The notes beneath the pieces were generated by a model. It had not been told where the DNA came from and searched no databases. It worked only from the letters and a program-made list of their open reading frames with translations. Position numbers and translations under genes: made by a program. Shown piece by piece: positions 1-64,000 of a stretch of DNA of 64,000 nucleotides. Origin of the DNA: Variovorax sp. MHTC-1 (GTDB taxonomy: Bacteria > Pseudomonadota > Gammaproteobacteria > Burkholderiales > Burkholderiaceae_C). Within the stretch, counting starts at the first letter, position 1; the number at the start of each line of letters is the position of its first letter. The stretch lies in contig NZ_RWKI01000001.1 of the NCBI RefSeq assembly GCF_003984645.1, forward strand, positions 558,001 through 622,000. Direction: 5' to 3'.

Positions 1-315
1 CATCAGCAGGTTGGCGAGCCACAGCGTGAGGCAATCGACCACCACCAGCGTGTGCGGCGCGCTCATCCTCGCCAAAGCGGGGCCGAGGGCGATCGGCTCC
101 TCCACGGTGGCGAGGCCCGGCACGCGCTGCGCGCGGTCCTCGCGATGCCGTGCGATGCGCTCGCGCATCTCGTCGTCATGCGGCATCGCGGTCGCGATCA
201 GCACCGCGTGGTGGCCGAGCGAGCGCTCCAACCACGCGGCCGCGCGCCCTTCGGCGCGGCGCGACTTGCCGCTGCGCTGACCGCCGAGGATCAGTTCGCG
301 GCGTGCGAAGTTCAT
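1..315 (-). CDS. cobU: Adenosylcobinamide kinase / adenosylcobinamide-phosphate guanylyltransferase (N-terminal part)
   Basis: The product should phosphorylate adenosylcobinamide and transfer GMP to it, in the cytoplasmic nucleotide-loop assembly of cobalamin salvage. Only the first 105 codons lie in the window; the gene runs off the left edge (family members are about 180-190 residues). Visible are a P-loop GGQRSGKS at residues 11-18 and, near residues 91-103, a VDCLTLWLANLL stretch, both typical of CobU/CobP. The ATG overlaps the stop of the upstream receptor gene as ATGA, so the two genes are translationally coupled and share the upstream cobalamin riboswitch. That context supports the cobalamin assignment. 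Confidence 0.9.
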   Translation of the reverse strand, partial: MNFARRELILGGQRSGKSRRAEGRAAAWLERSLGHHAVLIATAMPHDDEMRERIARHREDRAQRVPGLATVEEPIALGPALARMSAPHTLVVVDCLTLWLANLLM

Positions 316-2198
316 TTCGGCTGCCACCGCACGGTCAGGTAGGCAGCGCGTCCGCGCTGGTTGTAGCCATAGGCCGTTTCATACGTCACGTCGTTGAGGT
401 TCGTGATGCGTCCCTGCACCGACCAGTCCTTCGCCACCTGGTATTCGACGTAGAGATCGACCGTCGTGTAGTTGCCGAGTCTGCGCGTATTGGCCGTGTC
501 GTCAAAGCGGCGGCCGACGTGCAGCGCCGAGCCGCCGAACTTCCACGGCCCGACCGCGTAGTCGATGCCCAGGGAAACGGTGTTCTTCGCCCGGCGCGGC
601 AACTGCTTGCCGCTGACCTCGTTGCGCGGGTCCAGCGAATCCAGGTTCGCGTGGAGGCCCCAGGGTCCGAACTGGCCGTCGTAGCCCAGCGTCCAGCCTT
701 CGATGCGCGCGCGCGGCACGTTCTCGGCCCGGGTGGTGTTGGTGATGAAGCCGCGGATCCGGTTGTCGTAGCGCACCAGCTTGACGCTCTGGCCATCTTG
801 GCTCCAGGTGATGCCGACGTCGGTGTTCCTGCCCTCTTCCGGCTGCAGCTCGGGATTGCCGAAGTTGGGGAAGTAGAGCTGGTTGAACGAGGGCGCGACG
901 AAGCTGGTGCCGTGCGACACGTGGGCGCGCCAGTTCGGCGTGATGCGATAGCCGTAGCCGGCGAACCAGGTGTTGCTGTCGCCGAACTGCGAGTTGCGGT
1001 CGTGTCGTGCATCGACCTGCCAGCTATGGGCGCCGGCGCTGCCGTTGAGGCCGACGAAGGCCGAGTCGATGTCGCGCTTGGTCACCGTGTACGCGGTGTC
1101 GCTGTTCACCTCCTGCACGCGGCGTTCCAGCCCGGCGACCACGGTGCCGATCGGCGTCGCGATGTCGTTCTGCCACAGGTACTGGTCCTGCGTGGTTTCG
1201 AACAGGCCCGGCAGCGTTGCGGCGATGATGGAGCGCGAGTAGTCGCGGCTCTGTGCGTAGCGCAGCTGCGTCGACCAGTTCTGCGTCAGCTTGCCGCGCG
1301 CGCCGATGTACGCGGTCTGGGTGCGCACGATGCCGCGCGAATCGAATTCGAGGCCGTCGTCGAAATGGTTCACGCCTTCGGCGTACAGCAGACCGCTGTC
1401 GATCTTCCAGTCGGAATTGAGCTGCCAGCCGATCGATGCGTTCAGGGCGCTCTGCATGAAGGGATCGCGGTCGGGGTTGAAGTTGCCGAAGGGCGCCTTG
1501 CGGTTGGTCGCGGAGAAGCCCTTGTCGATCGTGCGTGCGACGTCGAGCGAATAGCTCACATCCCCGGTGGCGCCCAGGAAGCCCGCGCCGAGCTGCTTGT
1601 AGCCCTCGCTGCCGATCGTGGTCGACACCCGCGGGCTGAACGAATCCTCGCCCGGCTTGGCCCTGCGCGTGAAGATCTGCACCACGCCGCCCACGCCGTC
1701 GCTGCCGTAGAGCGCCGAGGCCGGCCCCTTGATCACTTCGATCCGGTCGATCATCTCGATTGGAATGTTCTCCCACGCCGGCGTCCCGAGCGTGCCGGAG
1801 CCGTAGCGCACGCCGTCGATCAGCAGGATCGTGTGCCGCGCCTCGGTGCCGCGGATGAAAACGCTGCTCGCCTTGCCCGCGCCGCCGTTGGCCGTCATCT
1901 GGACGCCGGCGACGCGCGCCAGCAGCTCGGGCAAGGTGCGGCCGGCCTGTCGCTCGATCTGCGCGCGTTCGATGACGACGGTGTCCGACACCAGTTCGTC
2001 GACGCGCGTGGGCGTGCGGGTTGCGGTCACCACCGTCTCGGTGAGTGTCGGCGCGGCGGCTTGCGCGAAGGCGAGCGCGGGCATGCCCAGCAGGGCGGCG
2101 ATCGACAGGGAAACGGCACTGGGCCGCGGAAGCGGACGCGACGAAGCACGCCCGGCGGCGCGTGCGGAAGAAACGCAGGTTGTCATCATGGGAAACAC
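312..2198 (-). CDS. btuB: TonB-dependent vitamin B12 receptor (BtuB-like)
   Basis: A 628-residue outer-membrane TonB-dependent transporter, close to the length of E. coli BtuB, predicted to import cobalamin or cobinamide. A signal peptide ends near residue 46 (after ALAFAQA). A TonB-box-like segment (TVVTATRTPTR) follows, then a plug domain with the hallmark VFIRGTEARHTILLIDGV and EVIKGPASALYGSDG blocks, then a 22-strand-type barrel rich in alternating aromatic residues. The frame begins at a GTG (2198); in-frame ATGs at 2189 and 2186 are equally possible because no clear ribosome binding site decides. It sits directly downstream of a cobalamin riboswitch and overlaps cobU, so the substrate is inferred with good support. 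Repression by adenosylcobalamin is expected. Confidence 0.88.
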   Translation of the reverse strand: MFPMMTTCVSSARAAGRASSRPLPRPSAVSLSIAALLGMPALAFAQAAAPTLTETVVTATRTPTRVDELVSDTVVIERAQIERQAGRTLPELLARVAGVQMTANGGAGKASSVFIRGTEARHTILLIDGVRYGSGTLGTPAWENIPIEMIDRIEVIKGPASALYGSDGVGGVVQIFTRRAKPGEDSFSPRVSTTIGSEGYKQLGAGFLGATGDVSYSLDVARTIDKGFSATNRKAPFGNFNPDRDPFMQSALNASIGWQLNSDWKIDSGLLYAEGVNHFDDGLEFDSRGIVRTQTAYIGARGKLTQNWSTQLRYAQSRDYSRSIIAATLPGLFETTQDQYLWQNDIATPIGTVVAGLERRVQEVNSDTAYTVTKRDIDSAFVGLNGSAGAHSWQVDARHDRNSQFGDSNTWFAGYGYRITPNWRAHVSHGTSFVAPSFNQLYFPNFGNPELQPEEGRNTDVGITWSQDGQSVKLVRYDNRIRGFITNTTRAENVPRARIEGWTLGYDGQFGPWGLHANLDSLDPRNEVSGKQLPRRAKNTVSLGIDYAVGPWKFGGSALHVGRRFDDTANTRRLGNYTTVDLYVEYQVAKDWSVQGRITNLNDVTYETAYGYNQRGRAAYLTVRWQPK

Positions 2199-2215
2199 AA
2201 GAGATCAAAGTCCGC

Positions 2216-2235
2216 CACCGGCTTCCCCGCCGGTG
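2216..2235 (-). promoter_or_regulatory. Hairpin between riboswitch and btuB start (possible expression platform)
   Basis: A perfect 7-bp inverted repeat (CACCGGC / GCCGGTG) with a 6-nt loop lies 17 nt upstream of the GTG start. It has no following U-tract, so it looks more like a structure controlling ribosome access than an intrinsic terminator. Its role as the switching element is inferred from position only. Confidence 0.45.
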
Positions 2236-2286
2236 CTTGGACGTCATGACCGCCTCATGCTTCACGCATGCGGCGGCCGCCTCGTT

Positions 2287-2490
2287 GGCCGGTATCCGGG
2301 CTGGCAGCGCGCCCTCGTCGCCTTCCCAGGCACCTGTTTCAGGGCGCCCAGTGGCTTGTTGACGGGGGTGGCACCGAAGGGGTGCCGTCTGCTTGACCGT
2401 TGCGGGGGCAGCGCAGGCTGGCTCGGCCCCGTGAGGCTTCGACTCCTGCTTCCCGTTGAACTGCGCCGCGTGAACCGCGGCGCGAGCACC
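2287..2490 (-). promoter_or_regulatory. Cobalamin (AdoCbl) riboswitch
   Basis: Read on the minus strand, the 5' part begins GGTGCTCGCGCC and continues with GGGAAGCAGG. The conserved core GCTGCCCCCGCAACGGT, the GCCACTG block, TGGGAAGGCG and the terminal B12-box-like GCCAGCCCGGATACCGGCC follow in canonical order. These are the diagnostic elements of the cobalamin riboswitch class. It precedes btuB-cobU on the same strand, so bound adenosylcobalamin should turn the operon off. The 5' and 3' limits are approximate. Confidence 0.93.
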
Positions 2491-2511
2491 AACGCGCGGA
2501 TTCTAAGCTCG

Positions 2512-2603
2512 CCCCCAGGCTGCGCGCACTTCGTGTCGCGCGCGCCTTCCCCCTCGCCGAGGGCAACACCAGCGGCCCGGCAGAGCCGGTTCCGCGGTGT
2601 TTC
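2512..2603 (+). repeat. Dispersed GC-rich intergenic repeat, family A, copy 1
   Basis: This copy starts with CCCCCAGGCT, has CACTTCGTGT and ends with GGCAACACCAGCGGCCCGG followed by GGTTCCGCGGTGTT. The same blocks recur at 3346-3438 (same orientation) and at 2674-2760 and 50437-50604 (opposite orientation). The central part of this copy has diverged (GCGCGCGC in place of the GGCCGCC block). It carries no coding signature. Together with copy 2 it forms a large inverted repeat between the riboswitch and the zapA cluster. Confidence 0.75.
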
Positions 2604-2673
2604 CCGAATAGCCTCGCACATCCCCCCATCGCTGCGCGCAGTCGGCCGCGCGTAGCGCGCCGGTTGGTGAGCC

Positions 2674-2760
2674 GCCGCGGAACCGGCTTTGCCGGGCCGC
2701 TGGCGGCGCCCCCTGCAAGGGGGGTTGGCGGCCACACGAAGTGGGCAAGCCTGGGGGTGT
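2674..2760 (-). repeat. Dispersed GC-rich intergenic repeat, family A, copy 2 (inverted)
   Basis: This is the reverse complement of the family A pattern: CCGCGGAACCGGCTTTGCC, then GGCGGCCACACGAAGTGGGC, then AAGCCTGGGGGTG. It lies only 70 bp from copy 1 in opposite orientation and ends 8 bp before the likely start codon of the next gene. An ATG inside the repeat could artificially extend that gene upstream; I do not use it. Confidence 0.78.
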
Positions 2761-2767
2761 ACTTAGA

Positions 2768-3001
2768 ATGCCCCCCATGCTTGCACCGAGCCGTATTGAA
2801 CAGATCGCCGAGCGCGTCGAACGTTTGCTTGTGCGCCACGAAGAAGTGCAGCGCACCAATGCGTTGCTGCTGGAGCAGGTGAACGCGCTCGCGCGCGAAC
2901 GCGATGCGCTCAAGTCGCGGCTGGCCGCGGCGCGTACGCGGCTCGATGCGCTGCTCGAACAGCTGCCGGCAGAACCCTCTCAAGACGCTCCCTCCTCCTA
3001 A
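2768..3001 (+). CDS. Small coiled-coil protein (TIGR02449-like, ZapB-type), upstream of zapA
   Basis: A 77-residue protein, almost all of it one predicted helix with heptad-like leucines (ERVERLLVRHEEVQ, LLLEQVNALARERDAL, LDALLEQL) and a short acidic Ser/Pro tail. Small coiled-coil proteins of this kind sit immediately upstream of zapA in many proteobacteria and are thought to act with the division apparatus. The start is ATG 2768 or ATG 2777 (MLAPSR); the sequence does not decide. An upstream in-frame ATG lies inside the dispersed repeat and is unlikely. The stop TAA overlaps the zapA ATG by one base (TAATG), which indicates coupled translation. Confidence 0.75.
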   Translation: MPPMLAPSRIEQIAERVERLLVRHEEVQRTNALLLEQVNALARERDALKSRLAAARTRLDALLEQLPAEPSQDAPSS

Positions 3002-3336
3002 TGAAACAAGTCGAAGTCCAGATCATGGGCCAGAGCTATCTGCTCGGCTGCCCCGAAGGCGGCGAGCCGCAGCTGCGCGAAGCCGTCGAGCGCGTCGATG
3101 CCGCGATGTGCAAGATCCGCGATGCGGGCAAGGTGAAGGCGCGCGACCGCATCGCGGTGCTGGCGTCGCTGAACCTCGCCTTCGACCTGGCCCAGCGCGA
3201 AGCGACGATCGCAGCGCCTGCAGCGCCGGCGGCCGCCCCTGCGGCGGGTTCGGATGCCGCGGCCGACGATGCCCGCGCCGTGCAGCTGATCCAGCGCCTC
3301 GACCAAGCCCTCGCCGGCGACGACCATTTGCTGTAG
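3001..3336 (+). CDS. zapA: Cell division protein ZapA
   Basis: A 111-residue ZapA, which binds FtsZ and bundles protofilaments at the Z-ring in the cytoplasm. The N-terminal globular domain begins MKQVEVQIMGQSYLLGCPEG, the classic ZapA opening. The conserved LREAVERVD helix and IAVLASLNLAFDL segment follow, then an Ala-rich linker and a short C-terminal helix. Length is typical. It overlaps the upstream coiled-coil gene by one base and is followed by a dispersed repeat and the 6S RNA gene, a conserved zapA-ssrS adjacency in proteobacteria. Confidence 0.93.
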   Translation: MKQVEVQIMGQSYLLGCPEGGEPQLREAVERVDAAMCKIRDAGKVKARDRIAVLASLNLAFDLAQREATIAAPAAPAAAPAAGSDAAADDARAVQLIQRLDQALAGDDHLL

Positions 3337-3345
3337 GACCAAGGC

Positions 3346-3438
3346 TCACCCCCAGGCTTGCCCACTTCGTGTGGCCGCCAACCCCCTCACCGGGGGCAAC
3401 ACCAGCGGCCCGGCAGAGCTGGTTCCGCGGTGTTCCTG
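3346..3438 (+). repeat. Dispersed GC-rich intergenic repeat, family A, copy 3
   Basis: This copy reads CACCCCCAGGCTTGCCCAC, then TTCGTGTGGCCGCCAACCC, then GGGGGCAACACCAGCGGCC and GGTTCCGCGGTGTTC. It has the best preserved full-length pattern of the four copies. It lies between zapA and the 6S RNA promoter region, starting 10 bp after the zapA stop. Its inner CCCCCTCACCGGGGG can fold into a short hairpin. Confidence 0.78.
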
Positions 3439-3526
3439 GAACAAGCCTCGTTGCATACCTCGCGGTGGCGTACGACCATGAAGAACTATGGGAGCGACGC
3501 TCGCGGTGTGGGCGTAAAATCCACCT

Positions 3527-3699
3527 CGTCTGCGGTGCGTGTCGGGCTTAATATTTCCTTGTTCCAATGCTCTACGGAGCAGGGCTTGGTATATCGCTTG
3601 GCGGGTGTGATCATCTCGCGTCAGATGAACCCGAAGCCTTGCTGCCCTCGCCCACCTGAACCCTGGTTCAGGATGCGAGTCCGGCCTCACTCGCAGACA
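3527..3699 (+). ncRNA. ssrS: 6S RNA
   Basis: About 170 nt. The closing stem is formed by GTCTGCG (3528-3534) with CGCAGAC (3692-3698), continued by GGGCT with AGTCC. The 3' half contains CCACCTGAACCCTGGTTCAGG, matching the conserved hairpin of 6S RNAs (CACCTTGAACCAAGGGTTCA in E. coli). A -10-like TAAAAT (3515-3520) is placed to start transcription at about 3527. The position directly after zapA is the usual one. 6S RNA sequesters sigma-70 RNA polymerase in stationary phase. The usual downstream fau (5-formyltetrahydrofolate cyclo-ligase) gene is not present; a TSUP exporter follows instead. Confidence 0.85.
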
Positions 3700-3712
3700 C
3701 CTTTTTCGCACG

Positions 3713-3746
3713 GCCACGGCCCCGTTTTCGGGGCCGTGGCTTTTTT
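3713..3746 (+). terminator. Intrinsic terminator after 6S RNA
   Basis: A perfect 12-bp stem (GCCACGGCCCCG / CGGGGCCGTGGC) with a TTTT loop is followed by six T residues (3741-3746). It lies 14 nt after the 6S RNA closing stem and 15 nt before the next start codon. Confidence 0.92.
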
Positions 3747-3761
3747 CAGAGACTTCTTTCG

Positions 3762-4577
3762 ATGACGATCGCCCCCCTGCTGGTCGCCGAACTCGCCGTG
3801 CTCGGCGTCGGCACCGGTTTTCTCGCCGGCCTGCTCGGCATCGGCGGCGGCATGCTGATGGTGCCCTTCATCACGATCATCCTGGGCCATCGCGGCGTAC
3901 CGTCCGACCTGGCGGTGAAGATGGCGATCGCGACCTCGATGTCGACCATCATGTTCACGTCCATCTCGAGCGTGATCGCGCACCACCGGCGCGGCGCCGT
4001 GCGCTGGGACATCGTGAAAAGGCTGTCGCCCGGCATCGTGATCGGCAGCCTGGTCGGCAGCCTCGGCGTGTTCGCCCTGCTCAAGGGCTCGGCGCTCGCC
4101 ATCCTCTTCGCGCTCTTCGTCGGCTTCTCGGCAACGCAGATGTTCCTCAACCGCAAGCCCAAGCCGACGCGCCAGATGCCGGGCACCGCGGGCCAGCTCG
4201 CGGGCGGTGGCGCGATCGGCTTCCTGTCGGGCCTGGTCGGCGCCGGCGGCGGCTTCATCAGCGTGCCCTTCATGACCTGGTGCAATGTGGCGATCCACAA
4301 CGCGGTCGCCACCAGCGCCGCCCTGGGCTTTCCGATTGCAGTGGCCAACGTGCTCGGCTACGTGGCCAGCGGCCTATCGGTGCAGGACCTGCCGGCGGGC
4401 TCGATCGGCTACATCTGGCTGCCGGCGCTGGCCGTGATCGCGGTCTGCAGCTTCATCACCGCCCCCCTCGGCGCCAAGGCCGCGCACAGCCTGCCGGTAT
4501 CGAAACTCAAGCGCGTGTTCGCGAGCATTCTCTATGTGCTGGCGGCCTACATGCTGTGGAAGGGCCTGCGCGGCTGA
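3762..4577 (+). CDS. TSUP-family (TauE/SafE, DUF81) membrane permease
   Basis: A 271-residue inner-membrane protein of the TauE/SafE family, probably an exporter of sulfite, sulfonates or other organic anions; the substrate cannot be read from sequence. It has about eight hydrophobic segments in two homologous halves. Each half carries a family-type motif: GFLAGLLGIGGGMLMVPFI near residues 20-38 and GFLSGLVGAGGGFISVPFM near residues 152-170. The length is normal. It starts at an ATG just past the 6S RNA terminator, so it should have its own promoter within or beyond that terminator, or depend on read-through. Confidence 0.88.
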   Translation: MTIAPLLVAELAVLGVGTGFLAGLLGIGGGMLMVPFITIILGHRGVPSDLAVKMAIATSMSTIMFTSISSVIAHHRRGAVRWDIVKRLSPGIVIGSLVGSLGVFALLKGSALAILFALFVGFSATQMFLNRKPKPTRQMPGTAGQLAGGGAIGFLSGLVGAGGGFISVPFMTWCNVAIHNAVATSAALGFPIAVANVLGYVASGLSVQDLPAGSIGYIWLPALAVIAVCSFITAPLGAKAAHSLPVSKLKRVFASILYVLAAYMLWKGLRG

Positions 4578-4686
4578 GCACAAGGCCCCTGCATCCGGTG
4601 GGCTTCTCTGTGCACATGCGGCACCTCGCCGTATAACCTTGCCATGCGGCGCTTTCGCCGCAGGTCGCAAGAAAACGAGGCAGTGC

Positions 4687-5112
4687 ATGAAGATCCTGAT
4701 CGCCGTCGACGGCAGTCTCCACACGCAGAAGGCGCTCGACTACCTGGCCGCACACCGCGCCATGTTCGTCGACGGCCATGAGCTGATCGTGGTGCACGTA
4801 TGCACCGGCCTGCCCGGCCATGCGGTCCGTCACCTCAGCAAGGATGTAGTGGACGACTACTACACGGAAGAAAACGCCAAGGTGCTGGAGCCGGTCAAGG
4901 CCTTCTTCGCCAGGCACGAGATCGGCAACTTCCGCACCGAACCGCGCCACGGCCACGCCGCCGAAGAAATCCTGAAGGCCGCGACGGCGGGCGGTGCCGA
5001 GCTGATCGTGATGGGCACCCACGGCCACGGCATCTTCGGCCGCGCGCTCATGGGCTCGGTGGCGACCAAGGTCGTTTCGGAGACGGACATCTCGGTGCTG
5101 CTGGTGCAATAG
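4687..5112 (+). CDS. Universal stress protein (UspA family)
   Basis: A 141-residue single-domain Usp. The N-terminus MKILIAVDGSLHTQKALDYL is the typical first strand and helix. The C-terminal GTHGHGIFGRALMGSVA gives the G-x2-G-x9-G-S/T nucleotide-binding pattern, so it is expected to bind ATP. Such cytoplasmic proteins help cells survive starvation and other stresses; the exact role is unknown. The ATG at 4687 follows GAGGCAGTGC, a reasonable ribosome binding site; a longer open frame upstream lacks Usp similarity. It is monocistronic by spacing. Confidence 0.92.
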   Translation: MKILIAVDGSLHTQKALDYLAAHRAMFVDGHELIVVHVCTGLPGHAVRHLSKDVVDDYYTEENAKVLEPVKAFFARHEIGNFRTEPRHGHAAEEILKAATAGGAELIVMGTHGHGIFGRALMGSVATKVVSETDISVLLVQ

Positions 5113-5218
5113 GCATGTTCCCGCGCGGCGGCGCGGCCGCGCTCGAAGGCGCAAACTTACGCCGGAAGCAGCTCGCGTGCGACAGCACCGACCCGCGCCC
5201 GGCGCTACCATCCGCCGC

Positions 5219-5602
5219 ATGTCCATCCAGCTCAATCACACGATCGTACGGGCCCGCGATCCACGGGCATCAGCGGTGTTCCTGGCGGAGATCCTCGGCC
5301 GCGGTGAGCCTGTTCCGTTCGGTCCGTTCCAGGGCGTCGAGGTCGACAACGGCGTCACCCTCGACTACATGCAGGTCGAGGGCGACATCCCGTGGCAGCA
5401 CCTGGCCTTCCTCGTGAGCGAGGCCGAATTCGACGACATCTTCGGCCGCATCCGCGAGCGCGGCCTGCCCTACTGGGCCGATCCGGGCCACCGCCGTCCC
5501 GGCGAGATCAATCACGGGGACGGCGGCCGCGGCGTCTACTGGAACGATCCCGACGGCCACAACCTCGAGATCCTCACGCGGCCCTACGGCAGCGGCAGCT
5601 AG
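5219..5602 (+). CDS. VOC-family (glyoxalase/bleomycin-resistance fold) protein
   Basis: A 127-residue protein with two beta-alpha-beta-beta-beta modules. The opening IQLNHTIVRARDPRASAVFL and the closing GRGVYWNDPDGHNLEILT are hallmarks of the vicinal oxygen chelate fold. Likely metal ligands are the His of LNHT and the Glu of LEIL, but the substrate is unknown: it could be a dioxygenase-like, isomerase-like or binding protein. The stop codon lies in CTAG (5599-5602), which is at the same time the stop of matB on the other strand, so the two genes are strictly convergent with no intergenic space. Confidence 0.83.
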   Translation: MSIQLNHTIVRARDPRASAVFLAEILGRGEPVPFGPFQGVEVDNGVTLDYMQVEGDIPWQHLAFLVSEAEFDDIFGRIRERGLPYWADPGHRRPGEINHGDGGRGVYWNDPDGHNLEILTRPYGSGS

Positions 5603-7149
5603 ACGAACAAGCCCTTGTGCTGCTCGCGCAGCAGCGCCTTCTGCACCTTGCCCATCGCATTGCGCGGCAGTTCGGAGACGACGAAGCAGCGCTTGGGAAT
5701 CTTGAAGTTGGCGAGCTTCTTCTTCAGCGCGCCGATGATCGCGTCGCCGTCGAGCGCCGCGCCGGGCTTGGGCGTGACGATGGCGATGCCGACTTCGCCG
5801 AAGTCCGGATGCGGCACGCCCACGAGCGCGCTCTCCGCCACGCCGGCCATTTCGTTGATGTAGCCCTCGATCTCGGCCGGGTAGACGTTGTAGCCGCCGC
5901 TGATGATCAGGTCCTTGCTGCGGCCGACGATGGTGACGTAGCCGAGCCCGTCGATCTTGCCGACGTCGCCGGTCTTGAAATAGCCGTCGGCAGTGAACTC
6001 TTCCTTGGTCTTCTCGGGCATGCGCCAGTAGCCGGCAAACACGTTGGGGCCGGCCACCTCGATGTGGCCGATCTCGTCCGTCGGACAGGGCTGGCCCGCG
6101 TCGTCGCGCACGCGCAGCTGCACGCCGGGCAGCGGAAAACCCACCGTCCCGCCGCGCCGCTGGCCCTGCACCGTGCTGTAGGGATTGGAGCTGAGCATGA
6201 CGGTCTCGCTCATGCCGTAGCGCTCGAGAATGGTGTGGCCGGTTCGCTCGCGCCAGGCTTCGAAGGTCTCGAGGAGCAGCGGCGCCGAGCCCGCAATGAA
6301 GAGGCGCATGCCGTTGCAGGCCTCGCGCGTCAGCCCAGGCTCGGCCAGCATGCGCACGTAGAGCGTGGGCACGCCCATGAACACGGTCGCTTCGGGCAGC
6401 CGGGCCACCACGCGCTTCGGATCGAACTTGTTGAGCCAGATCATCTTGCTGCCGCTGATCAGCGCGCCGTGGATGGCGACGAAGAGGCCGTGCACGTGGA
6501 AGATCGGCAGCGCATGGATCAGCACATCGCCGTCGCCCTTCGCGCCGGCGTGCCAGCCCCAGTAGTCCTTCAGCACCTCGGCGTTGGATCGCAGGTTGCG
6601 GTGCGTGAGCATCGCGCCCTTGCTGCGGCCGGTGGTGCCGCTGGTGTAGAGGATGGCGGCGAGATCGTCGTCCTTCTTCTGGGCGACGGTGTGGCGGTCG
6701 CTGCACTGTGCCGCGACCTGGAGCAGCGTGCCGCTGCGATCGTCGTCGAGCGTGAACACATGGCGGGTACCGGCCGCGGTCGCGATCGGCGCCACCCACG
6801 AAGCGTTCGCGCTGCTGCAGACCACCACCGCCGGCTCGGCATTGCCGATGAAGTACTCGATCTCGGCGCCGCGGTAGGCGGTGTTGAGCGGCAGGAACAC
6901 GTAGCCCGCGCGCAATGTCGCGAGGTAGAGCAGCATGGCCTCGACCGACTTCTCGACCTGGACCGCGATGCGGGCGCCCTTGTCGAGCTTCAGCGCCTCG
7001 AGCAGGTTCGCGATCATCGCGCTCGCGCGCTCCAGGTCGCGCCAGGAATAGAACAGGCCGTCGTCGGTCTCGACCGCGATGGCATCGAGATCAGCGGGGA
7101 AGGCCGCACGCAGCGCGGCATAGAGATTGGCGTTGGTCGTGTCGGTCAT
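5599..7149 (-). CDS. matB: Malonyl-CoA synthetase
   Basis: A 516-residue member of the ANL superfamily that converts malonate, ATP and CoA to malonyl-CoA in the cytoplasm. The adenylation motif YTSGTTGRSKGAMLTHRN lies near residues 168-185, SGGYNVYPAEIE in the hinge region, and the C-terminal catalytic lysine in RNAMGKVQK near residue 500. Overall similarity to MatB, and not just to generic acyl-CoA ligases, is supported by the neighbours: malonyl-CoA decarboxylase, a GntR regulator and a Bug receptor on the same strand. It is the last gene of the operon, 2 bp after the enoyl-CoA hydratase gene. Confidence 0.9.
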   Translation of the reverse strand: MTDTTNANLYAALRAAFPADLDAIAVETDDGLFYSWRDLERASAMIANLLEALKLDKGARIAVQVEKSVEAMLLYLATLRAGYVFLPLNTAYRGAEIEYFIGNAEPAVVVCSSANASWVAPIATAAGTRHVFTLDDDRSGTLLQVAAQCSDRHTVAQKKDDDLAAILYTSGTTGRSKGAMLTHRNLRSNAEVLKDYWGWHAGAKGDGDVLIHALPIFHVHGLFVAIHGALISGSKMIWLNKFDPKRVVARLPEATVFMGVPTLYVRMLAEPGLTREACNGMRLFIAGSAPLLLETFEAWRERTGHTILERYGMSETVMLSSNPYSTVQGQRRGGTVGFPLPGVQLRVRDDAGQPCPTDEIGHIEVAGPNVFAGYWRMPEKTKEEFTADGYFKTGDVGKIDGLGYVTIVGRSKDLIISGGYNVYPAEIEGYINEMAGVAESALVGVPHPDFGEVGIAIVTPKPGAALDGDAIIGALKKKLANFKIPKRCFVVSELPRNAMGKVQKALLREQHKGLFV

Positions 7150-7151
7150 GG

Positions 7152-7910
7152 TCAGAAGACGGGTGTGCGCTTGGCGAGGAAGGCGGCGATGCCCTCGCGG
7201 TGTTCGGGCGAGTCGGCGTAGTCGTAGGCGCTGGCGAGCAGCCGGTCGACCGTGCCGGCGAAGAAGGTGCGCTTGTTGAGGCGCGCAGCCGCCGGCGCCA
7301 GCGCGGCGATGCGCTGCGCATGCGCCAGCGCAGCCGCGGCGACCTGCGCATCGGGCAGCACGCTCAGCACGAAGCCGGCGTCGTAGAGGCGGCGCGCATC
7401 GTGAACGCCGGCGGCCAGCAGCATGTCGCGCGCCAGCGTGTCGCCGATGGCGCTGCGCACCAGGGCCGCCTCGCGCGGCGCCATGGGAAAGCCCAGCTTG
7501 GCGATCGGCGCGCCGAATTTCGACGAGGCGCCGGCCAGGCGGATGTCGCAGCAGCTCGCGATCTCAAGGCCCGCGCCCATGCAGGCGCCCTCGATCTGCG
7601 CGACCAGGGGCAGCTCGCAGGCCAGCATCGCGGCCAGCGCGCCCCAGACCTCGTTCTCGTGGAATTCGCGCAGGCTGGCTTCGTCGAAGCGGAAGGAGGG
7701 GTACTCGGAGATGTCGCCGCCGGCGCAGAAGGCAGCGCCCTCCCCGCGCACGACGACGCAGCGCACGGCCGCGTCCTGCGCGAGAGCTTGCTCGAACACG
7801 GCGCGCAGTTCGCGCCACATCGCGCGCGACATGGCGTTGAGCCGGTCCGCATTGGCGAGCGTCACGAAGGCGATCGCGCCCTCGCGTTCCAGCCTGACCG
7901 AAGCCGTCAT
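7152..7910 (-). CDS. Enoyl-CoA hydratase/isomerase family protein
   Basis: A 252-residue crotonase-fold protein. It contains the oxyanion-hole segment GEGAAFCAGGDISEYPSF near residues 58-75, and the second-helix region EGACMGAGLEIASCCDIRLA near residues 107-126, characteristic of the family. The precise acyl-CoA substrate is not evident. Lying in a malonate operon between the Bug receptor gene and matB, it may handle a malonyl-CoA or methylmalonyl-CoA derivative, or a related dicarboxylate; this is inference. The ATG overlaps the Bug stop codon as ATGA. The frame stays open upstream through the Bug gene, but that region is a different protein in another frame. Confidence 0.87.
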   Translation of the reverse strand: MTASVRLEREGAIAFVTLANADRLNAMSRAMWRELRAVFEQALAQDAAVRCVVVRGEGAAFCAGGDISEYPSFRFDEASLREFHENEVWGALAAMLACELPLVAQIEGACMGAGLEIASCCDIRLAGASSKFGAPIAKLGFPMAPREAALVRSAIGDTLARDMLLAAGVHDARRLYDAGFVLSVLPDAQVAAAALAHAQRIAALAPAAARLNKRTFFAGTVDRLLASAYDYADSPEHREGIAAFLAKRTPVF

Positions 7911-8893
7911 TCCAGCTTGGCGCCCGAGGCCTTCACGACGCCGGCCCACCGCTTGATCTCGGAATTGACGAAGCTGCCGTATGGCGCCAGGGCCAGATTG
8001 GGGATCTCGGCCCCGTTGTTGGCCCAGATCGCCTTCAGCTCGTCGGTCGCCAGTGCCTTCTTCATCTCGTCGACGATCCTGGCCTGCACGTCGGCCGGCG
8101 TACCCTTGGGCGCCCACAGTCCGTACCAGGTTGTCACGGTGTAGTCCGGCAGTCCGACCTCGGCGGCGCTGGGCACGTCCGGAAAGGCAGGGTTGCGCTT
8201 GGTGCCGGCCATCATGAGCGCCTTGATGCGGCCGGCCTTGATGTGCTGCGCCGAAGAGCCCAGGCCGTCGAACATGCAGTCGACATTGCCGGCGATCAGG
8301 TCCTGCAGCGCCGGGCCTGCGCCGCGATACGGAATGTGGGTGATGAAGGTGCCGGTCTGCAGCTTGAAGAGCTCGCCGGCCAGGTGGTGCGAGGTGCCGG
8401 CGCCGGCCGAGGCGTAGTTGAGCTTGCCCGGATTCTTCTTGACCTCGGCGACGAAGTCCTTGAGCGTGGTTGCAGTTACCCGCTTCGGGTTGACCACCAC
8501 CACCTGCGGCACGCTGGCCAGGAGCATCAGCGGCACGAAGTCCTTCTCGATGTCGTAGTCGAGCCTGGGGTAGACCGAGGGCGCGATCGCATGATGCACC
8601 GCGCCCATGAACAGCGTGTAGCCGTCCGGCTGCGCCTTGGCCGCGATACTCGCGCCCAGGGTGCCGCCGGCGCCGCCACGGTTGTCGACGACCAGCGTCT
8701 GGCCGGCGACCTTGGCGAACTGCGCCGACAGCGGCCGCGCGAAGGCGTCGGTGCCGCCGCCGGCCGGAAAGGGCACCACCATCGTCACCGGCTTGGCGGG
8801 CCAGCCGGGCTGGGCGCGCGCGCCGCCGCTCAGAACGGCGGCGGCGGCCGCGGCGAGGCGCAATACGTCGCGCCGCTGGTAGCTTGGGGTCAT
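7907..8893 (-). CDS. Bug-family tripartite tricarboxylate transporter substrate-binding protein (Tat-exported)
   Basis: A 328-residue periplasmic receptor of the Bug (TctC) family. The signal sequence carries a twin-arginine motif (QRRDVLRLAA) followed by an Ala-rich stretch and a GGARA-type cleavage site near residue 27, so Tat export is likely. Family hallmarks are KPVTMVVPFPAGGGTDAFAR near the mature N-terminus and THIPYRGAGPALQDLIAG in the middle. Context between malonyl-CoA decarboxylase and matB suggests malonate or a related dicarboxylate as ligand. No TctA or TctB membrane subunit is encoded nearby, which is common for Bug proteins in this group. Confidence 0.92.
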   Translation of the reverse strand: MTPSYQRRDVLRLAAAAAAVLSGGARAQPGWPAKPVTMVVPFPAGGGTDAFARPLSAQFAKVAGQTLVVDNRGGAGGTLGASIAAKAQPDGYTLFMGAVHHAIAPSVYPRLDYDIEKDFVPLMLLASVPQVVVVNPKRVTATTLKDFVAEVKKNPGKLNYASAGAGTSHHLAGELFKLQTGTFITHIPYRGAGPALQDLIAGNVDCMFDGLGSSAQHIKAGRIKALMMAGTKRNPAFPDVPSAAEVGLPDYTVTTWYGLWAPKGTPADVQARIVDEMKKALATDELKAIWANNGAEIPNLALAPYGSFVNSEIKRWAGVVKASGAKLE

Positions 8894-8928
8894 TGCCTTG
8901 TCTCCTTTGTGATGAACCGTCGGGGGCC

Positions 8929-10395
8929 TCAGCCCTTGAGAAAAAGATCGTCGACATCGCCCGACACTGCCACCTTGCCCTGCGCGAGCAGGGTACGGTG
9001 CTTGTCGAGCCGCTTCAGATCGTAGAGGTAGTTGACCATGAGTCCGTAGGATTGCTTCAGCCCCTTGGGCGAAGGATCGCCCGCCCAGTTGAGCCGCTCC
9101 ACCCGCGCGCCGTTGCCGAGGTGGAAGCGCGCCACCGGATCGACCGGCTTGCCCTCGGCGGTGGCCCGCCCGAGGTATTCGGCGGCGGCGTTCAACAGCA
9201 GCTGGCGCACCGGCGATTTCGCATCGAGCGCGATCGCCTCCTCGGCCGCAGCCAGCACGCGCTCGGCGGTGGGCGGCAGGGAACCGATGACGCGGCCCAG
9301 TTCGGCGGTGCGCTTCTCGTCGAGCCGCTCCAGCAGCGAGCCCGCGTTCTTCCCCAGCCAGCCGCGAAAGCCCGGGATCGGCGACAGCGTCGCGAAGATC
9401 TTCAGACGCGGCATCTCCTTCTGCAGTTCCTCGACCACGCGCTTGATCAGCGAATCGCCGAAGCTCACGCCGCGCAGACCGCTCTGTGTGTTGCTGATCG
9501 AATAGAAGATCGCGGTCGTCGCCCGGTCGTGCCGGCCCGGCGCGGCAGCTTCGTCGAGCAGCGGCACGATGCCTTCGCTGATGTGGTCGACCAGCGCCAC
9601 CTCGACGAAGATCAGCGGCGTGTTGGGCAGCCGCGGGTGGAAGAAGCCGTAGCAGCGGCGGTCGCTGTCGAGCCGGTTCTTGACGTCGGCCCAGCTCTTG
9701 ATGTCGTGCACCGCCTCGTACTGGATCAGCTTCTCGATCAGCGAGGCCGGCGAATCCCAGCTGATTCGGCGCAGGTCCAGGAAGGCGACGTCGAACCAGG
9801 TCGAAAACAGGTGCTCGAGCTCGGCATCGAGCGGCAGGAGGCGCCGGTCGCCCTTCAGGTGCGGCAGCAGTTCGGCGCGCAGGTCGACCAGGAAGCGCAT
9901 GCCGTCGGGATCGATGGCGAAGCGTTGCAACAGCCGCGCGCGCGGCGAGACCAGCGCGCGGCGCAGGTGCACCTCGGCCTGGGCCTCGTCGGGCGTTCCC
10001 ATGGCCGCCCCGTGCCGGTCGCGCGCGCTGCTGACCTTCTGCAGGTCGGGCGCGAAGCGCTCGCTCATGAGCAGCCAGACGTCGCGCCGCTCGTCGAGCT
10101 CGCGCCCGGCATACCACTGCACCACGGCATGGGCGCGGCGTCCGGCCTCGACCTCGCTCACGCGCGGGTCGACCACCGCCTGCAGCTCGGTGAGCGCGCG
10201 GCGCAGCGCACGCGGCGCCAGCGCCTCGCCGTGGCGGCGCAGCGTGGCTTCCAGCCGTTCGGCCAGCGGGCGAGGACCGACGGTGGCCGCCGGCTTCGTC
10301 TTCTTTTCGGAGCTCGCGGGCTTCTTGACTTCTGCGGCATCGCTGCCGGGGCGCAGCCGCGAGACGCTGCGGGTGATCCAGTCGCTGGCATTCAT
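8929..10395 (-). CDS. matA: Malonyl-CoA decarboxylase
   Basis: A 488-residue malonyl-CoA decarboxylase, which releases CO2 from malonyl-CoA to give acetyl-CoA. After about 45 variable residues an all-helical N-terminal region runs to about residue 160. The catalytic domain of GNAT-like fold follows, with ISWDSPASLIEKLIQYEAVH, CYGFFHPRLPNTPLIFVEVAL and FYSISNTQSGLRGVSFG as strongly conserved family blocks. The ATG overlaps the stop of the GntR regulator gene (ATGA), so regulator and enzyme are co-translated. With matB it forms the two-step malonate to acetyl-CoA route. Confidence 0.95.
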   Translation of the reverse strand: MNASDWITRSVSRLRPGSDAAEVKKPASSEKKTKPAATVGPRPLAERLEATLRRHGEALAPRALRRALTELQAVVDPRVSEVEAGRRAHAVVQWYAGRELDERRDVWLLMSERFAPDLQKVSSARDRHGAAMGTPDEAQAEVHLRRALVSPRARLLQRFAIDPDGMRFLVDLRAELLPHLKGDRRLLPLDAELEHLFSTWFDVAFLDLRRISWDSPASLIEKLIQYEAVHDIKSWADVKNRLDSDRRCYGFFHPRLPNTPLIFVEVALVDHISEGIVPLLDEAAAPGRHDRATTAIFYSISNTQSGLRGVSFGDSLIKRVVEELQKEMPRLKIFATLSPIPGFRGWLGKNAGSLLERLDEKRTAELGRVIGSLPPTAERVLAAAEEAIALDAKSPVRQLLLNAAAEYLGRATAEGKPVDPVARFHLGNGARVERLNWAGDPSPKGLKQSYGLMVNYLYDLKRLDKHRTLLAQGKVAVSGDVDDLFLKG

Positions 10396-11060
10396 GAGAT
10401 CAGCTTCGCTTTCTGTTGGAGCGCGATCGCCCGCAGGGCTTCGCGCTGGCGGTTCAGGTGGGTGCGCATCGCGGCCTCGGCGCCGTCGCTGTCGCGCGCC
10501 TTGAGCGCGGCGAACACCGCGAGATGTTCGGACAGGCTCTGTTCGAGCCGCCCCGGCGCATGCAACTGCTGCAGACGCGCGAGCTTGAGAATCTTGCGCA
10601 GATCGCCGATCACCTGCGCCAGCCAGCGGTTGTCGGCCAGCATGATGATTGCCTCGTGGATCGCGAAATTGGTCGCGTAGTACTCGTTGATGCGCTTGGC
10701 GCGTGCATGCTTCGCGAGCTTGTCGTGCATGGCTTCGAGTGCCAGCAGCTCGGCATCGCTGGCATTGCGCGCCGCCTGCCAGGCGCAGCGCCCTTCGAGC
10801 AGCGCGATGACGGGAAAGATGTCGTCGAGGTCGCGCTGCGTGACCTCGGCCACGAAGCAGCCGCGCCGCGGCTCGTGCCGCAGCAGCCCTTCGGCCGTCA
10901 GCACCTTCAGCGCCTCGCGCAGCGGCGTGCGCGAGATCGAAAGCCGCTCGCACACCGCCGCCTCGTCCACGAAGCTGCCCGGCGCCAGTGCGCCGGCGAA
11001 GATTTCTTCGCGCAGCGTGGCGGCGACTTCGTCGTGCAGCGAGTTGTGGACGATGCGCAT
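10392..11060 (-). CDS. GntR-family (FadR subfamily) transcriptional regulator of the malonate operon
   Basis: A 222-residue cytoplasmic regulator. The N-terminal winged helix-turn-helix (about residues 10-75) has the GntR pattern LREEIFAGALAPGSFVDE, then CERLSISRTPLREALKVL. The C-terminal all-helical FCD domain should bind the effector, probably malonate or malonyl-CoA by analogy with MatR/MdcY. It is the first gene of its operon. A perfect 16-bp palindrome lies 45 bp upstream of its start and is a strong operator candidate, implying autoregulation. Confidence 0.9.
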   Translation of the reverse strand: MRIVHNSLHDEVAATLREEIFAGALAPGSFVDEAAVCERLSISRTPLREALKVLTAEGLLRHEPRRGCFVAEVTQRDLDDIFPVIALLEGRCAWQAARNASDAELLALEAMHDKLAKHARAKRINEYYATNFAIHEAIIMLADNRWLAQVIGDLRKILKLARLQQLHAPGRLEQSLSEHLAVFAALKARDSDGAEAAMRTHLNRQREALRAIALQQKAKLIS

Positions 11061-11105
11061 TGGGGGCGGGAAGATAAATCTAAATCGGGCTTGCGTGATT
11101 TTCGG

Positions 11106-11121
11106 TAATTACGCGTAATTA
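11106..11121. promoter_or_regulatory. Palindromic operator candidate of the malonate operon
   Basis: TAATTACGCGTAATTA is a perfect 16-bp palindrome, AT-rich in a GC-rich genome, 45 bp upstream of the GntR gene and 68 bp from the 3' end of lgt. GntR/FadR regulators bind short symmetric sites of this kind. Binding by the adjacent regulator is inferred. Confidence 0.7.
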
Positions 11122-11189
11122 TGAGAACCCGAGCGGCATAACGCAAAGCTTTTCTGCCCGGGATAAACCCTGCCGCCCGTCGTGGCGCT

Positions 11190-12020
11190 TCAGCCGCGCG
11201 CCGGCGTCGCGGCCGCGCGCGCCGCCGGCGCACTGGCGTAGAGCCAGATGCCGAACGCGATCATCGGCACGCAGAGCCACTGCCCCATGCTCATGTCGAA
11301 TGCCAGGAGGCCCAGGAAGTCGTCGGGCTCGCGGAAGTATTCGGCGATGAAGCGCATCAGTCCGTAGCCGATCAGGAACACCGCCGACACGCGTCGCTCG
11401 CGCCGCTCCTTGCGGGCATAGAGCCAGAGGATCGCGAACAGCAGCAGCCCTTCGAGCAAGAACTGGTAGACCTGCGAGGGGTGGCGCGGCAGCATCGATC
11501 CGCTCTGTGGAAACACCATGCCCCAGGGCAGATCGGGGCTGCTGAAGCGGCCCCACAGCTCGCCATTGATGAAGTTGCCGACCCGCCCCGCCGCCAACCC
11601 GGTGGGCACGCAGGGCGCGACGAAGTCCATCACCTGCCAGAAGGGCCGCGCGCGCGAACGCGCGAACCACGCCATCGCTGCGATCACGCCGAGCAGGCCG
11701 CCATGGAAGCTCATGCCGCCCTGCCAGACGAAGAAGATCTCCAGCGGGTGCGTGAGGTAATAGCCGGGCTTGTAGAACAGGCAATAGCCGAGCCGGCCGC
11801 CGACGATCACGCCCATGACGCCGAGGAAGAGGATGTCCTCCAGGTCCTTGCGGCTCCAGGCCCCTGGGCCGGCGATGGAACGGAAAGGCTCGTGCCGCAG
11901 CCTGCGCGTGCCGAGGAAGTAGAACAGTGCGAAAGCGGCCAGATAGGTCAGGCCATACCAGTGGATGGCGATCGGTCCGAGCTGTAGGGCGACGGGATTG
12001 ATCTGCGGGTACGTGAGCAT
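11190..12020 (-). CDS. lgt: Prolipoprotein diacylglyceryl transferase
   Basis: A 276-residue integral inner-membrane enzyme that transfers diacylglyceryl from phosphatidylglycerol to the lipobox cysteine of prolipoproteins. It has about seven hydrophobic segments and the Lgt signature [15 protein letters not shown] near residues 142-156, preceded by the conserved [11 protein letters not shown] segment. The N-terminus [23 protein letters not shown] is typical. Its ATG overlaps the stop of the LysR gene by one base (TGATG), so lgt may be transcribed from the LysR side. At least three lipoproteins in this window would be substrates. Confidence 0.96.
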
Positions 12021-12976
12021 CAGCCTATTGTGCCCACGGATGTGACAGTCCCCTGTTCCTGGACGAATCGCACGAAGCGCGCGAGCGCGGAGTTGTCCGC
12101 GTGGCCGGGCCAGACCAGGCTGGTCTCGCAGCCGGGCAAGACGGCGGTTTTGCGCCGTCCCGAAGGCGCGAATTCGGACGCAGCGCGATAGACCACGCCG
12201 GCGCGCCGGAACTGCGTCACGCTCTCGGGCACCCAGGCCACGCCGAGTCCGCCCCAGACCAGGTTGACGATGGTCTGCATCTGGATCGCTTCCTGCGCAA
12301 CCCGGGGCACCAGGCCGGCCGCATGGTAGAGCCCGAAGATCGCGTCGTGCAGCGAGGGCACGATGCGGCGCGGAAAGATCACCAGCGGCTCGGCGAGGAC
12401 TTCGGCCAGCGGCAGCTTCGGCATCCGGGCCAGCGGATGCTTCGCCGGCAGCGCAACCACCAGCGGCTCCTCGGACACCGCGAGCCGCTCCAGGCCGGGC
12501 GGCGCGAAGCCGGGCGAATGCAGCATCAGCCCGGCATCGATCTCACCGCGGGCGAAGGCCTCGAGCTGCACATCGCCGGTGGCCTCGACCAGCTCCAGCG
12601 CGACCTCGGGGCAGCGCAGGCGAAATTCGCGCACCCAGGCCGGCAGCCGCTCGAACCCGATGGTCGAGACGAAGGCGAGCCGCACGCGCCCCACTTCGCC
12701 GGCCGCGGCCGCCCTCGCCCGCACCGGCAGCGCCTGCGCGCGCGCCAGCAGCTCGCGCACTTCGGGCAACAGCGCCTCGCCCGCGGGCGTGAGCGCGACC
12801 CGACGCCGGGTGCGGTCGAACAGCAGCACGCCCAGCGCCTTCTCGAGCTGCGCAATGGCCTGCGTGACCGGCGGCTGCGTCATGTGCAGGCGCGCGGCGG
12901 CGCGGCCGAAATGCAGTTCCTCGGCCACCGCGAGGAACTGGCGCCACGCGCGCAGGTCGACCCAGACTTCTTTCAT
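12020..12976 (-). CDS. LysR-family transcriptional regulator
   Basis: A 318-residue LTTR. The N-terminal helix-turn-helix (about residues 5-64) reads [20 protein letters not shown], then [20 protein letters not shown], a clear LysR pattern of the BenM/CatM-like branch. A C-terminal periplasmic-binding-like effector domain follows (residues about 95-300). It is divergent from ilvD with a 98-bp intergenic region containing a spaced inverted repeat. Regulation of ilvD is possible, but divergent LysR genes do not always control the neighbour; the effector is unknown. Confidence 0.9.
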
Positions 12977-12989
12977 ACGCCGAGCATAT

Positions 12990-13013
12990 CAATCGGTCTT
13001 GAAATTAGGATTG
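12990..13013. promoter_or_regulatory. Possible LysR-type operator between lysR and ilvD
   Basis: CAATC (12990-12994) and GATTG (13009-13013) form an inverted repeat with 14 bp between the arms, in the 98-bp divergent region. LTTR sites are usually spaced dyads of this kind, but the arms are short, so this is tentative. Confidence 0.35.
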
Positions 13014-13074
13014 GAAGCAATCAGTCAATCGTCCGATACTTGTCTTCCCCCGACCCCGCAACACAAGAGAGACC

Positions 13075-14769
13075 ATGGCCAACCCACCGATCAAGATCAA
13101 CAGTCGCAGCGCCCACATCGTCGAGGGCAAATCGCGTGCGCCGAACCGCTCGATGTTCTACGCGATGGGCTACGAGGAAGGCGATTTCAAGAAACCGATG
13201 GTCGGAGTGGCCAACGGCCACAGCACCATCACGCCCTGCAACTCGGGCCTGCAGAAACTGGCCGATGCCGCGATCGCCGGCATCGAGGAAGCCGGCGGCA
13301 ACGCGCAGGTCTTCGGCACGCCGACCATCTCCGACGGCATGGCGATGGGCACCGAAGGCATGAAGTATTCGCTGGTAAGCCGCGAGGTCATCTCCGACTG
13401 CATCGAGACCTGCGTCGGCGGCCAGTGGATGGACGGCGTGCTGGTGGTCGGCGGCTGCGACAAGAACATGCCCGGCGGCCTGATGGGCATGCTGCGCGCC
13501 AACGTGCCGGCGATCTACGTCTACGGCGGCACCATCTTGCCGGGGCGCTACAAGGGCCAAGACCTCAACATCGTGAGCGTGTTCGAGGCGGTCGGCCAGA
13601 ACGCCGCCGGCAACATGAGCGACGAGGACCTGTTGGAGATCGAGAAGCGCGCGATCCCCGGCACCGGCTCCTGCGGCGGCATGTACACGGCCAACACCAT
13701 GAGTTCGGCGTTCGAGGCGCTCGGCATCTCTCTGCCCTACTCCTCGACCATGGCCAACCCGCACGACGAGAAGGCCAACTCGGCCAAGGAATCGGCCAAG
13801 GTGCTGATCGAGGCGATCAAGAAGGACATCAAGCCGCGCGACATCGTCACCAAGAAGGCGATCGAGAACGCGGTGGCCGTGATCATGGCCACCGGCGGCT
13901 CGACCAACGCGGTGCTGCACTTCCTCGCCATCGCGCACGCCGCAGGCGTGGAATGGTCGATCGACGACTTCGAGCGCATGCGCAAGAAGGTGCCGGTGCT
14001 GTGCGATCTCAAGCCCAGCGGCAAGTACCTCGCCGTCGACCTGCACCAGGCCGGCGGCATCCCGCAAGTGATGAAGATCCTGCTGAACGCGGGCCTGCTG
14101 CACGGCGACTGCATCACGATCACCGGCCAGACCATCGCCGAGGTACTGAAGGACGTGCCCGACCAGCCGCGTGCCGACCAGGACGTGATCCGCCCGATCA
14201 CGAATCCGATGTACGCCGAAGGCCACCTGGCGATCCTCAAGGGCAACCTCTCGCCCGAAGGCGCGGTGGCCAAGATCACCGGCCTCAAGAACCCGGTCAT
14301 CACCGGCCCGGCGCGCGTGTTCGACGACGAGCAGTCGGCGCTGCAGGCCATCCTCGACGGCAAGATCAAGGGCGGCGACGTGATGGTGCTGCGCTACCTG
14401 GGTCCCAAGGGCGGCCCCGGTATGCCGGAGATGCTGGCGCCGACCGGCGCGCTGATCGGTGCAGGCCTCGGCGAAAGCGTGGGCCTCATCACCGACGGCC
14501 GCTTCTCGGGTGGTACCTGGGGCATGGTGGTCGGCCACGTGGCGCCCGAAGCGGCGGCTGGCGGCACCATTGCCTTCGTCAACGAGGGCGACTCGATCAC
14601 CATCGACGCGCATCAGCTCAAGCTCGAGCTCAACGTGTCCGACGCCGAACTCGCCAAGCGCCGCGTGGGATGGAAGGCACCTGCCCCGCGCTACACGCGC
14701 GGCGTGCAGGCCAAGTTCGCCTTCAACGCATCGAGCGCGAGCTCGGGTGCGGTGCTCGACAAGTACTGA
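13075..14769 (+). CDS. ilvD: Dihydroxy-acid dehydratase
   Basis: A 564-residue iron-sulfur enzyme that dehydrates 2,3-dihydroxy-isovalerate and the 3-methylvalerate analogue in the third step of valine and isoleucine synthesis. Cluster-ligand and active-site blocks are visible: [11 protein letters not shown] near residues 47-57, [10 protein letters not shown] near 126-135 and [14 protein letters not shown] near 197-210. The active-site segment [10 protein letters not shown] follows near 477-486. The length is that of the shorter IlvD/Edd subtype. It is monocistronic with a divergent LysR gene upstream. Confidence 0.96.
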
Positions 14770-14794
14770 TCGCTCGTCGAGTCGGAAGAAAGCT

Positions 14795-15058
14795 TCAGCG
14801 TCCGCCGCGGCGGCGGCGGTTGGAGCGGCTCGTCAGAAGGCCCAGATTGCTGCGCTGGCGGTCGATGCGGTCTTGCCGGCGCGCGTTCTCGCGCTCGACC
14901 ACCTTGCGCTTGGTGTAGCCCGACCAGTCGGCCCAGGCCCACCAGGCCGCGGCCAGCGCGAAGGGGATCAGCACGATCCACCAGTCCCACTGGGCCACGA
15001 AGCCGATTTCGAAGTACTTCAGGGCCACGGCAAGAAGGCCCAGCAACAGAAACCACAT
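14795..15058 (-). CDS. Small tryptophan-rich membrane protein (TIGR04438-like)
   Basis: An 87-residue protein with two hydrophobic segments (residues 1-18 and about 27-43) and an unusually high tryptophan content (QWDWWIVL, AAWWAWADW). A basic Arg/Lys-rich tail follows (KRKVVERENARRQDR), ending in RRRRGGR. This matches a small family conserved in Comamonadaceae (TIGR04438) with no known function. It is convergent with ilvD, 25 bp away, and divergent from the cytochrome c gene. Confidence 0.72.
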   Translation of the reverse strand: MWFLLLGLLAVALKYFEIGFVAQWDWWIVLIPFALAAAWWAWADWSGYTKRKVVERENARRQDRIDRQRSNLGLLTSRSNRRRRGGR

Positions 15059-15164
15059 AGAGAATCCCCTCCGGTTGTCCAGGCCCGCATCGCGGCGGAC
15101 CGTGCACCGCGTTACCTACAATCGCGTTGGATCGACTTTAACGCACCCACGCGACAAGGACCCC

Positions 15165-15470
15165 ATGAAAAGAGCGCTTCTGCTGGCCGCCCTGGGCCTG
15201 GCTTCTGCTGCACCCGCCCTCGCCGACCTGGCGCTGGCCACCTCGAAGAACTGCATGAGCTGCCACGCGGTCGAACGCAGGATCCTCGGCCCTTCGTTCA
15301 AGGAAATCGCGGCCAAGTACAAGGACAACAAGACAGCGCCCGACATGCTTGCCGGCAAGATCATCAAGGGCGGATCGGGCGTCTGGGGCCAGGTGCCGAT
15401 GCCGGCCAACAACCAGGTCAGCGAGGCGGACGCGAAGAAGCTGGCAGCCTGGGTGCTGTCGACGAAGTAG
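15165..15470 (+). CDS. Class I cytochrome c (c552/c8-like)
   Basis: A 101-residue exported monoheme cytochrome. A Sec signal peptide covers residues 1-20 (ending APALA). The haem site CMSCH is at residues 31-35, and the sixth-ligand methionine lies in VPMPANNQVS near residues 77-86. It is expected to shuttle electrons in the periplasm between the bc1 complex and terminal oxidases or other redox enzymes. Length and motif order match short c-type cytochromes of this group. Confidence 0.92.
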   Translation: MKRALLLAALGLASAAPALADLALATSKNCMSCHAVERRILGPSFKEIAAKYKDNKTAPDMLAGKIIKGGSGVWGQVPMPANNQVSEADAKKLAAWVLSTK

Positions 15471-15478
15471 CGCGAATC

Positions 15479-16003
15479 TCAGACCGGCGGCGGCATGCCC
15501 GCAGGCGGCGACGACGCCACCGCCGTTGCCGCCGACCGGCGGTCGAAGCGGTCTTCGAGTTGGCCGATGTGGGCCGCCAGCGTGTTGTCGGTCTGGTCGG
15601 AGCGCACCTTGATCATCGTCTCCAGCTGCTCCACGCGCGCCAGCAGCGCCGCATGCCGCTCGGCATTGCGTGCCATGTGGGCGTTCTCCTGGGTCTCGAG
15701 GAAGCTGCGCAGCTCGGTGAAGCGCGAAGCCTCGGCCCGGTCGGCCAGGTCGCGCTGAACCTGCATTTCCTTGGTGTGGCGGCGCGTTTCGAGCAGCACC
15801 GTGGTCTGCAGGTAGACGATGTAGGCCACGAACAAGATGCCGAGGAGCGCCGTCAGGCCCAGCATGATCAAGCCGAAAGGCGCCGTGATCTGCATGAAGC
15901 CGAGCGACATGACGGTGGGCGAGACGAGCAGGCCCCAGTTCAAGGCCGCGAGCGCCGCGATCAACAGCATGACCACCAGCAGCACGCCTGTTCTCAGTCC
16001 CAT
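15479..16003 (-). CDS. Two-TM membrane protein with coiled-coil tail (LapA/DUF1049-like)
   Basis: A 174-residue protein. It has two hydrophobic segments at the N-terminus (residues about 5-25 and 40-63, with the LapA-like AALNWGLLVSP between) and a long hydrophilic, probably coiled-coil region (about 70-155, rich in RxxxLExxE heptads). A Pro-rich tail ends it. The start ATG is preceded by GAGGAGAG, a strong ribosome binding site, which fixes it against a longer upstream frame. The function is unknown; similar proteins in Burkholderiales are often wrongly labelled histidine kinases, and no kinase motif is present. It is convergent with the cytochrome c gene. Confidence 0.68.
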   Translation of the reverse strand: MGLRTGVLLVVMLLIAALAALNWGLLVSPTVMSLGFMQITAPFGLIMLGLTALLGILFVAYIVYLQTTVLLETRRHTKEMQVQRDLADRAEASRFTELRSFLETQENAHMARNAERHAALLARVEQLETMIKVRSDQTDNTLAAHIGQLEDRFDRRSAATAVASSPPAGMPPPV

Positions 16004-16078
16004 GGATCTCTCCTCAACAATCGATCGTTGTTTGTAACGCATCCGGCGCGGGCCCTCTGTCGGACAGGGGCGCGGCTG

Positions 16079-16156
16079 CGACGCCCCAGGCCGACGCAGG
16101 GCGCCCCAAGCCCCCTCGGGGGGCAGCGAATACACGCCGTGACGGAGCGTGGGGGC
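16079..16156 (-). repeat. Dispersed intergenic repeat, family B (diverged single copy)
   Basis: On the minus strand this reads CCCCCACGCTCCGTCACG, then CGCTGCCCCCCGAGGGGGC, then CTTGGGGCG. These are the same ordered blocks as the three tandem units at 51590-51852. The centre CCCCCCGAGGGGG folds into a hairpin. It fills the gap between acs and the LapA-like gene and may act as a transcription or mRNA boundary for acs. Confidence 0.6.
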
Positions 16157-16159
16157 CGG

Positions 16160-18154
<1,995 letters not shown>

Positions 18155-18304
18155 TCCTTGTCTCCTGTAGCTTTGAAGTGGCCGGCGCTAATGTCGGCGG
18201 CCGCACTTACGGATGACTGACGCTCCATGTTAACGACAGGAGCGTGACACCGGAGCCCTCTCGCGCGCCCTAGAATCGCGCGTTTTCCCGCCCACAACGA
18301 CCCG

Positions 18305-18913
18305 ATGTCCAACCTCGACCCCGTTACCCCCGGCAAAGTCTCGCCGCTGCGCCCGCTGCCCAACCTGATCTTCGCCAGCCGCTGGCTGCAGTTGCCGCTG
18401 TACCTGGGCCTCATCGTTGCGCAGGGCGTGTACGTGGTGCACTTCCTGGTCGAGCTGTTTCACCTGGTCGAAGCGGCCTTCGGCAGCAAGCAGGCGCTGG
18501 AATCGCTCATCACCAGCATCGGCTACAAGACCAATGTGCCGGTCACGACGCTCAACGAGACCGTGATCATGCTGGTGGTGCTGGCGTTGATCGACGTGGT
18601 CATGATCTCCAACCTGCTGATCATGGTGATCGTCGGCGGCTACGAGACCTTCGTCAGCCGCATGAACCTCGAAGGCCACCGCGACCAGCCCGAGTGGCTG
18701 AGTCATGTGAACGCCTCGGTGCTGAAGGTCAAGCTGGCTACCGCCATCATCGGCATCAGCTCGATCCACCTGCTCAAGACCTTCATCAACGCCGACAACT
18801 ACACCGATCGGGTGCTGATCGCGCAGACGGCGATCCACATCACCTTCCTGCTGTCGGCCATGGCCATCGCCTATACCGACAAGCTGATGTCGCCCACGCC
18901 GCCGCATCACTGA
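18305..18913 (+). CDS. UPF0114 (YqhA/TIGR00645) membrane protein
   Basis: A 202-residue inner-membrane protein with four hydrophobic segments (about residues 32-57, 82-110, 140-160 and 172-195). It carries the family block NLLIMVIVGGYETFVSRMNL in the middle, which identifies it as UPF0114/YqhA. The biochemical role is unknown. It is convergent with fumC (8 bp between stops). Confidence 0.87.
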   Translation: MSNLDPVTPGKVSPLRPLPNLIFASRWLQLPLYLGLIVAQGVYVVHFLVELFHLVEAAFGSKQALESLITSIGYKTNVPVTTLNETVIMLVVLALIDVVMISNLLIMVIVGGYETFVSRMNLEGHRDQPEWLSHVNASVLKVKLATAIIGISSIHLLKTFINADNYTDRVLIAQTAIHITFLLSAMAIAYTDKLMSPTPPHH

Positions 18914-18921
18914 CGGCGGGA

Positions 18922-20307
18922 CTAGCGCCCGGTCATCTTTTCCGGCACCACCCACTGGTCGAACTGCTCGGCCGTGAGGTGGCCCGACGCGATGGCCGCC
19001 TCGCGCAGGCTCGTGCCTTCCTTGTGCGCCTTCTTCGCGATGAAGGCCGCCTTGTCGTAGCCGATGTGCGTGTTGAGCGCAGTCACCAGCATCAGCGAAC
19101 GCTGCACCAGTTCGGCGATGCGCTCGCGGTTGGGCTCGATGCCCGCCGCGCAATGGTCGTTGAAGCTCACCATCCCGTCGGCCAGCAGGCGCACGCTCTG
19201 CAGGAAGTTGTGCGCCACCATCGGGCGGAACACGTTGAGCTCGAAGTTGCCCGAGGCACCGCCGATGTTGATCGCGACGTCGTTGCCGAACACCTGCGCG
19301 GCCAGCATCGTCACCGCCTCGCTCTGCGTCGGGTTCACCTTGCCGGGCATGATCGACGAGCCCGGCTCGTTCTCGGGAATGCTCAGCTCGCCGATACCGC
19401 TGCGCGGGCCGCTCGCTAGCCAGCGCACGTCGTTGGCGATCTTGGTCATGCTCGCGGCAAGGGTCTTGAGCGCGCCGTGCGCATGCACGAGCCCGTCGAC
19501 CGAGGCCATGGCCTCGAACTTGTTCGGCGCCGTCACGAAAGGCAAGCTGGTGAGCTTCGCGAGTTCGGCCGCCACCTGCTCGGCGTAGCCCTTGGGCGCG
19601 TTGAGGCCTGTGCCGACCGCGGTGCCGCCCAGCGCCAACTCGCACAGGTGCGGCAGTGCGGCGCGCACGTGGGCTTCGCCGTGCGCGAGCTGCGCCACGT
19701 AGCCCGAGAATTCCTGGCCCAGCGTGAGCGGTGTCGCATCCTGCAAATGGGTGCGGCCGATCTTCACGATGTCGGCGAAGTCCCGCGATTTCTTTTCCAG
19801 CGTTCCGCGCAGCTTGGCGATGGCCGGCAGCAGCCGGTTGGTGATCGCATCGACCGCCGCCACGTGCATCGCGGTCGGAAACACGTCGTTCGAGGACTGG
19901 CTGCGATTCACGTCGTCGTTCGGATGCACGAGCCGCCCTTCCCCGCGCTCGCCGCCCAGCAGTTCGCTCGCGCGATTGGCCAGCACCTCGTTCACGTTCA
20001 TGTTGGTCTGCGTGCCCGAGCCGGTCTGCCACACCACCAGCGGGAATTCTTCGGGATGCCGGCCGGCGATCACCTCGTCGGCCGCGGCGACGATGGCCCT
20101 CGTCTTCTTCTCGTCCTGCAGGCCGAGCGCATGGTTGACCACGGCGGAGGCGCGCTTGACCTGCGCCAGGGCCTGGATGATCTCGCGCGGCTGCTGCTCG
20201 CCCGAGATGTCGAAGTTCTGCAGCGAGCGCTGGGTCTGCGCGCCCCAGAGCCGGTCTGCCGGCACTTCGATGGGGCCAAAGGTGTCGCGTTCGGTACGTG
20301 TCTTCAT
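18922..20307 (-). CDS. fumC: Fumarate hydratase, class II
   Basis: A 461-residue cytoplasmic, oxygen-stable fumarase interconverting fumarate and malate. The N-terminus carries [20 protein letters not shown]. The superfamily signature [11 protein letters not shown] is near residues 317-327, and conserved blocks [14 protein letters not shown] (near 97-110) and [14 protein letters not shown] (near 130-143) are intact. It is divergent from the class I fumarase gene with only 61 bp between start codons, so the two isoenzymes share one small promoter region. Confidence 0.96.
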
Positions 20308-20368
20308 GGGCGGGCCTGAGCTGTCAAAATGGAGGGCCCGCCAGTATCCGTCCAAGCCAGAACCCCCA

Positions 20369-21922
20369 ATGACCACCACGATTCAACAAGCCGACCTGAT
20401 CGAGTCGGTTGCCGCAGCGCTGCAATACATCAGCTACTACCACCCGACCGACTACATCGCCCACCTGGCCCGCGCCTACGAGCGCGAGCAGAGCCCGGCG
20501 GCCAAGGACGCGATGGCGCAGATCCTCACCAACAGCAAGATGAGCGCGACCGGCCAGCGCCCGATTTGCCAGGACACCGGCATCGTCAACGTGTTCCTCA
20601 AGGTCGGCATGGACGTGCGCTGGGGCGGCTTCACCGGCGGCCTGGACGACGCCATCAACGAGGGCGTGCGCCGCGGCTACAACCATCCCGACAACACGCT
20701 GCGCGCCTCGGTCGTGGCCGACCCGCAGTTCGACCGCAAGAACACCAAGGACAACACGCCGGCTGTGATCTTCACCGAGATCGTGCCGGGCAACACCGTC
20801 GAGGTGACGGTCGCGGCCAAGGGCGGCGGCAGCGAGAACAAGAGCAAGCTGGCGATGCTGAACCCCGGCGACAGCGTGGTCGACTGGGTGCTCAAGACCG
20901 TGCCCACCATGGGCGCCGGCTGGTGTCCGCCGGGCATGCTGGGCATCGGCATCGGCGGCACGGCCGAGAAGGCCGCCCTGCTCGCCAAGGAAAGCCTGAT
21001 GGACGACCTCGACATGCACGAGCTGCTGGCGAAGAAGCGCTCGGGCGCCGAGCTTAGCAAGGTGGAGGCGCTGCGGGTCGAGCTCTACGAGAAGGTGAAT
21101 GCACTGGGCATCGGCGCGCAGGGCCTCGGCGGCCTCGCGACCGTGCTCGACGTCAAGATCAAGATGTACCCGACGCACGCGGCGAGCAAGCCGGTGGCGA
21201 TGATCCCGAACTGCGCCGCCACGCGCCATGCGCACTTCGTGCTCGACGGCTCGGGCCCTGTGTACCTCGAGGCGCCCTCGCTGGATCTGTGGCCCAAGAT
21301 CGACTGGGCGCCCGACTACAACAAGAGCAAGCGCGTCGACCTCGACAAGCTCACGCCGGCAGAGGTCGCGAGCTGGAAGCCGGGCGACACGCTGCTGCTC
21401 AACGGCAAGATGCTCACCGGCCGCGATGCGGCGCACAAGCGCATCGCCGACATGCTGGCCAAGGGCGAGCAGCTGCCGGTGGACTTCACCAACCGCGTGA
21501 TCTATTACGTCGGCCCGGTCGATCCGGTCAAGGACGAAGCCGTGGGTCCGGCCGGCCCGACCACCGCCACGCGGATGGACGGCTTCACCGAGATGATGCT
21601 CGCGAAGACCGGACTGATCGCGATGATCGGCAAGGCCGAGCGCGGACCGGTCGCGATCGAGGCGATCAAGAAGCACCAGAGCGCCTACCTGATGGCGGTG
21701 GGCGGCGCGGCGTACCTGGTGAGCAAGGCGATCAAGACTGCCAAGGTGGTGGGCTTCGCCGACCTCGGCATGGAGGCGATCTACGAGTTCGACGTGGCGG
21801 ACATGCCGGTCACGGTGGCGGTGGACGCCGGCGGCACCAGCGCCCATATCACCGGCCCGGCCGAATGGCAGAAGCGCATCGCCAGCGGCGAGTTCAAGAC
21901 CATCATGATGGAAGCCGCTTGA
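20369..21922 (+). CDS. fumA: Fumarate hydratase, class I (iron-sulfur)
   Basis: A 517-residue fused class I fumarase with both alpha-type and beta-type regions, dependent on a [4Fe-4S] cluster and oxygen sensitive. The N-terminal [20 protein letters not shown] and the ligand-containing [17 protein letters not shown] are typical. The C-terminal half carries the [15 protein letters not shown] segment and a [13 protein letters not shown] block. The ATG at 20369 is the first credible start; a longer frame upstream is antisense to fumC. It overlaps the TTG start of murI by three bases, so murI is co-transcribed and probably coupled. Confidence 0.94.
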
Positions 21923-22743
21923 GCGAATTTCCGATCGGTGTGTTCGACAGCGGCGTCGGCGGCCTCTCGGTCCTCAATGCGCTGCGCGAGGAACTGCCGC
22001 ACGAACGCTTCGTCTACTTCGCCGACACGGGCCACGCGCCCTACGGCGAGCGCGGCGATGCCTACGTGGCCGAGCGAAGCCGCGCGGTCGCGCTTTACCT
22101 GCTCGATCGGCATCGGATCAAGGCACTGGTCGTGGCTTGCAATACCGCGACGGCGGCTGCCATCCACGAACTGCGCGCCGATCACCCTGCGCTGCCGCTG
22201 GTCGGCGTCGAGCCCGCGCTCAAGCCCGCGGTGGCGACGAGCCGTACCGGCCGAATCGCGGTCATCGCGACCCGCGTAACCCTGGAAAGCCGCAAGTTCG
22301 AGGCCCTGCATGCATCGCTGGCCGCGCAGGCGGACTTTCGCATCGTTCCCTGCGACGGTCTGGCGGGTGCGATCGAGCGGTCCGACCACAGGGAGATCGC
22401 TGCACTGAGCCAACGCTACCTGAACGCTGCAGGCACTTTCGGCAGCGCGCCGGGACAGATCGACACACTCGTGCTCGGCTGCACCCACTACCCCTTCATC
22501 GCGACCGAGCTGCGCCGCCATGCCGGCGACGTGGTGCGCTTCATCGATACCGGCGCGCCGGTCGCGCAGCAGACGCGACGGCTGCTGTCCCAGGCCGGGC
22601 AGCTGGCCGAAACGGGTGGCGGCGCCGTCGTGCTCGTCTGCAGCGCGGCACCCGATGCGCTCGATGCTGCCGCGGCGCGCTGGCTCACGCGGCCTGCCGA
22701 CCGCGTGACGACCGCCATCGCATCGACGGCGACGATCGCCTGA
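21919..22743 (+). CDS. murI: Glutamate racemase
   Basis: A 274-residue enzyme making D-glutamate for peptidoglycan. Two catalytic cysteine motifs are present: VACNTATAAA near residues 71-80 and LGCTHYPF near residues 186-193. The N-terminal IGVFDSGVGGLSVL near residues 6-19 is also canonical. The only start consistent with the conserved N-terminus is a TTG at 21919, embedded in the stop region of the fumarase gene (CTTGAGC). The weak start plus overlap suggests translational coupling to fumA, an unusual link of a TCA enzyme with cell-wall synthesis. Confidence 0.94.
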   Translation: MSEFPIGVFDSGVGGLSVLNALREELPHERFVYFADTGHAPYGERGDAYVAERSRAVALYLLDRHRIKALVVACNTATAAAIHELRADHPALPLVGVEPALKPAVATSRTGRIAVIATRVTLESRKFEALHASLAAQADFRIVPCDGLAGAIERSDHREIAALSQRYLNAAGTFGSAPGQIDTLVLGCTHYPFIATELRRHAGDVVRFIDTGAPVAQQTRRLLSQAGQLAETGGGAVVLVCSAAPDALDAAAARWLTRPADRVTTAIASTATIA

Positions 22744-22750
22744 TCCGTCC

Positions 22751-23512
22751 ATGCGCGGCCGCCTGCTCCTTGCCCCGCTGCTGGCCGCCTTCTGTGTTGC
22801 CGGCCACGCGGCCTGCGACACCGGCCTCGCGGAGCGCATGCATGCCAAGCTGCATCCGAAGCGCCTGCTCGACCACGAGCGCGCGGTGTGCCAGCCTTGG
22901 CGCGGCTTCGCCGGCCGCTTCATCGTAGTGCTGCCGATGCCGCGTCCAACCTCAAAACCCGGTTTCACGGAGTTCGATCTCGACGTGCTCGTGGTACAGC
23001 AGGCCGACAACGGCAACACGGATCGCGCGGCGGTGGTCAGCCGCCTGCTCCAGCCCGCGGCGCTGACCGAAGACGCGGTCCGCGTCGGCGCGATCAAGGT
23101 CGATACGGCGCGCTATACGCTGGCCGGCGACGCACGCGCATTCGGCGTTCGCGTCATCCGCCAGGGCTCGTCCCGCGCCAATCCCTATTCGAGCGAAACG
23201 CTCACCTTGTACGTCCCCCAGGGCGCCAAGCTGGCCAAGGTGCTCGACGGGCTCGAGACGACGCTGGAACGCGGCGAATGGGACACCAACTGCGCCGGCA
23301 ACTTCGAGACCGTGCGCGGCAGCCTGTCGATCGCACGCAGCACGAGCAACGGCTACGCCGATCTGCTGCTGCGCCAGACGCGTACCCAGACCCGCTCCAT
23401 CCCGCAGGGCGAAGAATGCGTGACGCACGAGCGGCCGGCGAAGTTCACGTCGATGATGCTGCGCTACGACGGGATGATCTACCGCAGCGCCAAGGGCGCG
23501 GCTTCCGACTGA
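22751..23512 (+). CDS. Exported protein of unknown function
   Basis: A 253-residue protein with a clear Sec signal peptide (residues 1-20, LLLAPLLAAFCVAGHA) followed at once by a cysteine-containing start of the mature chain (ACDTGLAERMH). Four cysteines in the mature chain (two early in CDTG and VCQPW, then NCAGN and EECVT) could form disulfides in the periplasm. I do not recognise a family. It begins 7 bp after murI and may be in the same transcript. Its last 34 bp overlap the 3' end of the convergent MFS gene. Confidence 0.68.
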   Translation: MRGRLLLAPLLAAFCVAGHAACDTGLAERMHAKLHPKRLLDHERAVCQPWRGFAGRFIVVLPMPRPTSKPGFTEFDLDVLVVQQADNGNTDRAAVVSRLLQPAALTEDAVRVGAIKVDTARYTLAGDARAFGVRVIRQGSSRANPYSSETLTLYVPQGAKLAKVLDGLETTLERGEWDTNCAGNFETVRGSLSIARSTSNGYADLLLRQTRTQTRSIPQGEECVTHERPAKFTSMMLRYDGMIYRSAKGAASD

Positions 23513-24813
23513 GACGTTTCACGCAGCGCCGCAGCGCGGCCGCGCCGCATGTCGATCGGGATCAGCAACAGCAGGCCGCCGACGAACAGCACGGCGGTCG
23601 AGAGGATGGCAATGCGCTGGTTGCCGCCGGTCATCCAGGTGATGGCCCCATAGCTCAGCGGCCCGATGATGCCTGCCAGCCGCGTCGCGAAGGTCCAGAG
23701 CCCGAAGAACTCGGCGAGCTGGCGCGGCGGCGCCAGCACGCCGGTCATGGCGCGGCCGGCCGACTGGCTCGAACCCATCGCCAGGCCGGCGATGGACGCG
23801 GCCCACCAGAAGCCGCCCTTGGTGGTGACCGAAGCGGCGATCACGCACACGGCGATCCAGGCCACGAGCGCACCAGCCAGCGCGCGCCGGTGGCCGATGC
23901 GGTCCTGCAGGTAGCCGAAGCCGAAGGCGCCGAGCGCGGCCGCGATGTTGAGCACGAAGATCAGCACCATGGTCTCGCTGGCGACGAAGCCGATCACCTG
24001 CTCGGCGTAGATCGCCGCCAGCGTGATCGCCACTGCCACCCCGCCCTGATAGCAGACCGTACAGGCCAGGAGCCACATGAAGTCGCTGTAGGCGCGCGCC
24101 TCGCGGAAGGTGTGACCCAGCTGCTGCCAAGCGCTCTGGCGCGCACCGGCGGTCTGCGGCAGCGCGCGCTCGGGCAGCAGCGCGAAGGTGGCGCAAGCCG
24201 CCGCGCCGTAGAGCGCAGCCGTGATCAGCATCGTGACCGGCACGAAATGCGCGGCAGGCAGGCCCTTGGCCTGTGCCGAGAGCACATAGGCCAGGCACAG
24301 CCCGAGCGCGAGCATGCCGCCGATGTAGCCGAAGGCCCAGCCCCATCCGCTGACCTTGCCCATGCCCTCGGCCGTGGCGAGTTCGGGCAGGAAGGCGCCG
24401 GTGAGCGATTCGCCATAGGAGTAGAAGGTGTTGGAGAGGACCACCAGCCCCATCGCCATCGCCACCGCATACGGACCGCCGAGCTGCGGCGTAAGCGCGA
24501 GGGCCGCCGTGCCGAGCACGCAGCCGGCCGTGACGATGGCCAGCACACGCTTCTTGGCCGCATGCAGATCGGCCCAGGCGCCGATGGCCGGCATCGACAG
24601 CATCACGATCGCGTATGAAGTGCTCAGCGCCGCCGTCCATGCGAAGGTGGCCCAGGGCTCGCCCTTGGCGATGCCGCCGACGAAGTAGGCAGCGAACACC
24701 GCTGTGATGACCACCGTGGTGTAGCCCGAGTTGGCGAAGTCGTACATCGCCCAGCCGAAGACTTCGCGCTTGCGCACGCCGGGACGGAGGGCAGATTGTG
24801 AAAACAAGGCCAA
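23479..24813 (-). CDS. MFS transporter, UMF1/Atg22-like family
   Basis: A roughly 444-residue inner-membrane transporter with about twelve hydrophobic segments. The N-terminal REVFGWAMYDFANSGYTTVV is the hallmark of the UMF1 (Atg22-like) branch of the major facilitator superfamily. The substrate is unknown. The start is uncertain: a TTG at 24813 is preceded by GAGGAGAG at good spacing, while in-frame ATGs at 24846 and 24879 lack such a site and would add polar residues before the first segment; I chose the TTG. The 3' end overlaps the upstream convergent gene by 34 bp. Confidence 0.82.
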   Translation of the reverse strand: MALFSQSALRPGVRKREVFGWAMYDFANSGYTTVVITAVFAAYFVGGIAKGEPWATFAWTAALSTSYAIVMLSMPAIGAWADLHAAKKRVLAIVTAGCVLGTAALALTPQLGGPYAVAMAMGLVVLSNTFYSYGESLTGAFLPELATAEGMGKVSGWGWAFGYIGGMLALGLCLAYVLSAQAKGLPAAHFVPVTMLITAALYGAAACATFALLPERALPQTAGARQSAWQQLGHTFREARAYSDFMWLLACTVCYQGGVAVAITLAAIYAEQVIGFVASETMVLIFVLNIAAALGAFGFGYLQDRIGHRRALAGALVAWIAVCVIAASVTTKGGFWWAASIAGLAMGSSQSAGRAMTGVLAPPRQLAEFFGLWTFATRLAGIIGPLSYGAITWMTGGNQRIAILSTAVLFVGGLLLLIPIDMRRGRAAALRETSQSEAAPLALR

Positions 24814-24882
24814 GCGACTCTCCTCGAACAGAAGGTCGCCGAGCATAGCGGAGCGGCTTGACCGCTCCATGGCACGCACTCG

Positions 24883-25515
24883 CTAATGCAGGTGGCGCGG
24901 GCGGCGTCCGCCGCCGTGGCCGCCCGAGCCCGGACCGCCGGTGCCACCGCGCGGACGCTTGCCGATCTCGAGCGAATTCACCAAGGCATCGAAGCGGTCG
25001 CCGAAGAGCTTGTCGATTTCTGCCACCACGCCGCCGAGCTCGGAGCCGTCGAAATGGCGCTCCATGAGGTTGACCACGTCTTCCACCAGCAGGTCGCGCT
25101 GCACCTGCATGATGGCTGCCGGATTCGGGCCCACGAACAGCATGAGGAAATCGTCGCGCGACTCTTCGTCGGGGTCGCCCTCTTCCTCGTCGAAGTCGGT
25201 GTCGTAGAAGGTGACTTCAAGCGCAGCGCCCTGCTCGGCGAGTTCGTTGAGTCCCATGCACATCTCGTCGAGTGCCTGGCGGAAATCCTCGTCGCCGGCC
25301 ACCGTCCAGCAGATCTGGAGCATGTGCTCCTTCTGCTCGAAGCGGATGCCCGGCTCTTCTTCGTAGACGCTGGTCGCGCCATCGGCCAACGACTTGGCGC
25401 CGGCATATTTCCACAGCGGCTTCAGCGCTTCCTGGATCTGCTCGAAGCTCACATCGGAACGCAGCGGCACATCGCCGTGCACATGGATTTCGAACGGAGC
25501 GTTGTAGCGAGGCAT
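24883..25515 (-). CDS. Conserved hypothetical protein with acidic core and Gly/Arg/His tail
   Basis: A 210-residue cytoplasmic protein with no signal peptide or membrane segment. It begins MPRYNAPFEIHVHGDVPLR and has a strongly acidic stretch near residues 111-125 (DTDFDEEEGDPDEESRDD). It ends in a low-complexity Gly/Arg/His tail (about residues 187-210). I do not recognise a function; similar proteins seem restricted to Burkholderiales. It is flanked by tRNA-Leu on one side and the MFS gene on the other, all on the minus strand. Confidence 0.62.
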   Translation of the reverse strand: MPRYNAPFEIHVHGDVPLRSDVSFEQIQEALKPLWKYAGAKSLADGATSVYEEEPGIRFEQKEHMLQICWTVAGDEDFRQALDEMCMGLNELAEQGAALEVTFYDTDFDEEEGDPDEESRDDFLMLFVGPNPAAIMQVQRDLLVEDVVNLMERHFDGSELGGVVAEIDKLFGDRFDALVNSLEIGKRPRGGTGGPGSGGHGGGRRPRHLH

Positions 25516-25537
25516 GTCATTGCTCCCTTGTATGTGA

Positions 25538-25630
25538 TGGTGCCCGGAACCGGGGTCGAACCGGTATGCCCCTTATGCAGGAAGCGGCGGATTTTAAGTC
25601 CGATGTGTCTACCAATTTCACCATCCGGGC
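25538..25630 (-). tRNA. tRNA-Leu (anticodon TAA), CCA encoded
   Basis: The acceptor stem GCCCGGA pairs with TCCGGGC; the D-arm region is GTGAAATTGGTAGACA. The anticodon loop CTTAAAA has TAA as anticodon, a long variable arm typical of class II tRNAs is present, and the T-arm is GGTTCGACCCC. The 3' CCA is encoded. It is one of three tRNA genes in a row on the minus strand downstream of lon's opposite flank. Confidence 0.96.
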
Positions 25631-25660
25631 GTCCTGGCGGATATGCACGATAACCGAAAC

Positions 25661-25696
25661 AAAAACAGCCCCGGCAACGATGGTTGGTGGGGCTGT
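25661..25696 (-). terminator. Intrinsic terminator between tRNA-Cys and tRNA-Leu
   Basis: On the minus strand ACAGCCCC (from 25696) pairs with GGGGCTGT (to 25665) and a run of T residues follows. It should end transcripts carrying tRNA-Gly and tRNA-Cys before tRNA-Leu(TAA), unless read-through occurs. Confidence 0.75.
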
Positions 25697-25716
25697 CGGA
25701 TCGATATCGATATGGA

Positions 25717-25790
25717 TGGAGGCGCGACCCGGAGTCGAACCGGGCTAGACGGATTTGCAATCCGTTGCATAACCGCTTTGCTATCGCGCC
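25717..25790 (-). tRNA. tRNA-Cys (anticodon GCA), CCA encoded
   Basis: The acceptor stem GGCGCGA pairs with TCGCGCC, the discriminator base is U as expected for tRNA-Cys, the anticodon loop TTGCAAA contains GCA, and the T-arm contains GGTTCGACTCC. The 3' CCA is encoded. Confidence 0.97.
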
Positions 25791-25810
25791 CTGCTGTTTG
25801 AACTCGCGAA

Positions 25811-25839
25811 AAAAAGGGAAGCCCGAAGCTTCCCTTTTT
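25811..25839. terminator. Hairpin between tRNA-Gly and tRNA-Cys (bidirectional terminator-like)
   Basis: A perfect 12-bp stem (AAAAAGGGAAGC / GCTTCCCTTTTT) with a 5-nt loop, with A- and T-runs on its outer ends. It may terminate or act as a processing site between the tRNA genes. Confidence 0.65.
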
Positions 25840-25845
25840 CAAAAC

Positions 25846-25921
25846 TGGAGCGGGAAAAGAGTCTCGAACTCTCGACCTCAACCTTGGCAAGGTTGCGCTC
25901 TACCAACTGAGCTATTCCCGC
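25846..25921 (-). tRNA. tRNA-Gly (anticodon GCC), CCA encoded
   Basis: The acceptor stem GCGGGAA pairs with TTCCCGC; the D-arm is AGCTCAGTTGGTAGAGC, the anticodon loop TTGCCAA contains GCC, and the T-loop is GTTCGAGAC. The CCA is encoded. It lies 54 bp downstream of lon on the same strand. Confidence 0.97.
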
Positions 25922-25975
25922 GTTTCGAGCCTCGAATTATATAGCATTTTTTCGGGGCCTCGCAAGTCTCGCGAC

Positions 25976-28417
<2,442 letters not shown>

Positions 28418-28442
28418 GGAAATCCTTTACTTGATCATGGAA

Positions 28443-28470
28443 AGATGGTCGGCCACGCGCGCTTTTCAAG
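28443..28470 (-). promoter_or_regulatory. Sigma-32 (RpoH) heat-shock promoter of lon
   Basis: On the minus strand CTTGAAAA (28470-28463) is followed after 14 nt by CCATCT (28448-28443), close to the RpoH consensus CTTGAAA - N11-16 - CCCCATNT. Transcription would start near 28435, just before the lon start at 28417. Confidence 0.72.
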
Positions 28471-28540
28471 CCCGCGGGCACGGTAATCGCCGAAGACGCC
28501 GGTCGCCGGTATCGGAGGAGCCGGCCGGAAGGTCACTCAA

Positions 28541-29806
28541 TCAGGCCTTCTTGGCCGCCTCGCGGTACACGAGGAGCGGTGGCTTGTTTTCGTCGATTGT
28601 CGATTCTTCGACCACGACCTTGTCGACGTTGGTGGCATTCGGCAGTTCGAACATGGTGTCGATCAGCGATTGCTCCAGGATCGAACGCAGGCCTCGCGCG
28701 CCGGTCTTGCGGGCCAGCGCCTTGCGTGCGATGGCCTTGAGCGCGGCCGGGCGAACCTCGAGGTCGACGCCTTCCATCTGCAGCAGCTTGGTGAACTGCT
28801 TGACCACCGCGTTCTTCGGCTCGGTCAGGATCTGCACCAGCGCGTCTTCGCTGAGCTCGGCCAGCGAGGCCACGACCGGCATGCGGCCGACGAGCTCTGG
28901 AATCAGGCCGAACTTGATCAGGTCTTCGGGCTCGACCTCGCGGAATACCTCGGTGATGCTGCGCTGCTTCTTGCTCTTGACCGAGGCGCCGAAGCCGATG
29001 CCCGACGCTTCGGTGCGGTTTTCGATCACCTTCTCGAGCCCGGCGAAGGCGCCGCCGCAGATGAAAAGGATGTTGGTCGTGTCGATCTGCAGGAAGTCCT
29101 GGTTGGGGTGCTTGCGGCCGCCCTGCGGCGGCACGCTGGCCATGGTGCCTTCGATCAGCTTGAGCAGCGCCTGCTGCACACCCTCGCCCGACACGTCGCG
29201 CGTGATCGAGGGGTTGTCGGACTTGCGCGAGATCTTGTCGATCTCATCGATGTAGACGATGCCGCGCTGGGCACGCTCGACCTCGTAGTTGCAGCTCTGC
29301 AGCAGCTTCTGGATGATGTTCTCGACGTCTTCGCCGACGTAGCCGGCTTCGGTCAGCGTGGTGGCGTCGGCCATCACGAAGGGCACGTCGAGCATGCGCG
29401 CGAGCGTCTGGGCCAGCAGGGTCTTGCCCGAGCCCGTAGGGCCGATCAGGAGGATGTTGCTCTTGCTGAGCTCGACGTCGTCGCCCTTGGCCTTGTCCTT
29501 GTGGCGCAGGCGCTTGTAGTGGTTGTAGACCGCGACCGACAGCATGCGCTTGGCCGGCTCCTGGCCGATCACGTAGTTGTCGAGGTTGGCCTTGATTTCG
29601 AGCGGCGTCGGCAGGTCGCTGCGCGCCTCGCGCGCCTCTTCACCGGCGGGCAGCTCATCGCGAATGATCTCGTTGCAGAGATCGATGCATTCGTCGCAGA
29701 TGAAAACCGACGGTCCGGCAATCAGCTTCTTGACCTCGTGCTGGCTCTTCCCGCAGAACGAGCAATAAAGCGTTTTTTCGCTGGAGGAGCCTTTTTTCTC
29801 GGCCAT
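28541..29806 (-). CDS. clpX: ClpXP unfoldase subunit ClpX
   Basis: A 421-residue AAA+ unfoldase that delivers substrates to ClpP. The N-terminal C4 zinc finger is complete (CSFCGKS near residues 15-21 and ICDECIDLC near 35-43). Walker [12 protein letters not shown] is near 120-130, Walker [11 protein letters not shown] near 183-192, and the IGF-type ClpP-binding loop region appears as the GIGFGA segment. The gene lies on the same strand downstream of clpP, but a strong terminator in the 138-bp gap separates them, so it probably has its own promoter. Confidence 0.97.
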
Positions 29807-29881
29807 GGGCAGGTGCCTCGTAACAGGGGTTTAACAATGATAGCGAAGATGGGAGTCCCCCGAACCGGCGAACACCGGAAC

Positions 29882-29917
29882 AAAAACGGCGCTTTCCGTG
29901 CGGAAAGCGCCGTTTTT
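29882..29917. terminator. Strong terminator between clpP and clpX
   Basis: A perfect inverted repeat (AAAAACGGCGCTTTCC / GGAAAGCGCCGTTTTT) with a GTGC loop. The GC core with flanking A and T runs can terminate in both directions; for clpP (minus strand) it lies 28 bp past the stop codon. Confidence 0.9.
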
Positions 29918-29944
29918 GCCTGGGCGCCTCGGCGCCGGGGTACC

Positions 29945-30553
29945 TCAACTGCGCTTGGCGATCACCTGATCGATCAGTCCGTATTCCTTCGACTCGTCGG
30001 CGGTCAGGAAGTAGTCGCGCTCGGTATCGCGGGCGATCTTCTCCAAGGCCTGGCCGGTGCGCTCGGCCAGGATGCGGTTCATCTGCTCGCGCGTCTTCAG
30101 GATGTCGCGGGCATGGATCTCGATGTCGGTGGCCTGGCCGCGGGCGCCGCCCAGCACCTGGTGGATCATGATCTTGGAGTTGGGCAGCGAGAAACGCTTG
30201 CCCTTCTCGCCGGCTGCCAGCAGGAAGGCGCCCATGCTGGCCGCGAAGCCGATGCACAGGGTGGACACGTCGGGCTTGATGAACTGCATGGTGTCGTAGA
30301 TCGCCATGCCGGCGCTCACGCTGCCGCCCGGGGAATTGATGTAGAACGAAATGTCCTTGTCCGGGTTTTCGCTCTCAAGGAACAGCAGCTGCGCCACCAC
30401 CAGGTTGGCGGTCTGGTCGTTCACCTCGCCGACCAGGAAGATCACCCGCTCCTTGAGCAGCCGCGAATAGATGTCGTAAGACCGCTCGCCGCGACCCGAT
30501 TGCTCGATGACCATCGGAATCATGCCGAGGCCCTGAATTTCCTGTGCGCTCAT
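29945..30553 (-). CDS. clpP: ATP-dependent Clp protease proteolytic subunit
   Basis: A 202-residue serine peptidase forming the double-ring ClpP chamber. The catalytic triad is visible: Ser in [14 protein letters not shown] (near residue 103), His in [12 protein letters not shown] (near 128) and Asp in the [15 protein letters not shown] segment (near 177). The ATG at 30553 follows GGAGAGC, a good ribosome binding site; a longer frame upstream crosses the promoter and is not used. A sigma-32 promoter lies just upstream. It is downstream of tig on the same strand (tig-clpP-clpX-lon order). Confidence 0.97.
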
Positions 30554-30592
30554 GTTTTGCTCTCCAGAGAGGGGTTGTACTGTACCCAGACG

Positions 30593-30620
30593 AAATGGGG
30601 CTCGCGCATCAAAGCACAAG
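30593..30620 (-). promoter_or_regulatory. Sigma-32 (RpoH) heat-shock promoter of clpP
   Basis: On the minus strand CTTGTGC (30620-30614) is followed after 13 nt by CCCCATTT (30600-30593), a perfect match to the RpoH -10 consensus CCCCATNT. It lies in the tig-clpP gap, about 40 bp upstream of the clpP ATG. Confidence 0.78.
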
Positions 30621-30648
30621 CCTCATGGGAACGCAGGCGAGCCGACGA

Positions 30649-31962
30649 TCAGCCCTGCTGGGCCATCAATTCGTCGAAGGACACCGACTTGGCGTTGACC
30701 TTGGCCTTGCCGAGCACGAAATCCGTGACGTTGTTCTCGATCACGACCGCCTCGACTTCCGCCAGGCGGCGGTTGTCGCCGAAGTACCAGCGCACCACGT
30801 CGGCCGGCTTCTCGTAGCTGGCGGCCAGCTCGTCGATGTGCGCCTTGATCTGCTCGGGCTTGGCCTGCAGGTTGTTGGCGCGCACGAGTTCGGCCACCAC
30901 CAGGCCCAGGCGCACGCGGCGCTCGGCCTGCGGGCGGAACACGTCGTCGGGAATCGGGGCCTTGTCGGCGTCCTTGATGCCGCGCTGCTTGAGTTCAGCG
31001 CGGGCGCCTTCGACCATGCGGTCGACTTCGGCCTGCACGCTGGACTTAGGCAGATCGAGCTCGGCGTTGGCGATCAGCGTATCCATCACCGCGGTCTTGT
31101 TGCGGGCCAGGAGGCGGAACTTGACCTCGCGCTCGAGGTTGCGCTTGATGTCGGCGCGCAGGCCCTCGACGGTGGCGTCGGCAATGCCGAGCGACTTGGC
31201 GAGCTGCTCGTTGACTTCGGGCAGGTGCGAGGCCTCGATCTTCTTCACCGTGACCATGAAGTCGGCCTGCTTGCCGGCCACTTCCTTGCCGTGGTAGTCG
31301 GCCGGGAAGGAGAGCGGGAACGTGCGGCTGTCGCCGGCCTTCAGGCCGCGCACTGCATCTTCGAACTCCTTGAGCATCTGGCCTTCGCCGACGATGAACT
31401 GAAAGTCGTCGGCCTTGCCGCCCTGGAAGGTCTCGCCTTCGATCTTGCCTTCGAAGTCGACCGTCACGCGGTCGCCGTCCTGCACGGCCGCGTCCTGCGG
31501 GCGCTGCGCGAAGGTGCGGCGCTGCTTGCGCAGGATCTCGAGCGTCTTGTCGATCGCGTCCTCGCCCACTTCGGCGCTGAGCTTCTCGACTTCGGCGTTG
31601 GCTAGGTCGTTGATCTTGACGTCCGGGAAGACCTCGAACACCGCGTCGAACGCGAGCTGGCCCTCGGGCGATTCTTCCTTCTCGGTGATGCGCGGCTGGC
31701 CGGCCACGCGCAGCTTGGCCTCGTTGGCCGCCTGCGAGAAGGCCTCGCCGACCTTGTCGTTCATGACTTCGTAGTGGACCGAGTAGCCGTAGCGCTGGGC
31801 CACGACGTTCATCGGCACCTTGCCCGGACGGAAGCCGTCCATCTTGACGGTGCGGGCCAGCTTCTTGAGGCGCGAATCGACCTCGGACTGGATAGTGCCG
31901 ACCGGCAAGGTCAGCGTGATCTTGCGTTCGAGCTTGTCGAGGGTTTCAACGTTCACGGTCAT
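30649..31962 (-). CDS. tig: Trigger factor (ribosome-associated chaperone and prolyl isomerase)
   Basis: A 437-residue chaperone that binds nascent chains at the ribosome exit tunnel. The ribosome-docking signature GFRPGKVP is near residues 44-51. An FKBP-type domain is in the middle (VTVDFEGKIEGETFQGG near 167-183) and a long helical C-terminal domain completes it. The ATG is preceded by AAGGAAG. It is the first protein gene of the tig-clpP region, 28 bp downstream of tRNA-Leu(TAG), with which it may share a transcript. Confidence 0.97.
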   Translation of the reverse strand: MTVNVETLDKLERKITLTLPVGTIQSEVDSRLKKLARTVKMDGFRPGKVPMNVVAQRYGYSVHYEVMNDKVGEAFSQAANEAKLRVAGQPRITEKEESPEGQLAFDAVFEVFPDVKINDLANAEVEKLSAEVGEDAIDKTLEILRKQRRTFAQRPQDAAVQDGDRVTVDFEGKIEGETFQGGKADDFQFIVGEGQMLKEFEDAVRGLKAGDSRTFPLSFPADYHGKEVAGKQADFMVTVKKIEASHLPEVNEQLAKSLGIADATVEGLRADIKRNLEREVKFRLLARNKTAVMDTLIANAELDLPKSSVQAEVDRMVEGARAELKQRGIKDADKAPIPDDVFRPQAERRVRLGLVVAELVRANNLQAKPEQIKAHIDELAASYEKPADVVRWYFGDNRRLAEVEAVVIENNVTDFVLGKAKVNAKSVSFDELMAQQG

Positions 31963-31990
31963 TTGTGTCTTCCTTGAGAGGGTCTTGTGC

Positions 31991-32077
31991 TGGTGCGCGG
32001 GGCCGGACTCGAACCGGCACGTTCTTGCGAACGTCAGGACCTAAACCTGGTGCGTCTACCAATTTCGCCACCCGCGC
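31991..32077 (-). tRNA. tRNA-Leu (anticodon TAG), CCA encoded
   Basis: The acceptor stem GCGCGGG pairs with CCCGCGC. The D-arm region is GGCGAAATTGGTAGACGC, the anticodon loop TTTAGGT contains TAG, a long variable arm (ACGTTCGCAAGAACGT) marks a class II tRNA, and the CCA is encoded. Confidence 0.96.
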
Positions 32078-32103
32078 GGTTCCAGTTTTTCAGGTGATGA
32101 ATA

Positions 32104-32131
32104 CCGAAGGCGGCCCTGAGGCCGCCTTCGG
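32104..32131. terminator. Perfect 12-bp hairpin between RND permease gene and tRNA-Leu
   Basis: CCGAAGGCGGCC pairs with GGCCGCCTTCGG around a CTGA loop. There is no long U-tract on either side, so it may stabilise the mRNA 3' end or act as an atypical terminator for the efflux operon read on the minus strand. Confidence 0.6.
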
Positions 32132-32188
32132 TCATTCGCGGCGGGCGGCCTGTGAGGCCTCCTGCCTGAAATCGGTCAACCGCGTATT

Positions 32189-35100
32189 TTAAGCGCGAAC
32201 CAGGGCCTCTTCGGCCTCGCCGGCCGGGTCGGGCTCTTCGCGCTTGACGCGGAACCAGGCTGCGTACATCGCCGGCAGCGCCAGCAGCGTGAGCACGGTG
32301 GCCACGATGAGCCCGCCCATGATTGCCACCGCCATGGGTCCCCAGAACACGCTGCGCGACAGCGGGATCATCGCCAGCACGGCCGCCGCGGCGGTCAGCA
32401 CGATGGGTCGCAGGCGCCGCACCGCCGACTCGACGATCGCGTTCCAGGTCGGCACGCCGGCTTCGCGGTCGCTTTCGATCTGGTCGATCAGGATCACGGC
32501 GTTGCGCTGGATCATCCCCATCAGCGCGATCACGCCCAGGAGCGCCACGAAGCCGAAGGGCCGGTTCAGCACCAGCAGCGCACCCGCCACGCCGGCGATG
32601 CCCATCGGGCCGGTGATGAACACCAGCATCGAGCGGCTGAAGCTGTGCAGTTGCAGCATCAGCAGCGTGAAGACCAGGAACAGCATGATCGGCACGCCGG
32701 TCACGATCGAGGCGGAGCCCTTGCTGCTCTCCTCCACCGCCCCAGCGACCTCGATGCGATAGGCGCCCTCGCCATCGGCGTGCCACTTCGCTTCGAGCTT
32801 GCGCAGCGCCGGCAGCAGCTGCTCGGTGACGGTCGCGCCCTGCAGCCCTTCGATGATGTCGCCCTGGACGGTGATCGCGTAGTCGCGGTTCTCGCGCCAC
32901 ATCACGCCCGGCTCCCAGCTGAACACCGGCCGCGCGATCTGGGTCAGCGGGATCGAGCGACCCGAGCTCGTCGGCAGGTAGGCATTGCCGATGTCCGAGA
33001 TCGCCTCGCGCTCGTCGGGCGACTGCCGCAGCACGATGTCGATCAGCAGATCGTTCTCGCGGTACTGGCCGACGGTGGTGCCGCTGAACATGGTGCGCGA
33101 GGCCTGCGCGATGGCCTGGCTGGTGACGCCGAGCGCACGCGCCTTGTCCTGGTCGATCTCGAGCTTGATCACTTTGACCGACTCGTTCCAGTTGTCGTTG
33201 ACGCCGCGCATGTTGGCGTTCTCGCGCATCACGGCCTTGACCTCGTCGGCGTGGATGCGCAATCGCTGCGGCTCGGTGCCGATCACGCGGAACTGGACCG
33301 GGTAAGCAACGGGCGGGCCGTTCGGCAGCAGCTTCACGCGGCCGCGCACCTCGGGGAACTCCTCCGCCAGCAAGGCGGGCAGCTTGAGGCGCAGCGTCTC
33401 GCGGTACTTCAGGTCCCTGGCCAGCAGGATCAGCTGCGACACGTTGGTCTGCGGGAACACCTGGTCGAGCGGCAGGTAGAAGCGCGGCACGCCGGAGCCG
33501 ACCCAGGTGCTGACGCTGGTGACGCCCTCTTCCTTCAGCAGCCGCTGCTCGACCCGCTTGGCCACCTCTTCGTTGGCGGCGAAGGAGGTGCCTTCGGGGA
33601 ACCACAGGTCGACCATGATCTCGGGCCGGCTGGAATCGGGGAAGAACTGCTGCTGCACCTTGCCCATGCCGACGATGCCTAAAGCGAAGATCAGCAAGGT
33701 GGCGCCGATGGTCAGCCAGCGATGCTCGACGCACCAGTTCACGGTGCGCCGGAAGGTGTTGTAGAAGGGCGTATCGAAGAGCTCGTGCGGCGGCGCGTCG
33801 GGATCATGAGGCTTCACCTTGAGCAGCAAGGTACCGAGGTAGGGCACGAAGTACACGGAGACGACCCAGCTCAGCACCAGCGCGATCACCGTCACCGCGA
33901 AGATCGCGAAGGTGTACTCGCCGGTCACCGACTTCGCGAGGCCGATCGGCAGGAAGCCTGCGGCCGTGATCAAGGTGCCGGTCAGCATCGGCTTGGCGGT
34001 GACGTCGTAGGCGAAGGTGGCGGCGCGCACCTTGTCGTAGCCCTCCTCCATCTTCCGCACCATCATCTCGACCGCGATGATCGCGTCGTCCACCAGCAGG
34101 CCCAGCGCGATGATCAGCGAGCCGAGCGAGATCTTGTGCAGCCCGATGCCGAAGTAGTTCATCGCCAGGAAGGTCACGGCCAGCACCAGCGGAATGGTGA
34201 TCGCCACCACCAGCCCGGGCCGAATGTCGATGTACCAGCCGAAGCGCCCGCCCTTGTGCAGGCCGAGCGCGATGAAGCTCACTGCCAGGACGATCGCTAC
34301 CGCCTCGATCAGCACGCTCACGAACTCGTTGACCGAGTTGGAAACCGCCACCGGCTGGTTCTGCACCTGCGCCAGAGTCACGCCGGCCGGTAGCCGCCTG
34401 TCGATCTCGGCCGTGGCGACGCGCAGCGCCTTGCCGAGCGCAATGATGTCGCCGCCCTTGCCCATCGATACGCCGAGCGCGATGACCTCCTTGCCCTGGT
34501 GCCGCACCTTGACCGCCGGCGGATCGACGTAGGCGCGCCGTATCTCCGCGATGTCGCCGAGCCGCATCTGGTTGCCCGAGCTGCCGCGGATCGGCATCGC
34601 GCGCAGCTGCTCCACGCTCGTGAACTGGCCGCCTACGCGCACCTGCACCACGTCCTGCGGCGACTGGATCGTGCCGGCGCTCTCGATCGCGTTCTGCGAT
34701 CCGATCTGCGCCAGAACCGAGTTGAAGTCGAGCCCCAGCTGCGCCACGCGCTTCTGAGACACCTCGATGAAGACCTTCTCGTCCTGGACGCCGAATTGCT
34801 CGACCTTGGCCACGTCCTTCACACGCAGCAGCTGCTGACGCACGTCGTCGGCAAAGGTCTTGAGCTCGGCGTAGCTGAAGCCGTCGCTCTCCAGCGCGTA
34901 GATCACGCCGTACACGTCGCCGAAGTCGTCGTTGAAGAAGGGCCCCTGGATGCCGGCCGGCAGGGTACCGCGCATATCGCCGATCTTCTTGCGCACCGTG
35001 TACCAGACGTTCGCGACATCGCCCGGCCGCGACGAATCCTTGATCTGGAAAATGATCTGCGACTCGCCGGGCTTCGAATAGCTGCGGATCTTGTCGGCGT

Positions 35101-35362
35101 AGGGCGCCTCCTGCAGCGCGCGCTCGAGCTTGTCGGTCACCTGCTCTGCCACCTGCTGCGCGGTCGCGCCCGGCCAGTAGGTGCGCACCACCATCGCCCG
35201 GAAGGTGAAGGGCGGATCCTCGTCCTGGCCGAGCTGGAAGTAGGCCGCGAAGCCGAGCACCATCAGCACCAGCATCAGGTAGCGGGTGAGCGCGGCGTGC
35301 TCGAGCGCCCACTTCGAGAGATTGAAGCCGGCCTTGCCGGCAGCTGCGGTCTGCTGCGTCAT
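32189..35362 (-). CDS. RND efflux transporter, inner-membrane permease subunit
   Basis: A 1057-residue proton-driven efflux pump of the AcrB-like HAE-1 type. It has the usual twelve membrane segments and two large periplasmic loops. The first segment is near residues 22-41. The proton-relay aspartate pair is present in LLVDDAIIAVEMM, and the C-terminal half repeats the architecture. It lies 10 bp after its adaptor gene; no outer-membrane factor gene is adjacent, so it probably uses one encoded elsewhere. Substrates are unknown. I chose the ATG at 35362, preceded by GAGGACGCC, over an upstream in-frame ATG at 35386 inside the adaptor gene. Confidence 0.9.
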   Translation of the reverse strand: MTQQTAAAGKAGFNLSKWALEHAALTRYLMLVLMVLGFAAYFQLGQDEDPPFTFRAMVVRTYWPGATAQQVAEQVTDKLERALQEAPYADKIRSYSKPGESQIIFQIKDSSRPGDVANVWYTVRKKIGDMRGTLPAGIQGPFFNDDFGDVYGVIYALESDGFSYAELKTFADDVRQQLLRVKDVAKVEQFGVQDEKVFIEVSQKRVAQLGLDFNSVLAQIGSQNAIESAGTIQSPQDVVQVRVGGQFTSVEQLRAMPIRGSSGNQMRLGDIAEIRRAYVDPPAVKVRHQGKEVIALGVSMGKGGDIIALGKALRVATAEIDRRLPAGVTLAQVQNQPVAVSNSVNEFVSVLIEAVAIVLAVSFIALGLHKGGRFGWYIDIRPGLVVAITIPLVLAVTFLAMNYFGIGLHKISLGSLIIALGLLVDDAIIAVEMMVRKMEEGYDKVRAATFAYDVTAKPMLTGTLITAAGFLPIGLAKSVTGEYTFAIFAVTVIALVLSWVVSVYFVPYLGTLLLKVKPHDPDAPPHELFDTPFYNTFRRTVNWCVEHRWLTIGATLLIFALGIVGMGKVQQQFFPDSSRPEIMVDLWFPEGTSFAANEEVAKRVEQRLLKEEGVTSVSTWVGSGVPRFYLPLDQVFPQTNVSQLILLARDLKYRETLRLKLPALLAEEFPEVRGRVKLLPNGPPVAYPVQFRVIGTEPQRLRIHADEVKAVMRENANMRGVNDNWNESVKVIKLEIDQDKARALGVTSQAIAQASRTMFSGTTVGQYRENDLLIDIVLRQSPDEREAISDIGNAYLPTSSGRSIPLTQIARPVFSWEPGVMWRENRDYAITVQGDIIEGLQGATVTEQLLPALRKLEAKWHADGEGAYRIEVAGAVEESSKGSASIVTGVPIMLFLVFTLLMLQLHSFSRSMLVFITGPMGIAGVAGALLVLNRPFGFVALLGVIALMGMIQRNAVILIDQIESDREAGVPTWNAIVESAVRRLRPIVLTAAAAVLAMIPLSRSVFWGPMAVAIMGGLIVATVLTLLALPAMYAAWFRVKREEPDPAGEAEEALVRA

Positions 35363-35372
35363 GGCGGCGTCC

Positions 35373-36539
35373 TCAGCGGGCGGCAACCGGAGCCGCCGCT
35401 GGCGCCTGCACGTTGACGGCCTCGCGCAGCGGATTGGCCGGCGCGGCCGTCTTCTCCCTGTAGAGCGAGACCTTCTGGCCCGGCGACAGCACGTGCACGC
35501 CCGCGACCACCACCGTCGTGCCCGGCGTGATGCCGGCAGCGATCACCGCTTCGTTGCCGTCCGCCGTGGCCACCTGCACCGGCTGCGAGCGCACTGTCAT
35601 GCTGCTCTTGTCGAGCACCCAGACCGCGCTGCCCTGGCCTTCCTGGCGCAGGGCGCTGGTCGGCAGCTTGAGCACCGGAGTGCCGGTGCGCGACAGCGCC
35701 TGCGGCCGCGCATAGACGGTGGCACCGAGTGCGGGCGCGGTGGCGGCGTCGATCGCAACCTTGACGCTGTAGGTGCGCGTCACCGCGTCGGCACTGGCCG
35801 CCACTTCGCGCACCTTGCCTTCCAACTCGGCGCCGCCCGCCCAGCCGCGCACCGTGACGGCCGACCCCGGCTTGATCAGCGCGGCGCGGTCTTCCGGCAC
35901 CGCGAACACCACGTCGCGCGCGCCGTCCTGTGCGATGCGCACCACCGGCGTGCCGGCCGACACCACCTGGCCCGGCTCGGCCTCGATCGCCGTGATGATG
36001 CCCGGCACATCGGCCACCAGCGTCGTGTAGTTGGCCTGGTTGCCTTGCGATGCGAGCTGCGCCTGCGCCTGCTCGAGCTGCGCCTGCGCGGCCTTGTAGG
36101 TGCTTTCGCGCCGCTCCAGCTCGGCGGCGCTGATGAAGTTCTGCTCGCGCAAGCCGCGGTAGCGCTTGAGGTCCGCCTCGGCCAGGTCGCGGTTGGTCAG
36201 GGCCGCGGCCTGCTGCGCACGGGCGGCGTCGGCGGCCAGCCGATAGTCCTGCGGATCGAGCTGCGCCAGCACCTGTCCGGCCCGCACATGCTGGCCGAGT
36301 TCGGCCTGGCGGCGCGTGATCTTGCCTGCCACCCGGAAGCCGAGCCGGGACTCGACGCGGGCCCGGACCTCGGCCGAGAACTCGGCCTCGGTGCCATAGG
36401 CGCTGGTGCCCACCGTCATCACCTTGACGGCGCGCAGGGGCTCCTCCGGAGCCGGCGGTCGGGAACAGCCGGCAAGCGCGAGGGCGGCAAGCAGCAGCAG
36501 GCTGGCGGAACGGTAGACGGTCGGGACGGACAAGGTCAT
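35373..36539 (-). CDS. RND efflux periplasmic adaptor (membrane fusion) lipoprotein
   Basis: A 388-residue adaptor linking the RND pump to an outer-membrane channel. A lipoprotein signal peptide with lipobox LAGC puts the lipidated cysteine near residue 25. Then come a biotinyl-lipoyl-like half (RRQAELGQHVRAGQVLAQL), an alpha-helical hairpin rich in Gln/Ala (about residues 100-150), the second lipoyl half (IEAEPGQVVSAGTPVVRI) and beta-barrel and membrane-proximal domains. It is the first gene of a two-gene operon; the upstream region contains symmetric operator-like sequences. Confidence 0.9.
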   Translation of the reverse strand: MTLSVPTVYRSASLLLLAALALAGCSRPPAPEEPLRAVKVMTVGTSAYGTEAEFSAEVRARVESRLGFRVAGKITRRQAELGQHVRAGQVLAQLDPQDYRLAADAARAQQAAALTNRDLAEADLKRYRGLREQNFISAAELERRESTYKAAQAQLEQAQAQLASQGNQANYTTLVADVPGIITAIEAEPGQVVSAGTPVVRIAQDGARDVVFAVPEDRAALIKPGSAVTVRGWAGGAELEGKVREVAASADAVTRTYSVKVAIDAATAPALGATVYARPQALSRTGTPVLKLPTSALRQEGQGSAVWVLDKSSMTVRSQPVQVATADGNEAVIAAGITPGTTVVVAGVHVLSPGQKVSLYREKTAAPANPLREAVNVQAPAAAPVAAR

Positions 36540-36565
36540 GGAGCACCCTAGAAAAGACGAACGGA

Positions 36566-36589
36566 GTCATTAATGACCAGCCGGTTAGT
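36566..36589. promoter_or_regulatory. Symmetric operator-like sequences upstream of the RND adaptor gene
   Basis: GTCATTAATGAC (36566-36577) is a perfect 12-bp palindrome. It overlaps an imperfect 18-bp inverted repeat, AATGACCAGCCGGTTAGT (12 of 18 positions symmetric), whose ACTAACCGGCTGGTCA reading resembles TetR/AcrR-type operators of efflux operons. It lies 27-50 bp upstream of the start codon. No regulator gene is adjacent. Confidence 0.5.
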
Positions 36590-36706
36590 AATCTAGGGTA
36601 AACGAGAACCTGTGTCAATCACGGCCGCCCCGGGCCGCCCCGGCCGCCCCAAGGCAGGCCCAGGGGATGTCACGATGGTGCTGCGCGGTACACGACAATC
36701 CGGCGC

Positions 36707-37621
36707 GTGTCCTCCCCTCCCCACCCGGTCGCCGCGCCTGCGCCGACGCACTACGAGAATTTTCCGGTCGCCTCCTGGCTGTGCCCGCCGCATCTGCGGG
36801 CGCCCATCGCCGCGATCTACGGTTTCGCGCGCACGGCCGACGACATCGCCGACGAGGGCGAGGCCGGCGCGGCCGAGCGGCTCGACGACCTGCGCGCCTT
36901 TCGCGCCGAGCTCGCCGCGGCCGCCCGCGGCGCGGCGAGCTCGGCGCGCTGGCCCGAGGTCTTCGCTCCGCTCGCACATGCCATGCGCAGCTTCGCGCTG
37001 CCCGAGCCGCTCCTGGCCGACCTGCTCTCCGCCTTCATGCAGGACATCGAGAAGACGCGCGACGGCCGCGGCTATGCCGACCGCCCCGAGCTGCTCGACT
37101 ACTGCCGCCGCTCGGCCAACCCGATCGGCCGCCTGCTGCTGCACCTGTACGGCGTGGACGATGCGCGTGCGCTCGCCCAGAGCGACGCCATCTGCAGCGC
37201 GTTGCAGCTCATCAACTTCTGGCAGGACCTGAGCGTCGACCTGCCGCGCGGCCGCTTCTACCTGCCGCACGCCGACAGCGCAGCGCATGGCCTCACGGCG
37301 AGCGACTTCGAAGACTTCAGGCCGCTCGGCGCCGCCGCGCCGCCGCCGGCCGCCATCGCATTGATTGCCGACGAGGTGGCCTGGGCGCGTGCGCTGATGA
37401 ACGAAGGCGCACCGCTGGTGCACCGCTTGCCGGGCCGCGCCGGCTGGGAGCTGCGCTTGGTCGTGCAAGGCGGGCTTCGCATCCTCGACAAGATCGAGGC
37501 GCTGGGCTGCGACAGTTTTTCGCGGCGTCCGACCATCGGCAAGTCGGATGCCGCGCTGCTCGCCTGGCGCGCACTCCGGATGCGGAGACAATCCCCCGCG
37601 ATGAAGAGTTTTCCACGATGA
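36707..37621 (+). CDS. hpnC: Squalene synthesis protein HpnC (hydroxysqualene synthase)
   Basis: A 304-residue trans-isoprenyl-diphosphate synthase of the squalene/phytoene synthase fold, proposed to convert presqualene diphosphate to hydroxysqualene. The first Asp-rich motif is ARTADDIADEG near residues 41-51, and the second helix region LQLINFWQDLSVDLPRGRFYLP lies near 166-187. The start codon is a GTG at 36707. The gene overlaps hpnD by 4 bp (ATGA). Upstream, 36623-36652 holds a short GGCCGCCCC-type repeat, perhaps a remnant of repeat family B. Confidence 0.92.
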   Translation: MSSPPHPVAAPAPTHYENFPVASWLCPPHLRAPIAAIYGFARTADDIADEGEAGAAERLDDLRAFRAELAAAARGAASSARWPEVFAPLAHAMRSFALPEPLLADLLSAFMQDIEKTRDGRGYADRPELLDYCRRSANPIGRLLLHLYGVDDARALAQSDAICSALQLINFWQDLSVDLPRGRFYLPHADSAAHGLTASDFEDFRPLGAAAPPPAAIALIADEVAWARALMNEGAPLVHRLPGRAGWELRLVVQGGLRILDKIEALGCDSFSRRPTIGKSDAALLAWRALRMRRQSPAMKSFPR

Positions 37622-38457
37622 CGCCCGAGCAGTACGTCCAGGACAAGGCTGCCGCCTCGGGCAGCAGCTTCTATTACGCCTTCCTGTTCCTGCCGAAGCC
37701 GCGACGCGCCGCCATCACGGCCTTCTACGCCTTCTGCCGCGAGATCGATGATGTGGTCGACGAGGTCAGCGATCCCGGCGTCGCGGCGACCAAGCTGGCC
37801 TGGTGGCGCACCGAGGTCGCCCAGTCCTTCGCGGGCCAGCCGCACCATCCGGCGATGCAGGCGCTGATGCCGCACGCGGCGGTCTACGGCATCGAGGAGC
37901 GCCAGCTGCACGAGGTGATCGACGGCTGCCAGATGGACCTGGACCAGACCCGCTACCTCGATTTCCAGGCCCTGAAGCGCTATTGCCACCTGGTGGCCGG
38001 CGTGGTGGGCGAAGGCGCGGCGCGCATCTTCGGCCAGACCGACGCGCAGACCACCGCCTACGCCCACAAGCTGGGCCTGGCGCTGCAGCTGACCAACATC
38101 ATTCGCGACGTCGGCGAGGACGCGCTGCGCGGACGCATCTACCTGCCGGTCAGCGAGCTGCAGCAGTTCGACGTCAAGGCGCACGAGATCCTGAACCGCC
38201 TGCACTCCGAGCGCTTCGTCGCGCTCATGAAGTTCCAGGCCGAGCGCGCGCATGCGGCCTACGACGAGGCGCTCGCCCTGCTCCCCGCGGCCGACCTCCG
38301 CACCCAGAAGCCCGGCCTGATGATGGCCAGCATCTACCGCACCCTGCTGCGCGAGATCGAGCGCGACGACTTCCAGGTGCTGCACCAGCGCGTGAGCCTG
38401 ACGCCGGTGCGCAAGCTGTGGCTGGCCTGGCGAGTCCAGGCACTCGGAAAGCTGTGA
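37618..38457 (+). CDS. hpnD: Presqualene diphosphate synthase HpnD
   Basis: A 279-residue enzyme that condenses two farnesyl diphosphates to presqualene diphosphate. Both catalytic Asp-rich regions are present: AFCREIDDVVDEV near residues 38-50 and LQLTNIIRDVGEDALRGRIY near 158-177. The conserved MDLDQTRY segment lies near 102-109. The length is typical. It overlaps hpnC by ATGA and hpnE by GTGA, so the three genes are tightly coupled. Confidence 0.94.
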   Translation: MTPEQYVQDKAAASGSSFYYAFLFLPKPRRAAITAFYAFCREIDDVVDEVSDPGVAATKLAWWRTEVAQSFAGQPHHPAMQALMPHAAVYGIEERQLHEVIDGCQMDLDQTRYLDFQALKRYCHLVAGVVGEGAARIFGQTDAQTTAYAHKLGLALQLTNIIRDVGEDALRGRIYLPVSELQQFDVKAHEILNRLHSERFVALMKFQAERAHAAYDEALALLPAADLRTQKPGLMMASIYRTLLREIERDDFQVLHQRVSLTPVRKLWLAWRVQALGKL

Positions 38458-39728
38458 GCCGCATTGCCGTCATCGGCGCGGGCTGGGCCGGCCTGGCCTG
38501 CGCCATCGACGCGACGCGCGCCGGCCACGTCGTCGTGCTGTTCGAAGCCGCACGCACCCTCGGCGGCCGCGCGCGCGCCCTGCCGGCACAGATGCCCGAC
38601 GGCCAGCCGGTCATGCTGGACAACGGCCAGCACATCATGATCGGCGCCTACAGCGCCACGCTGTCGCTGATGCGCGAGCTCGGCGTCGATCCCGGCGCCG
38701 TGCTGCATCGCATGCCGCTCACGCTGCGCTTCGCCGACGGCGGCGGGCTGCAGGTGCCGCACGGCCCGCCGCCGCTGGACCTGCTGGCCGGCATCCTGGG
38801 TGCGCGCGGCTGGTCCTGGCACGACAAGGCCGCGCTGGTGCGCACCGCATGGCGCTGGCGCCGCGACGGCTTCCGCTGCGACCCCCGCACATCGGTGGCC
38901 GCACTCTGCGCAGCGCTGACGCCGCGCGTCATCGCCGAACTGATCGAGCCGCTGTGCGTCTCGGCGCTCAACACGCCGACCGGGCGCGCGAGCGGTGAAG
39001 TTTTCTTGCGCGTGCTGAACGACGCCCTGTTCGCCGAGCGCGGCGGCGCCGACCTGCTGCTGCCGCGCGTCGACCTCGGCGCGCTGTTCCCGGATGCCGC
39101 GACGCGCTGGCTCGCGCAGCACGGCGCCCAGCTGCGCAGTGGCACGCGCGTGCAGGCCATCGCCCACGGACCGGCGGGCTGGCAGCTCGATGGAGAAGGC
39201 TTCGACCGGGTGGTGCTCGCCTGCCCGCCGTGGGAGGCCGCGCGCCTCGCCGCGAGCGCGGCGCTGCCCGAGGCATCGGCCTGGTCGCAAACGGCCCGGG
39301 CGCTGCAGCACGAAAGCATCGCGACCCTCTACATGGCAGGCGGCATCGCCTTGAGCGCACCGATTCTGGCGCTGCGTGCGGGCGCGCGCACGCCGGCGCA
39401 GTTCGTCTTCGATCGCGGCCAGCTCGGCGGACCGCGCGGCCTGCTGGCTTTCGTGGTCAGCGCCAGCAACGACGAACGCGAGACCTTGCAGCAGCAGGTG
39501 CTTGCGCAAGCCCGCGAGCAACTCGGTCTGGCCGGCTTGCAGCCGGTGCAGACCGTGGTGGAGCGCCGCGCCACCTTCGCCTGCACGCCGGCGCTGGTGC
39601 GGCCCCGGGCCCAGGTGGCGCGGGGCCTGCTGGCCTGCGGCGACTATGTCGAAGGTCCGTATCCCGCGACGATCGAAGGCGCGGTACGCAGCGGCCGCAC
39701 GGCGGCCGCCGGCTGCGGCTCCACGTAA
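38454..39728 (+). CDS. hpnE: Hydroxysqualene dehydroxylase HpnE
   Basis: A 424-residue FAD-dependent amine-oxidase-like enzyme that reduces hydroxysqualene to squalene. The N-terminal dinucleotide-binding motif IAVIGAGWAGLACAID (residues 3-18) and the following FEAARTLGGRAR (near 31-42) are canonical for this family. The start is GTG 38454, overlapping the hpnD stop. The last 85 bp overlap, on the opposite strand, the 3' end of the sigma-54 activator gene. No squalene-hopene cyclase gene follows in the window. Confidence 0.92.
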   Translation: MSRIAVIGAGWAGLACAIDATRAGHVVVLFEAARTLGGRARALPAQMPDGQPVMLDNGQHIMIGAYSATLSLMRELGVDPGAVLHRMPLTLRFADGGGLQVPHGPPPLDLLAGILGARGWSWHDKAALVRTAWRWRRDGFRCDPRTSVAALCAALTPRVIAELIEPLCVSALNTPTGRASGEVFLRVLNDALFAERGGADLLLPRVDLGALFPDAATRWLAQHGAQLRSGTRVQAIAHGPAGWQLDGEGFDRVVLACPPWEAARLAASAALPEASAWSQTARALQHESIATLYMAGGIALSAPILALRAGARTPAQFVFDRGQLGGPRGLLAFVVSASNDERETLQQQVLAQAREQLGLAGLQPVQTVVERRATFACTPALVRPRAQVARGLLACGDYVEGPYPATIEGAVRSGRTAAAGCGST

Positions 39729-41074
39729 GGGCCCTGCGGCGCGCTCAGCGCGATGCTGTGCTTGTCCATCAAGCGGTACAGCGTCATGCGCGACACGCCG
39801 AGCTCGCGCGCCGCGTGCGTGACGTTGCGTCCGACACGCGTCAGCGTGAGGCAGATCGCATCGCGCTCGGCCATGGTGCGGGCCGTATCCAGGCCCATCC
39901 CCACCGGCGTCTCGACCGCGGCGAGGCCGAGGTCGGCCGGCCCGATCAGCCGCTGCTCGCTCATCACGACCGCACGCTGCACGCGGTTGTACAGCTCGCG
40001 CACATTGCCGGGCCAGCCATGCGCCATCAGGGCCCCCAGCGCCTGCCGGCTGAAGCCTTTCACGCGGGTCTTGCTCTTGCCCGCGCAGCGCTGGAAGAAG
40101 TACTCCGCGAGGATCGGCACGTCCTCCATGCGGCGGCGCAGCGGTGTCACCTCGATCGACAGCACGTTCAGGCGGTAGAACAGGTCGTCGCGGAACTGGC
40201 CCACCGCCACCGCTTCGGCCAGGTCCACGTGCGAAGCCGCCAGCACGCGCACGTCGACCTGTAGGCTGCGCACGCCGCCGACGCGCTGGATCGTCTTTTC
40301 CTGCAGGAAGCGCAGAAGGTTGGTCTGCAGCTCCAGCGGCAGATCGCCGATCTCGTCGAGGAACACCGTGCCGCCGTTGGCAGCCTCGATCAGCCCGCGC
40401 CGCTCCGACGATGCGCCGGTGAACGCGCCCTTTTCGTGGCCGAACAGCTCGGACTGGATCAGCGAGGGCGAGATGGCGCCGCAGTTGACGGCCACGAAGG
40501 GCCCGGCCGAGCGCAGCGAGCATTGGTGAATGGCGCGTGCGGCGAGTTCCTTGCCGCTGCCGCTTTCGCCGCCGATCAGCACCGGAGCATCCGTCGCTGC
40601 CACCCTGCGGATCTGCTGGCGCAGCCGCGTGATGGCGGGCCCCTGGCCGACCATGCCCATGGCATCCGCCACGTGCGTGTGGGTCTTGTGCCGGCGCCGC
40701 AGCATGGCGCGCTGGCAGGCATGGTCGAGCACCCGCTCCAGCTCATGCCCGTCGAGCGGCAGGACCTGATGGTGGAAGAAGCAGCCGAGAACCAGTTCGC
40801 GGAAACCGGGCGACTCCAGCGCCTGCGCCTCGCACACGGCCACCCACTCCATGCCGTGCGATGCATTGACGCAGGCCTCGATCGCCGCCTCCGGCACCGT
40901 CAGCGCGTCGCCGACGATCAGCAGGCCGACCGGCAGATGGCGGTGCGCCTGGATGCGATTCGCCGCCGCCAGGTCGGTCGCCTGCATGAGCTCCCAGCCG
41001 CGGGCGAGCAAGTGCGCCTTGACGCCGCCCGCGTCGCCGCCCAGCGCCACGTACAGAAGGGTTCGAAGCTGCAT
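39644..41074 (-). CDS. Sigma-54-dependent activator with VpsR-like N-terminal domain
   Basis: A 476-residue enhancer-binding protein. Residues 1-125 form a receiver-like but non-phosphorylatable domain of the VpsR type (VpsR of Vibrio binds c-di-GMP). The AAA+ domain has Walker A GESGSGKE (169-176), the sigma-54 contact motif GAFTGA (216-221) and Walker B FLDEIGD (238-244). A Fis-type helix-turn-helix (HAARELGVSRMTLYRLMDKH) follows, then an extra tail of about 28 residues encoded antisense to hpnE. It lies 12 bp after the beta-barrel gene and faces a clear sigma-54 promoter at 42868, so it is the probable activator of the low-complexity protein operon. Response to c-di-GMP is inference. Confidence 0.88.
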   Translation of the reverse strand: MQLRTLLYVALGGDAGGVKAHLLARGWELMQATDLAAANRIQAHRHLPVGLLIVGDALTVPEAAIEACVNASHGMEWVAVCEAQALESPGFRELVLGCFFHHQVLPLDGHELERVLDHACQRAMLRRRHKTHTHVADAMGMVGQGPAITRLRQQIRRVAATDAPVLIGGESGSGKELAARAIHQCSLRSAGPFVAVNCGAISPSLIQSELFGHEKGAFTGASSERRGLIEAANGGTVFLDEIGDLPLELQTNLLRFLQEKTIQRVGGVRSLQVDVRVLAASHVDLAEAVAVGQFRDDLFYRLNVLSIEVTPLRRRMEDVPILAEYFFQRCAGKSKTRVKGFSRQALGALMAHGWPGNVRELYNRVQRAVVMSEQRLIGPADLGLAAVETPVGMGLDTARTMAERDAICLTLTRVGRNVTHAARELGVSRMTLYRLMDKHSIALSAPQGPYVEPQPAAAVRPLRTAPSIVAGYGPST

Positions 41075-41086
41075 GGCGAACTCGGA

Positions 41087-42388
41087 TCAGAACGACATCG
41101 GCACCCTGACCGTCAATGTGAGATCGGGCGTGTCCCGCGTCAACCCGGCACCCACGGTCACGTTCACCGCGGTCTTGTCGCTGACCCGGTACGAGTAGCC
41201 CAAATTGAGCGATCCCAGCTGTGTGCGCACCGAGGTCACGACCGGCATGCCGTTCTGCTTGGTCTTGCCGATGGAATTGAGCTCCACCCCGACGCTGAAG
41301 GACGAGCGCTCGTTGAGCGCCAGGCCCATGCCGAAGTTCACGCCGAAGATATTGCCCGGCTTGACCGACCCGATGAACTCGCGTTCGCCGTTCAGCACCA
41401 GGCGGCTCAGGTTGTCGCGGCCGAAGTTGTGCGTGTATGTGAAGCTGCCGAAGAACACCGCCGGGTCGGTGGGCAGCAGCCAGGTCAGCCCGGTCTGCAG
41501 CGAATAGAAACCCGAGCCCGTCGGCAGGTCCAGCGGCAGGCCGGTTCCGGTCGTGTTGCCGATACAGCGCGTGACGCAGTCGGTCACCACCTCGAACGGG
41601 TCCTTGCCGGTGCGGGTCTTGAAGCGCAGCGAGCCGATCATGTAGGGCCAGTTGCCCTTGCCCTCGTTCAGCTGGTAGCGCGCCGCGAGCTCGATGTCGC
41701 CGACCGACCGGCCACTGGTATCGAACACCCGTTCATTCGCGGAGCCGGTGAAGATCTCGCGGCTGATGGTGGAATCGGAGCGATAGACGTAGGGAAGCTT
41801 CGCTTCCAGTTCCAGCCGGTTGGTGATGCCCCAGCGGCCGGCGAGCGCGGCGGTCAGCGTGTTGCGCTTGACCTCGCGCACGTCGACCAGGCCGATCAGC
41901 AGCGCGGGGATCACCGTGTAGCCCACCAGCGCGACGCGGTTGTTCGACGAGTAGGCGTACTGCAGCGAGGGCTCGATCACATATTTGCCGCGCGGCGTGA
42001 GGATGCCGGGCTGGTCGAAGATCGGCGCCACTTCCGGCACCGCGGACGCATCGCTGCTGCTGGGTGCCACGCCCACGCGCACCGGACGCGGGCCGGTGTC
42101 GGCAACCTCGGTCGCCGCGGGCTTGCTTTCCGGGGGTGGCGCGCTGCGCGCCTCCTGGGTCTGCAGGCGCTCCTGCAGTTCGCGGTATCGGGCCTCCTGC
42201 TCCTGCGCCTGTTGCCGCAGCACCTCGATCTGGCGTCCCTGCTCCGTCAACTGCTGCTGCAGCGCTTCCATGCGCTTGGCCGCGCCCCTGGCGGGCGATG
42301 TGCCTTGGGCCTGCGCAACCGCGCCCGACCACGCCAGGGAAGAACACGCAAGGAGCGCAAGCGCCCTGTGCTGCCGCGATGTCTCCAT
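41087..42388 (-). CDS. Outer-membrane protein: N-terminal coiled coil plus beta-barrel (FapF-like secretion channel candidate)
   Basis: A 433-residue exported protein. The signal peptide ends near residue 27 (AVAQAQ). Residues about 36-82 form a Gln/Glu-rich coiled coil (EALQQQLTEQGRQIEVL). A Pro/Ala linker follows, then about 300 residues of alternating beta-strand pattern ending in a terminal phenylalanine (VRVPMSF), the usual outer-membrane insertion signal. Cysteines in DCVTRC may form a loop disulfide. Coiled coil plus barrel at this length is the FapF architecture (trimeric amyloid secretion channel), but generic barrels occur too. The ATG is fixed by GGAGGTGGAGAG. It is co-oriented with the activator gene and divergent from the low-complexity protein gene. 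Confidence 0.75.
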   Translation of the reverse strand: METSRQHRALALLACSSLAWSGAVAQAQGTSPARGAAKRMEALQQQLTEQGRQIEVLRQQAQEQEARYRELQERLQTQEARSAPPPESKPAATEVADTGPRPVRVGVAPSSSDASAVPEVAPIFDQPGILTPRGKYVIEPSLQYAYSSNNRVALVGYTVIPALLIGLVDVREVKRNTLTAALAGRWGITNRLELEAKLPYVYRSDSTISREIFTGSANERVFDTSGRSVGDIELAARYQLNEGKGNWPYMIGSLRFKTRTGKDPFEVVTDCVTRCIGNTTGTGLPLDLPTGSGFYSLQTGLTWLLPTDPAVFFGSFTYTHNFGRDNLSRLVLNGEREFIGSVKPGNIFGVNFGMGLALNERSSFSVGVELNSIGKTKQNGMPVVTSVRTQLGSLNLGYSYRVSDKTAVNVTVGAGLTRDTPDLTLTVRVPMSF

Positions 42389-42949
42389 CTCTCCACCTCC
42401 CTTGTTGTTGGCTCGGGGGTTGAATGTCGCGCGCCAGCGTAAACGCATCTTTCAAAGTGTGGCAAGGTGCAAGTTGAAAACAAAAGTAATGGTGACAGCC
42501 GGGTGACGATACGCGCTCTATCGCTGTCTCAAAACTGAGGCACTTCAAGGCTCGGCCGGATGGGCTACCTCAATCGAAGGAGGCGCCACGCAAGGCCTTG
42601 TCGCACAACGCTAACCGCCGCGATCGAACTCGCTCGCCGGCTCGGCGGCCCGTCACATGGATGAGACAGCAAGCGCATCCGATTGCCTGCCCGGGCCGCG
42701 AATGTTTCCAAGGCGGACGCCTGCTACACGTGCGAGCAGTCCTGCGCAGCCGTCAAGCCGCCGTGACAAATCGTCGACTCGAGGACCGTGCACGAGGCCG
42801 CGAGATGAACCCGGCCAGGGCAGCTGCACGGCCTTCTCCGTCGTACAAGAGCAGGGCCGCCGTCGTCTGGCATCGAAGTTGCACGAGGTCTCTTGAATTG
42901 CGGCGACGCAACTCATCCGCGCTTTGTCACGTCAACAAATGGAGACCCT
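42389..42949. other. 561-bp divergent regulatory region
   Basis: No convincing gene is seen here. It separates the barrel gene (minus) from the low-complexity protein gene (plus). Visible are a sigma-54 promoter at 42868-42883, a short dyad CTCA-AAAC-TGAG near 42529-42540, and two copies of TGCACGAGG about 90 bp apart (near 42788 and 42880, the second overlapping the promoter). I found no sigma-54 promoter on the minus strand for the barrel gene. The length fits upstream activator sites and DNA looping. Confidence 0.6.
42868..42883 (+). promoter_or_regulatory. Sigma-54 (RpoN) promoter, -24/-12
   Basis: TGGCATCGAAGTTGCA has the invariant GG (-24) and GC (-12) separated by exactly 10 nt, with a perfect TTGCA -12 element. 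The predicted start is near 42894, leaving a leader of about 56 nt with a GGAGA ribosome binding site before the ATG at 42950. A sigma-54 activator is encoded just across the divergent region. Confidence 0.85.
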
Positions 42950-43954
42950 ATGAAGAAGACACTTCTGGCTTCGGCCATCACGGTTGCATTCGGGTTCAGC
43001 GGTGTGGCGTTCGCCAACGACACGGGCCAGCTCGCGCTTCAACTCACCGGTGAAGGCGACAACACGAGCACGAACACCAGCACCTCCACCAGCACGAGGA
43101 CCAGCACCAGCACGCGCACCTCGTCACGCAGCGACAGCAGCACCAACAAGGATTCGGGTGATGCCTACACCAGCGCTGCACGCTCCGCCGCGCTCAACAA
43201 CGGCTCCACCGGAACCTTCAGCAATGCCTTCAATGTGACGAAGGCGACCGCCACCAGCAACCTGACCGGCGTGGTGACGGGCAACAGCGTCTACAACATC
43301 GGCAACCAGGCCTACAACACCGGCTCCGCCGCGGGCGGCACCGGCAACGGCGGCTACGGCGGCGTTGGCCGCGGCGGCTCGGCCTCCGGCACCGGCACCG
43401 GCGGCAACGGTGCGGTTGGTGCGACCGGCGGCAACGCCTCCAACGGCGCCATCAACCATGGCAGCGCGACCAACGGCAGCGCCACTGCGGGCACGGGCGG
43501 CAACGGCGACGGAGGCGGCGCGAATGGCTTCAATGCAAGCGGCATCGTGGTTGCGGATGACGGCGGCACGGCCACGAGCACCAACGGCGGTTCGCGCACG
43601 GCAGGCGATGGCACCGGCGGCGCCGGCGGGGCGGCCACCAACGGCAGCGCGACCAATGGCAGCGCCAGCAACGGCAACAACACCGCGGGCAGCGGCGGCG
43701 CGGGCGGCGCCGGTGGTGCGGGCAACGGCGGCACCAACACCGGCAACGGCGGCACGGGCGGTGTGGGCGAAGGCGGCAGCGGCGGTGCCGGCGGCACCAA
43801 CACCGTTACTGCCGGGACCTTCAACATGTCCAACACCATGACCAGCGTCGGACAGTCGGCGGCCGGCATCATGCTCGCGAACCAGAACAGCGGCTTCTCG
43901 TCGCTGGTCCAGCAAAGCGTGAACGTGCAGGCCAACCTGGCCGTGGGACGGTAG
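42950..43954 (+). CDS. Secreted Gly/Asn/Thr/Ser-rich low-complexity protein (candidate fibre or adhesin subunit)
   Basis: A 334-residue exported protein. The Sec signal peptide is residues 1-22 (ending GVAFA). Then follow a Ser/Thr repeat stretch (about 36-70, NTSTSTSTRTSTSTRTSS) and a transition with ordinary composition (about 70-125). Next is a long region (about 130-280) built almost only of Gly, Asn, Ala, Thr and Ser with ATNGSATNGS and GGAGGAGG units. The conserved-looking C-terminal segment has normal composition (TSVGQSAAGIMLANQNSG, then SLVQQSVNVQANL). It has no cysteine after the signal. Composition and context suggest an extracellular fibre, amyloid-like or adhesive. It lacks the CxxC motif known from FapC, so homology is unproven. 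Confidence 0.8.
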   Translation: MKKTLLASAITVAFGFSGVAFANDTGQLALQLTGEGDNTSTNTSTSTSTRTSTSTRTSSRSDSSTNKDSGDAYTSAARSAALNNGSTGTFSNAFNVTKATATSNLTGVVTGNSVYNIGNQAYNTGSAAGGTGNGGYGGVGRGGSASGTGTGGNGAVGATGGNASNGAINHGSATNGSATAGTGGNGDGGGANGFNASGIVVADDGGTATSTNGGSRTAGDGTGGAGGAATNGSATNGSASNGNNTAGSGGAGGAGGAGNGGTNTGNGGTGGVGEGGSGGAGGTNTVTAGTFNMSNTMTSVGQSAAGIMLANQNSGFSSLVQQSVNVQANLAVGR

Positions 43955-44036
43955 CCCCCTAGAGCTCGCACTCGCCGTGCCGCCTGCAGCGCATGCAGGC
44001 AGCGCGGCGATGCCGGCTCGCTCACCGGAGAGACAC

Positions 44037-44384
44037 ATGAGATCGATAGCACTCTTCGGCTCCGTCGGCCTGGTCGCGACGTTCATGCTGGCGCAGGGCG
44101 CCAGCGCGCAAACATCGGTAGTGCCGAGCGGCTCGCTGGCCTTCTCCAATCCCGTCGACTCGGCGGTGCTGGCCAGCCAACGCGGCGGCAATCAGCTGGT
44201 GCACAACGACATGGAGCTGAGCGGGGTCACGGCCGACAACACGGCCCGCAACGTCAACACGGGCAGCAACGCCATCAGTTCAGGATCCTTCGCCAACATG
44301 AGCGGCCTGCCGGTCGTGATCCAGAACACCGGCGCGAACGTGCTGATCCAGAACGCCGTGATCCTTCACCTGCAGATGAACTGA
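44037..44384 (+). CDS. Small exported protein with RGG motif (fibre-operon component)
   Basis: A 115-residue protein with a signal peptide ending near residue 25 (GASAQ). Early in the mature chain it has VLASQRGGNQLVHND (RGG at about residues 48-50). A Val/Asn-rich segment follows (SGVTADNTARNVNTGSNAI) and the end has short repeats of NTGANVLIQN type that look like stacking beta-strands. I do not recognise a family. It lies between the low-complexity protein and the C39 peptidase, 10 bp from the latter. By size and place it could be a minor or nucleating fibre subunit (FapB- or FapE-like role); this is inference. Confidence 0.72.
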   Translation: MRSIALFGSVGLVATFMLAQGASAQTSVVPSGSLAFSNPVDSAVLASQRGGNQLVHNDMELSGVTADNTARNVNTGSNAISSGSFANMSGLPVVIQNTGANVLIQNAVILHLQMN

Positions 44385-44394
44385 CGGGGACGCC

Positions 44395-45075
44395 ATGCGC
44401 GGCCTGTTGCTCTTCATCTCGCTGATCGCAGCGGCCAGCGCAGCGCCGGGCCAGCTGGCGCACCTGCCGTCCATGGGCACGGGCGACGTGATCATGCCGG
44501 TCGTCAGCATGCGGCAGGCGCGCCTGGCCGGCACGCTGCTGCAGAAGTACGACTTCAGCTGCGGCTCGGCGGCGCTCGCCACGCTGCTCACGCACCACTA
44601 CGGCTACCCGGTCACGGAACAGATGGTGTTCGAGGAGATGTACGCCCGCGGCGACAAGAAGAAGATCCACACCGAAGGCTTCTCGCTGCTCGACATGAAG
44701 CGCTACCTGGCCGCGCACGGCTTCGAGGCCGACGGCTTCGAGCAGCCGCTGGACAAGCTCAACGAGGCCCGCGTGCCCGCCATCGTGCTGATCAACGAGA
44801 ACGGCTATCACCATTTCGTGGTGGTCAAGGGCGTGCAGGCCGACCGGGTGCTGATCGGCGACCCGGCGCAAGGCACGCGCGCGCTGCCGCGCAAGACCTT
44901 CGAGGCCATCTGGAAGAACAACCTGCTGTTCGTGGTTCACAACCGGATGGAGTCGGCGCGCTTCAACCTGGCGGCCGATTGGCGCGTGGCGCCGCGTGCA
45001 CCGCTGGGCGGCGGCGTCAGCCGGGAAGGCCTGTCCCACATCACGCTGCCCAAGATGGGACCGGGAGAGTTCTGA
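44395..45075 (+). CDS. Exported stand-alone C39-like cysteine peptidase (FapD-like)
   Basis: A 226-residue protein with an N-terminal signal sequence (about residues 1-17) and a peptidase C39 domain (about 34-190). Catalytic residues are in place: the oxyanion Gln50 and Cys56 in LLQKYDFSCGSAAL, His140 in NGYHHFVVVKG and Asp156 in LIGDPAQG. C39 domains normally cleave double-glycine leaders inside ABC exporters; here there is no transporter, only an export signal, as in FapD of Fap systems. It probably acts in the periplasm on a partner of the same operon. Its stop overlaps the next start by one base. Confidence 0.86.
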   Translation: MRGLLLFISLIAAASAAPGQLAHLPSMGTGDVIMPVVSMRQARLAGTLLQKYDFSCGSAALATLLTHHYGYPVTEQMVFEEMYARGDKKKIHTEGFSLLDMKRYLAAHGFEADGFEQPLDKLNEARVPAIVLINENGYHHFVVVKGVQADRVLIGDPAQGTRALPRKTFEAIWKNNLLFVVHNRMESARFNLAADWRVAPRAPLGGGVSREGLSHITLPKMGPGEF

Positions 45076-45557
45076 TGCGCGCCGCCCGCCTGCTCTGCGC
45101 CCTGCTCGGCCTGGCCCTGTGCCTGCCGGCGCAGGCCGACGCGGTGTGGGAGGCCGTGAGCGAGCGGACGCTCGACGGCCTGCGCGGCGGCTTCGACGTG
45201 GGGGGCGGCCTCCTGGTCAGCTTCGGCATCACGCGTGCCGTCTACATCAACGGCGACCTGGTCACTCAGACCACGCTCAATTTCGGCCGGTTGTCCGAGC
45301 TGACGCCGGCCCAGGCTGCGCAGCTCAATCAGCAGATGACGGCGCTGAACCTGGTGCAGACCGGGCCGGGCAACAGCGTCGCTCCGGACGTCGTGTCGAC
45401 GGGCGCAGGCACCATCATTCAGAACACGCTGAACAACCAGCACATCGTGAACCAGACCGTGATCGACGCCCGCAGCAACGCGATGGGCATGATCAAGAAC
45501 CTGAACATCCAGAACACGCTGAACGAGGCGCTGACCCGTTCGGCTGCACCGCGCTGA
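45075..45557 (+). CDS. Small exported protein with LxGLRGG motif (fibre-operon component)
   Basis: A 160-residue protein with a signal peptide ending near residue 22 (LPAQADA). Directly after it comes SERTLDGLRGGFDVGGGLLV, in which DGLRGG resembles a double-glycine processing site for the C39 peptidase encoded just upstream. The GITRAVYINGDLV segment and the C-terminal Asn/Gln-rich strands (GTIIQNTLNNQHIVNQT, KNLNIQNTLNEAL) look like stacked beta repeats similar to those of the 115-residue neighbour. The ATG overlaps the peptidase stop (TGATG). I do not recognise the family with certainty; a FapE-like role is possible. Confidence 0.74.
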   Translation: MRAARLLCALLGLALCLPAQADAVWEAVSERTLDGLRGGFDVGGGLLVSFGITRAVYINGDLVTQTTLNFGRLSELTPAQAAQLNQQMTALNLVQTGPGNSVAPDVVSTGAGTIIQNTLNNQHIVNQTVIDARSNAMGMIKNLNIQNTLNEALTRSAAPR

Positions 45558-45560
45558 GTC

Positions 45561-46022
45561 CTACCAGCCCCAGACCAGGCGGCGCGCCACCCAGCCGGTG
45601 GTGCCGCGCTCGTGGCGCACCTTCACCCAGTCGCCGCGGCGCTCCAGCGTGCGCAGCACGTCGCCGTAGCGGGCCTTGCCGACCACGCGGGCGCCGGTGC
45701 CCGGCTTGCCGCGCAGGTTGGCGACGCGCGCGGTCACGATGTGATGAGGCCTGCGGCCGGTGTGCGAGCGAAGCACCCAGCCCCGGTCGTTCTCGAAATC
45801 GCGCACCCTGAGCCAGCGGCCCTTGCGCCCCAGCACCTGGAGCGGATAGCCGCGGCTCACGACCCAGGCGACTTCGTGGCGCGGGCCAGGGCCGGTGCGC
45901 ATATTGATCTCGGCGCGCGCCGCGCTGACCATCTCCCGCGCATGGGCCGCCGTCGGCAGGATCGACGATACGAGCAGTAGGAAGGCAAGAAGAGATGCGC
46001 TCAGGCGGCGTGTGTCGATCAT
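45561..46022 (-). CDS. Exported protein with two bacterial SH3 domains
   Basis: A 153-residue periplasmic protein. The signal peptide is residues 1-27 (ending TAAHA). It is followed by two SH3_3-type domains: AEINMRTGPGPRHEVAWVV with GRWLRVRDFENDRGWVL, and ARVANLRGKPGTGARVVGK with GDWVKVRHERGTTGWV. Such domains bind peptidoglycan or proteins. The ATG at 46022 is preceded by AAAGGATTTC. It is convergent with the fibre operon (3 bp between stops), so any functional link is uncertain. Confidence 0.86.
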   Translation of the reverse strand: MIDTRRLSASLLAFLLLVSSILPTAAHAREMVSAARAEINMRTGPGPRHEVAWVVSRGYPLQVLGRKGRWLRVRDFENDRGWVLRSHTGRRPHHIVTARVANLRGKPGTGARVVGKARYGDVLRTLERRGDWVKVRHERGTTGWVARRLVWGW

Positions 46023-46136
46023 TCGTCGAAATCCTTTCGAGGGAGACAGGTTGAACAAGCGCGGCCGCATTCGCGCGACCAGCCCTTCAGGGCCTGCTGC
46101 GCCGCAGAAGTTCCGTCGAATCGATACGGGAAATCG

Positions 46137-46862
46137 CTAGGCGGTGTCGAGCGCCATGCACAGCGCATGCAGGTTCGGCACGATCAGCTGCGGCCGCGCG
46201 CCGTGCTCCCAGGGCCGCTCGTCGCGCACCAGCCAGGCAGCCTGCATGCCGGCATCGAGCGCACCCACCACGTCGAGCGCTGCATCGTCGCCCACGTGCA
46301 GCACGTCCTTGGGCAGCAGCCCGACCGAAGCCGCTGCGGCGCGGAAGATCGGCGCATGCGGCTTGCCGCTGCCGAACTCGCGCGCGTTGAAGGCGGTACG
46401 GAACCAGCGCCCCACGCCGGCCAGGTGGATGTCGGCATTGCCGTTGGAAACGGCCACCAGCGGATAGCGTTCGCTGAGCCACTTGAGCGCGGGCAAGGCG
46501 TCGTCGTAGAGCTTCACGCGCTGGCGCTCGGCGAAGAAGACATCGAAGGCCGGATCGGCCAGCGCCGGGTCTTCGCCCGCGCGCCGGAGCGCCGTGCGTA
46601 TCGATTCGCGCCGCAGGGCGCTCAGGTCGTGCGCGAGATCGGAACGCTCCTTGGCCGTGGCCTCGCGCAGTTCGCGCAAGACGCCGGGCGTCACCAGCAG
46701 GTTCGCAGTCTGCGGCGCCTCGCGCACCAGCCATTCGTAGAGCACGCGCTCGGCGCGTTCGATGGTGGGCCAGATCGGCCAGAGCGTGTCGTCGAGGTCG
46801 AGCGAAATCGCCGCGATGCGCTTCACGTCGAGGGTCAGGGAGTCGGGGGTCGCCAAGGCCAT
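46137..46862 (-). CDS. HAD-superfamily hydrolase
   Basis: A 241-residue cytoplasmic haloacid-dehalogenase-like phosphatase. Motif I SLDLDDTLWPIWPT near residues 20-33 provides the nucleophile Asp, motif II is LVAVSNGNAD near 134-143, the Lys of motif III lies in EFGSGKPHAPIF near 160-171, and motif IV is VLHVGDDAALDVVGA near 186-200. The substrate is unknown; close relatives are annotated as FMN/5-amino-6-(5-phospho-D-ribitylamino)uracil phosphatase-like (YigB). It is divergent from hemH with 15 bp between start codons. Confidence 0.88.
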   Translation of the reverse strand: MALATPDSLTLDVKRIAAISLDLDDTLWPIWPTIERAERVLYEWLVREAPQTANLLVTPGVLRELREATAKERSDLAHDLSALRRESIRTALRRAGEDPALADPAFDVFFAERQRVKLYDDALPALKWLSERYPLVAVSNGNADIHLAGVGRWFRTAFNAREFGSGKPHAPIFRAAAASVGLLPKDVLHVGDDAALDVVGALDAGMQAAWLVRDERPWEHGARPQLIVPNLHALCMALDTA

Positions 46863-46877
46863 GACCGAGAATAGCGC

Positions 46878-47909
46878 ATGCCTTTTCGCCCCGAAGCTCC
46901 TGCCGTCGAAACGAACCAGGAGCGCACCGCCGTGCTCTGGTGCAACCTCGGCTCGCCCGACGAGCCCACCGCCGCCGCGGTGCGTCCCTACCTCGCCGAC
47001 TTCCTCGGCGACCCGCGCGTGGTCGAGATTCCGCGGGCTCTGTGGGCGCTGATCCTGCACGGCATCATCCTGCGCACGCGGCCGGCCAAGTCGGCCGCCA
47101 AGTACGCCAGCATCTGGACGCCCGAAGGCTCGCCGCTCAAGGTCTGGACGCAGAAGCAGGCGAAGCTCCTGGCCGGCTGGCTCGGCGAGCGCGGCCACCG
47201 CGTGGCGGTGCGCGAGGCCATGCGCTACGGCAGCCCCTCGATCGCCGCGCAGCTCGACACGCTCAAGGCGGAAGGCGCGACCCGCGTACTGGTGCTGCAG
47301 GCCTATCCCCAGTATTCGGCCACCACCACGGCGAGCGTGATCGATGCCGTCAATGCTTGGAGCGCACGCGTGCGCCGCCTGCCGGAGTTCCGTTTCGTCA
47401 ACCAGTACCACGACGAGCCGCTCTACATCGAGGCCTTGGCCCAGAGCGCGTTGCGCTACTGGAAGGACCATGGCCGGCCCGACCAGCTGCTGATGAGCTT
47501 CCACGGCATTCCGGAGCGCAATATCCGCCAGGGCGATCCGTACCAGGCGCAATGCCTTGCGACCGCGCGCCTCCTGGCCGAGCGGCTGCAGCTTGCGTCT
47601 TCGCAATACCGCGTCACTTTCCAGTCGCGCTTCGGCCGCGCGAAGTGGCTCGAGCCGTACACCGAGCCGAGCCTGCGCGAGATGGGTGCGGCGGGCGTCG
47701 CGCGTATCGACGTGATGTGCCCCGGCTTTCCGGCCGACTGCCTGGAGACGCTGGAAGAGATCGCGATGGAAGGCCGGGAGGCCTTCCTGCACGCGGGCGG
47801 GAAGGAATTCCACTACATCCCCTGCCTCAACGACAGCAACGCGTGGATCACGGCGCTGGCGGCGATCGCGGAGCGTCACCTCGCCGGCTGGCCGACCCGC
47901 TCAGCCTGA
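46878..47909 (+). CDS. hemH: Ferrochelatase
   Basis: A 343-residue enzyme inserting ferrous iron into protoporphyrin IX, the last step of haem synthesis. Conserved blocks are [17 protein letters not shown] (near residues 19-35), [16 protein letters not shown] (near 139-154) and the catalytic-histidine motif [12 protein letters not shown] (near 209-220). [17 protein letters not shown] is near 279-295. The length is normal for bacterial HemH. Haem supply fits the c-type cytochrome elsewhere in the window but there is no operon link. Confidence 0.95.
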
Positions 47910-47911
47910 GT

Positions 47912-48418
47912 TCAGAAACGTCCCAGGTAGTCGCGCTTGCCGATCGGCACGCCGCTGTGCCGCAGCACGTCGTAGGCCGTGGTCACGTGAAAGAAGAAGT
48001 TGGGCAGCGCGAACTGCAGCAGGTAACGCTGGCTCGTGAACTCCAGCTCGCTGCCGCCGACCTTCATCGAGACGGACCGTTCCTCGAAGCCGTCGATCTG
48101 GGCGCGGTCGACGCCGTTCAGGAAGTCGATCGTCTTGGCGATGCGCGCCTGCAATTCGTCCCAGGTCTTCTCGATATCGGGAAAGCTGGGCGCGGTGATC
48201 GCCGCCAGCCGCGCGGCGCCGAGCTTGGAGGCGTCGCTGGCCCGCTGGATCTGTCCGGCCAAGGTCAGCATGTCAGGTGCGAGCCGCGCATCGACGAGCG
48301 TCGCCGCGTCGATGCCCGTGGCCTGCGCGTGCGCGAGGCCCTTGTCCAGCAGATGCGAAAGCTGGCCGAGCCCGCGGATGAACACCGGGATCGAGATGTC
48401 GTAGAGGGAAAGCGCCAT
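47912..48418 (-). CDS. DUF1993-family protein
   Basis: A 168-residue soluble, mostly helical protein. It begins MALSLYDISIPVFIRGLGQL and contains a DARLAPDMLTLAGQIQRASD helix and the LPNFFFHVTTAYDVLRHSGV block near the C-terminus, the most conserved part of DUF1993. This fold resembles DinB-like four-helix bundles and may bind a metal through its histidines, but no activity is known. The stop lies 2 bp from the hemH stop (convergent). It may be the last gene of the liv operon transcript, 46 bp after the hydrolase. Confidence 0.8.
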   Translation of the reverse strand: MALSLYDISIPVFIRGLGQLSHLLDKGLAHAQATGIDAATLVDARLAPDMLTLAGQIQRASDASKLGAARLAAITAPSFPDIEKTWDELQARIAKTIDFLNGVDRAQIDGFEERSVSMKVGGSELEFTSQRYLLQFALPNFFFHVTTAYDVLRHSGVPIGKRDYLGRF

Positions 48419-48464
48419 GAGAGCTCCGGATTGATGCAGCGGCCGATTGTGGCCATTGCGCCAA

Positions 48465-49340
48465 TTACGTGCCGGCGGCGCGCACAAAGGCCTCGATCGG
48501 CGCCAGATGTTCCGGCACATTGAGCGCCGGCGCGTGGCCGCAGCCCGGCACTTCGATGATCTCAAGGCGCCCCGCCGCGCCGGGTCCGCGGCGCCGCATC
48601 TCGTCGAGCGTAGCGGGCAGCACAAGGTCCGACTCTGCGCCACGCAGGCACAGCACAGGGACCTCGATGGCGTCGTAGTGCGACCAGAGCAGGTAGTCCT
48701 CCGGATGGGCGACGAACTGCCGCACCATGGCCGGGTCGTAGTGCGGCGTGACGCGGCCGTCGGGCAGCCGGCGCGTGGAAGTCTCGGTGAGCCGGCGCCA
48801 TTGCGCGTCGCTGAGCCAGCCGTAGGGCCTGTAGACCGTGCGGAAGAAGGCCTCGAGCTCGGCCACGGTGTCGAAGGCCGGCGGCTGGCCCGCGTAGGAA
48901 CGGATGCGTTCGACCGCGGCCTGCGCGATCTGCGGCGCCGTGTCGTTGAGCACAAGGCTCGCGATGCGCGGCTTCATGCGCGGCTCCAGGAGGCCTCCGG
49001 CGCAGACCATCCCGATGGCGCCGCCCATCGAGGTGCCGACCCAGTGCACGCGCTCGAGCGAGAGCGCGTCGCACAGGCCGGTCGCCAGCCGCGCATAGAA
49101 GGACAGCTGGTATTCGTCGTCCGGCATCGGGCTCCACTGGCTCAGGCCGCGGCCGATGGTGTCGGGGCAGATCACGCGGAAGCCGCGTTCGGCGAAGTTC
49201 GCGGCCAGTTCGTCCATGTCGCGGGCGGTGCGGGCGAGGCCGTGCCATGCGATCACCACGGGACCGCCCTGCTCGCCCCAATCCATCCAGTGGATCTCGC
49301 GGCCGGCGATCTGAAGGTAGTTCGAGGTCGGAGCGTTCAT
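48465..49340 (-). CDS. Alpha/beta-fold hydrolase
   Basis: A 291-residue cytoplasmic hydrolase. The oxyanion region is AWHGLARTARDMDEL (near residues 32-46). The nucleophile elbow is VGTSMGGAIG (near 100-109, Ser103). The acid is probably the Asp of RGAESDLVLP and the catalytic His that of GCGHAPALNVPEH near 270-282. The ATG overlaps the stop of livM (ATGA), so it is translated as part of the branched-chain-type ABC operon. It may hydrolyse an ester, amide or ring-cleavage product of the imported compound; substrate not readable. Confidence 0.88.
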   Translation of the reverse strand: MNAPTSNYLQIAGREIHWMDWGEQGGPVVIAWHGLARTARDMDELAANFAERGFRVICPDTIGRGLSQWSPMPDDEYQLSFYARLATGLCDALSLERVHWVGTSMGGAIGMVCAGGLLEPRMKPRIASLVLNDTAPQIAQAAVERIRSYAGQPPAFDTVAELEAFFRTVYRPYGWLSDAQWRRLTETSTRRLPDGRVTPHYDPAMVRQFVAHPEDYLLWSHYDAIEVPVLCLRGAESDLVLPATLDEMRRRGPGAAGRLEIIEVPGCGHAPALNVPEHLAPIEAFVRAAGT

Positions 49341-50401
49341 CGGAGGGCCCTCGCGCGAAGCCGGCCCACGATGCCGGTCGGGAAGTAGTAGACCGAGAGC
49401 ACGAACAGCACGCCCAGCCACAGCAGCCAGCGGTCGGGCGACAGCAGCGCCGCCAGCCACGGCGCACCGCTCGCGGCCTCGCTGCCGATGCGCAGCAGGT
49501 CCTGCAGGTAGCTCTGCGCGACCACGAAGAGCACCGCGCCCACGGCCGCACCGTAGAGCGTGCCCATGCCGCCGATCACGACGATGAGCAGCACGTCGAC
49601 CATGATCTCGAAGCTGAGCGAGGTGTCGGGGCCGTTGTAGCGCAGCCAGATCGCGAGCATGGCGCCGGCCAGCGTCGCGAACAGGGCCGACAGCACAGAG
49701 GCCGTCGTGCGGTAGACCACCACGCGGTAGCCGATCGCCTCGGCGCGGAACTCGTTCTCGCGGATCGCCTGCAGCACGCGGCCGAAAGGCGAGTTCACGA
49801 TGCGCAGCAGCGCCAGCACCAGCGCCACGGTCGTCACGAACAGCAGGTAGTAGCAGAGAAGCCGCCCGTCGAGGGAGACGCCGAGGAAAGGTTCTTCGGC
49901 GAACTCGAAGCTCGGCGAGATCAGCTCGGGCAGCTTGAAGGTCAGGCCATCCTCGCCGCCGGTGAAGTCCGACAGCTGCGAAGCCAGCGTCTGGAATGCC
50001 GAGGCCACCGCGAGCGTGATCATCGCGAAGAAGATCGCGCGCACCCGCAGCGAGAACAGCCCGATCGCGAGCGACAGCACCAGCGAAACCGCGAGCGCCG
50101 CGCCCAGTCCGAGCAGCACGGTGCCCCAGCCGGGCCCGAGCCGCGTCGCCGAGATCGCGATGCCGTAGGCGCCGATGCCGAAGAACATCGTGTGCGCGAA
50201 GCTCACGATGCCGGTATAGCCCAGGAGCAGGTCGAAGCTCGCGACCAGCACGATGAACACCAGCACCTTGGCAGCAACGCTCAGCGCTTTGACGCCCGGG
50301 AAGATGAAGGGCGCGAAGGCCAGGCCGAGCACCAGCAGGACCAGCAGCACCGCGAGCACGCGACTGCGCGGCAGATCGTTGGAGAGAAGTCTAGAAATCA
50401 T
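49337..50401 (-). CDS. livM: Branched-chain amino acid-type ABC transporter permease LivM
   Basis: A 354-residue inner-membrane permease with eight to ten hydrophobic segments. The LivM-type block GYTGIVSFAHTMFFGIGAYG lies near residues 62-81, and the cytoplasmic EAA-like loop NPFGRVLQAIRENEFRAEAIGY-type region lies near 208-230. Two ATGs (50407 and 50401) are possible; the second has AGG at better spacing. It pairs with LivH, LivF, LivG and the binding protein of this operon. Upstream lies a dispersed repeat that separates it from livH. Confidence 0.92.
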   Translation of the reverse strand: MISRLLSNDLPRSRVLAVLLVLLVLGLAFAPFIFPGVKALSVAAKVLVFIVLVASFDLLLGYTGIVSFAHTMFFGIGAYGIAISATRLGPGWGTVLLGLGAALAVSLVLSLAIGLFSLRVRAIFFAMITLAVASAFQTLASQLSDFTGGEDGLTFKLPELISPSFEFAEEPFLGVSLDGRLLCYYLLFVTTVALVLALLRIVNSPFGRVLQAIRENEFRAEAIGYRVVVYRTTASVLSALFATLAGAMLAIWLRYNGPDTSLSFEIMVDVLLIVVIGGMGTLYGAAVGAVLFVVAQSYLQDLLRIGSEAASGAPWLAALLSPDRWLLWLGVLFVLSVYYFPTGIVGRLRARALR

Positions 50402-50436
50402 GCGCATCCTGACATTGGCCGCCTACCGTGCCATAC

Positions 50437-50604
50437 GGGGAACACCGCGGAACCGGCTTTGCCGGGCCGCTGGTGTTGCCCCCGGTGAAGGCTGAAGGCC
50501 GCGGCTCCAAGCCTGCCTGCGCAGGCTTGGACGGCCTGAAGGGCCAAGGCCTCCGTGCCGCGGCGCGTTTGGCGGCCACACGAAGTGGGCAAGCCTGGGG
50601 GTGA
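50437..50604 (-). repeat. Dispersed GC-rich intergenic repeat, family A, copy 4 (with internal insertion)
   Basis: The family A pattern in reverse: AACACCGCGGAACCGGC, then TTTGCCGGGCCGCTGGTG, and at the far end GGCGGCCACACGAAGTGG with GCAAGCCTGGGGGTG. Between the halves lies about 70 bp of extra sequence with a 10-bp hairpin (CCAAGCCTGC / GCAGGCTTGG near 50506-50531). It sits between livH and livM inside the operon. Confidence 0.75.
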
Positions 50605-50608
50605 ACTT

Positions 50609-51592
50609 TCATCGGCTGCTGGCCACCGGGTACACGCCCTGCGGCCGCCACAGCAGCACCGCCACCATCAGCGCGATGCTCGCGAACTGCGTCATCACGG
50701 GCAGCAGGAAGCCGGTGTAGTTGGTAAGAAGGCCCACCAGCAAGGCGCCGATCAATGCGCCGGTGGTCGACCCCAGGCCGCCGATGATGATCACGATGAA
50801 GATCAGTACGTTGACCTGTGCACCCATCTGCGGAATCAGGTTCTGCTGGAACAGGCCCCACATCACGCCGCCCAGGCCCGCGAGCGCGCTGCCGACCACG
50901 AACACGCCGACGAACAGCCGGCCGATGCGATAGCCGAGCGACTCGACCATCTCGCGGTCCTGCACGCCGGCGCGGATCAGCAAGCCGATCTTGGTCCGCC
51001 CCAGCGTCCACGCCAGCAGCCCGAAGACGAAAACGCCGACCGCCACCGCGAGGATGCGGTACTTGCTGATCGCCGCATCGCCCACCAGCAGCGAGCCGCG
51101 CAGCGCTTCGGGCAGCGGCAGCGGCAGCTGGCCCGGGCCCCAGATCACCTTGATCAGCTCTTCGCCGATGATCAGGCCGCCCATGGTGATGAGGATCTGC
51201 TTCAGGTGCTGGCCGTAGACCGGCCGCACGATGAAGCGCTCGAAGGCCAGGCCGACTGCGCCGGCCACCGTCATCGCGACCAGCATCGCGGGGAACACGG
51301 CCACCAGGTTGCGCCACAGTTCCTGCGAGCCGGTCCAGTCGCTCATGCCGCCGAGCACGCTGCTCGCCACGAAGGCGCCGAGCGCGATGAACACGCCGTG
51401 GCCGAAGTTGAGCACGTCCATCAGGCCGAAGATGAGCGTCAGGCCCGAGGCGATGATGAAGATGATCATGCCCATCGCAAGGCCGGCGACGGTGAGCGTG
51501 AGCCAGGTCGAGACGGAACCCGTCAAGGGCAGCGCGATCAGCGCGATCACCGGCACCAGCGCCATCGGCTTCCAGTCGAATTCGAGTTTCAT
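50609..51592 (-). CDS. livH: Branched-chain amino acid-type ABC transporter permease LivH
   Basis: A 327-residue inner-membrane permease with about eight hydrophobic segments. The LivH blocks GLTLIFGLMDVLNFGHGVF (near residues 52-70) and the cytoplasmic coupling loop TKIGLLIRAGVQDREMVESL (near 211-230) are clear. The ATG at 51592 is preceded by GGCACT, the same bases that precede the livF stop. The frame is open further upstream through three tandem repeats, but the repeat-encoded extension has no LivH similarity and is not counted. Confidence 0.93.
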   Translation of the reverse strand: MKLEFDWKPMALVPVIALIALPLTGSVSTWLTLTVAGLAMGMIIFIIASGLTLIFGLMDVLNFGHGVFIALGAFVASSVLGGMSDWTGSQELWRNLVAVFPAMLVAMTVAGAVGLAFERFIVRPVYGQHLKQILITMGGLIIGEELIKVIWGPGQLPLPLPEALRGSLLVGDAAISKYRILAVAVGVFVFGLLAWTLGRTKIGLLIRAGVQDREMVESLGYRIGRLFVGVFVVGSALAGLGGVMWGLFQQNLIPQMGAQVNVLIFIVIIIGGLGSTTGALIGALLVGLLTNYTGFLLPVMTQFASIALMVAVLLWRPQGVYPVASSR

Positions 51593-51852
51593 AGTGCCCC
51601 CACGCTTGCCACTTCGTGTGCTGCGCTGCCTCCCGAGGGGGCGCGAGCTTGCTTGGGGCGGCCCGGCGCGGCGCTCATAGTGCCCCCATGCTTGCCACTT
51701 CGTGTGCTGCGCTGCCCCCCGGAGGGGGCGCGAGCTTGCTTGGGGCGGCCCGGCGCGGCGCTCATAGTGCCCCCCACGCTTGCCACTTCGTGTGCTGCGC
51801 TGCCCCCCGAGGGGGCGCGAGCTTGCTTGGGGTGGCCCGGCGCGGCGCTCAT
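51590..51852 (-). repeat. Three tandem units of repeat family B at the livF-livH junction
   Basis: Three near-identical units of 86, 87 and 87 bp. On the plus strand each begins CATAGTGCCCCC and runs through CTTGCCACTTCGTGTGCTG, GAGGGGGCGCGAGCTTGC and GGCCCGGCGCGGCGCT. The centre CCCCCCGAGGGGG is a hairpin. On the minus strand each unit starts GGCACTATGA, which is also the livF stop and the livH start context, so the ATGA overlap expected between the two genes is split by the repeat array. Each unit is open for translation (MSAAPGRPKQARAPSGG). Confidence 0.92.
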
Positions 51853-52577
51853 AGTGCCAGCCCCAGCAGCGAATGCTGCAACTCTTCATCGGCCGAGAAC
51901 GCCGCCATCGTGCCGCTGTGCACCACGCGGCCGTTGTCCATCACGGCCACTGTGTCGCCGAGGCGCTGCGCGAAGTTGATGTTCTGCTCGACCAGGAGAA
52001 TGGTGACGCCGCTTCGCTTGAGCTCGCTGAAGGCGTCGATCATGTTGTTGATGATGGCCGGCGCGAGGCCCTTGCTCGGCTCGTCGATGATCAGCAGCTC
52101 GCGCGGCTCGACGATCGAGCGGGCCACCGCGAGCATCTGCTTCTGGCCGCCCGAGAGCTTGCCGGCCGGATGGCTCCAGAACTTCTCCACCGCGGGGAAC
52201 AGCTTGAAGATCCACTTCAAGCGCGCATCGTCCATCTGCTCGGCATTCTTGGCCGCGCGTGCCGCGAGCAGCATGTTCTCCCTGACCGTGAGGTCCGAGA
52301 AGATGCCCATGTTCTCGGGCACGTAGGCGATGCCGAGCCCGGCGATCTGCGGCGTATGCAAGGCCGTGATGTCCTGGTCGCCGAAGCGCACGCGCCCATC
52401 GGACGCATGCCACAGGCCCATGATGGTTCTGAGCGTGGTGGTCTTGCCGGCGCCGTTGCGGCCCAGCAGCATCGTGAGCTGGCCGCGGGGCACCGCAAGG
52501 TCTACGCCGTGGAGGATGTGATAGGCGCCGATGTGGGTATGCACGCCTTCGAGTTGCAACAATGCTGGATGGCTCAT
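51849..52577 (-). CDS. livF: Branched-chain amino acid-type ABC transporter ATPase LivF
   Basis: A 242-residue cytoplasmic ATPase. It has Walker A GRNGAGKTTT (near residues 38-47), the Q-loop region IAYVPENMGIFSDLTV, the signature LSGGQKQMLAVARS (near 140-153) and Walker B LLIIDEPSKGLAP (near 160-172). The switch His of the usual H-loop appears replaced in ILLVEQNINFA, normal for LivF. Its start overlaps livG by ATGA; its stop overlaps the first tandem repeat unit. Confidence 0.94.
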   Translation of the reverse strand: MSHPALLQLEGVHTHIGAYHILHGVDLAVPRGQLTMLLGRNGAGKTTTLRTIMGLWHASDGRVRFGDQDITALHTPQIAGLGIAYVPENMGIFSDLTVRENMLLAARAAKNAEQMDDARLKWIFKLFPAVEKFWSHPAGKLSGGQKQMLAVARSIVEPRELLIIDEPSKGLAPAIINNMIDAFSELKRSGVTILLVEQNINFAQRLGDTVAVMDNGRVVHSGTMAAFSADEELQHSLLGLAL

Positions 52578-53407
52578 GGTGTCGCTCCTTCCCCCGCGCG
52601 GGGAAAGGCCGGGATGGGGGCGGTCGCATGCCGCGAAGCGTCCTCGGCGCCAGCCGCAGGCAAGCCGAGGTAAGCCTCCTGCACGATCGGCGAAGCGATC
52701 ACCTCCGACGGCTCGCCGTCGGCCACCAGCTGCCCGTTGTGCAGCACGATGATGCGGTCCGCGAGCTCGCGCACCACGTCCATCTTGTGCTCGACCAGGA
52801 GGATGGTTTTCGTCCTGTCCTTTTTGAGCGCGCGGATCAGATTCAGGATCACCGGCGCTTCGGCCGCATGCATGCCGGCCGTCGGTTCGTCGAACATGAA
52901 GACCTTCGGTTCGAGCGCCATCAGGAGCGCCACTTCGAGCTTGCGCTGGTCGCCGTGCGGCAGGCTCGCGACCGTCGCGTGCTCCTTCGCCTTGAGCGCG
53001 ACCTCGGCCAGGATCTGGTCGGCGCGCTCGGTCAGCGCGCGATGGTCGCTCCAGATGCTCCAGAGGTTGAGCCCGCGCCGGTGCGCGCCTTCGCGCGCGG
53101 CCTGCACCGCGAGCCGCACGTTCTCCAGCACCGTGAGATTGGGAAAGAGATTCGTCAACTGGAAGGCCCGCCCGAGGCCGGCCCGCGTCCGCGCCGAGGC
53201 GCTCTGTCCGGAGAGCAGTTGCCCATCGAGCGACACGGTCCCGGCCGTGGCCTTGAGCTGACCCGAGATCAGGTTGAAGTAGGTGGTCTTGCCCGCGCCG
53301 TTCGGGCCGACGATCGCGGTCAGCGTGCCAGGTGCGAAGCTGCAACTGACATCGTTGACGGCGACGTGGCCTCCGAAACGGACGGTGAGCCCGCGCGTTT
53401 CGAGCAT
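52574..53407 (-). CDS. livG: Branched-chain amino acid-type ABC transporter ATPase LivG
   Basis: A 277-residue cytoplasmic ATPase with Walker A GPNGAGKTTYFN (near residues 36-47), the Q-loop GRAFQLTNLFPNLTVLENV, a signature region reading LPHGDQRKLEVALLMALEP (variant of LSGGQ, as is usual for LivG) and Walker B VFMFDEPTAGMHA. A C-terminal extension of about 25 residues (AGAEDASRHATAPIP) is Ala/Pro-rich. The ATG at 53407 was chosen because it starts with MLETRGLTVRFGG; 4 bp separate it from the binding-protein stop. Confidence 0.93.
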   Translation of the reverse strand: MLETRGLTVRFGGHVAVNDVSCSFAPGTLTAIVGPNGAGKTTYFNLISGQLKATAGTVSLDGQLLSGQSASARTRAGLGRAFQLTNLFPNLTVLENVRLAVQAAREGAHRRGLNLWSIWSDHRALTERADQILAEVALKAKEHATVASLPHGDQRKLEVALLMALEPKVFMFDEPTAGMHAAEAPVILNLIRALKKDRTKTILLVEHKMDVVRELADRIIVLHNGQLVADGEPSEVIASPIVQEAYLGLPAAGAEDASRHATAPIPAFPRAGEGATP

Positions 53408-53411
53408 CGGT

Positions 53412-54608
53412 TCAGCGTTTGTTTTTGATCGGGATGTCCATCTCGGACGCCTTGATCTCGTGCACCAGTTCCGGCACGCCCCAGGCAAACGCCGGGTCGG
53501 CCTTGATCTTGAAGTGGTACATGCTCTGCAGTGCCTGGTGGTCTTCCTTGCGGAAGGTCATCGGGCCCTTGGGCGTGTCGAAGCTCATGCCTTCCATGGT
53601 CGAGATCAGCTTGTTGGTGTTGGTGTCGCCGCCCGTCTTCTTGAGCGCCGTCACCACCGCCATCGCGGCCGAGAAGCCGCCGGCCGTGAAGAAGTCCGGC
53701 GGCGTCTTGAACTGCTTGTAGTGGGCCGCGACCAGCGCCTCGTTCACCGGATTCTTCGGGATGCCGAAGTAGTAATAGGTCGCGCCTTCCATGCCCGGGA
53801 ACTGCTTGTAGCTGGCCATGGCCGGCAGGATGTTGCCGCCGGTGGCGATCTCGATGCCGTAGCGCTTGAGGTCGAGGTCGGCGATCTTGAACGGATTGCC
53901 GGCGCCGGCCCACACGATCCAGATCACCTTGCGGCCCGGCAGATCCTTGAGCTTGTCGATCAGGCGCTGGGCGCCGGCCGTGAAGTCGGTAGTGTTCTGC
54001 GGCAGGTACTCTTCATGAACGACCTTGGCCTTCTTGACCGAATCCTTGAAGGCCTTCACGCCGTCGCGGCCGAAGGCATAGTCCTGCGCCAGCGTGGCGA
54101 TGCTGACGCCGGGCTTGTCGAGCGCCACCGCATTGCTGATCGCATCCTGGCTCGAGTTGCGGCCGGTGCGGAAGATGTACTTGTTCCACTTGTCGCCGGT
54201 GATCGAGTCGGCCACCGCGGGCTCGACCAGCAGGATCTTCTTGTATTCCTCCGCCACCGGCAGCATCGCCAGCGCGACGCCGGACGACGTCGGGCCGACC
54301 GCGAGCGCCGCCTTGTCGTCGGCATAGGCCGCTGCCAGCAGCGACTTGCCGAGGTCGGGCTTGCCTTGGTCGTCCTTCTCGATCACGACGAGCTTCTTGC
54401 CGTTGACGGCCATGGTGCCGCCGGTGGCGTATTCGAGGCCCATCATGAAGCCGGTCTGGGTCTGCTTGCCGTAGGCCTCGAGCGGACCGGTCTTGCTGTA
54501 GATATGGGCGATCTTGATCTCGTTCGACTGGGCCCAGGCCGGTGTCGTGAGGGCGGAAGCGCCCAGGGTGGCGAGCGCCGCGATGGCGACGATGTGACGA
54601 CGGTGCAT
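53412..54608 (-). CDS. livK: Periplasmic substrate-binding protein of the branched-chain-type ABC transporter (LivK-like)
   Basis: A 398-residue type I periplasmic binding protein. The signal peptide is residues 1-27 (ending TPAWAQ). The mature start IKIAHIYSKTGPLEAYGKQ and the GGNILPAMASYKQFPGMEGA segment are typical of the LivK/amide-type branch. Many relatives bind compounds other than branched-chain amino acids (amides, urea, aromatic acids), so the true ligand is open. It is the first gene of a six-gene operon whose promoter is of sigma-54 type (54640-54655), 32 bp upstream of the ATG. Confidence 0.92.
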   Translation of the reverse strand: MHRRHIVAIAALATLGASALTTPAWAQSNEIKIAHIYSKTGPLEAYGKQTQTGFMMGLEYATGGTMAVNGKKLVVIEKDDQGKPDLGKSLLAAAYADDKAALAVGPTSSGVALAMLPVAEEYKKILLVEPAVADSITGDKWNKYIFRTGRNSSQDAISNAVALDKPGVSIATLAQDYAFGRDGVKAFKDSVKKAKVVHEEYLPQNTTDFTAGAQRLIDKLKDLPGRKVIWIVWAGAGNPFKIADLDLKRYGIEIATGGNILPAMASYKQFPGMEGATYYYFGIPKNPVNEALVAAHYKQFKTPPDFFTAGGFSAAMAVVTALKKTGGDTNTNKLISTMEGMSFDTPKGPMTFRKEDHQALQSMYHFKIKADPAFAWGVPELVHEIKASEMDIPIKNKR

Positions 54609-54639
54609 TCTTTGTCTCCTATTTGGGATGACTGAATAT

Positions 54640-54655
54640 TGCACAGTTCATGCCA
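54640..54655 (-). promoter_or_regulatory. Sigma-54 (RpoN) promoter of the liv operon
   Basis: Read on the minus strand, TGGCATGAACTGTGCA has GG and GC separated by exactly 10 nt and one mismatch in the -12 box (GTGCA for TTGCA). The predicted start is near 54629, 21 bp before the livK ATG, which is preceded by TAGGAGACAAAG. A sigma-54 activator gene ends 103 bp upstream. Confidence 0.75.
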
Positions 54656-54758
54656 GTCCCGATCGCCTTGTTGGCAAAGGACTTTCCCTTGGAAGCTCGA
54701 CGCGAAGTCCGAAATCAAGACACTCAATTTGCCTTGGTTTCAGACAGTTGTACGTTTT

Positions 54759-56282
<1,524 letters not shown>

Positions 56283-56518
56283 GGCCGGATCGTAGCGCGC
56301 GCATCCTGCGGCGCATCAATGGTTGCCGCGTTCGGCATCAATGAATTCTTAGCACTTGGTTAGGATGCGAGGTTTTTCGAAATGCAGTAAGGGCAATGGT
56401 TCTCGAGGCGCGCAGACTTGCTATGCTGCGCGCCTTGCACGGCCCACCCGGCTGCATCCCGGCCCAGCGGCGAACGATCGGTTCGCCAGCCACGCCACTT
56501 TTGCGGAATGCTTTTCTC

Positions 56519-58000
56519 ATGAGGAACTCCCGGCTTCCCGCGCTCTGGCTCGCGCTTCCCCTGCTGCTGTCGGCCTGCGCGCTGCCGCGTCCGCCCGAGC
56601 AGGTGACTGCGCCGACGCCCGCGCAATGGCACACGCCCCTGCCCCATGGCGGCTCGCTGCCCGTGCTGGCCGACTGGTGGCGCCAGCTCGACGATCCGCT
56701 GCTGGCCGAGCTGATCGATGCGGCCCAGGCCGCCAGTCCCAGCGTGGCCAGCGCGGCCGCGCGCATCGCGGAGGCGCGGGCGACGCGCGTGTCCGCAGGC
56801 GCGGCCCTGGCGCCGAATCTCACCGGCAACGTATCGGCCAGCCGCGGCAACTCGCCCACCAGCGGGTTCGGCGGAACGGGCACGGGCACCGGCACTGGTC
56901 TCACCGGAATTCCGCCGATCACGACGATCCAGGCCGGCCTGCAATCGAGTTGGGAGATCGACCTGTTCGGCGGCCTGCGCGCCAGCCGCGACGCCAGCCA
57001 GGCCCGGCTGGCGGGCGCCGATGCCAAATGGCACGAGGCAAGGGTCTCGGTCGCGGCCGAGACCGCGACTACCTACCTAAGCGAACGCGCCTGCCGGCGC
57101 CAGCTCGCGGTGGCCACGTCGGACACGCAGTCGCGGGCAGAAACCGCGCGCCTGACCGACCTGTCGATGCGTGCCGGCTTCACCGCGCCGGCCGAGGCCG
57201 CGCTCGCGCGTGCCGGCGCCTCCGATGCGTCGGCACGCCTCACGCAGCAGCGGGCGCAGTGCGCGCTGCTGCAGCAGGCGCTGGTGTCGCTCGCCGGCAT
57301 CGATGCGCGCACGCTGCAGGCCAAGCTCGATGCCGCGCCGGTCGATCGCCCGCTGCCGGAAGTCCAGACCGTCGCCAGCGTGCCGGCCGAGGCGCTCGCG
57401 CAGCGGCCCGACGTCTATTCGGCGGAACTCGGCGTCGCCGCGGCGAGCGCCGACGCCGGTGCGGCGCTGGCGCAGCGCTTCCCGCGCCTCACGCTGCAGG
57501 GCTCGATCGGCCGGCTCCAGATCCGCACCAGCGGCATCCGCGAGACGATGGACAGCTGGACCATCGGCCCGGTCGCGCTCAGCGTGCCGATCTTCGACGG
57601 CGGCACGCTCGCGGCCAATGTCGATGCGGCACGGGCGCGCTACGACGAAGCCGTCGCGCTCTACCGCTCCAGCGTGCGCCAGGCGGTGCGCGAGGTCGAG
57701 GAAGCGCTGATCAACCTGCAGAGCACCGACGCGCGCGCCGGCGATGCCGATGCGGCGGTGCAGAGCTACCAGGCCTCCTTCGACGCCACCAGCGCGCGCT
57801 ACCAGAGCGGGCTGGCCAGCCTGTTCGAACTCGAGGATTCGCGGCGCACGCTGTTCGCGGCGCAGACCGCGCGCGTCTCGCTGCAGCGCGAGCGCGCCGA
57901 GGCCTGGGTGGCGCTCTATCGCTCGATGGGCGGCGGCTGGACCCGACCCGGATCGACCACGACAACGACGACCTCAAAGACCGAGGCAACCCCATCATGA
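56519..58000 (+). CDS. Outer-membrane factor of RND efflux system (NodT/OprM-type lipoprotein)
   Basis: A 493-residue TolC-fold outer-membrane channel. The lipoprotein signal peptide has lipobox LSAC (Cys20, LLLSACALPRP). Two homologous OEP repeats of long helical hairpins and beta-strands follow; DWWRQLDDPLLAELIDAAQ near residues 52-70 is the typical first-strand region. The C-terminal Thr/Ser tail (TTTTTTSKTEATPS) is unstructured. The ATG at 56519 follows GCTTTTCTC without a clear ribosome binding site but gives the only sensible lipoprotein start. Its stop overlaps the adaptor ATG. Confidence 0.92.
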   Translation: MRNSRLPALWLALPLLLSACALPRPPEQVTAPTPAQWHTPLPHGGSLPVLADWWRQLDDPLLAELIDAAQAASPSVASAAARIAEARATRVSAGAALAPNLTGNVSASRGNSPTSGFGGTGTGTGTGLTGIPPITTIQAGLQSSWEIDLFGGLRASRDASQARLAGADAKWHEARVSVAAETATTYLSERACRRQLAVATSDTQSRAETARLTDLSMRAGFTAPAEAALARAGASDASARLTQQRAQCALLQQALVSLAGIDARTLQAKLDAAPVDRPLPEVQTVASVPAEALAQRPDVYSAELGVAAASADAGAALAQRFPRLTLQGSIGRLQIRTSGIRETMDSWTIGPVALSVPIFDGGTLAANVDAARARYDEAVALYRSSVRQAVREVEEALINLQSTDARAGDADAAVQSYQASFDATSARYQSGLASLFELEDSRRTLFAAQTARVSLQRERAEAWVALYRSMGGGWTRPGSTTTTTTSKTEATPS

Positions 58001-59148
58001 AAAGAATGAAGCGTTCCACCCTCGTCATCGTGCTCGCCGTTCTCGTGCTGCTCATCGCGGCCGCCGCGTTCATGTTCTCGCGCGGCGAGCCGGCCGAAGG
58101 CACGGCCAAGCCGAAGGATGCGGCGGCCCAGGCAAAGCCGGCGCTGACCGTGACCGTCGCCAAGCCCGAGAGCAGCGAGCTCACCGTCACGCTCGCGGCC
58201 AACGGCAATGTCGCCGCCTGGCAGGAAGCCAGCATCGGCTCCGAATCCAACGGCCTGCGCCTGGCCGAGGTGCGCGTCAATGTCGGCGACGTGGTCAAGA
58301 AGGGCCAGGTGCTCGCGACCTTCTCGCAGGAGACCGTGCAGGCCGACGTCGCGCAGGCACGCGCCTCGCTGGCAGAAGCCAAGGCCACCGCCGCCGACGC
58401 CGCGGGCAACGCCGCGCGGGCGCGCACGCTGCAGGCCACCGGCGCGCTGAGCCAGCAGCAGATCAACCAGTACCAGACCGCCGAGCAGACGGCCAAGGCG
58501 CGCGTCGCGGCCGCCGAGGCGGTGCTCGCGGCACAGCAAGTGCGCGGCCGCAACACGCAGGTGCTGGCGCCCGACGATGGCGTGATCTCCTCGCGCACCG
58601 CCACGGTGGGCAGCGTGCTGAGCGCCGGCACGGAGCTGTTCCGGCTGATCCGCCAGGGTCGGCTCGAATGGCGCGCCGAGGTGACCTCGGCCGAGCTGAG
58701 CCGGGTCGCGGTCGGCACGCCGGCCGTCGTGATCAGCGCCAGCGGCGCCCAGGTCAACGGCAAGGTGCGCAGCATCGCGCCGACGGTCGATCCGCAGACC
58801 CGCGCGGCGCTGGTGTACGTCGACATCCCCAACGTGACGGCGAACACCGGCATCAAGGCCGGCATGTTCGCGCGCGGCGACTTCCAACTCGGCCGCAGCA
58901 GTGCGCTCACCGTGCCGCAGGCCGCGATCGTTCCGCGTGATGGCTTCAACCACCTGCTCCTGCTGCAGCCGGACAGCCGCGTCGCGCAGCTCAAGGTCGA
59001 GACCGGACGCCGCGTCGGCGACCGCGTCGAGATCACGACCAAGCTGCCGCCCGATGCGCGCGTCGTGGTGCAGGGCGCCGGCTTCCTGAACGACGGCGAC
59101 CTGGTGCGGGTGGTGGACGCCTTGCCGAACAAGGAGCAGCGTCCATGA
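57997..59148 (+). CDS. RND efflux periplasmic adaptor subunit
   Basis: A 383-residue membrane-fusion protein anchored by an N-terminal hydrophobic segment (residues about 8-28, no lipobox). Lipoyl halves (EVRVNVGDVVKKGQVLATF, VGSVLSAGTELFRLI) flank an Ala/Gln-rich helical hairpin (about 108-160). Beta-barrel and membrane-proximal domains follow, with RSIAPTVDPQTRAALVYVD. It is translationally coupled by ATGA on both sides to the outer-membrane factor and the permease. Confidence 0.92.
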   Translation: MKRMKRSTLVIVLAVLVLLIAAAAFMFSRGEPAEGTAKPKDAAAQAKPALTVTVAKPESSELTVTLAANGNVAAWQEASIGSESNGLRLAEVRVNVGDVVKKGQVLATFSQETVQADVAQARASLAEAKATAADAAGNAARARTLQATGALSQQQINQYQTAEQTAKARVAAAEAVLAAQQVRGRNTQVLAPDDGVISSRTATVGSVLSAGTELFRLIRQGRLEWRAEVTSAELSRVAVGTPAVVISASGAQVNGKVRSIAPTVDPQTRAALVYVDIPNVTANTGIKAGMFARGDFQLGRSSALTVPQAAIVPRDGFNHLLLLQPDSRVAQLKVETGRRVGDRVEITTKLPPDARVVVQGAGFLNDGDLVRVVDALPNKEQRP

Positions 59149-62100
59149 ACGTCTCGGCCTGGTCCATCCGCAATCCGATTCCGGCGGTGATGCTGTTCGT
59201 GCTGCTCACCTTCGCCGGCATGCTGTCCTTCAACGCGATGAAGGTGCAGAACTTCCCCGACATCGACCTGCCGACAGTCACCGTCTCGGCCTCGCTGCCG
59301 GGCGCCGCGCCCTCGCAGCTCGAGACCGACGTGGCGCGCAAGCTCGAGAACTCGATCGCCACCGTGCAGGGCTTGAAGCACATCACGACCAAGGTGCAGG
59401 ACGGCGCGGCCACGCTGATCGTCGAATTCCGGCTCGAGAAGCCGGTGCAGGAAGCGGTCGACGACGTGCGCTCGGCCGTGCAGAAGGTGCGCGCCGACCT
59501 GCCCGCCGATGTGCGCGATCCGGTGATCAACAAGCTGGACTTCGCGGCCCAGCCCGTGCTGGCCTTCACCATCGCTTCGACGCGCATGGACCCGCAGGAG
59601 CTCTCCTGGTTCGTCGACGACACGGTGACCAAGAAGCTGCTCGCCATCAGCGGAGTCGGCGCAGTCAACCGGGTCGGCGGCGTCACGCGCCAGGTGCATG
59701 TCGACCTCGATCCGGCCAAGCTGCAGGCGCTGGGCGCGACCGCGTCCGACATCTCGCGCCAGCTGCGCCAGGTGCAGACCGAAAGCGCCGGCGGCCGCGC
59801 CGATCTCGGCGGCAGCGAGCAGCCGGTGCGCACGCTGGCGACGGTGCGTTCGGCCGACGAGCTGGCGGACATGCAGATCCCGCTCTCGGACGGCCGCCGC
59901 ATCCGGCTCGACCAGGTGGCGCGCGTGTCCGACACCATCGCCGAGCCGCGCGCCGCCGCGCTGCTGGACGGCAAGCCGGTGGTCGGCTTCGAGGTCGCGC
60001 GCAGCCGCGGGGCGAGCGAGGTCGAGGTCGGCGGCGCGGTGCAGAAGGCGCTGGCCGAGCTGCGCGCGCAGCATCCGGACATCGCGCTCACCGAGGCCTT
60101 CAACTTCGTCGAGCCGGTGCAGGAGGAGTACGACGGCTCGCTGCACCTGCTGTACGAAGGCGCCATCCTCGCGGTGCTCGTGGTGTGGCTGTTCCTGCGC
60201 GACTGGCGCGCCACCTTCGTCTCGGCCGTCGCGCTGCCGATGTCGGCGATCCCGGCCTTCATCGGCATGTACATGCTGGGCTTCTCGATCAACGTGGTGA
60301 CGCTCCTGGCGCTCTCGCTGGTGGTCGGCATCCTGGTGGACGATGCGATCGTGGAGGTCGAGAACATCGTGCGCCACCTGCGCATGGGCAAGAGTCCCTA
60401 CCAGGCGGCAATGGAGGCGGCCGACGAGATCGGACTGGCGGTGATCGCCACCACCTTCACGCTGATCGCGGTATTCCTGCCCACCGCTTTCATGAGCGGC
60501 GTGGCCGGCAAGTTCTTCAAGCAGTTCGGCTGGACCGCATCGCTCGCGGTGTTCGCCTCGCTGGTGGTGGCGCGGATGCTCACGCCGATGATGGCGGCCT
60601 ACATCCTGAAGCCCCTCGTCGGCGCCGAGAAGGAGCCGCGCTGGCTCGCCTTCTACATGCGGCTGGCCGAGCGCAGCCTCAGGCACCGCTTCACCACCAT
60701 GGTGCTGGCCACCCTCTTCTTCTTCGGCTCGGTGGCGATGATCCCGCTGCTCAAGACCGGCTTCATCCCGCCCGACGACAACTCGCAGACGCAGGTCTAC
60801 CTATCGCTCCCGCCGGGCGCCACGCTGGCCCAGACCATGGCCATGGCCGAGGAGACGCGGCAGCGCGTGATGGCGGTCGAGCACGTGAAGAGCGTCTACA
60901 CCACCGTGGGCGGCGGCAGCGCGGGCGGCGATCCCTTCGCCAACTTCGGCACGCCGGAGACGCGCAAGGCCACGCTCACCATCAAGCTGGCGGAACGCGG
61001 CGACCGGCCGCGCAAGCAGGGCATCGAGAACGAGATCCGCAAGGCGCTCGAAACTCTGCCCGGCGTGCGCAGCACCGTGGGCCTGGGCGGCTCGGGCGAG
61101 AAATACATCCTGGTGCTGACCGGCGAAGACCCGGCGGCGCTGACGAGCGCGGCGCGCGCGGTCGAGAAAGACCTGCGCACCATCCCCGGCCTGGGCAACA
61201 TCACGTCCACCGCGAGCCTGATCCGGCCCGAGATCGCGGTGCGCCCGAACTTCGCGCGCGCCGCCGACCTGGGCGTCACCAGCTCGGCCATCGCCGAGAC
61301 GCTGCGGGTCGCGACGCTGGGCGACTACGACCAGGCGCTGCCCAAGCTCAACCTGGCGCAGCGCCAGGTGCCGATCGTGGTCAAGCTCGAGGACTCGGCG
61401 CGCGAGAACCTGGCGCTGCTCGAACGGCTCAGCGTGCCCGGCACGAACGGCCCCGTGATGCTCGGCCAGGTCGCGACGCTGACCATGGAAGGCGGCCCGG
61501 CCGTGATCGACCGCTACGACCGCTCGCGCAACGTCAACTTCGAAATCGAGCTCTCGGGCGTCGGCCTGGGCGACGCCAAGACCGCGGCGATGAAGCTGCC
61601 CTCGATCCAGAACCTGCCGCCGGGCGTGCGGGTGGCCGAGGTCGGCGATGCCGAGATGATGAGCGAGCTGTTCGCGAGCTTCGGCCTCGCGATGCTCACC
61701 GGCGTGCTGTGCATCTACATCGTGCTGGTGCTGCTGTTCAAGGACTTCCTGCACCCGGTCACCATCCTGTGCGCGCTGCCGCTGGCGCTCGGCGGCGCCT
61801 TCCTCGGCCTCCTGATCGGGCAGAAGCCGCTCTCGATGCCTTCGATGATCGGCTTCATCATGCTGATGGGCGTGGCGACCAAGAACTCGATCCTGCTGGT
61901 CGAGTACGCGATCGTCGCGCGCCGCGACCACGGCATGAGCCGCTGGGACGCATTGCGCGACGCCTGCCACAAGCGCGCGCGGCCGATCATCATGACCACG
62001 CTGGCCATGGGCGCCGGCATGGCGCCGATCGCCTTCGGCTGGAGCGCGGCCGACTCCAGCTTCCGCGCGCCGATGGCGATGGCGGTGATCGGCGGCCTGA

Positions 62101-62270
62101 TCACCTCGACGATCCTGAGCCTGCTGGTGGTGCCGGCGGTGTTTACCTACATCGACGACATCGAGCACTGGATCAAGCGCACGGTCGCGCGCATCCGCGG
62201 CCGGGCGCCCGACCCGGCCGATGCGCCGGAAGGGGCGCCTCCGCTCAAGCAGCAGCCGGCGCCGAACTGA
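59145..62270 (+). CDS. RND efflux transporter, inner-membrane permease subunit
   Basis: A 1041-residue proton-driven pump of the HAE-1 family. The N-terminal segment SIRNPIPAVMLFVLLTFAGM is followed by large periplasmic loops and twelve membrane segments. The aspartate relay is in GILVDDAIVEVENIVRHLRMG and the second half has LMGVATKNSILLVEYAI. Together with the two upstream genes it forms a complete tripartite export system; substrates may include drugs or aromatic acids, not readable from sequence. No regulator gene is directly adjacent apart from the divergent PAS activator. Confidence 0.94.
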   Translation: MNVSAWSIRNPIPAVMLFVLLTFAGMLSFNAMKVQNFPDIDLPTVTVSASLPGAAPSQLETDVARKLENSIATVQGLKHITTKVQDGAATLIVEFRLEKPVQEAVDDVRSAVQKVRADLPADVRDPVINKLDFAAQPVLAFTIASTRMDPQELSWFVDDTVTKKLLAISGVGAVNRVGGVTRQVHVDLDPAKLQALGATASDISRQLRQVQTESAGGRADLGGSEQPVRTLATVRSADELADMQIPLSDGRRIRLDQVARVSDTIAEPRAAALLDGKPVVGFEVARSRGASEVEVGGAVQKALAELRAQHPDIALTEAFNFVEPVQEEYDGSLHLLYEGAILAVLVVWLFLRDWRATFVSAVALPMSAIPAFIGMYMLGFSINVVTLLALSLVVGILVDDAIVEVENIVRHLRMGKSPYQAAMEAADEIGLAVIATTFTLIAVFLPTAFMSGVAGKFFKQFGWTASLAVFASLVVARMLTPMMAAYILKPLVGAEKEPRWLAFYMRLAERSLRHRFTTMVLATLFFFGSVAMIPLLKTGFIPPDDNSQTQVYLSLPPGATLAQTMAMAEETRQRVMAVEHVKSVYTTVGGGSAGGDPFANFGTPETRKATLTIKLAERGDRPRKQGIENEIRKALETLPGVRSTVGLGGSGEKYILVLTGEDPAALTSAARAVEKDLRTIPGLGNITSTASLIRPEIAVRPNFARAADLGVTSSAIAETLRVATLGDYDQALPKLNLAQRQVPIVVKLEDSARENLALLERLSVPGTNGPVMLGQVATLTMEGGPAVIDRYDRSRNVNFEIELSGVGLGDAKTAAMKLPSIQNLPPGVRVAEVGDAEMMSELFASFGLAMLTGVLCIYIVLVLLFKDFLHPVTILCALPLALGGAFLGLLIGQKPLSMPSMIGFIMLMGVATKNSILLVEYAIVARRDHGMSRWDALRDACHKRARPIIMTTLAMGAGMAPIAFGWSAADSSFRAPMAMAVIGGLITSTILSLLVVPAVFTYIDDIEHWIKRTVARIRGRAPDPADAPEGAPPLKQQPAPN

Positions 62271-62309
62271 GGCAGCATGGGGCCTCGTGACCTTCCACGG
62301 AGGCAAGCC

Positions 62310-62675
62310 ATGAACCCGATCCGCATCCCCGGCGCGATGTTGTGTGTGGCCCTGCTGGCGGCAGCCGCGGCCGCCAGCGCCCAGCCGGCACAGGAAGTGC
62401 ACGCCCGGCAACGCTACGAGCGCGAGGTGGCCGCCTGCAACAGCGGCACACTGGCAGCGCCAGCGCGCGAGGCCTGCATCCGCGCCGCCGGCAATGCGCT
62501 GGACCGCGCCCTCGGTGGCCCGCCCGCCCAGGTCACGGTGCCTTCCGCGGACGGCCGTGCCACGATCGTCACTCCGGCCGGCGCGCCGCCGCCATCGAGC
62601 GGCTCCGATGCGGTTCCGTCGCGCGATGGCCGCGCCACCATCGTGTTGCCGGCCGATCGACCCGCTTCGCGCTAG
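62310..62675 (+). CDS. Small exported protein of unknown function
   Basis: A 121-residue protein with a signal peptide (residues 1-24, ending ASAQ). A charged region with two cysteines (VAACNSGTLAAPAREACIR) that could form a disulfide follows. Two copies of a short unit then appear: VPSADGRATIVTPAG and VPSRDGRATIVLPAD, with a Pro/Ser linker between them. The repeats are clear but I know no family. The ATG follows GGAGGCAAGCC. It lies 39 bp downstream of the RND permease and could be read through from it. Confidence 0.6.
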   Translation: MNPIRIPGAMLCVALLAAAAAASAQPAQEVHARQRYEREVAACNSGTLAAPAREACIRAAGNALDRALGGPPAQVTVPSADGRATIVTPAGAPPPSSGSDAVPSRDGRATIVLPADRPASR

Positions 62676-62714
62676 AGAGCGCGCCGCGATCCGGGCACCG
62701 CACTCAGGGCTCGC

Positions 62715-63506
62715 TCAGCCCTGCTGCTTGGTCTCGGAGGACTTGCCGCCGCTGCTCGCCGTGGACGATGAGGCGGCGACGCGCGAGGACGGCGAGGCGC
62801 TGCCTGTGCCGCCCGTGCCGCTCGTCGCGTCCGGGCCGCTCGTCGCGCCCGGGCCGGCTGCCGGCGACTGGCTTGCGCGATTCGCTCGCCAGGTATTGAA
62901 CTCCTCGGAGAACTTGCTGTAGCGCTCCTTTCGGAACGCTTCGTAGTCTTCGTCCAGGCGCCGCAGCTGCTCGCTGCGCCACTGGTGGTAGTCGGGGTCC
63001 CACTGACCCTGCTGCCCGCGGCCCTCGCCATAGTCGACGCCGCCGCGCCCGTAGGCCGTTCCCGTATGCCGTGGCAGGGCGGAGCCGGACCATTGGTCCT
63101 GCTGTCCGCCGCCGTAGTCGCTCATGAAGCTGCCGCCGGCGCCGCCGCTCGGGCCGCGCTCGAAGCCGCCATAGCGCTGCTCGTCCGAATGGGTGCGCCA
63201 GCTGTCGCGGCCCTGGTAGCCGCGGCCGGAGGCGCTGCCGCGCGAACGCTCGTAGCCGCGTTGCTCCTCGCCGCGCCAGGCGCCGGTTTCGCCGCTGCCG
63301 AAGTCGGCGCCGCCAGCGCCGCGGCCATAGCCTTGCTCATAGGGCTCGTAGCCGCCCATCTGCCCAGAGCGGCCCTGGAAAGCCTCCTGCTGCCCGCGGC
63401 CCTGGTAGCCGCTGCGCCGCTCGTCCTCGTTGCGCCAGTCGCGGCCTCCGCCATAGGAACCCCGGCGCCGCGCTTCATCATCGTCATCGCGTGGGTACAT
63501 GTGCAT
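62715..63506 (-). CDS. Gly/Tyr/Arg/Gln-rich, probably disordered protein with C-terminal helical module
   Basis: A 263-residue cytoplasmic protein. Residues 1-165 are low complexity: an acidic start (MHMYPRDDDDEARRRGS) and many short GYGR, GYQGR, RGYER and GGF-type units. Residues about 166-207 form a normal helical segment (DYHQWRSEQLRRLDEDYEAF, then RKERYSKFSEEFNTWR). Residues 208-263 are a Ser/Gly/Ala/Thr linker. Tyr/Arg/Gly-rich sequence of this type is linked in other proteins to nucleic-acid binding or phase separation; no function is known here. The DYxxWRxEQLxxLDxDY helix recurs in stress-related Burkholderiales proteins I cannot name precisely. Confidence 0.68.
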   Translation of the reverse strand: MHMYPRDDDDEARRRGSYGGGRDWRNEDERRSGYQGRGQQEAFQGRSGQMGGYEPYEQGYGRGAGGADFGSGETGAWRGEEQRGYERSRGSASGRGYQGRDSWRTHSDEQRYGGFERGPSGGAGGSFMSDYGGGQQDQWSGSALPRHTGTAYGRGGVDYGEGRGQQGQWDPDYHQWRSEQLRRLDEDYEAFRKERYSKFSEEFNTWRANRASQSPAAGPGATSGPDATSGTGGTGSASPSSRVAASSSTASSGGKSSETKQQG

Positions 63507-63645
63507 CTCCTGAGTGAACTGCCGAGAGCTTCACCGTAGGACGCGGCGCGCGCCCTTGTGTCGGCGCGTACCGCAAGCTGCGTAGGAATACGACCTGCCT
63601 CGCCTCGCGATGCAGTTCAGCCGCGCGGAGGCGGCGGAGCCGCGT

Positions 63646-64000
63646 TCATTGCAGCCCCGCGAGCGCCACCTGGATGCGCTGCCCCTGCGGCGGCGTGATC
63701 AGCCCCCCGAGCAACTCGCCGAAGCGCGCCTGCGCCACGCCCGAATGGATGTACTGCCAACGGTAGGCCGCGAGCAGCGCGTTGCGGACCGCCTCCACCT
63801 CGGCCGCGTCCAGCACGCCGGCCTGCGGCTTGTTGGCCACGAAGTAGGTGCAATCGGCTTGCGCCTGCAACTGCAGCAGGCCGTCGACGCCGGCCACCAG
63901 CGCGATGAGATCGTCGACGGCCGCATCGCGTTCTTCCGGCGTCAGCTTCGCGTCCTCGCGCTGCCACTCGAGTTCGTCGAGCACGGCATGCTGCGACTCC
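63646..64000 (-). CDS. Conserved protein of unknown function (C-terminal part, cut by the window edge)
   Basis: At least 117 residues on the minus strand with no stop codon up to the right edge, so the gene probably continues beyond it; a GTG at 63984 (then LDELEWQRED) is an alternative internal start. The visible part is mostly helical with no signal peptide or membrane segment (DDLIALVAGVDGLLQLQAQA, AAYRWQYIHSGVAQARFGEL). The family is not recognised. Between it and the upstream gene, 63507-63645 contains nothing I can support. Confidence 0.55.
   Translation of the reverse strand, partial: ESQHAVLDELEWQREDAKLTPEERDAAVDDLIALVAGVDGLLQLQAQADCTYFVANKPQAGVLDAAEVEAVRNALLAAYRWQYIHSGVAQARFGELLGGLITPPQGQRIQVALAGLQ

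Follow-up and report, generated by a model that had tools for sequence, protein, structure and literature searches.

A probable member of a widespread FapF/FapD-type secreted-fibre branch, homologous to yet distinct from Pseudomonas Fap, in Variovorax sp. MHTC-1

The described systems closest to the locus analyzed here are the amyloid system Fap of Pseudomonas (fapABCDEF) and Fil, a putative pilus represented by the NCBIfam families FilA-F and reportedly tied to Acinetobacter, going by the title of one paper. In Fap, the target of the C39 peptidase FapD is reported to be unclear, and FapE alone showed complete N-terminal processing in mass spectrometry (available part of PMC5557850). FapA is absent in 6 of 16 genera, and separation of fapF from the rest is a common variation, found in 4 of 16 (PMC3792158, in its accessible sections). 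C39 catalytic domains are also part of the peptide-exporting ABC transporters (PCATs), which follow a double-glycine leader logic; the published leader consensus is L(-12)-x3-E(-8)-L(-7) plus double glycine (excerpt of PMC6363468).

Here, we analyzed a locus within a 64,000-nucleotide stretch of the Variovorax sp. MHTC-1 genome (contig NZ_RWKI01000001.1, positions 558,001 to 622,000), referred to as the window. A preliminary description, made from the sequence alone, had proposed a divergent Fap-like fibre locus of six contiguous genes, and inspection of the open reading frames (ORFs) found all six in place at 39644..45557 (Table 1). The genes for the low-complexity protein, small protein 1, the C39 peptidase and small protein 2 occupy 42950-45557 on the forward strand, and the start codon (ATG) of small protein 2 overlaps the C39 stop codon. 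The channel gene and the activator gene lie on the opposite strand, as had been described; this divergent arrangement differs from Fap, but a separate barrel gene is not special, because fapF separation is common among published Fap loci. The flanking SH3 protein had no tblastn match at 1e-3 in 11 related loci, so the locus ends where the first reading had placed its end. The locus encodes a C39 peptidase without an ABC transporter gene, again as described, and when the whole genome was searched with Pfam C39, the locus protein was the single match. Signal peptides of the locus proteins were assessed by eye. Taken together, the locus is probably a member of a widespread FapF/FapD-type secreted-fibre branch that is homologous to Pseudomonas Fap yet distinct from it.

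Table 1. Features of the locus, in positions of the window
Feature	Position	Strand	Remarks
Sigma-54 activator	39644..41074	-	VpsR-type N-terminal domain, AAA+ with intact GAFTGA, Fis-type HTH
FapF-type outer-membrane channel	41087..42388	-	Signal, helix (expected coiled coil), linker, beta-barrel
Weak TGTCAC-N6-GTGACA copy	42491..42508	+	3 mismatches
Weak TGTCAC-N6-GTGACA copy	42525..42542	+	3 mismatches
Candidate activator site (UAS), TGTCAC-N6-GTGACA	42651..42668	+	2 mismatches
Candidate activator site (UAS), TGTCAC-N6-GTGACA	42751..42768	+	2 mismatches; exactly 100 bp from the 42651..42668 site
Sigma-54 -24/-12 element TGGCATCGAAGTTGCA	42868..42883	+	67-82 bp upstream of the low-complexity start codon
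Low-complexity exported protein, candidate fibre subunit	42950..43954	+	Ends conserved, Gly/Asn/Ser/Thr/Ala middle variable
Conserved C-terminal tail of low-complexity protein	43817..43951	+	Related to small protein 1 tail
Small exported protein 1	44037..44384	+	115 aa; double-glycine leader and one FapB/C-type repeat
Leader VDSAVLASQRGG of small protein 1	44154..44189	+	Predicted cut after last G
Exported FapD-type C39 cysteine peptidase	44395..45075	+	Cys codon 44560, His 44812, Asp 44860
Small exported protein 2, FapE-like	45075..45557	+	160 aa
Leader VSERTLDGLRGG of small protein 2	45156..45191	+	Predicted cut between RGG and F
SH3 protein, flanking	45561-46070		Outside the unit

The likeness to Fap begins with the channel, which has the long N-terminal helix of a FapF-type barrel. 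Its ORF (41087-42448, reverse strand) may start at 42448, but the likely start is 42388. In sequence searches the protein matched FapF of PDB 5o67 at an E value of 2.2e-36 and the NCBIfam FapF model at 9.5e-53 (179.5 bits, below the equivalog cut-off of 700), with a lower score of 70.2 bits for FilC. An AlphaFold model of the single chain (pLDDT 79.1) has a 48-residue helix at residues 34-81, a low-confidence linker at 85-127 and a barrel from about residue 130. Foldseek matches 1 to 18 of this model are all FapF, with TM scores for 5o67_B of 0.79 (target length) and 0.55 (query length). FapF is thus the best match by sequence and by fold, not an unrelated channel family, and the barrel is, by family and modelled fold, a FapF relative, for which a trimeric, coiled-coil state would be expected.

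For the exported C39 protein, the best NCBIfam match is FapD (3.7e-41, 140.8 bits), below the equivalog cut-off of 330, which was reached in 0 of the 369 genomes searched; FapD matches were found in 77 of these genomes, and 31 places were taken for analysis. FilB scores lower (127.2 bits), and the PCAT catalytic domain of PDB 6mpz matches at 1.7e-8. The catalytic Cys, His and Asp columns are invariant in all 26 aligned sequences. Judged by sequence, this peptidase is related to FapD and its active site is complete, so the preliminary description's concern that it might be unlike FapD falls away. Unlike in PCATs, the enzyme here is free and exported, and its presumptive substrates have a Sec-type signal before the leader.

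A reading of the locus as a Fil pilus was rejected, as FapD and FapF outscore FilB and FilC, whereas the Fil-type locus L044 scores highest with FilB, FilC and FilD. The C39 and barrel proteins of the two systems are nevertheless related, and several exported subunits of Fil-type loci bear a similar leader signal (e.g., DDSALSQVSGQD). Fil differs in having other subunits, among them a FilD-type protein downstream of the barrel in L044, and its own C39 group. In the C39 tree, a branch of 26 sequences including the locus stands apart from both canonical Fap and Fil, with support of 98/93 compared to 100/98 for Fap. This grouping bears on whether the locus is simply a canonical Fap whose sequence has diverged. 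Such divergence would account for the shared classes of channel, peptidase, FapE-like protein and VpsR-type activator, but we consider it very unlikely in view of the separate tree group, the lack of a three-repeat FapB or FapC, and the presence of both systems, a branch locus plus canonical Fap, in one genome (G211, loci L085 and L109).

The preliminary description had left open whether the gene set is co-conserved in related genomes. In each of 11 further Burkholderiaceae genomes that encode a close C39 protein, we found the two small proteins as well as the low-complexity tail; the barrel and the activator lie in the same stretch in 9 of the 11, and the barrel is on another contig in the other two. 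Among the best 80 of at least 585 confirmed loci, small protein 1 was found in 79, small protein 2 in 79, the barrel in 72 and the low-complexity tail in 71. The one locus without small protein 2 (L125) ends at a contig edge. These loci are related and the counts are not independent: at least 3 of the 80 share contigs with the earlier sample (L123/L035, L162/L039 and L174/L043), and Pseudoduganella lurida contributes two. Co-conservation of the gene set, together with the homology of channel and peptidase, supports the proposal that the locus follows the same logic as Fap, with a putative, possibly amyloid fibre as its product.

The low-complexity protein (334 aa) contains 25% Gly, 14% Thr, 14% Ala, 12% Ser and 11% Asn; it has no cysteine at all and therefore no CxxC, a difference from Fap that the preliminary description had recorded correctly. 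It has no family match below E 0.02 in Pfam or NCBIfam, and none of the three secreted proteins matches NCBIfam FapB, FapC or FapE up to E 1. A profile-profile comparison relates its C-terminal tail to that of small protein 1 (E 2.8e-6, a score that 0 of 60 shuffles attained), and small protein 1 in turn ends in one FapB/C-type repeat (profile match E 5.7e-5; 0 of 60 shuffles). A direct assignment of the low-complexity tail to the FapB/C repeats was rejected, since 20 of 60 shuffles scored as high with 12 sequences and 2 of 60 with 16. By sequence comparison the tail is therefore linked to these repeats indirectly, through small protein 1, the direct match being weak. Three repeats are present in 94.2% of FapC proteins (PMC12392863, accessible portion); here, the bulk protein has no NCBIfam FapC match and one weakly repeat-like tail, and there is no separate three-repeat FapB.

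It is possible, though we favor it less, that the product is a non-amyloid surface adhesin or matrix, a flexible Gly-rich coat that leaves through the same channel and is anchored through its tail instead of forming a cross-beta fibre. A bulk protein rich in Gly, Thr, Ala, Ser and Asn, with a single conserved C-terminal tail that matches Fap repeats weakly in direct comparison, would suit such a coat; the channel, the peptidase, the FapE-like protein and the FapB/C-type repeat, however, are all of the Fap amyloid kind. The two readings part in the nature of the product only.

For small protein 1, the mechanical ORF begins at 43977, and the start at 44037, preceded by GGAGAG, is preferred. A small protein with a leader occurs in 6 of 14 canonical loci; its identification with small protein 1 was rejected (score 8.8; 13 of 60 shuffles as high). 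No FapA was recognized in the locus, in agreement with the first reading, but a firm absence does not follow: FapA models matched none of the seven proteins of L081, the one canonical locus scanned. Small protein 2 matches canonical FapE at a profile-profile E of 2.2e-5, carried by the leader region; without the leader, the score is a modest 20.4, with shuffles reaching 18.1 and 0 of 100 as high. Its structural model is poor (pLDDT 61.6), with a helix at residues 30-36 ahead of RGG, and a Pfam hint of a 5-fold beta-flower (E 0.1) was treated as chance.

Both small proteins carry a candidate cleavage site for the FapD family. Small protein 2 has the motif L-x-x-x-R-G-G in 79 of 79 loci, and canonical FapE has the same signal in 14 of 14, ending in RG[RK] where the locus has RGG; in the branch, the candidate site reads as a plain double glycine. 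RGG is placed at the site of the profile in 78 of 80 loci and is invariant in alignments A2 and A4 of small protein 2 (one alignment of this protein holds 24 of 26 rows, with L038 and L096 omitted for their long linkers). Among other signal-like ORFs of the same loci, the control count was 5 of 465. The small protein 1 leaders (n = 79) comprise 61 of the form L...RGG, 11 of L...[ST]GG and 7 of L...HAG or R[GA], with position -4 often non-hydrophobic. When a matrix was trained on FapE and small protein 2, it detected small protein 1: 71 of 79 sequences scored higher than the 99th percentile of their own shuffles. It matches none of 12 low-complexity proteins, 14 FapB (two of these rows, L092 and L094, are FapC rows from loci that each also have a separate FapB), 14 FapC, 12 C39 proteins or 10 activators; it does match 2 of 14 FapD.

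A conserved RGG might serve as a structural or binding motif and not as a cleavage site, which would fit the invariant R at -3 in small protein 2, cleavage itself being a prediction. We regard this as unlikely: in small protein 1 the R is replaced by S or T in 11 of 79 with GG retained, the spacing in the small proteins agrees with the published leader consensus, and the preceding stretch is variable in length and content. Exported peptides typically have double-glycine leaders (PMC6363468, in the text available), as do both small proteins, so the locus might instead mature secreted peptides or signals (the processed small proteins, of about 65 and 120 residues), with the low-complexity protein as a carrier or scaffold. 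This appears quite improbable in a locus with a FapF-like channel and no ABC transporter, where the low-complexity tail, related to that of small protein 1, recurs in most of the best 80 of at least 585 loci.

We lean, with some reserve, toward one code for the FapD-family peptidases: a double-glycine-type leader on exported accessory subunits, situated between the Sec signal and the mature part (hydrophobic -12, L at -7, often hydrophobic -4, [GA] at -2), that a periplasmic C39 peptidase would remove. Proteins of the branch and canonical FapE fit this code, and Fil-type subunits fit it less strictly. Sec-plus-C39 maturation would then stand apart from the ABC-transporter route, with the branch as its third user. 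In some genomes the same leader signal lies within the channel protein, ahead of the barrel, where the C39 peptidase may act on its own channel; a matrix scan found no leader signal in the window's own barrel. The open-literature matches listed, seen as titles and abstract openings, contain no report of the branch or of the FapE double-glycine site.

Sigma-54 control, the remaining element of the preliminary description, is supported by sequence features of both the activator and its putative target. The activator matches Sigma54_activat (232.9 bits), HTH_8 and, above cut-off, the N-terminal VpsR domain in Pfam, and no other VpsR match was found in the genome. Of 10 activators examined from canonical Fap loci and related ones, 9 have a VpsR domain, and a VpsR-type activator lies near 4 of 5 canonical loci tested. 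The loop reads GSFTGA instead of GAFTGA in L034, L036 and L043, the nearest branch relatives, and in L101, and GAFTGA was not found in L042. Of 60 loci having full 6 kb flanks, 31 include the activator; in the remoter set (L096-L109), 7 of 14 do. The window contains no -24/-12 match with one mismatch or fewer other than the TGGCATCGAAGTTGCA element. Such a site occurs in 25 of 64 loci, compared to 0.38 expected; of the 80 loci, 16 were skipped because their start was unclear, the tail gave no hit or the upstream DNA was short. The first comparison had drawn on 12 loci of the first set and on 10 of the 14 remoter ones, with 2 skipped and the start of L039 clearly wrong.

Upstream of the low-complexity gene, 21 of 64 loci (63 loci of relatives plus the window) have the palindrome TGTCAC-N6-GTGACA with no more than 1 mismatch, compared to 0.0 expected, in a count made on the same sequences in which it was discovered. 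At 2 mismatches it is not rare genome-wide (50 places, compared to 45 for a control pattern). At most 1 mismatch was found in 4 of 11 loci of the first Burkholderiaceae set, 1 of 14 canonical Fap, 0 of 5 Fil-type and 1 of 14 remoter loci; the palindrome is therefore mainly a feature of nearer relatives.

In the mechanism that we propose for this branch, the VpsR-type activator would bind the upstream palindromes and drive sigma-54 transcription of the four-gene operon. The activating signal would probably be c-di-GMP or a similar cue of sessile life; the resemblance to c-di-GMP-binding activators of the VpsR/BerB type lies in the VpsR domain. The secreted products would reach the periplasm by Sec, where the C39 peptidase would cut after L-x-x-x-R-G-G and remove the leaders of both small proteins. 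The FapF-like channel would then carry the low-complexity protein to the surface, along with both accessory proteins once these are processed. There, small protein 1 would be the likely nucleator or cap, in the role of FapB, small protein 2 would fill the role of FapE, and the low-complexity protein would form the bulk fibre, possibly amyloid, joined through its repeat-like tail. The published Fap census required FapB/C repeat model hits (PMC12392863, accessible portion) and would probably miss this branch, so that such fibre systems may be undercounted.

The six genes claimed in the preliminary description are all present where it placed them (open reading frame [ORF] check), the minus strand carrying the genes of a sigma-54 activator and of a barrel protein of the outer membrane and, divergently, the plus strand those of a low-complexity exported protein, small exported protein 1, a C39 peptidase and small exported protein 2; the last of these genes begins within the stop codon of the C39 gene. 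One search each of the 5.88-Mb host genome returned one C39, one FapF and one VpsR match, all inside the locus. The host is Variovorax-like: both small proteins have their named close relatives in Variovorax paradoxus, and V. paradoxus ISL-3 is the closest named contig among the best 80 of at least 585 relatives (93% identity in the C39 region). A plus-strand ORF, whose product resembles a squalene-associated FAD desaturase, is convergent with the activator and overlaps its 3' end by 85 bp. The window also carries a tandem repeat (87-bp unit, 3.1 copies, 95% matches) with the hairpin core CCCCCCGAGGGGGC.

Features of the locus and two further features of the window
Feature	Position	Strand
Sigma-54 activator	39644-41074	-
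Barrel protein	41087-42388	-
Low-complexity protein	42950-43954	+
Small protein 1	44037-44384	+
C39 protein	44395-45075	+
Small protein 2	45075-45557	+
ORF convergent with activator	ends at 39728 (overlap 39644-39728)	+
Tandem repeat	51589-51858	

Both the channel and the peptidase point to the Pseudomonas amyloid system fapABCDEF (Fap). For the barrel, FapF is the top NCBIfam family (9.5e-53; 179.5 bits, below the curated cut-off of 700), followed by FilC of the putative pilus system Fil (70.2 bits), and FapF crystal structures are the only PDB matches at an E value of <0.2 (best, 2.2e-36). An AlphaFold model built from 24 related sequences (mean pLDDT, 79.1) predicts a long helix (residues 34 to 81), a low-confidence linker (85 to 127) and a barrel from about residue 130. 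Its Foldseek hits 1 to 18 are all FapF chains (5o67_B; TM score, 0.79 by target length and 0.55 by query length), and the first non-FapF hit is 4rl8, another Pseudomonas putida outer-membrane channel (1e-11). The top NCBIfam family of the C39 protein is FapD (3.7e-41; 140.8 bits, below the cut-off of 330), followed by FilB (127.2 bits); this FapD cut-off was reached in none of 369 genomes searched class-wide and thus tells little about remoter relatives. The nearest solved structure is 6mpz, a double-glycine protease domain (1.7e-8). All 26 sequences compared (26/26) share the active-site residues Cys (with its motif), His and Asp, whose catalytic roles are established for the C39 family.

The secreted proteins also show likeness to Fap, to differing degrees. 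In profile-profile comparison, small protein 2 matches canonical FapE with an E value of 2.2e-5 and a score of 37.4 (100 column shuffles, ≤16.5), and with a score of 20.4 once its leader, the double-glycine-type stretch before the predicted C39 cut, is removed (shuffles, ≤18.1); hence support for the likeness to FapE is good at the leader but modest outside it. In small protein 1, the tail aligns with the canonical FapB/C repeat over 33 of 37 columns, nearly its full length (E value, 5.7e-5; 0/60 shuffles), and the low-complexity tail matches that of small protein 1 (2.8e-6; 0/60 shuffles); compared directly with Fap repeats, the low-complexity tail matches weakly (2/60 shuffles, or 20/60 with fewer sequences). 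Three repeats are present in 94.2% of FapC proteins (PMC12392863), whereas the bulk protein here combines a single repeat-like tail with a long Gly-rich stretch that is variable, making it the main departure from Fap. The locus is not classed as canonical Fap, since a three-repeat subunit was looked for and not found.

Some C39 match occurs in 40 of 200 genomes of the family (own genome counted), reaching 56 to 73% identity in 11 others. In all 11 of these close relatives, the C39 gene is accompanied by the low-complexity tail and by small proteins 1 and 2, and nine have the barrel and activator in the same stretch, the other two having the barrel on another contig; the SH3 gene next to the locus has no match in any of the 11 related loci. 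A class-wide FapD search matched 77 of 369 genomes, and 31 places fetched from it comprise 14 canonical Fap loci (L081 to L094), 14 loci of the present system (L096 to L109) and three (L095, L110 and L111) that are neither. Iterated profiles found FapC, FapD, FapE and FapF in 14/14 canonical loci and a separate FapB in 12/14, the remaining two being recovered by NCBIfam. The 14 remoter loci of the present system have the barrel in 14 and the activator in 7 cases, and both small proteins at an E value of <1e-4 in 13, the exception being L104 (0.008 and 0.001). One genome (G211) houses both systems (L085 and L109), and another (G245) has seven C39 matches in open frames of 218 to 236 residues, none transporter-sized.

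Fifty C39 sequences were placed in a maximum-likelihood tree, midpoint rooted so that the order of origin is not readable. The 26 sequences of the present system group together (98/93), separately from a second group made up of the 14 canonical Fap sequences with L095 and L110 (100/98) and from a third of five Fil-type sequences, from five genomes of the same family (L044 to L048), with L111 (100/99). The Fil label rests on an NCBIfam scan of one locus, L044, with FilB at 240.8, FilC at 268 and FilD at 421.8 bits, all below their cut-offs.

C39 relatives confirmed in a scan of named genomes number at least 585, and the best 80 were kept as named loci. The genera among these 80 include Variovorax, Polaromonas, Rhodoferax, Cupriavidus, Ralstonia, Paraburkholderia, Massilia, Duganella, Janthinobacterium, Dyella, Luteibacter, Rhodanobacter, Lysobacter, Pseudoxanthomonas, Dechloromonas and others. 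Each small protein is present in 79 of the 80, small protein 2 missing from L125, which stops at a contig edge, and small protein 1 from L152, a 5.8-kb piece; the low-complexity tail lies on another ORF in 71, the barrel is found in 72 and the activator in 37, and 65 combine tail, both small proteins, C39 and barrel. Where full 6-kb flanks are available (60 loci), the barrel is present in 59, the tail in 55 and the activator in 31. Pseudoduganella lurida CGMCC 1.10822 has two copies (L148 and L173). Counted regardless of gene context and with the own genome included, the small protein 2 profile matches 19 of 61 same-genus genomes and 16 of 398 in a phylum sample.

Although mean column identity across small protein 2 is only 31%, its R-G-G is invariant in 24 aligned sequences, as it is in 47 mostly nearer ones, and L-x-x-x-R-G-G is found in 79/79 copies from the best-80 set. 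Small protein 1 of that set has L...RGG in 61, L...[ST]GG in 11 and L...HAG or R[GA] in 7 of 79 copies; as controls, L...RGG occurs in 5/465 other ORFs with a signal-like start in the same loci and in 48/5,200 shuffled small protein 2 sequences. The published recognition consensus for a C39 enzyme is Leu(-12)-x3-Glu(-8)-Leu(-7) before GG, GA or GS, with positions -4, -7 and -12 in a hydrophobic groove (PMC6363468). In small protein 2 (26 copies), V or L occupies -12 in 21, L occupies -7 in 25, and L, M, I or V occupies -4 in 25; small protein 1 fits more poorly at -4 (Q in 7/26, L in 5/26). One small protein 2 (L103:5972-7192) carries an extended coiled-coil-like segment ahead of the conserved RGG, and its removed leader would accordingly far exceed the usual length. 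Canonical FapE (n = 14) has L, I or V at -12 in 14, E at -8 in 10, L or M at -7 in 14 and M, I or L at -4 in 13, and R-G-[RK] closes the signal in all 14. A leader matrix trained on the 26 small protein 2 and 14 FapE leaders was run on untrained proteins, with the 99th percentile of each protein's own shuffles as threshold. Small protein 1 passed in 71/79 named-locus (best 80) copies and 21/26 of the other set, and none passed among 12 low-complexity proteins, 14 FapB, 14 FapC, 12 C39 proteins and 10 activators.

Six of the 14 canonical loci (L081, L082, L083, L086, L089 and L094) also encode a small exported protein with a leader-like motif, passing the matrix in 6/6; the one scanned, from L081, has no NCBIfam match at 0.01. 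In the Fil-type loci, C39 and barrel genes accompany several exported subunits with a leader-like sequence directly after the signal peptide (e.g., ISDEEMALVRGQ; pattern D-D/E-x-L-x-x-V-x-G-Q/R-D), 5 of 12 subunits, picked by a looser motif, passing the matrix. The matrix was also passed by 21/72 barrels of the best-80 loci, 2/10 first-set barrels, 2/14 FapF and 2/14 FapD; the barrel of the window has no leader site. In 14 of those 72 barrels (L136, L141, L145 to L147, L151, L156, L160, L166, L171, L174, L177, L180 and L181), L...RGG lies at residues 91 to 166 of the stop-to-stop frame, ahead of the barrel domain; judged by the window's model, it would fall near the linker, a possible position for the peptidase to cleave the system's own channel. 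Rouse and colleagues raised the possibility that the FapF linker is cleaved; their text calls the FapD target unclear, describes Fap proteins as without canonical C39 sequences, notes GG and GA motifs in FapE and gives FapE alone among Fap proteins complete N-terminal processing (PMC5557850). The conserved leader end offers a concrete candidate site for cleavage by the FapD family. The canonical FapE signal ends in R or K, a trypsin site, so tryptic data alone would be no proof of a cut.

Candidate elements of expression control recur across loci. Of the sigma-54 sites in the window the best is TGGCATCGAAGTTGCA, 67 to 82 bp ahead of the low-complexity start codon and the sole window match with a single mismatch to the consensus; matches with up to two mismatches number 22 in the whole window, not above chance. 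A site with at most one mismatch precedes the low-complexity gene in 25 of 64 named loci (from the best 80), where 0.38 would be expected, and 24 of these sites start between -75 and -117; in the first sets the figure is 9 of 20 loci, window included. A shared-palindrome search found TGTCAC-N6-GTGACA, perfect in 11/64 and with at most one mismatch in 21/64 of the very sequences on which it was discovered, and in none of 30 shuffle sets. Within the window, two copies that carry two mismatches each stand 100 bp apart, and another two carry three. When three mismatches are allowed, the whole window contains 6 matches, below the 18.6 of shuffles, but 4 of the 6 fall in the intergenic region of the locus. 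The activator has an intact GAFTGA and a VpsR domain, the latter found in 5/5 tested activators of the present branch and 4/5 from canonical Fap loci. VpsR-type regulators are known to bind c-di-GMP. This property, the VpsR domain and the parallel with BerB, described as a c-di-GMP effector that works with RpoN and controls Burkholderia biofilm (PMC5552954), make c-di-GMP input to the locus a reasonable guess, no more.

Overall, the proposal of a Fap-like fibre system was a real finding, correctly read: by homology of its channel, peptidase and accessory proteins, the system probably works like Fap. Any fibre that it makes may be amyloid. No description of the present branch was found among the open-literature matches listed. 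The gain consists of a widespread branch and of a proposed FapD cleavage code that can be tested concretely and at low cost.
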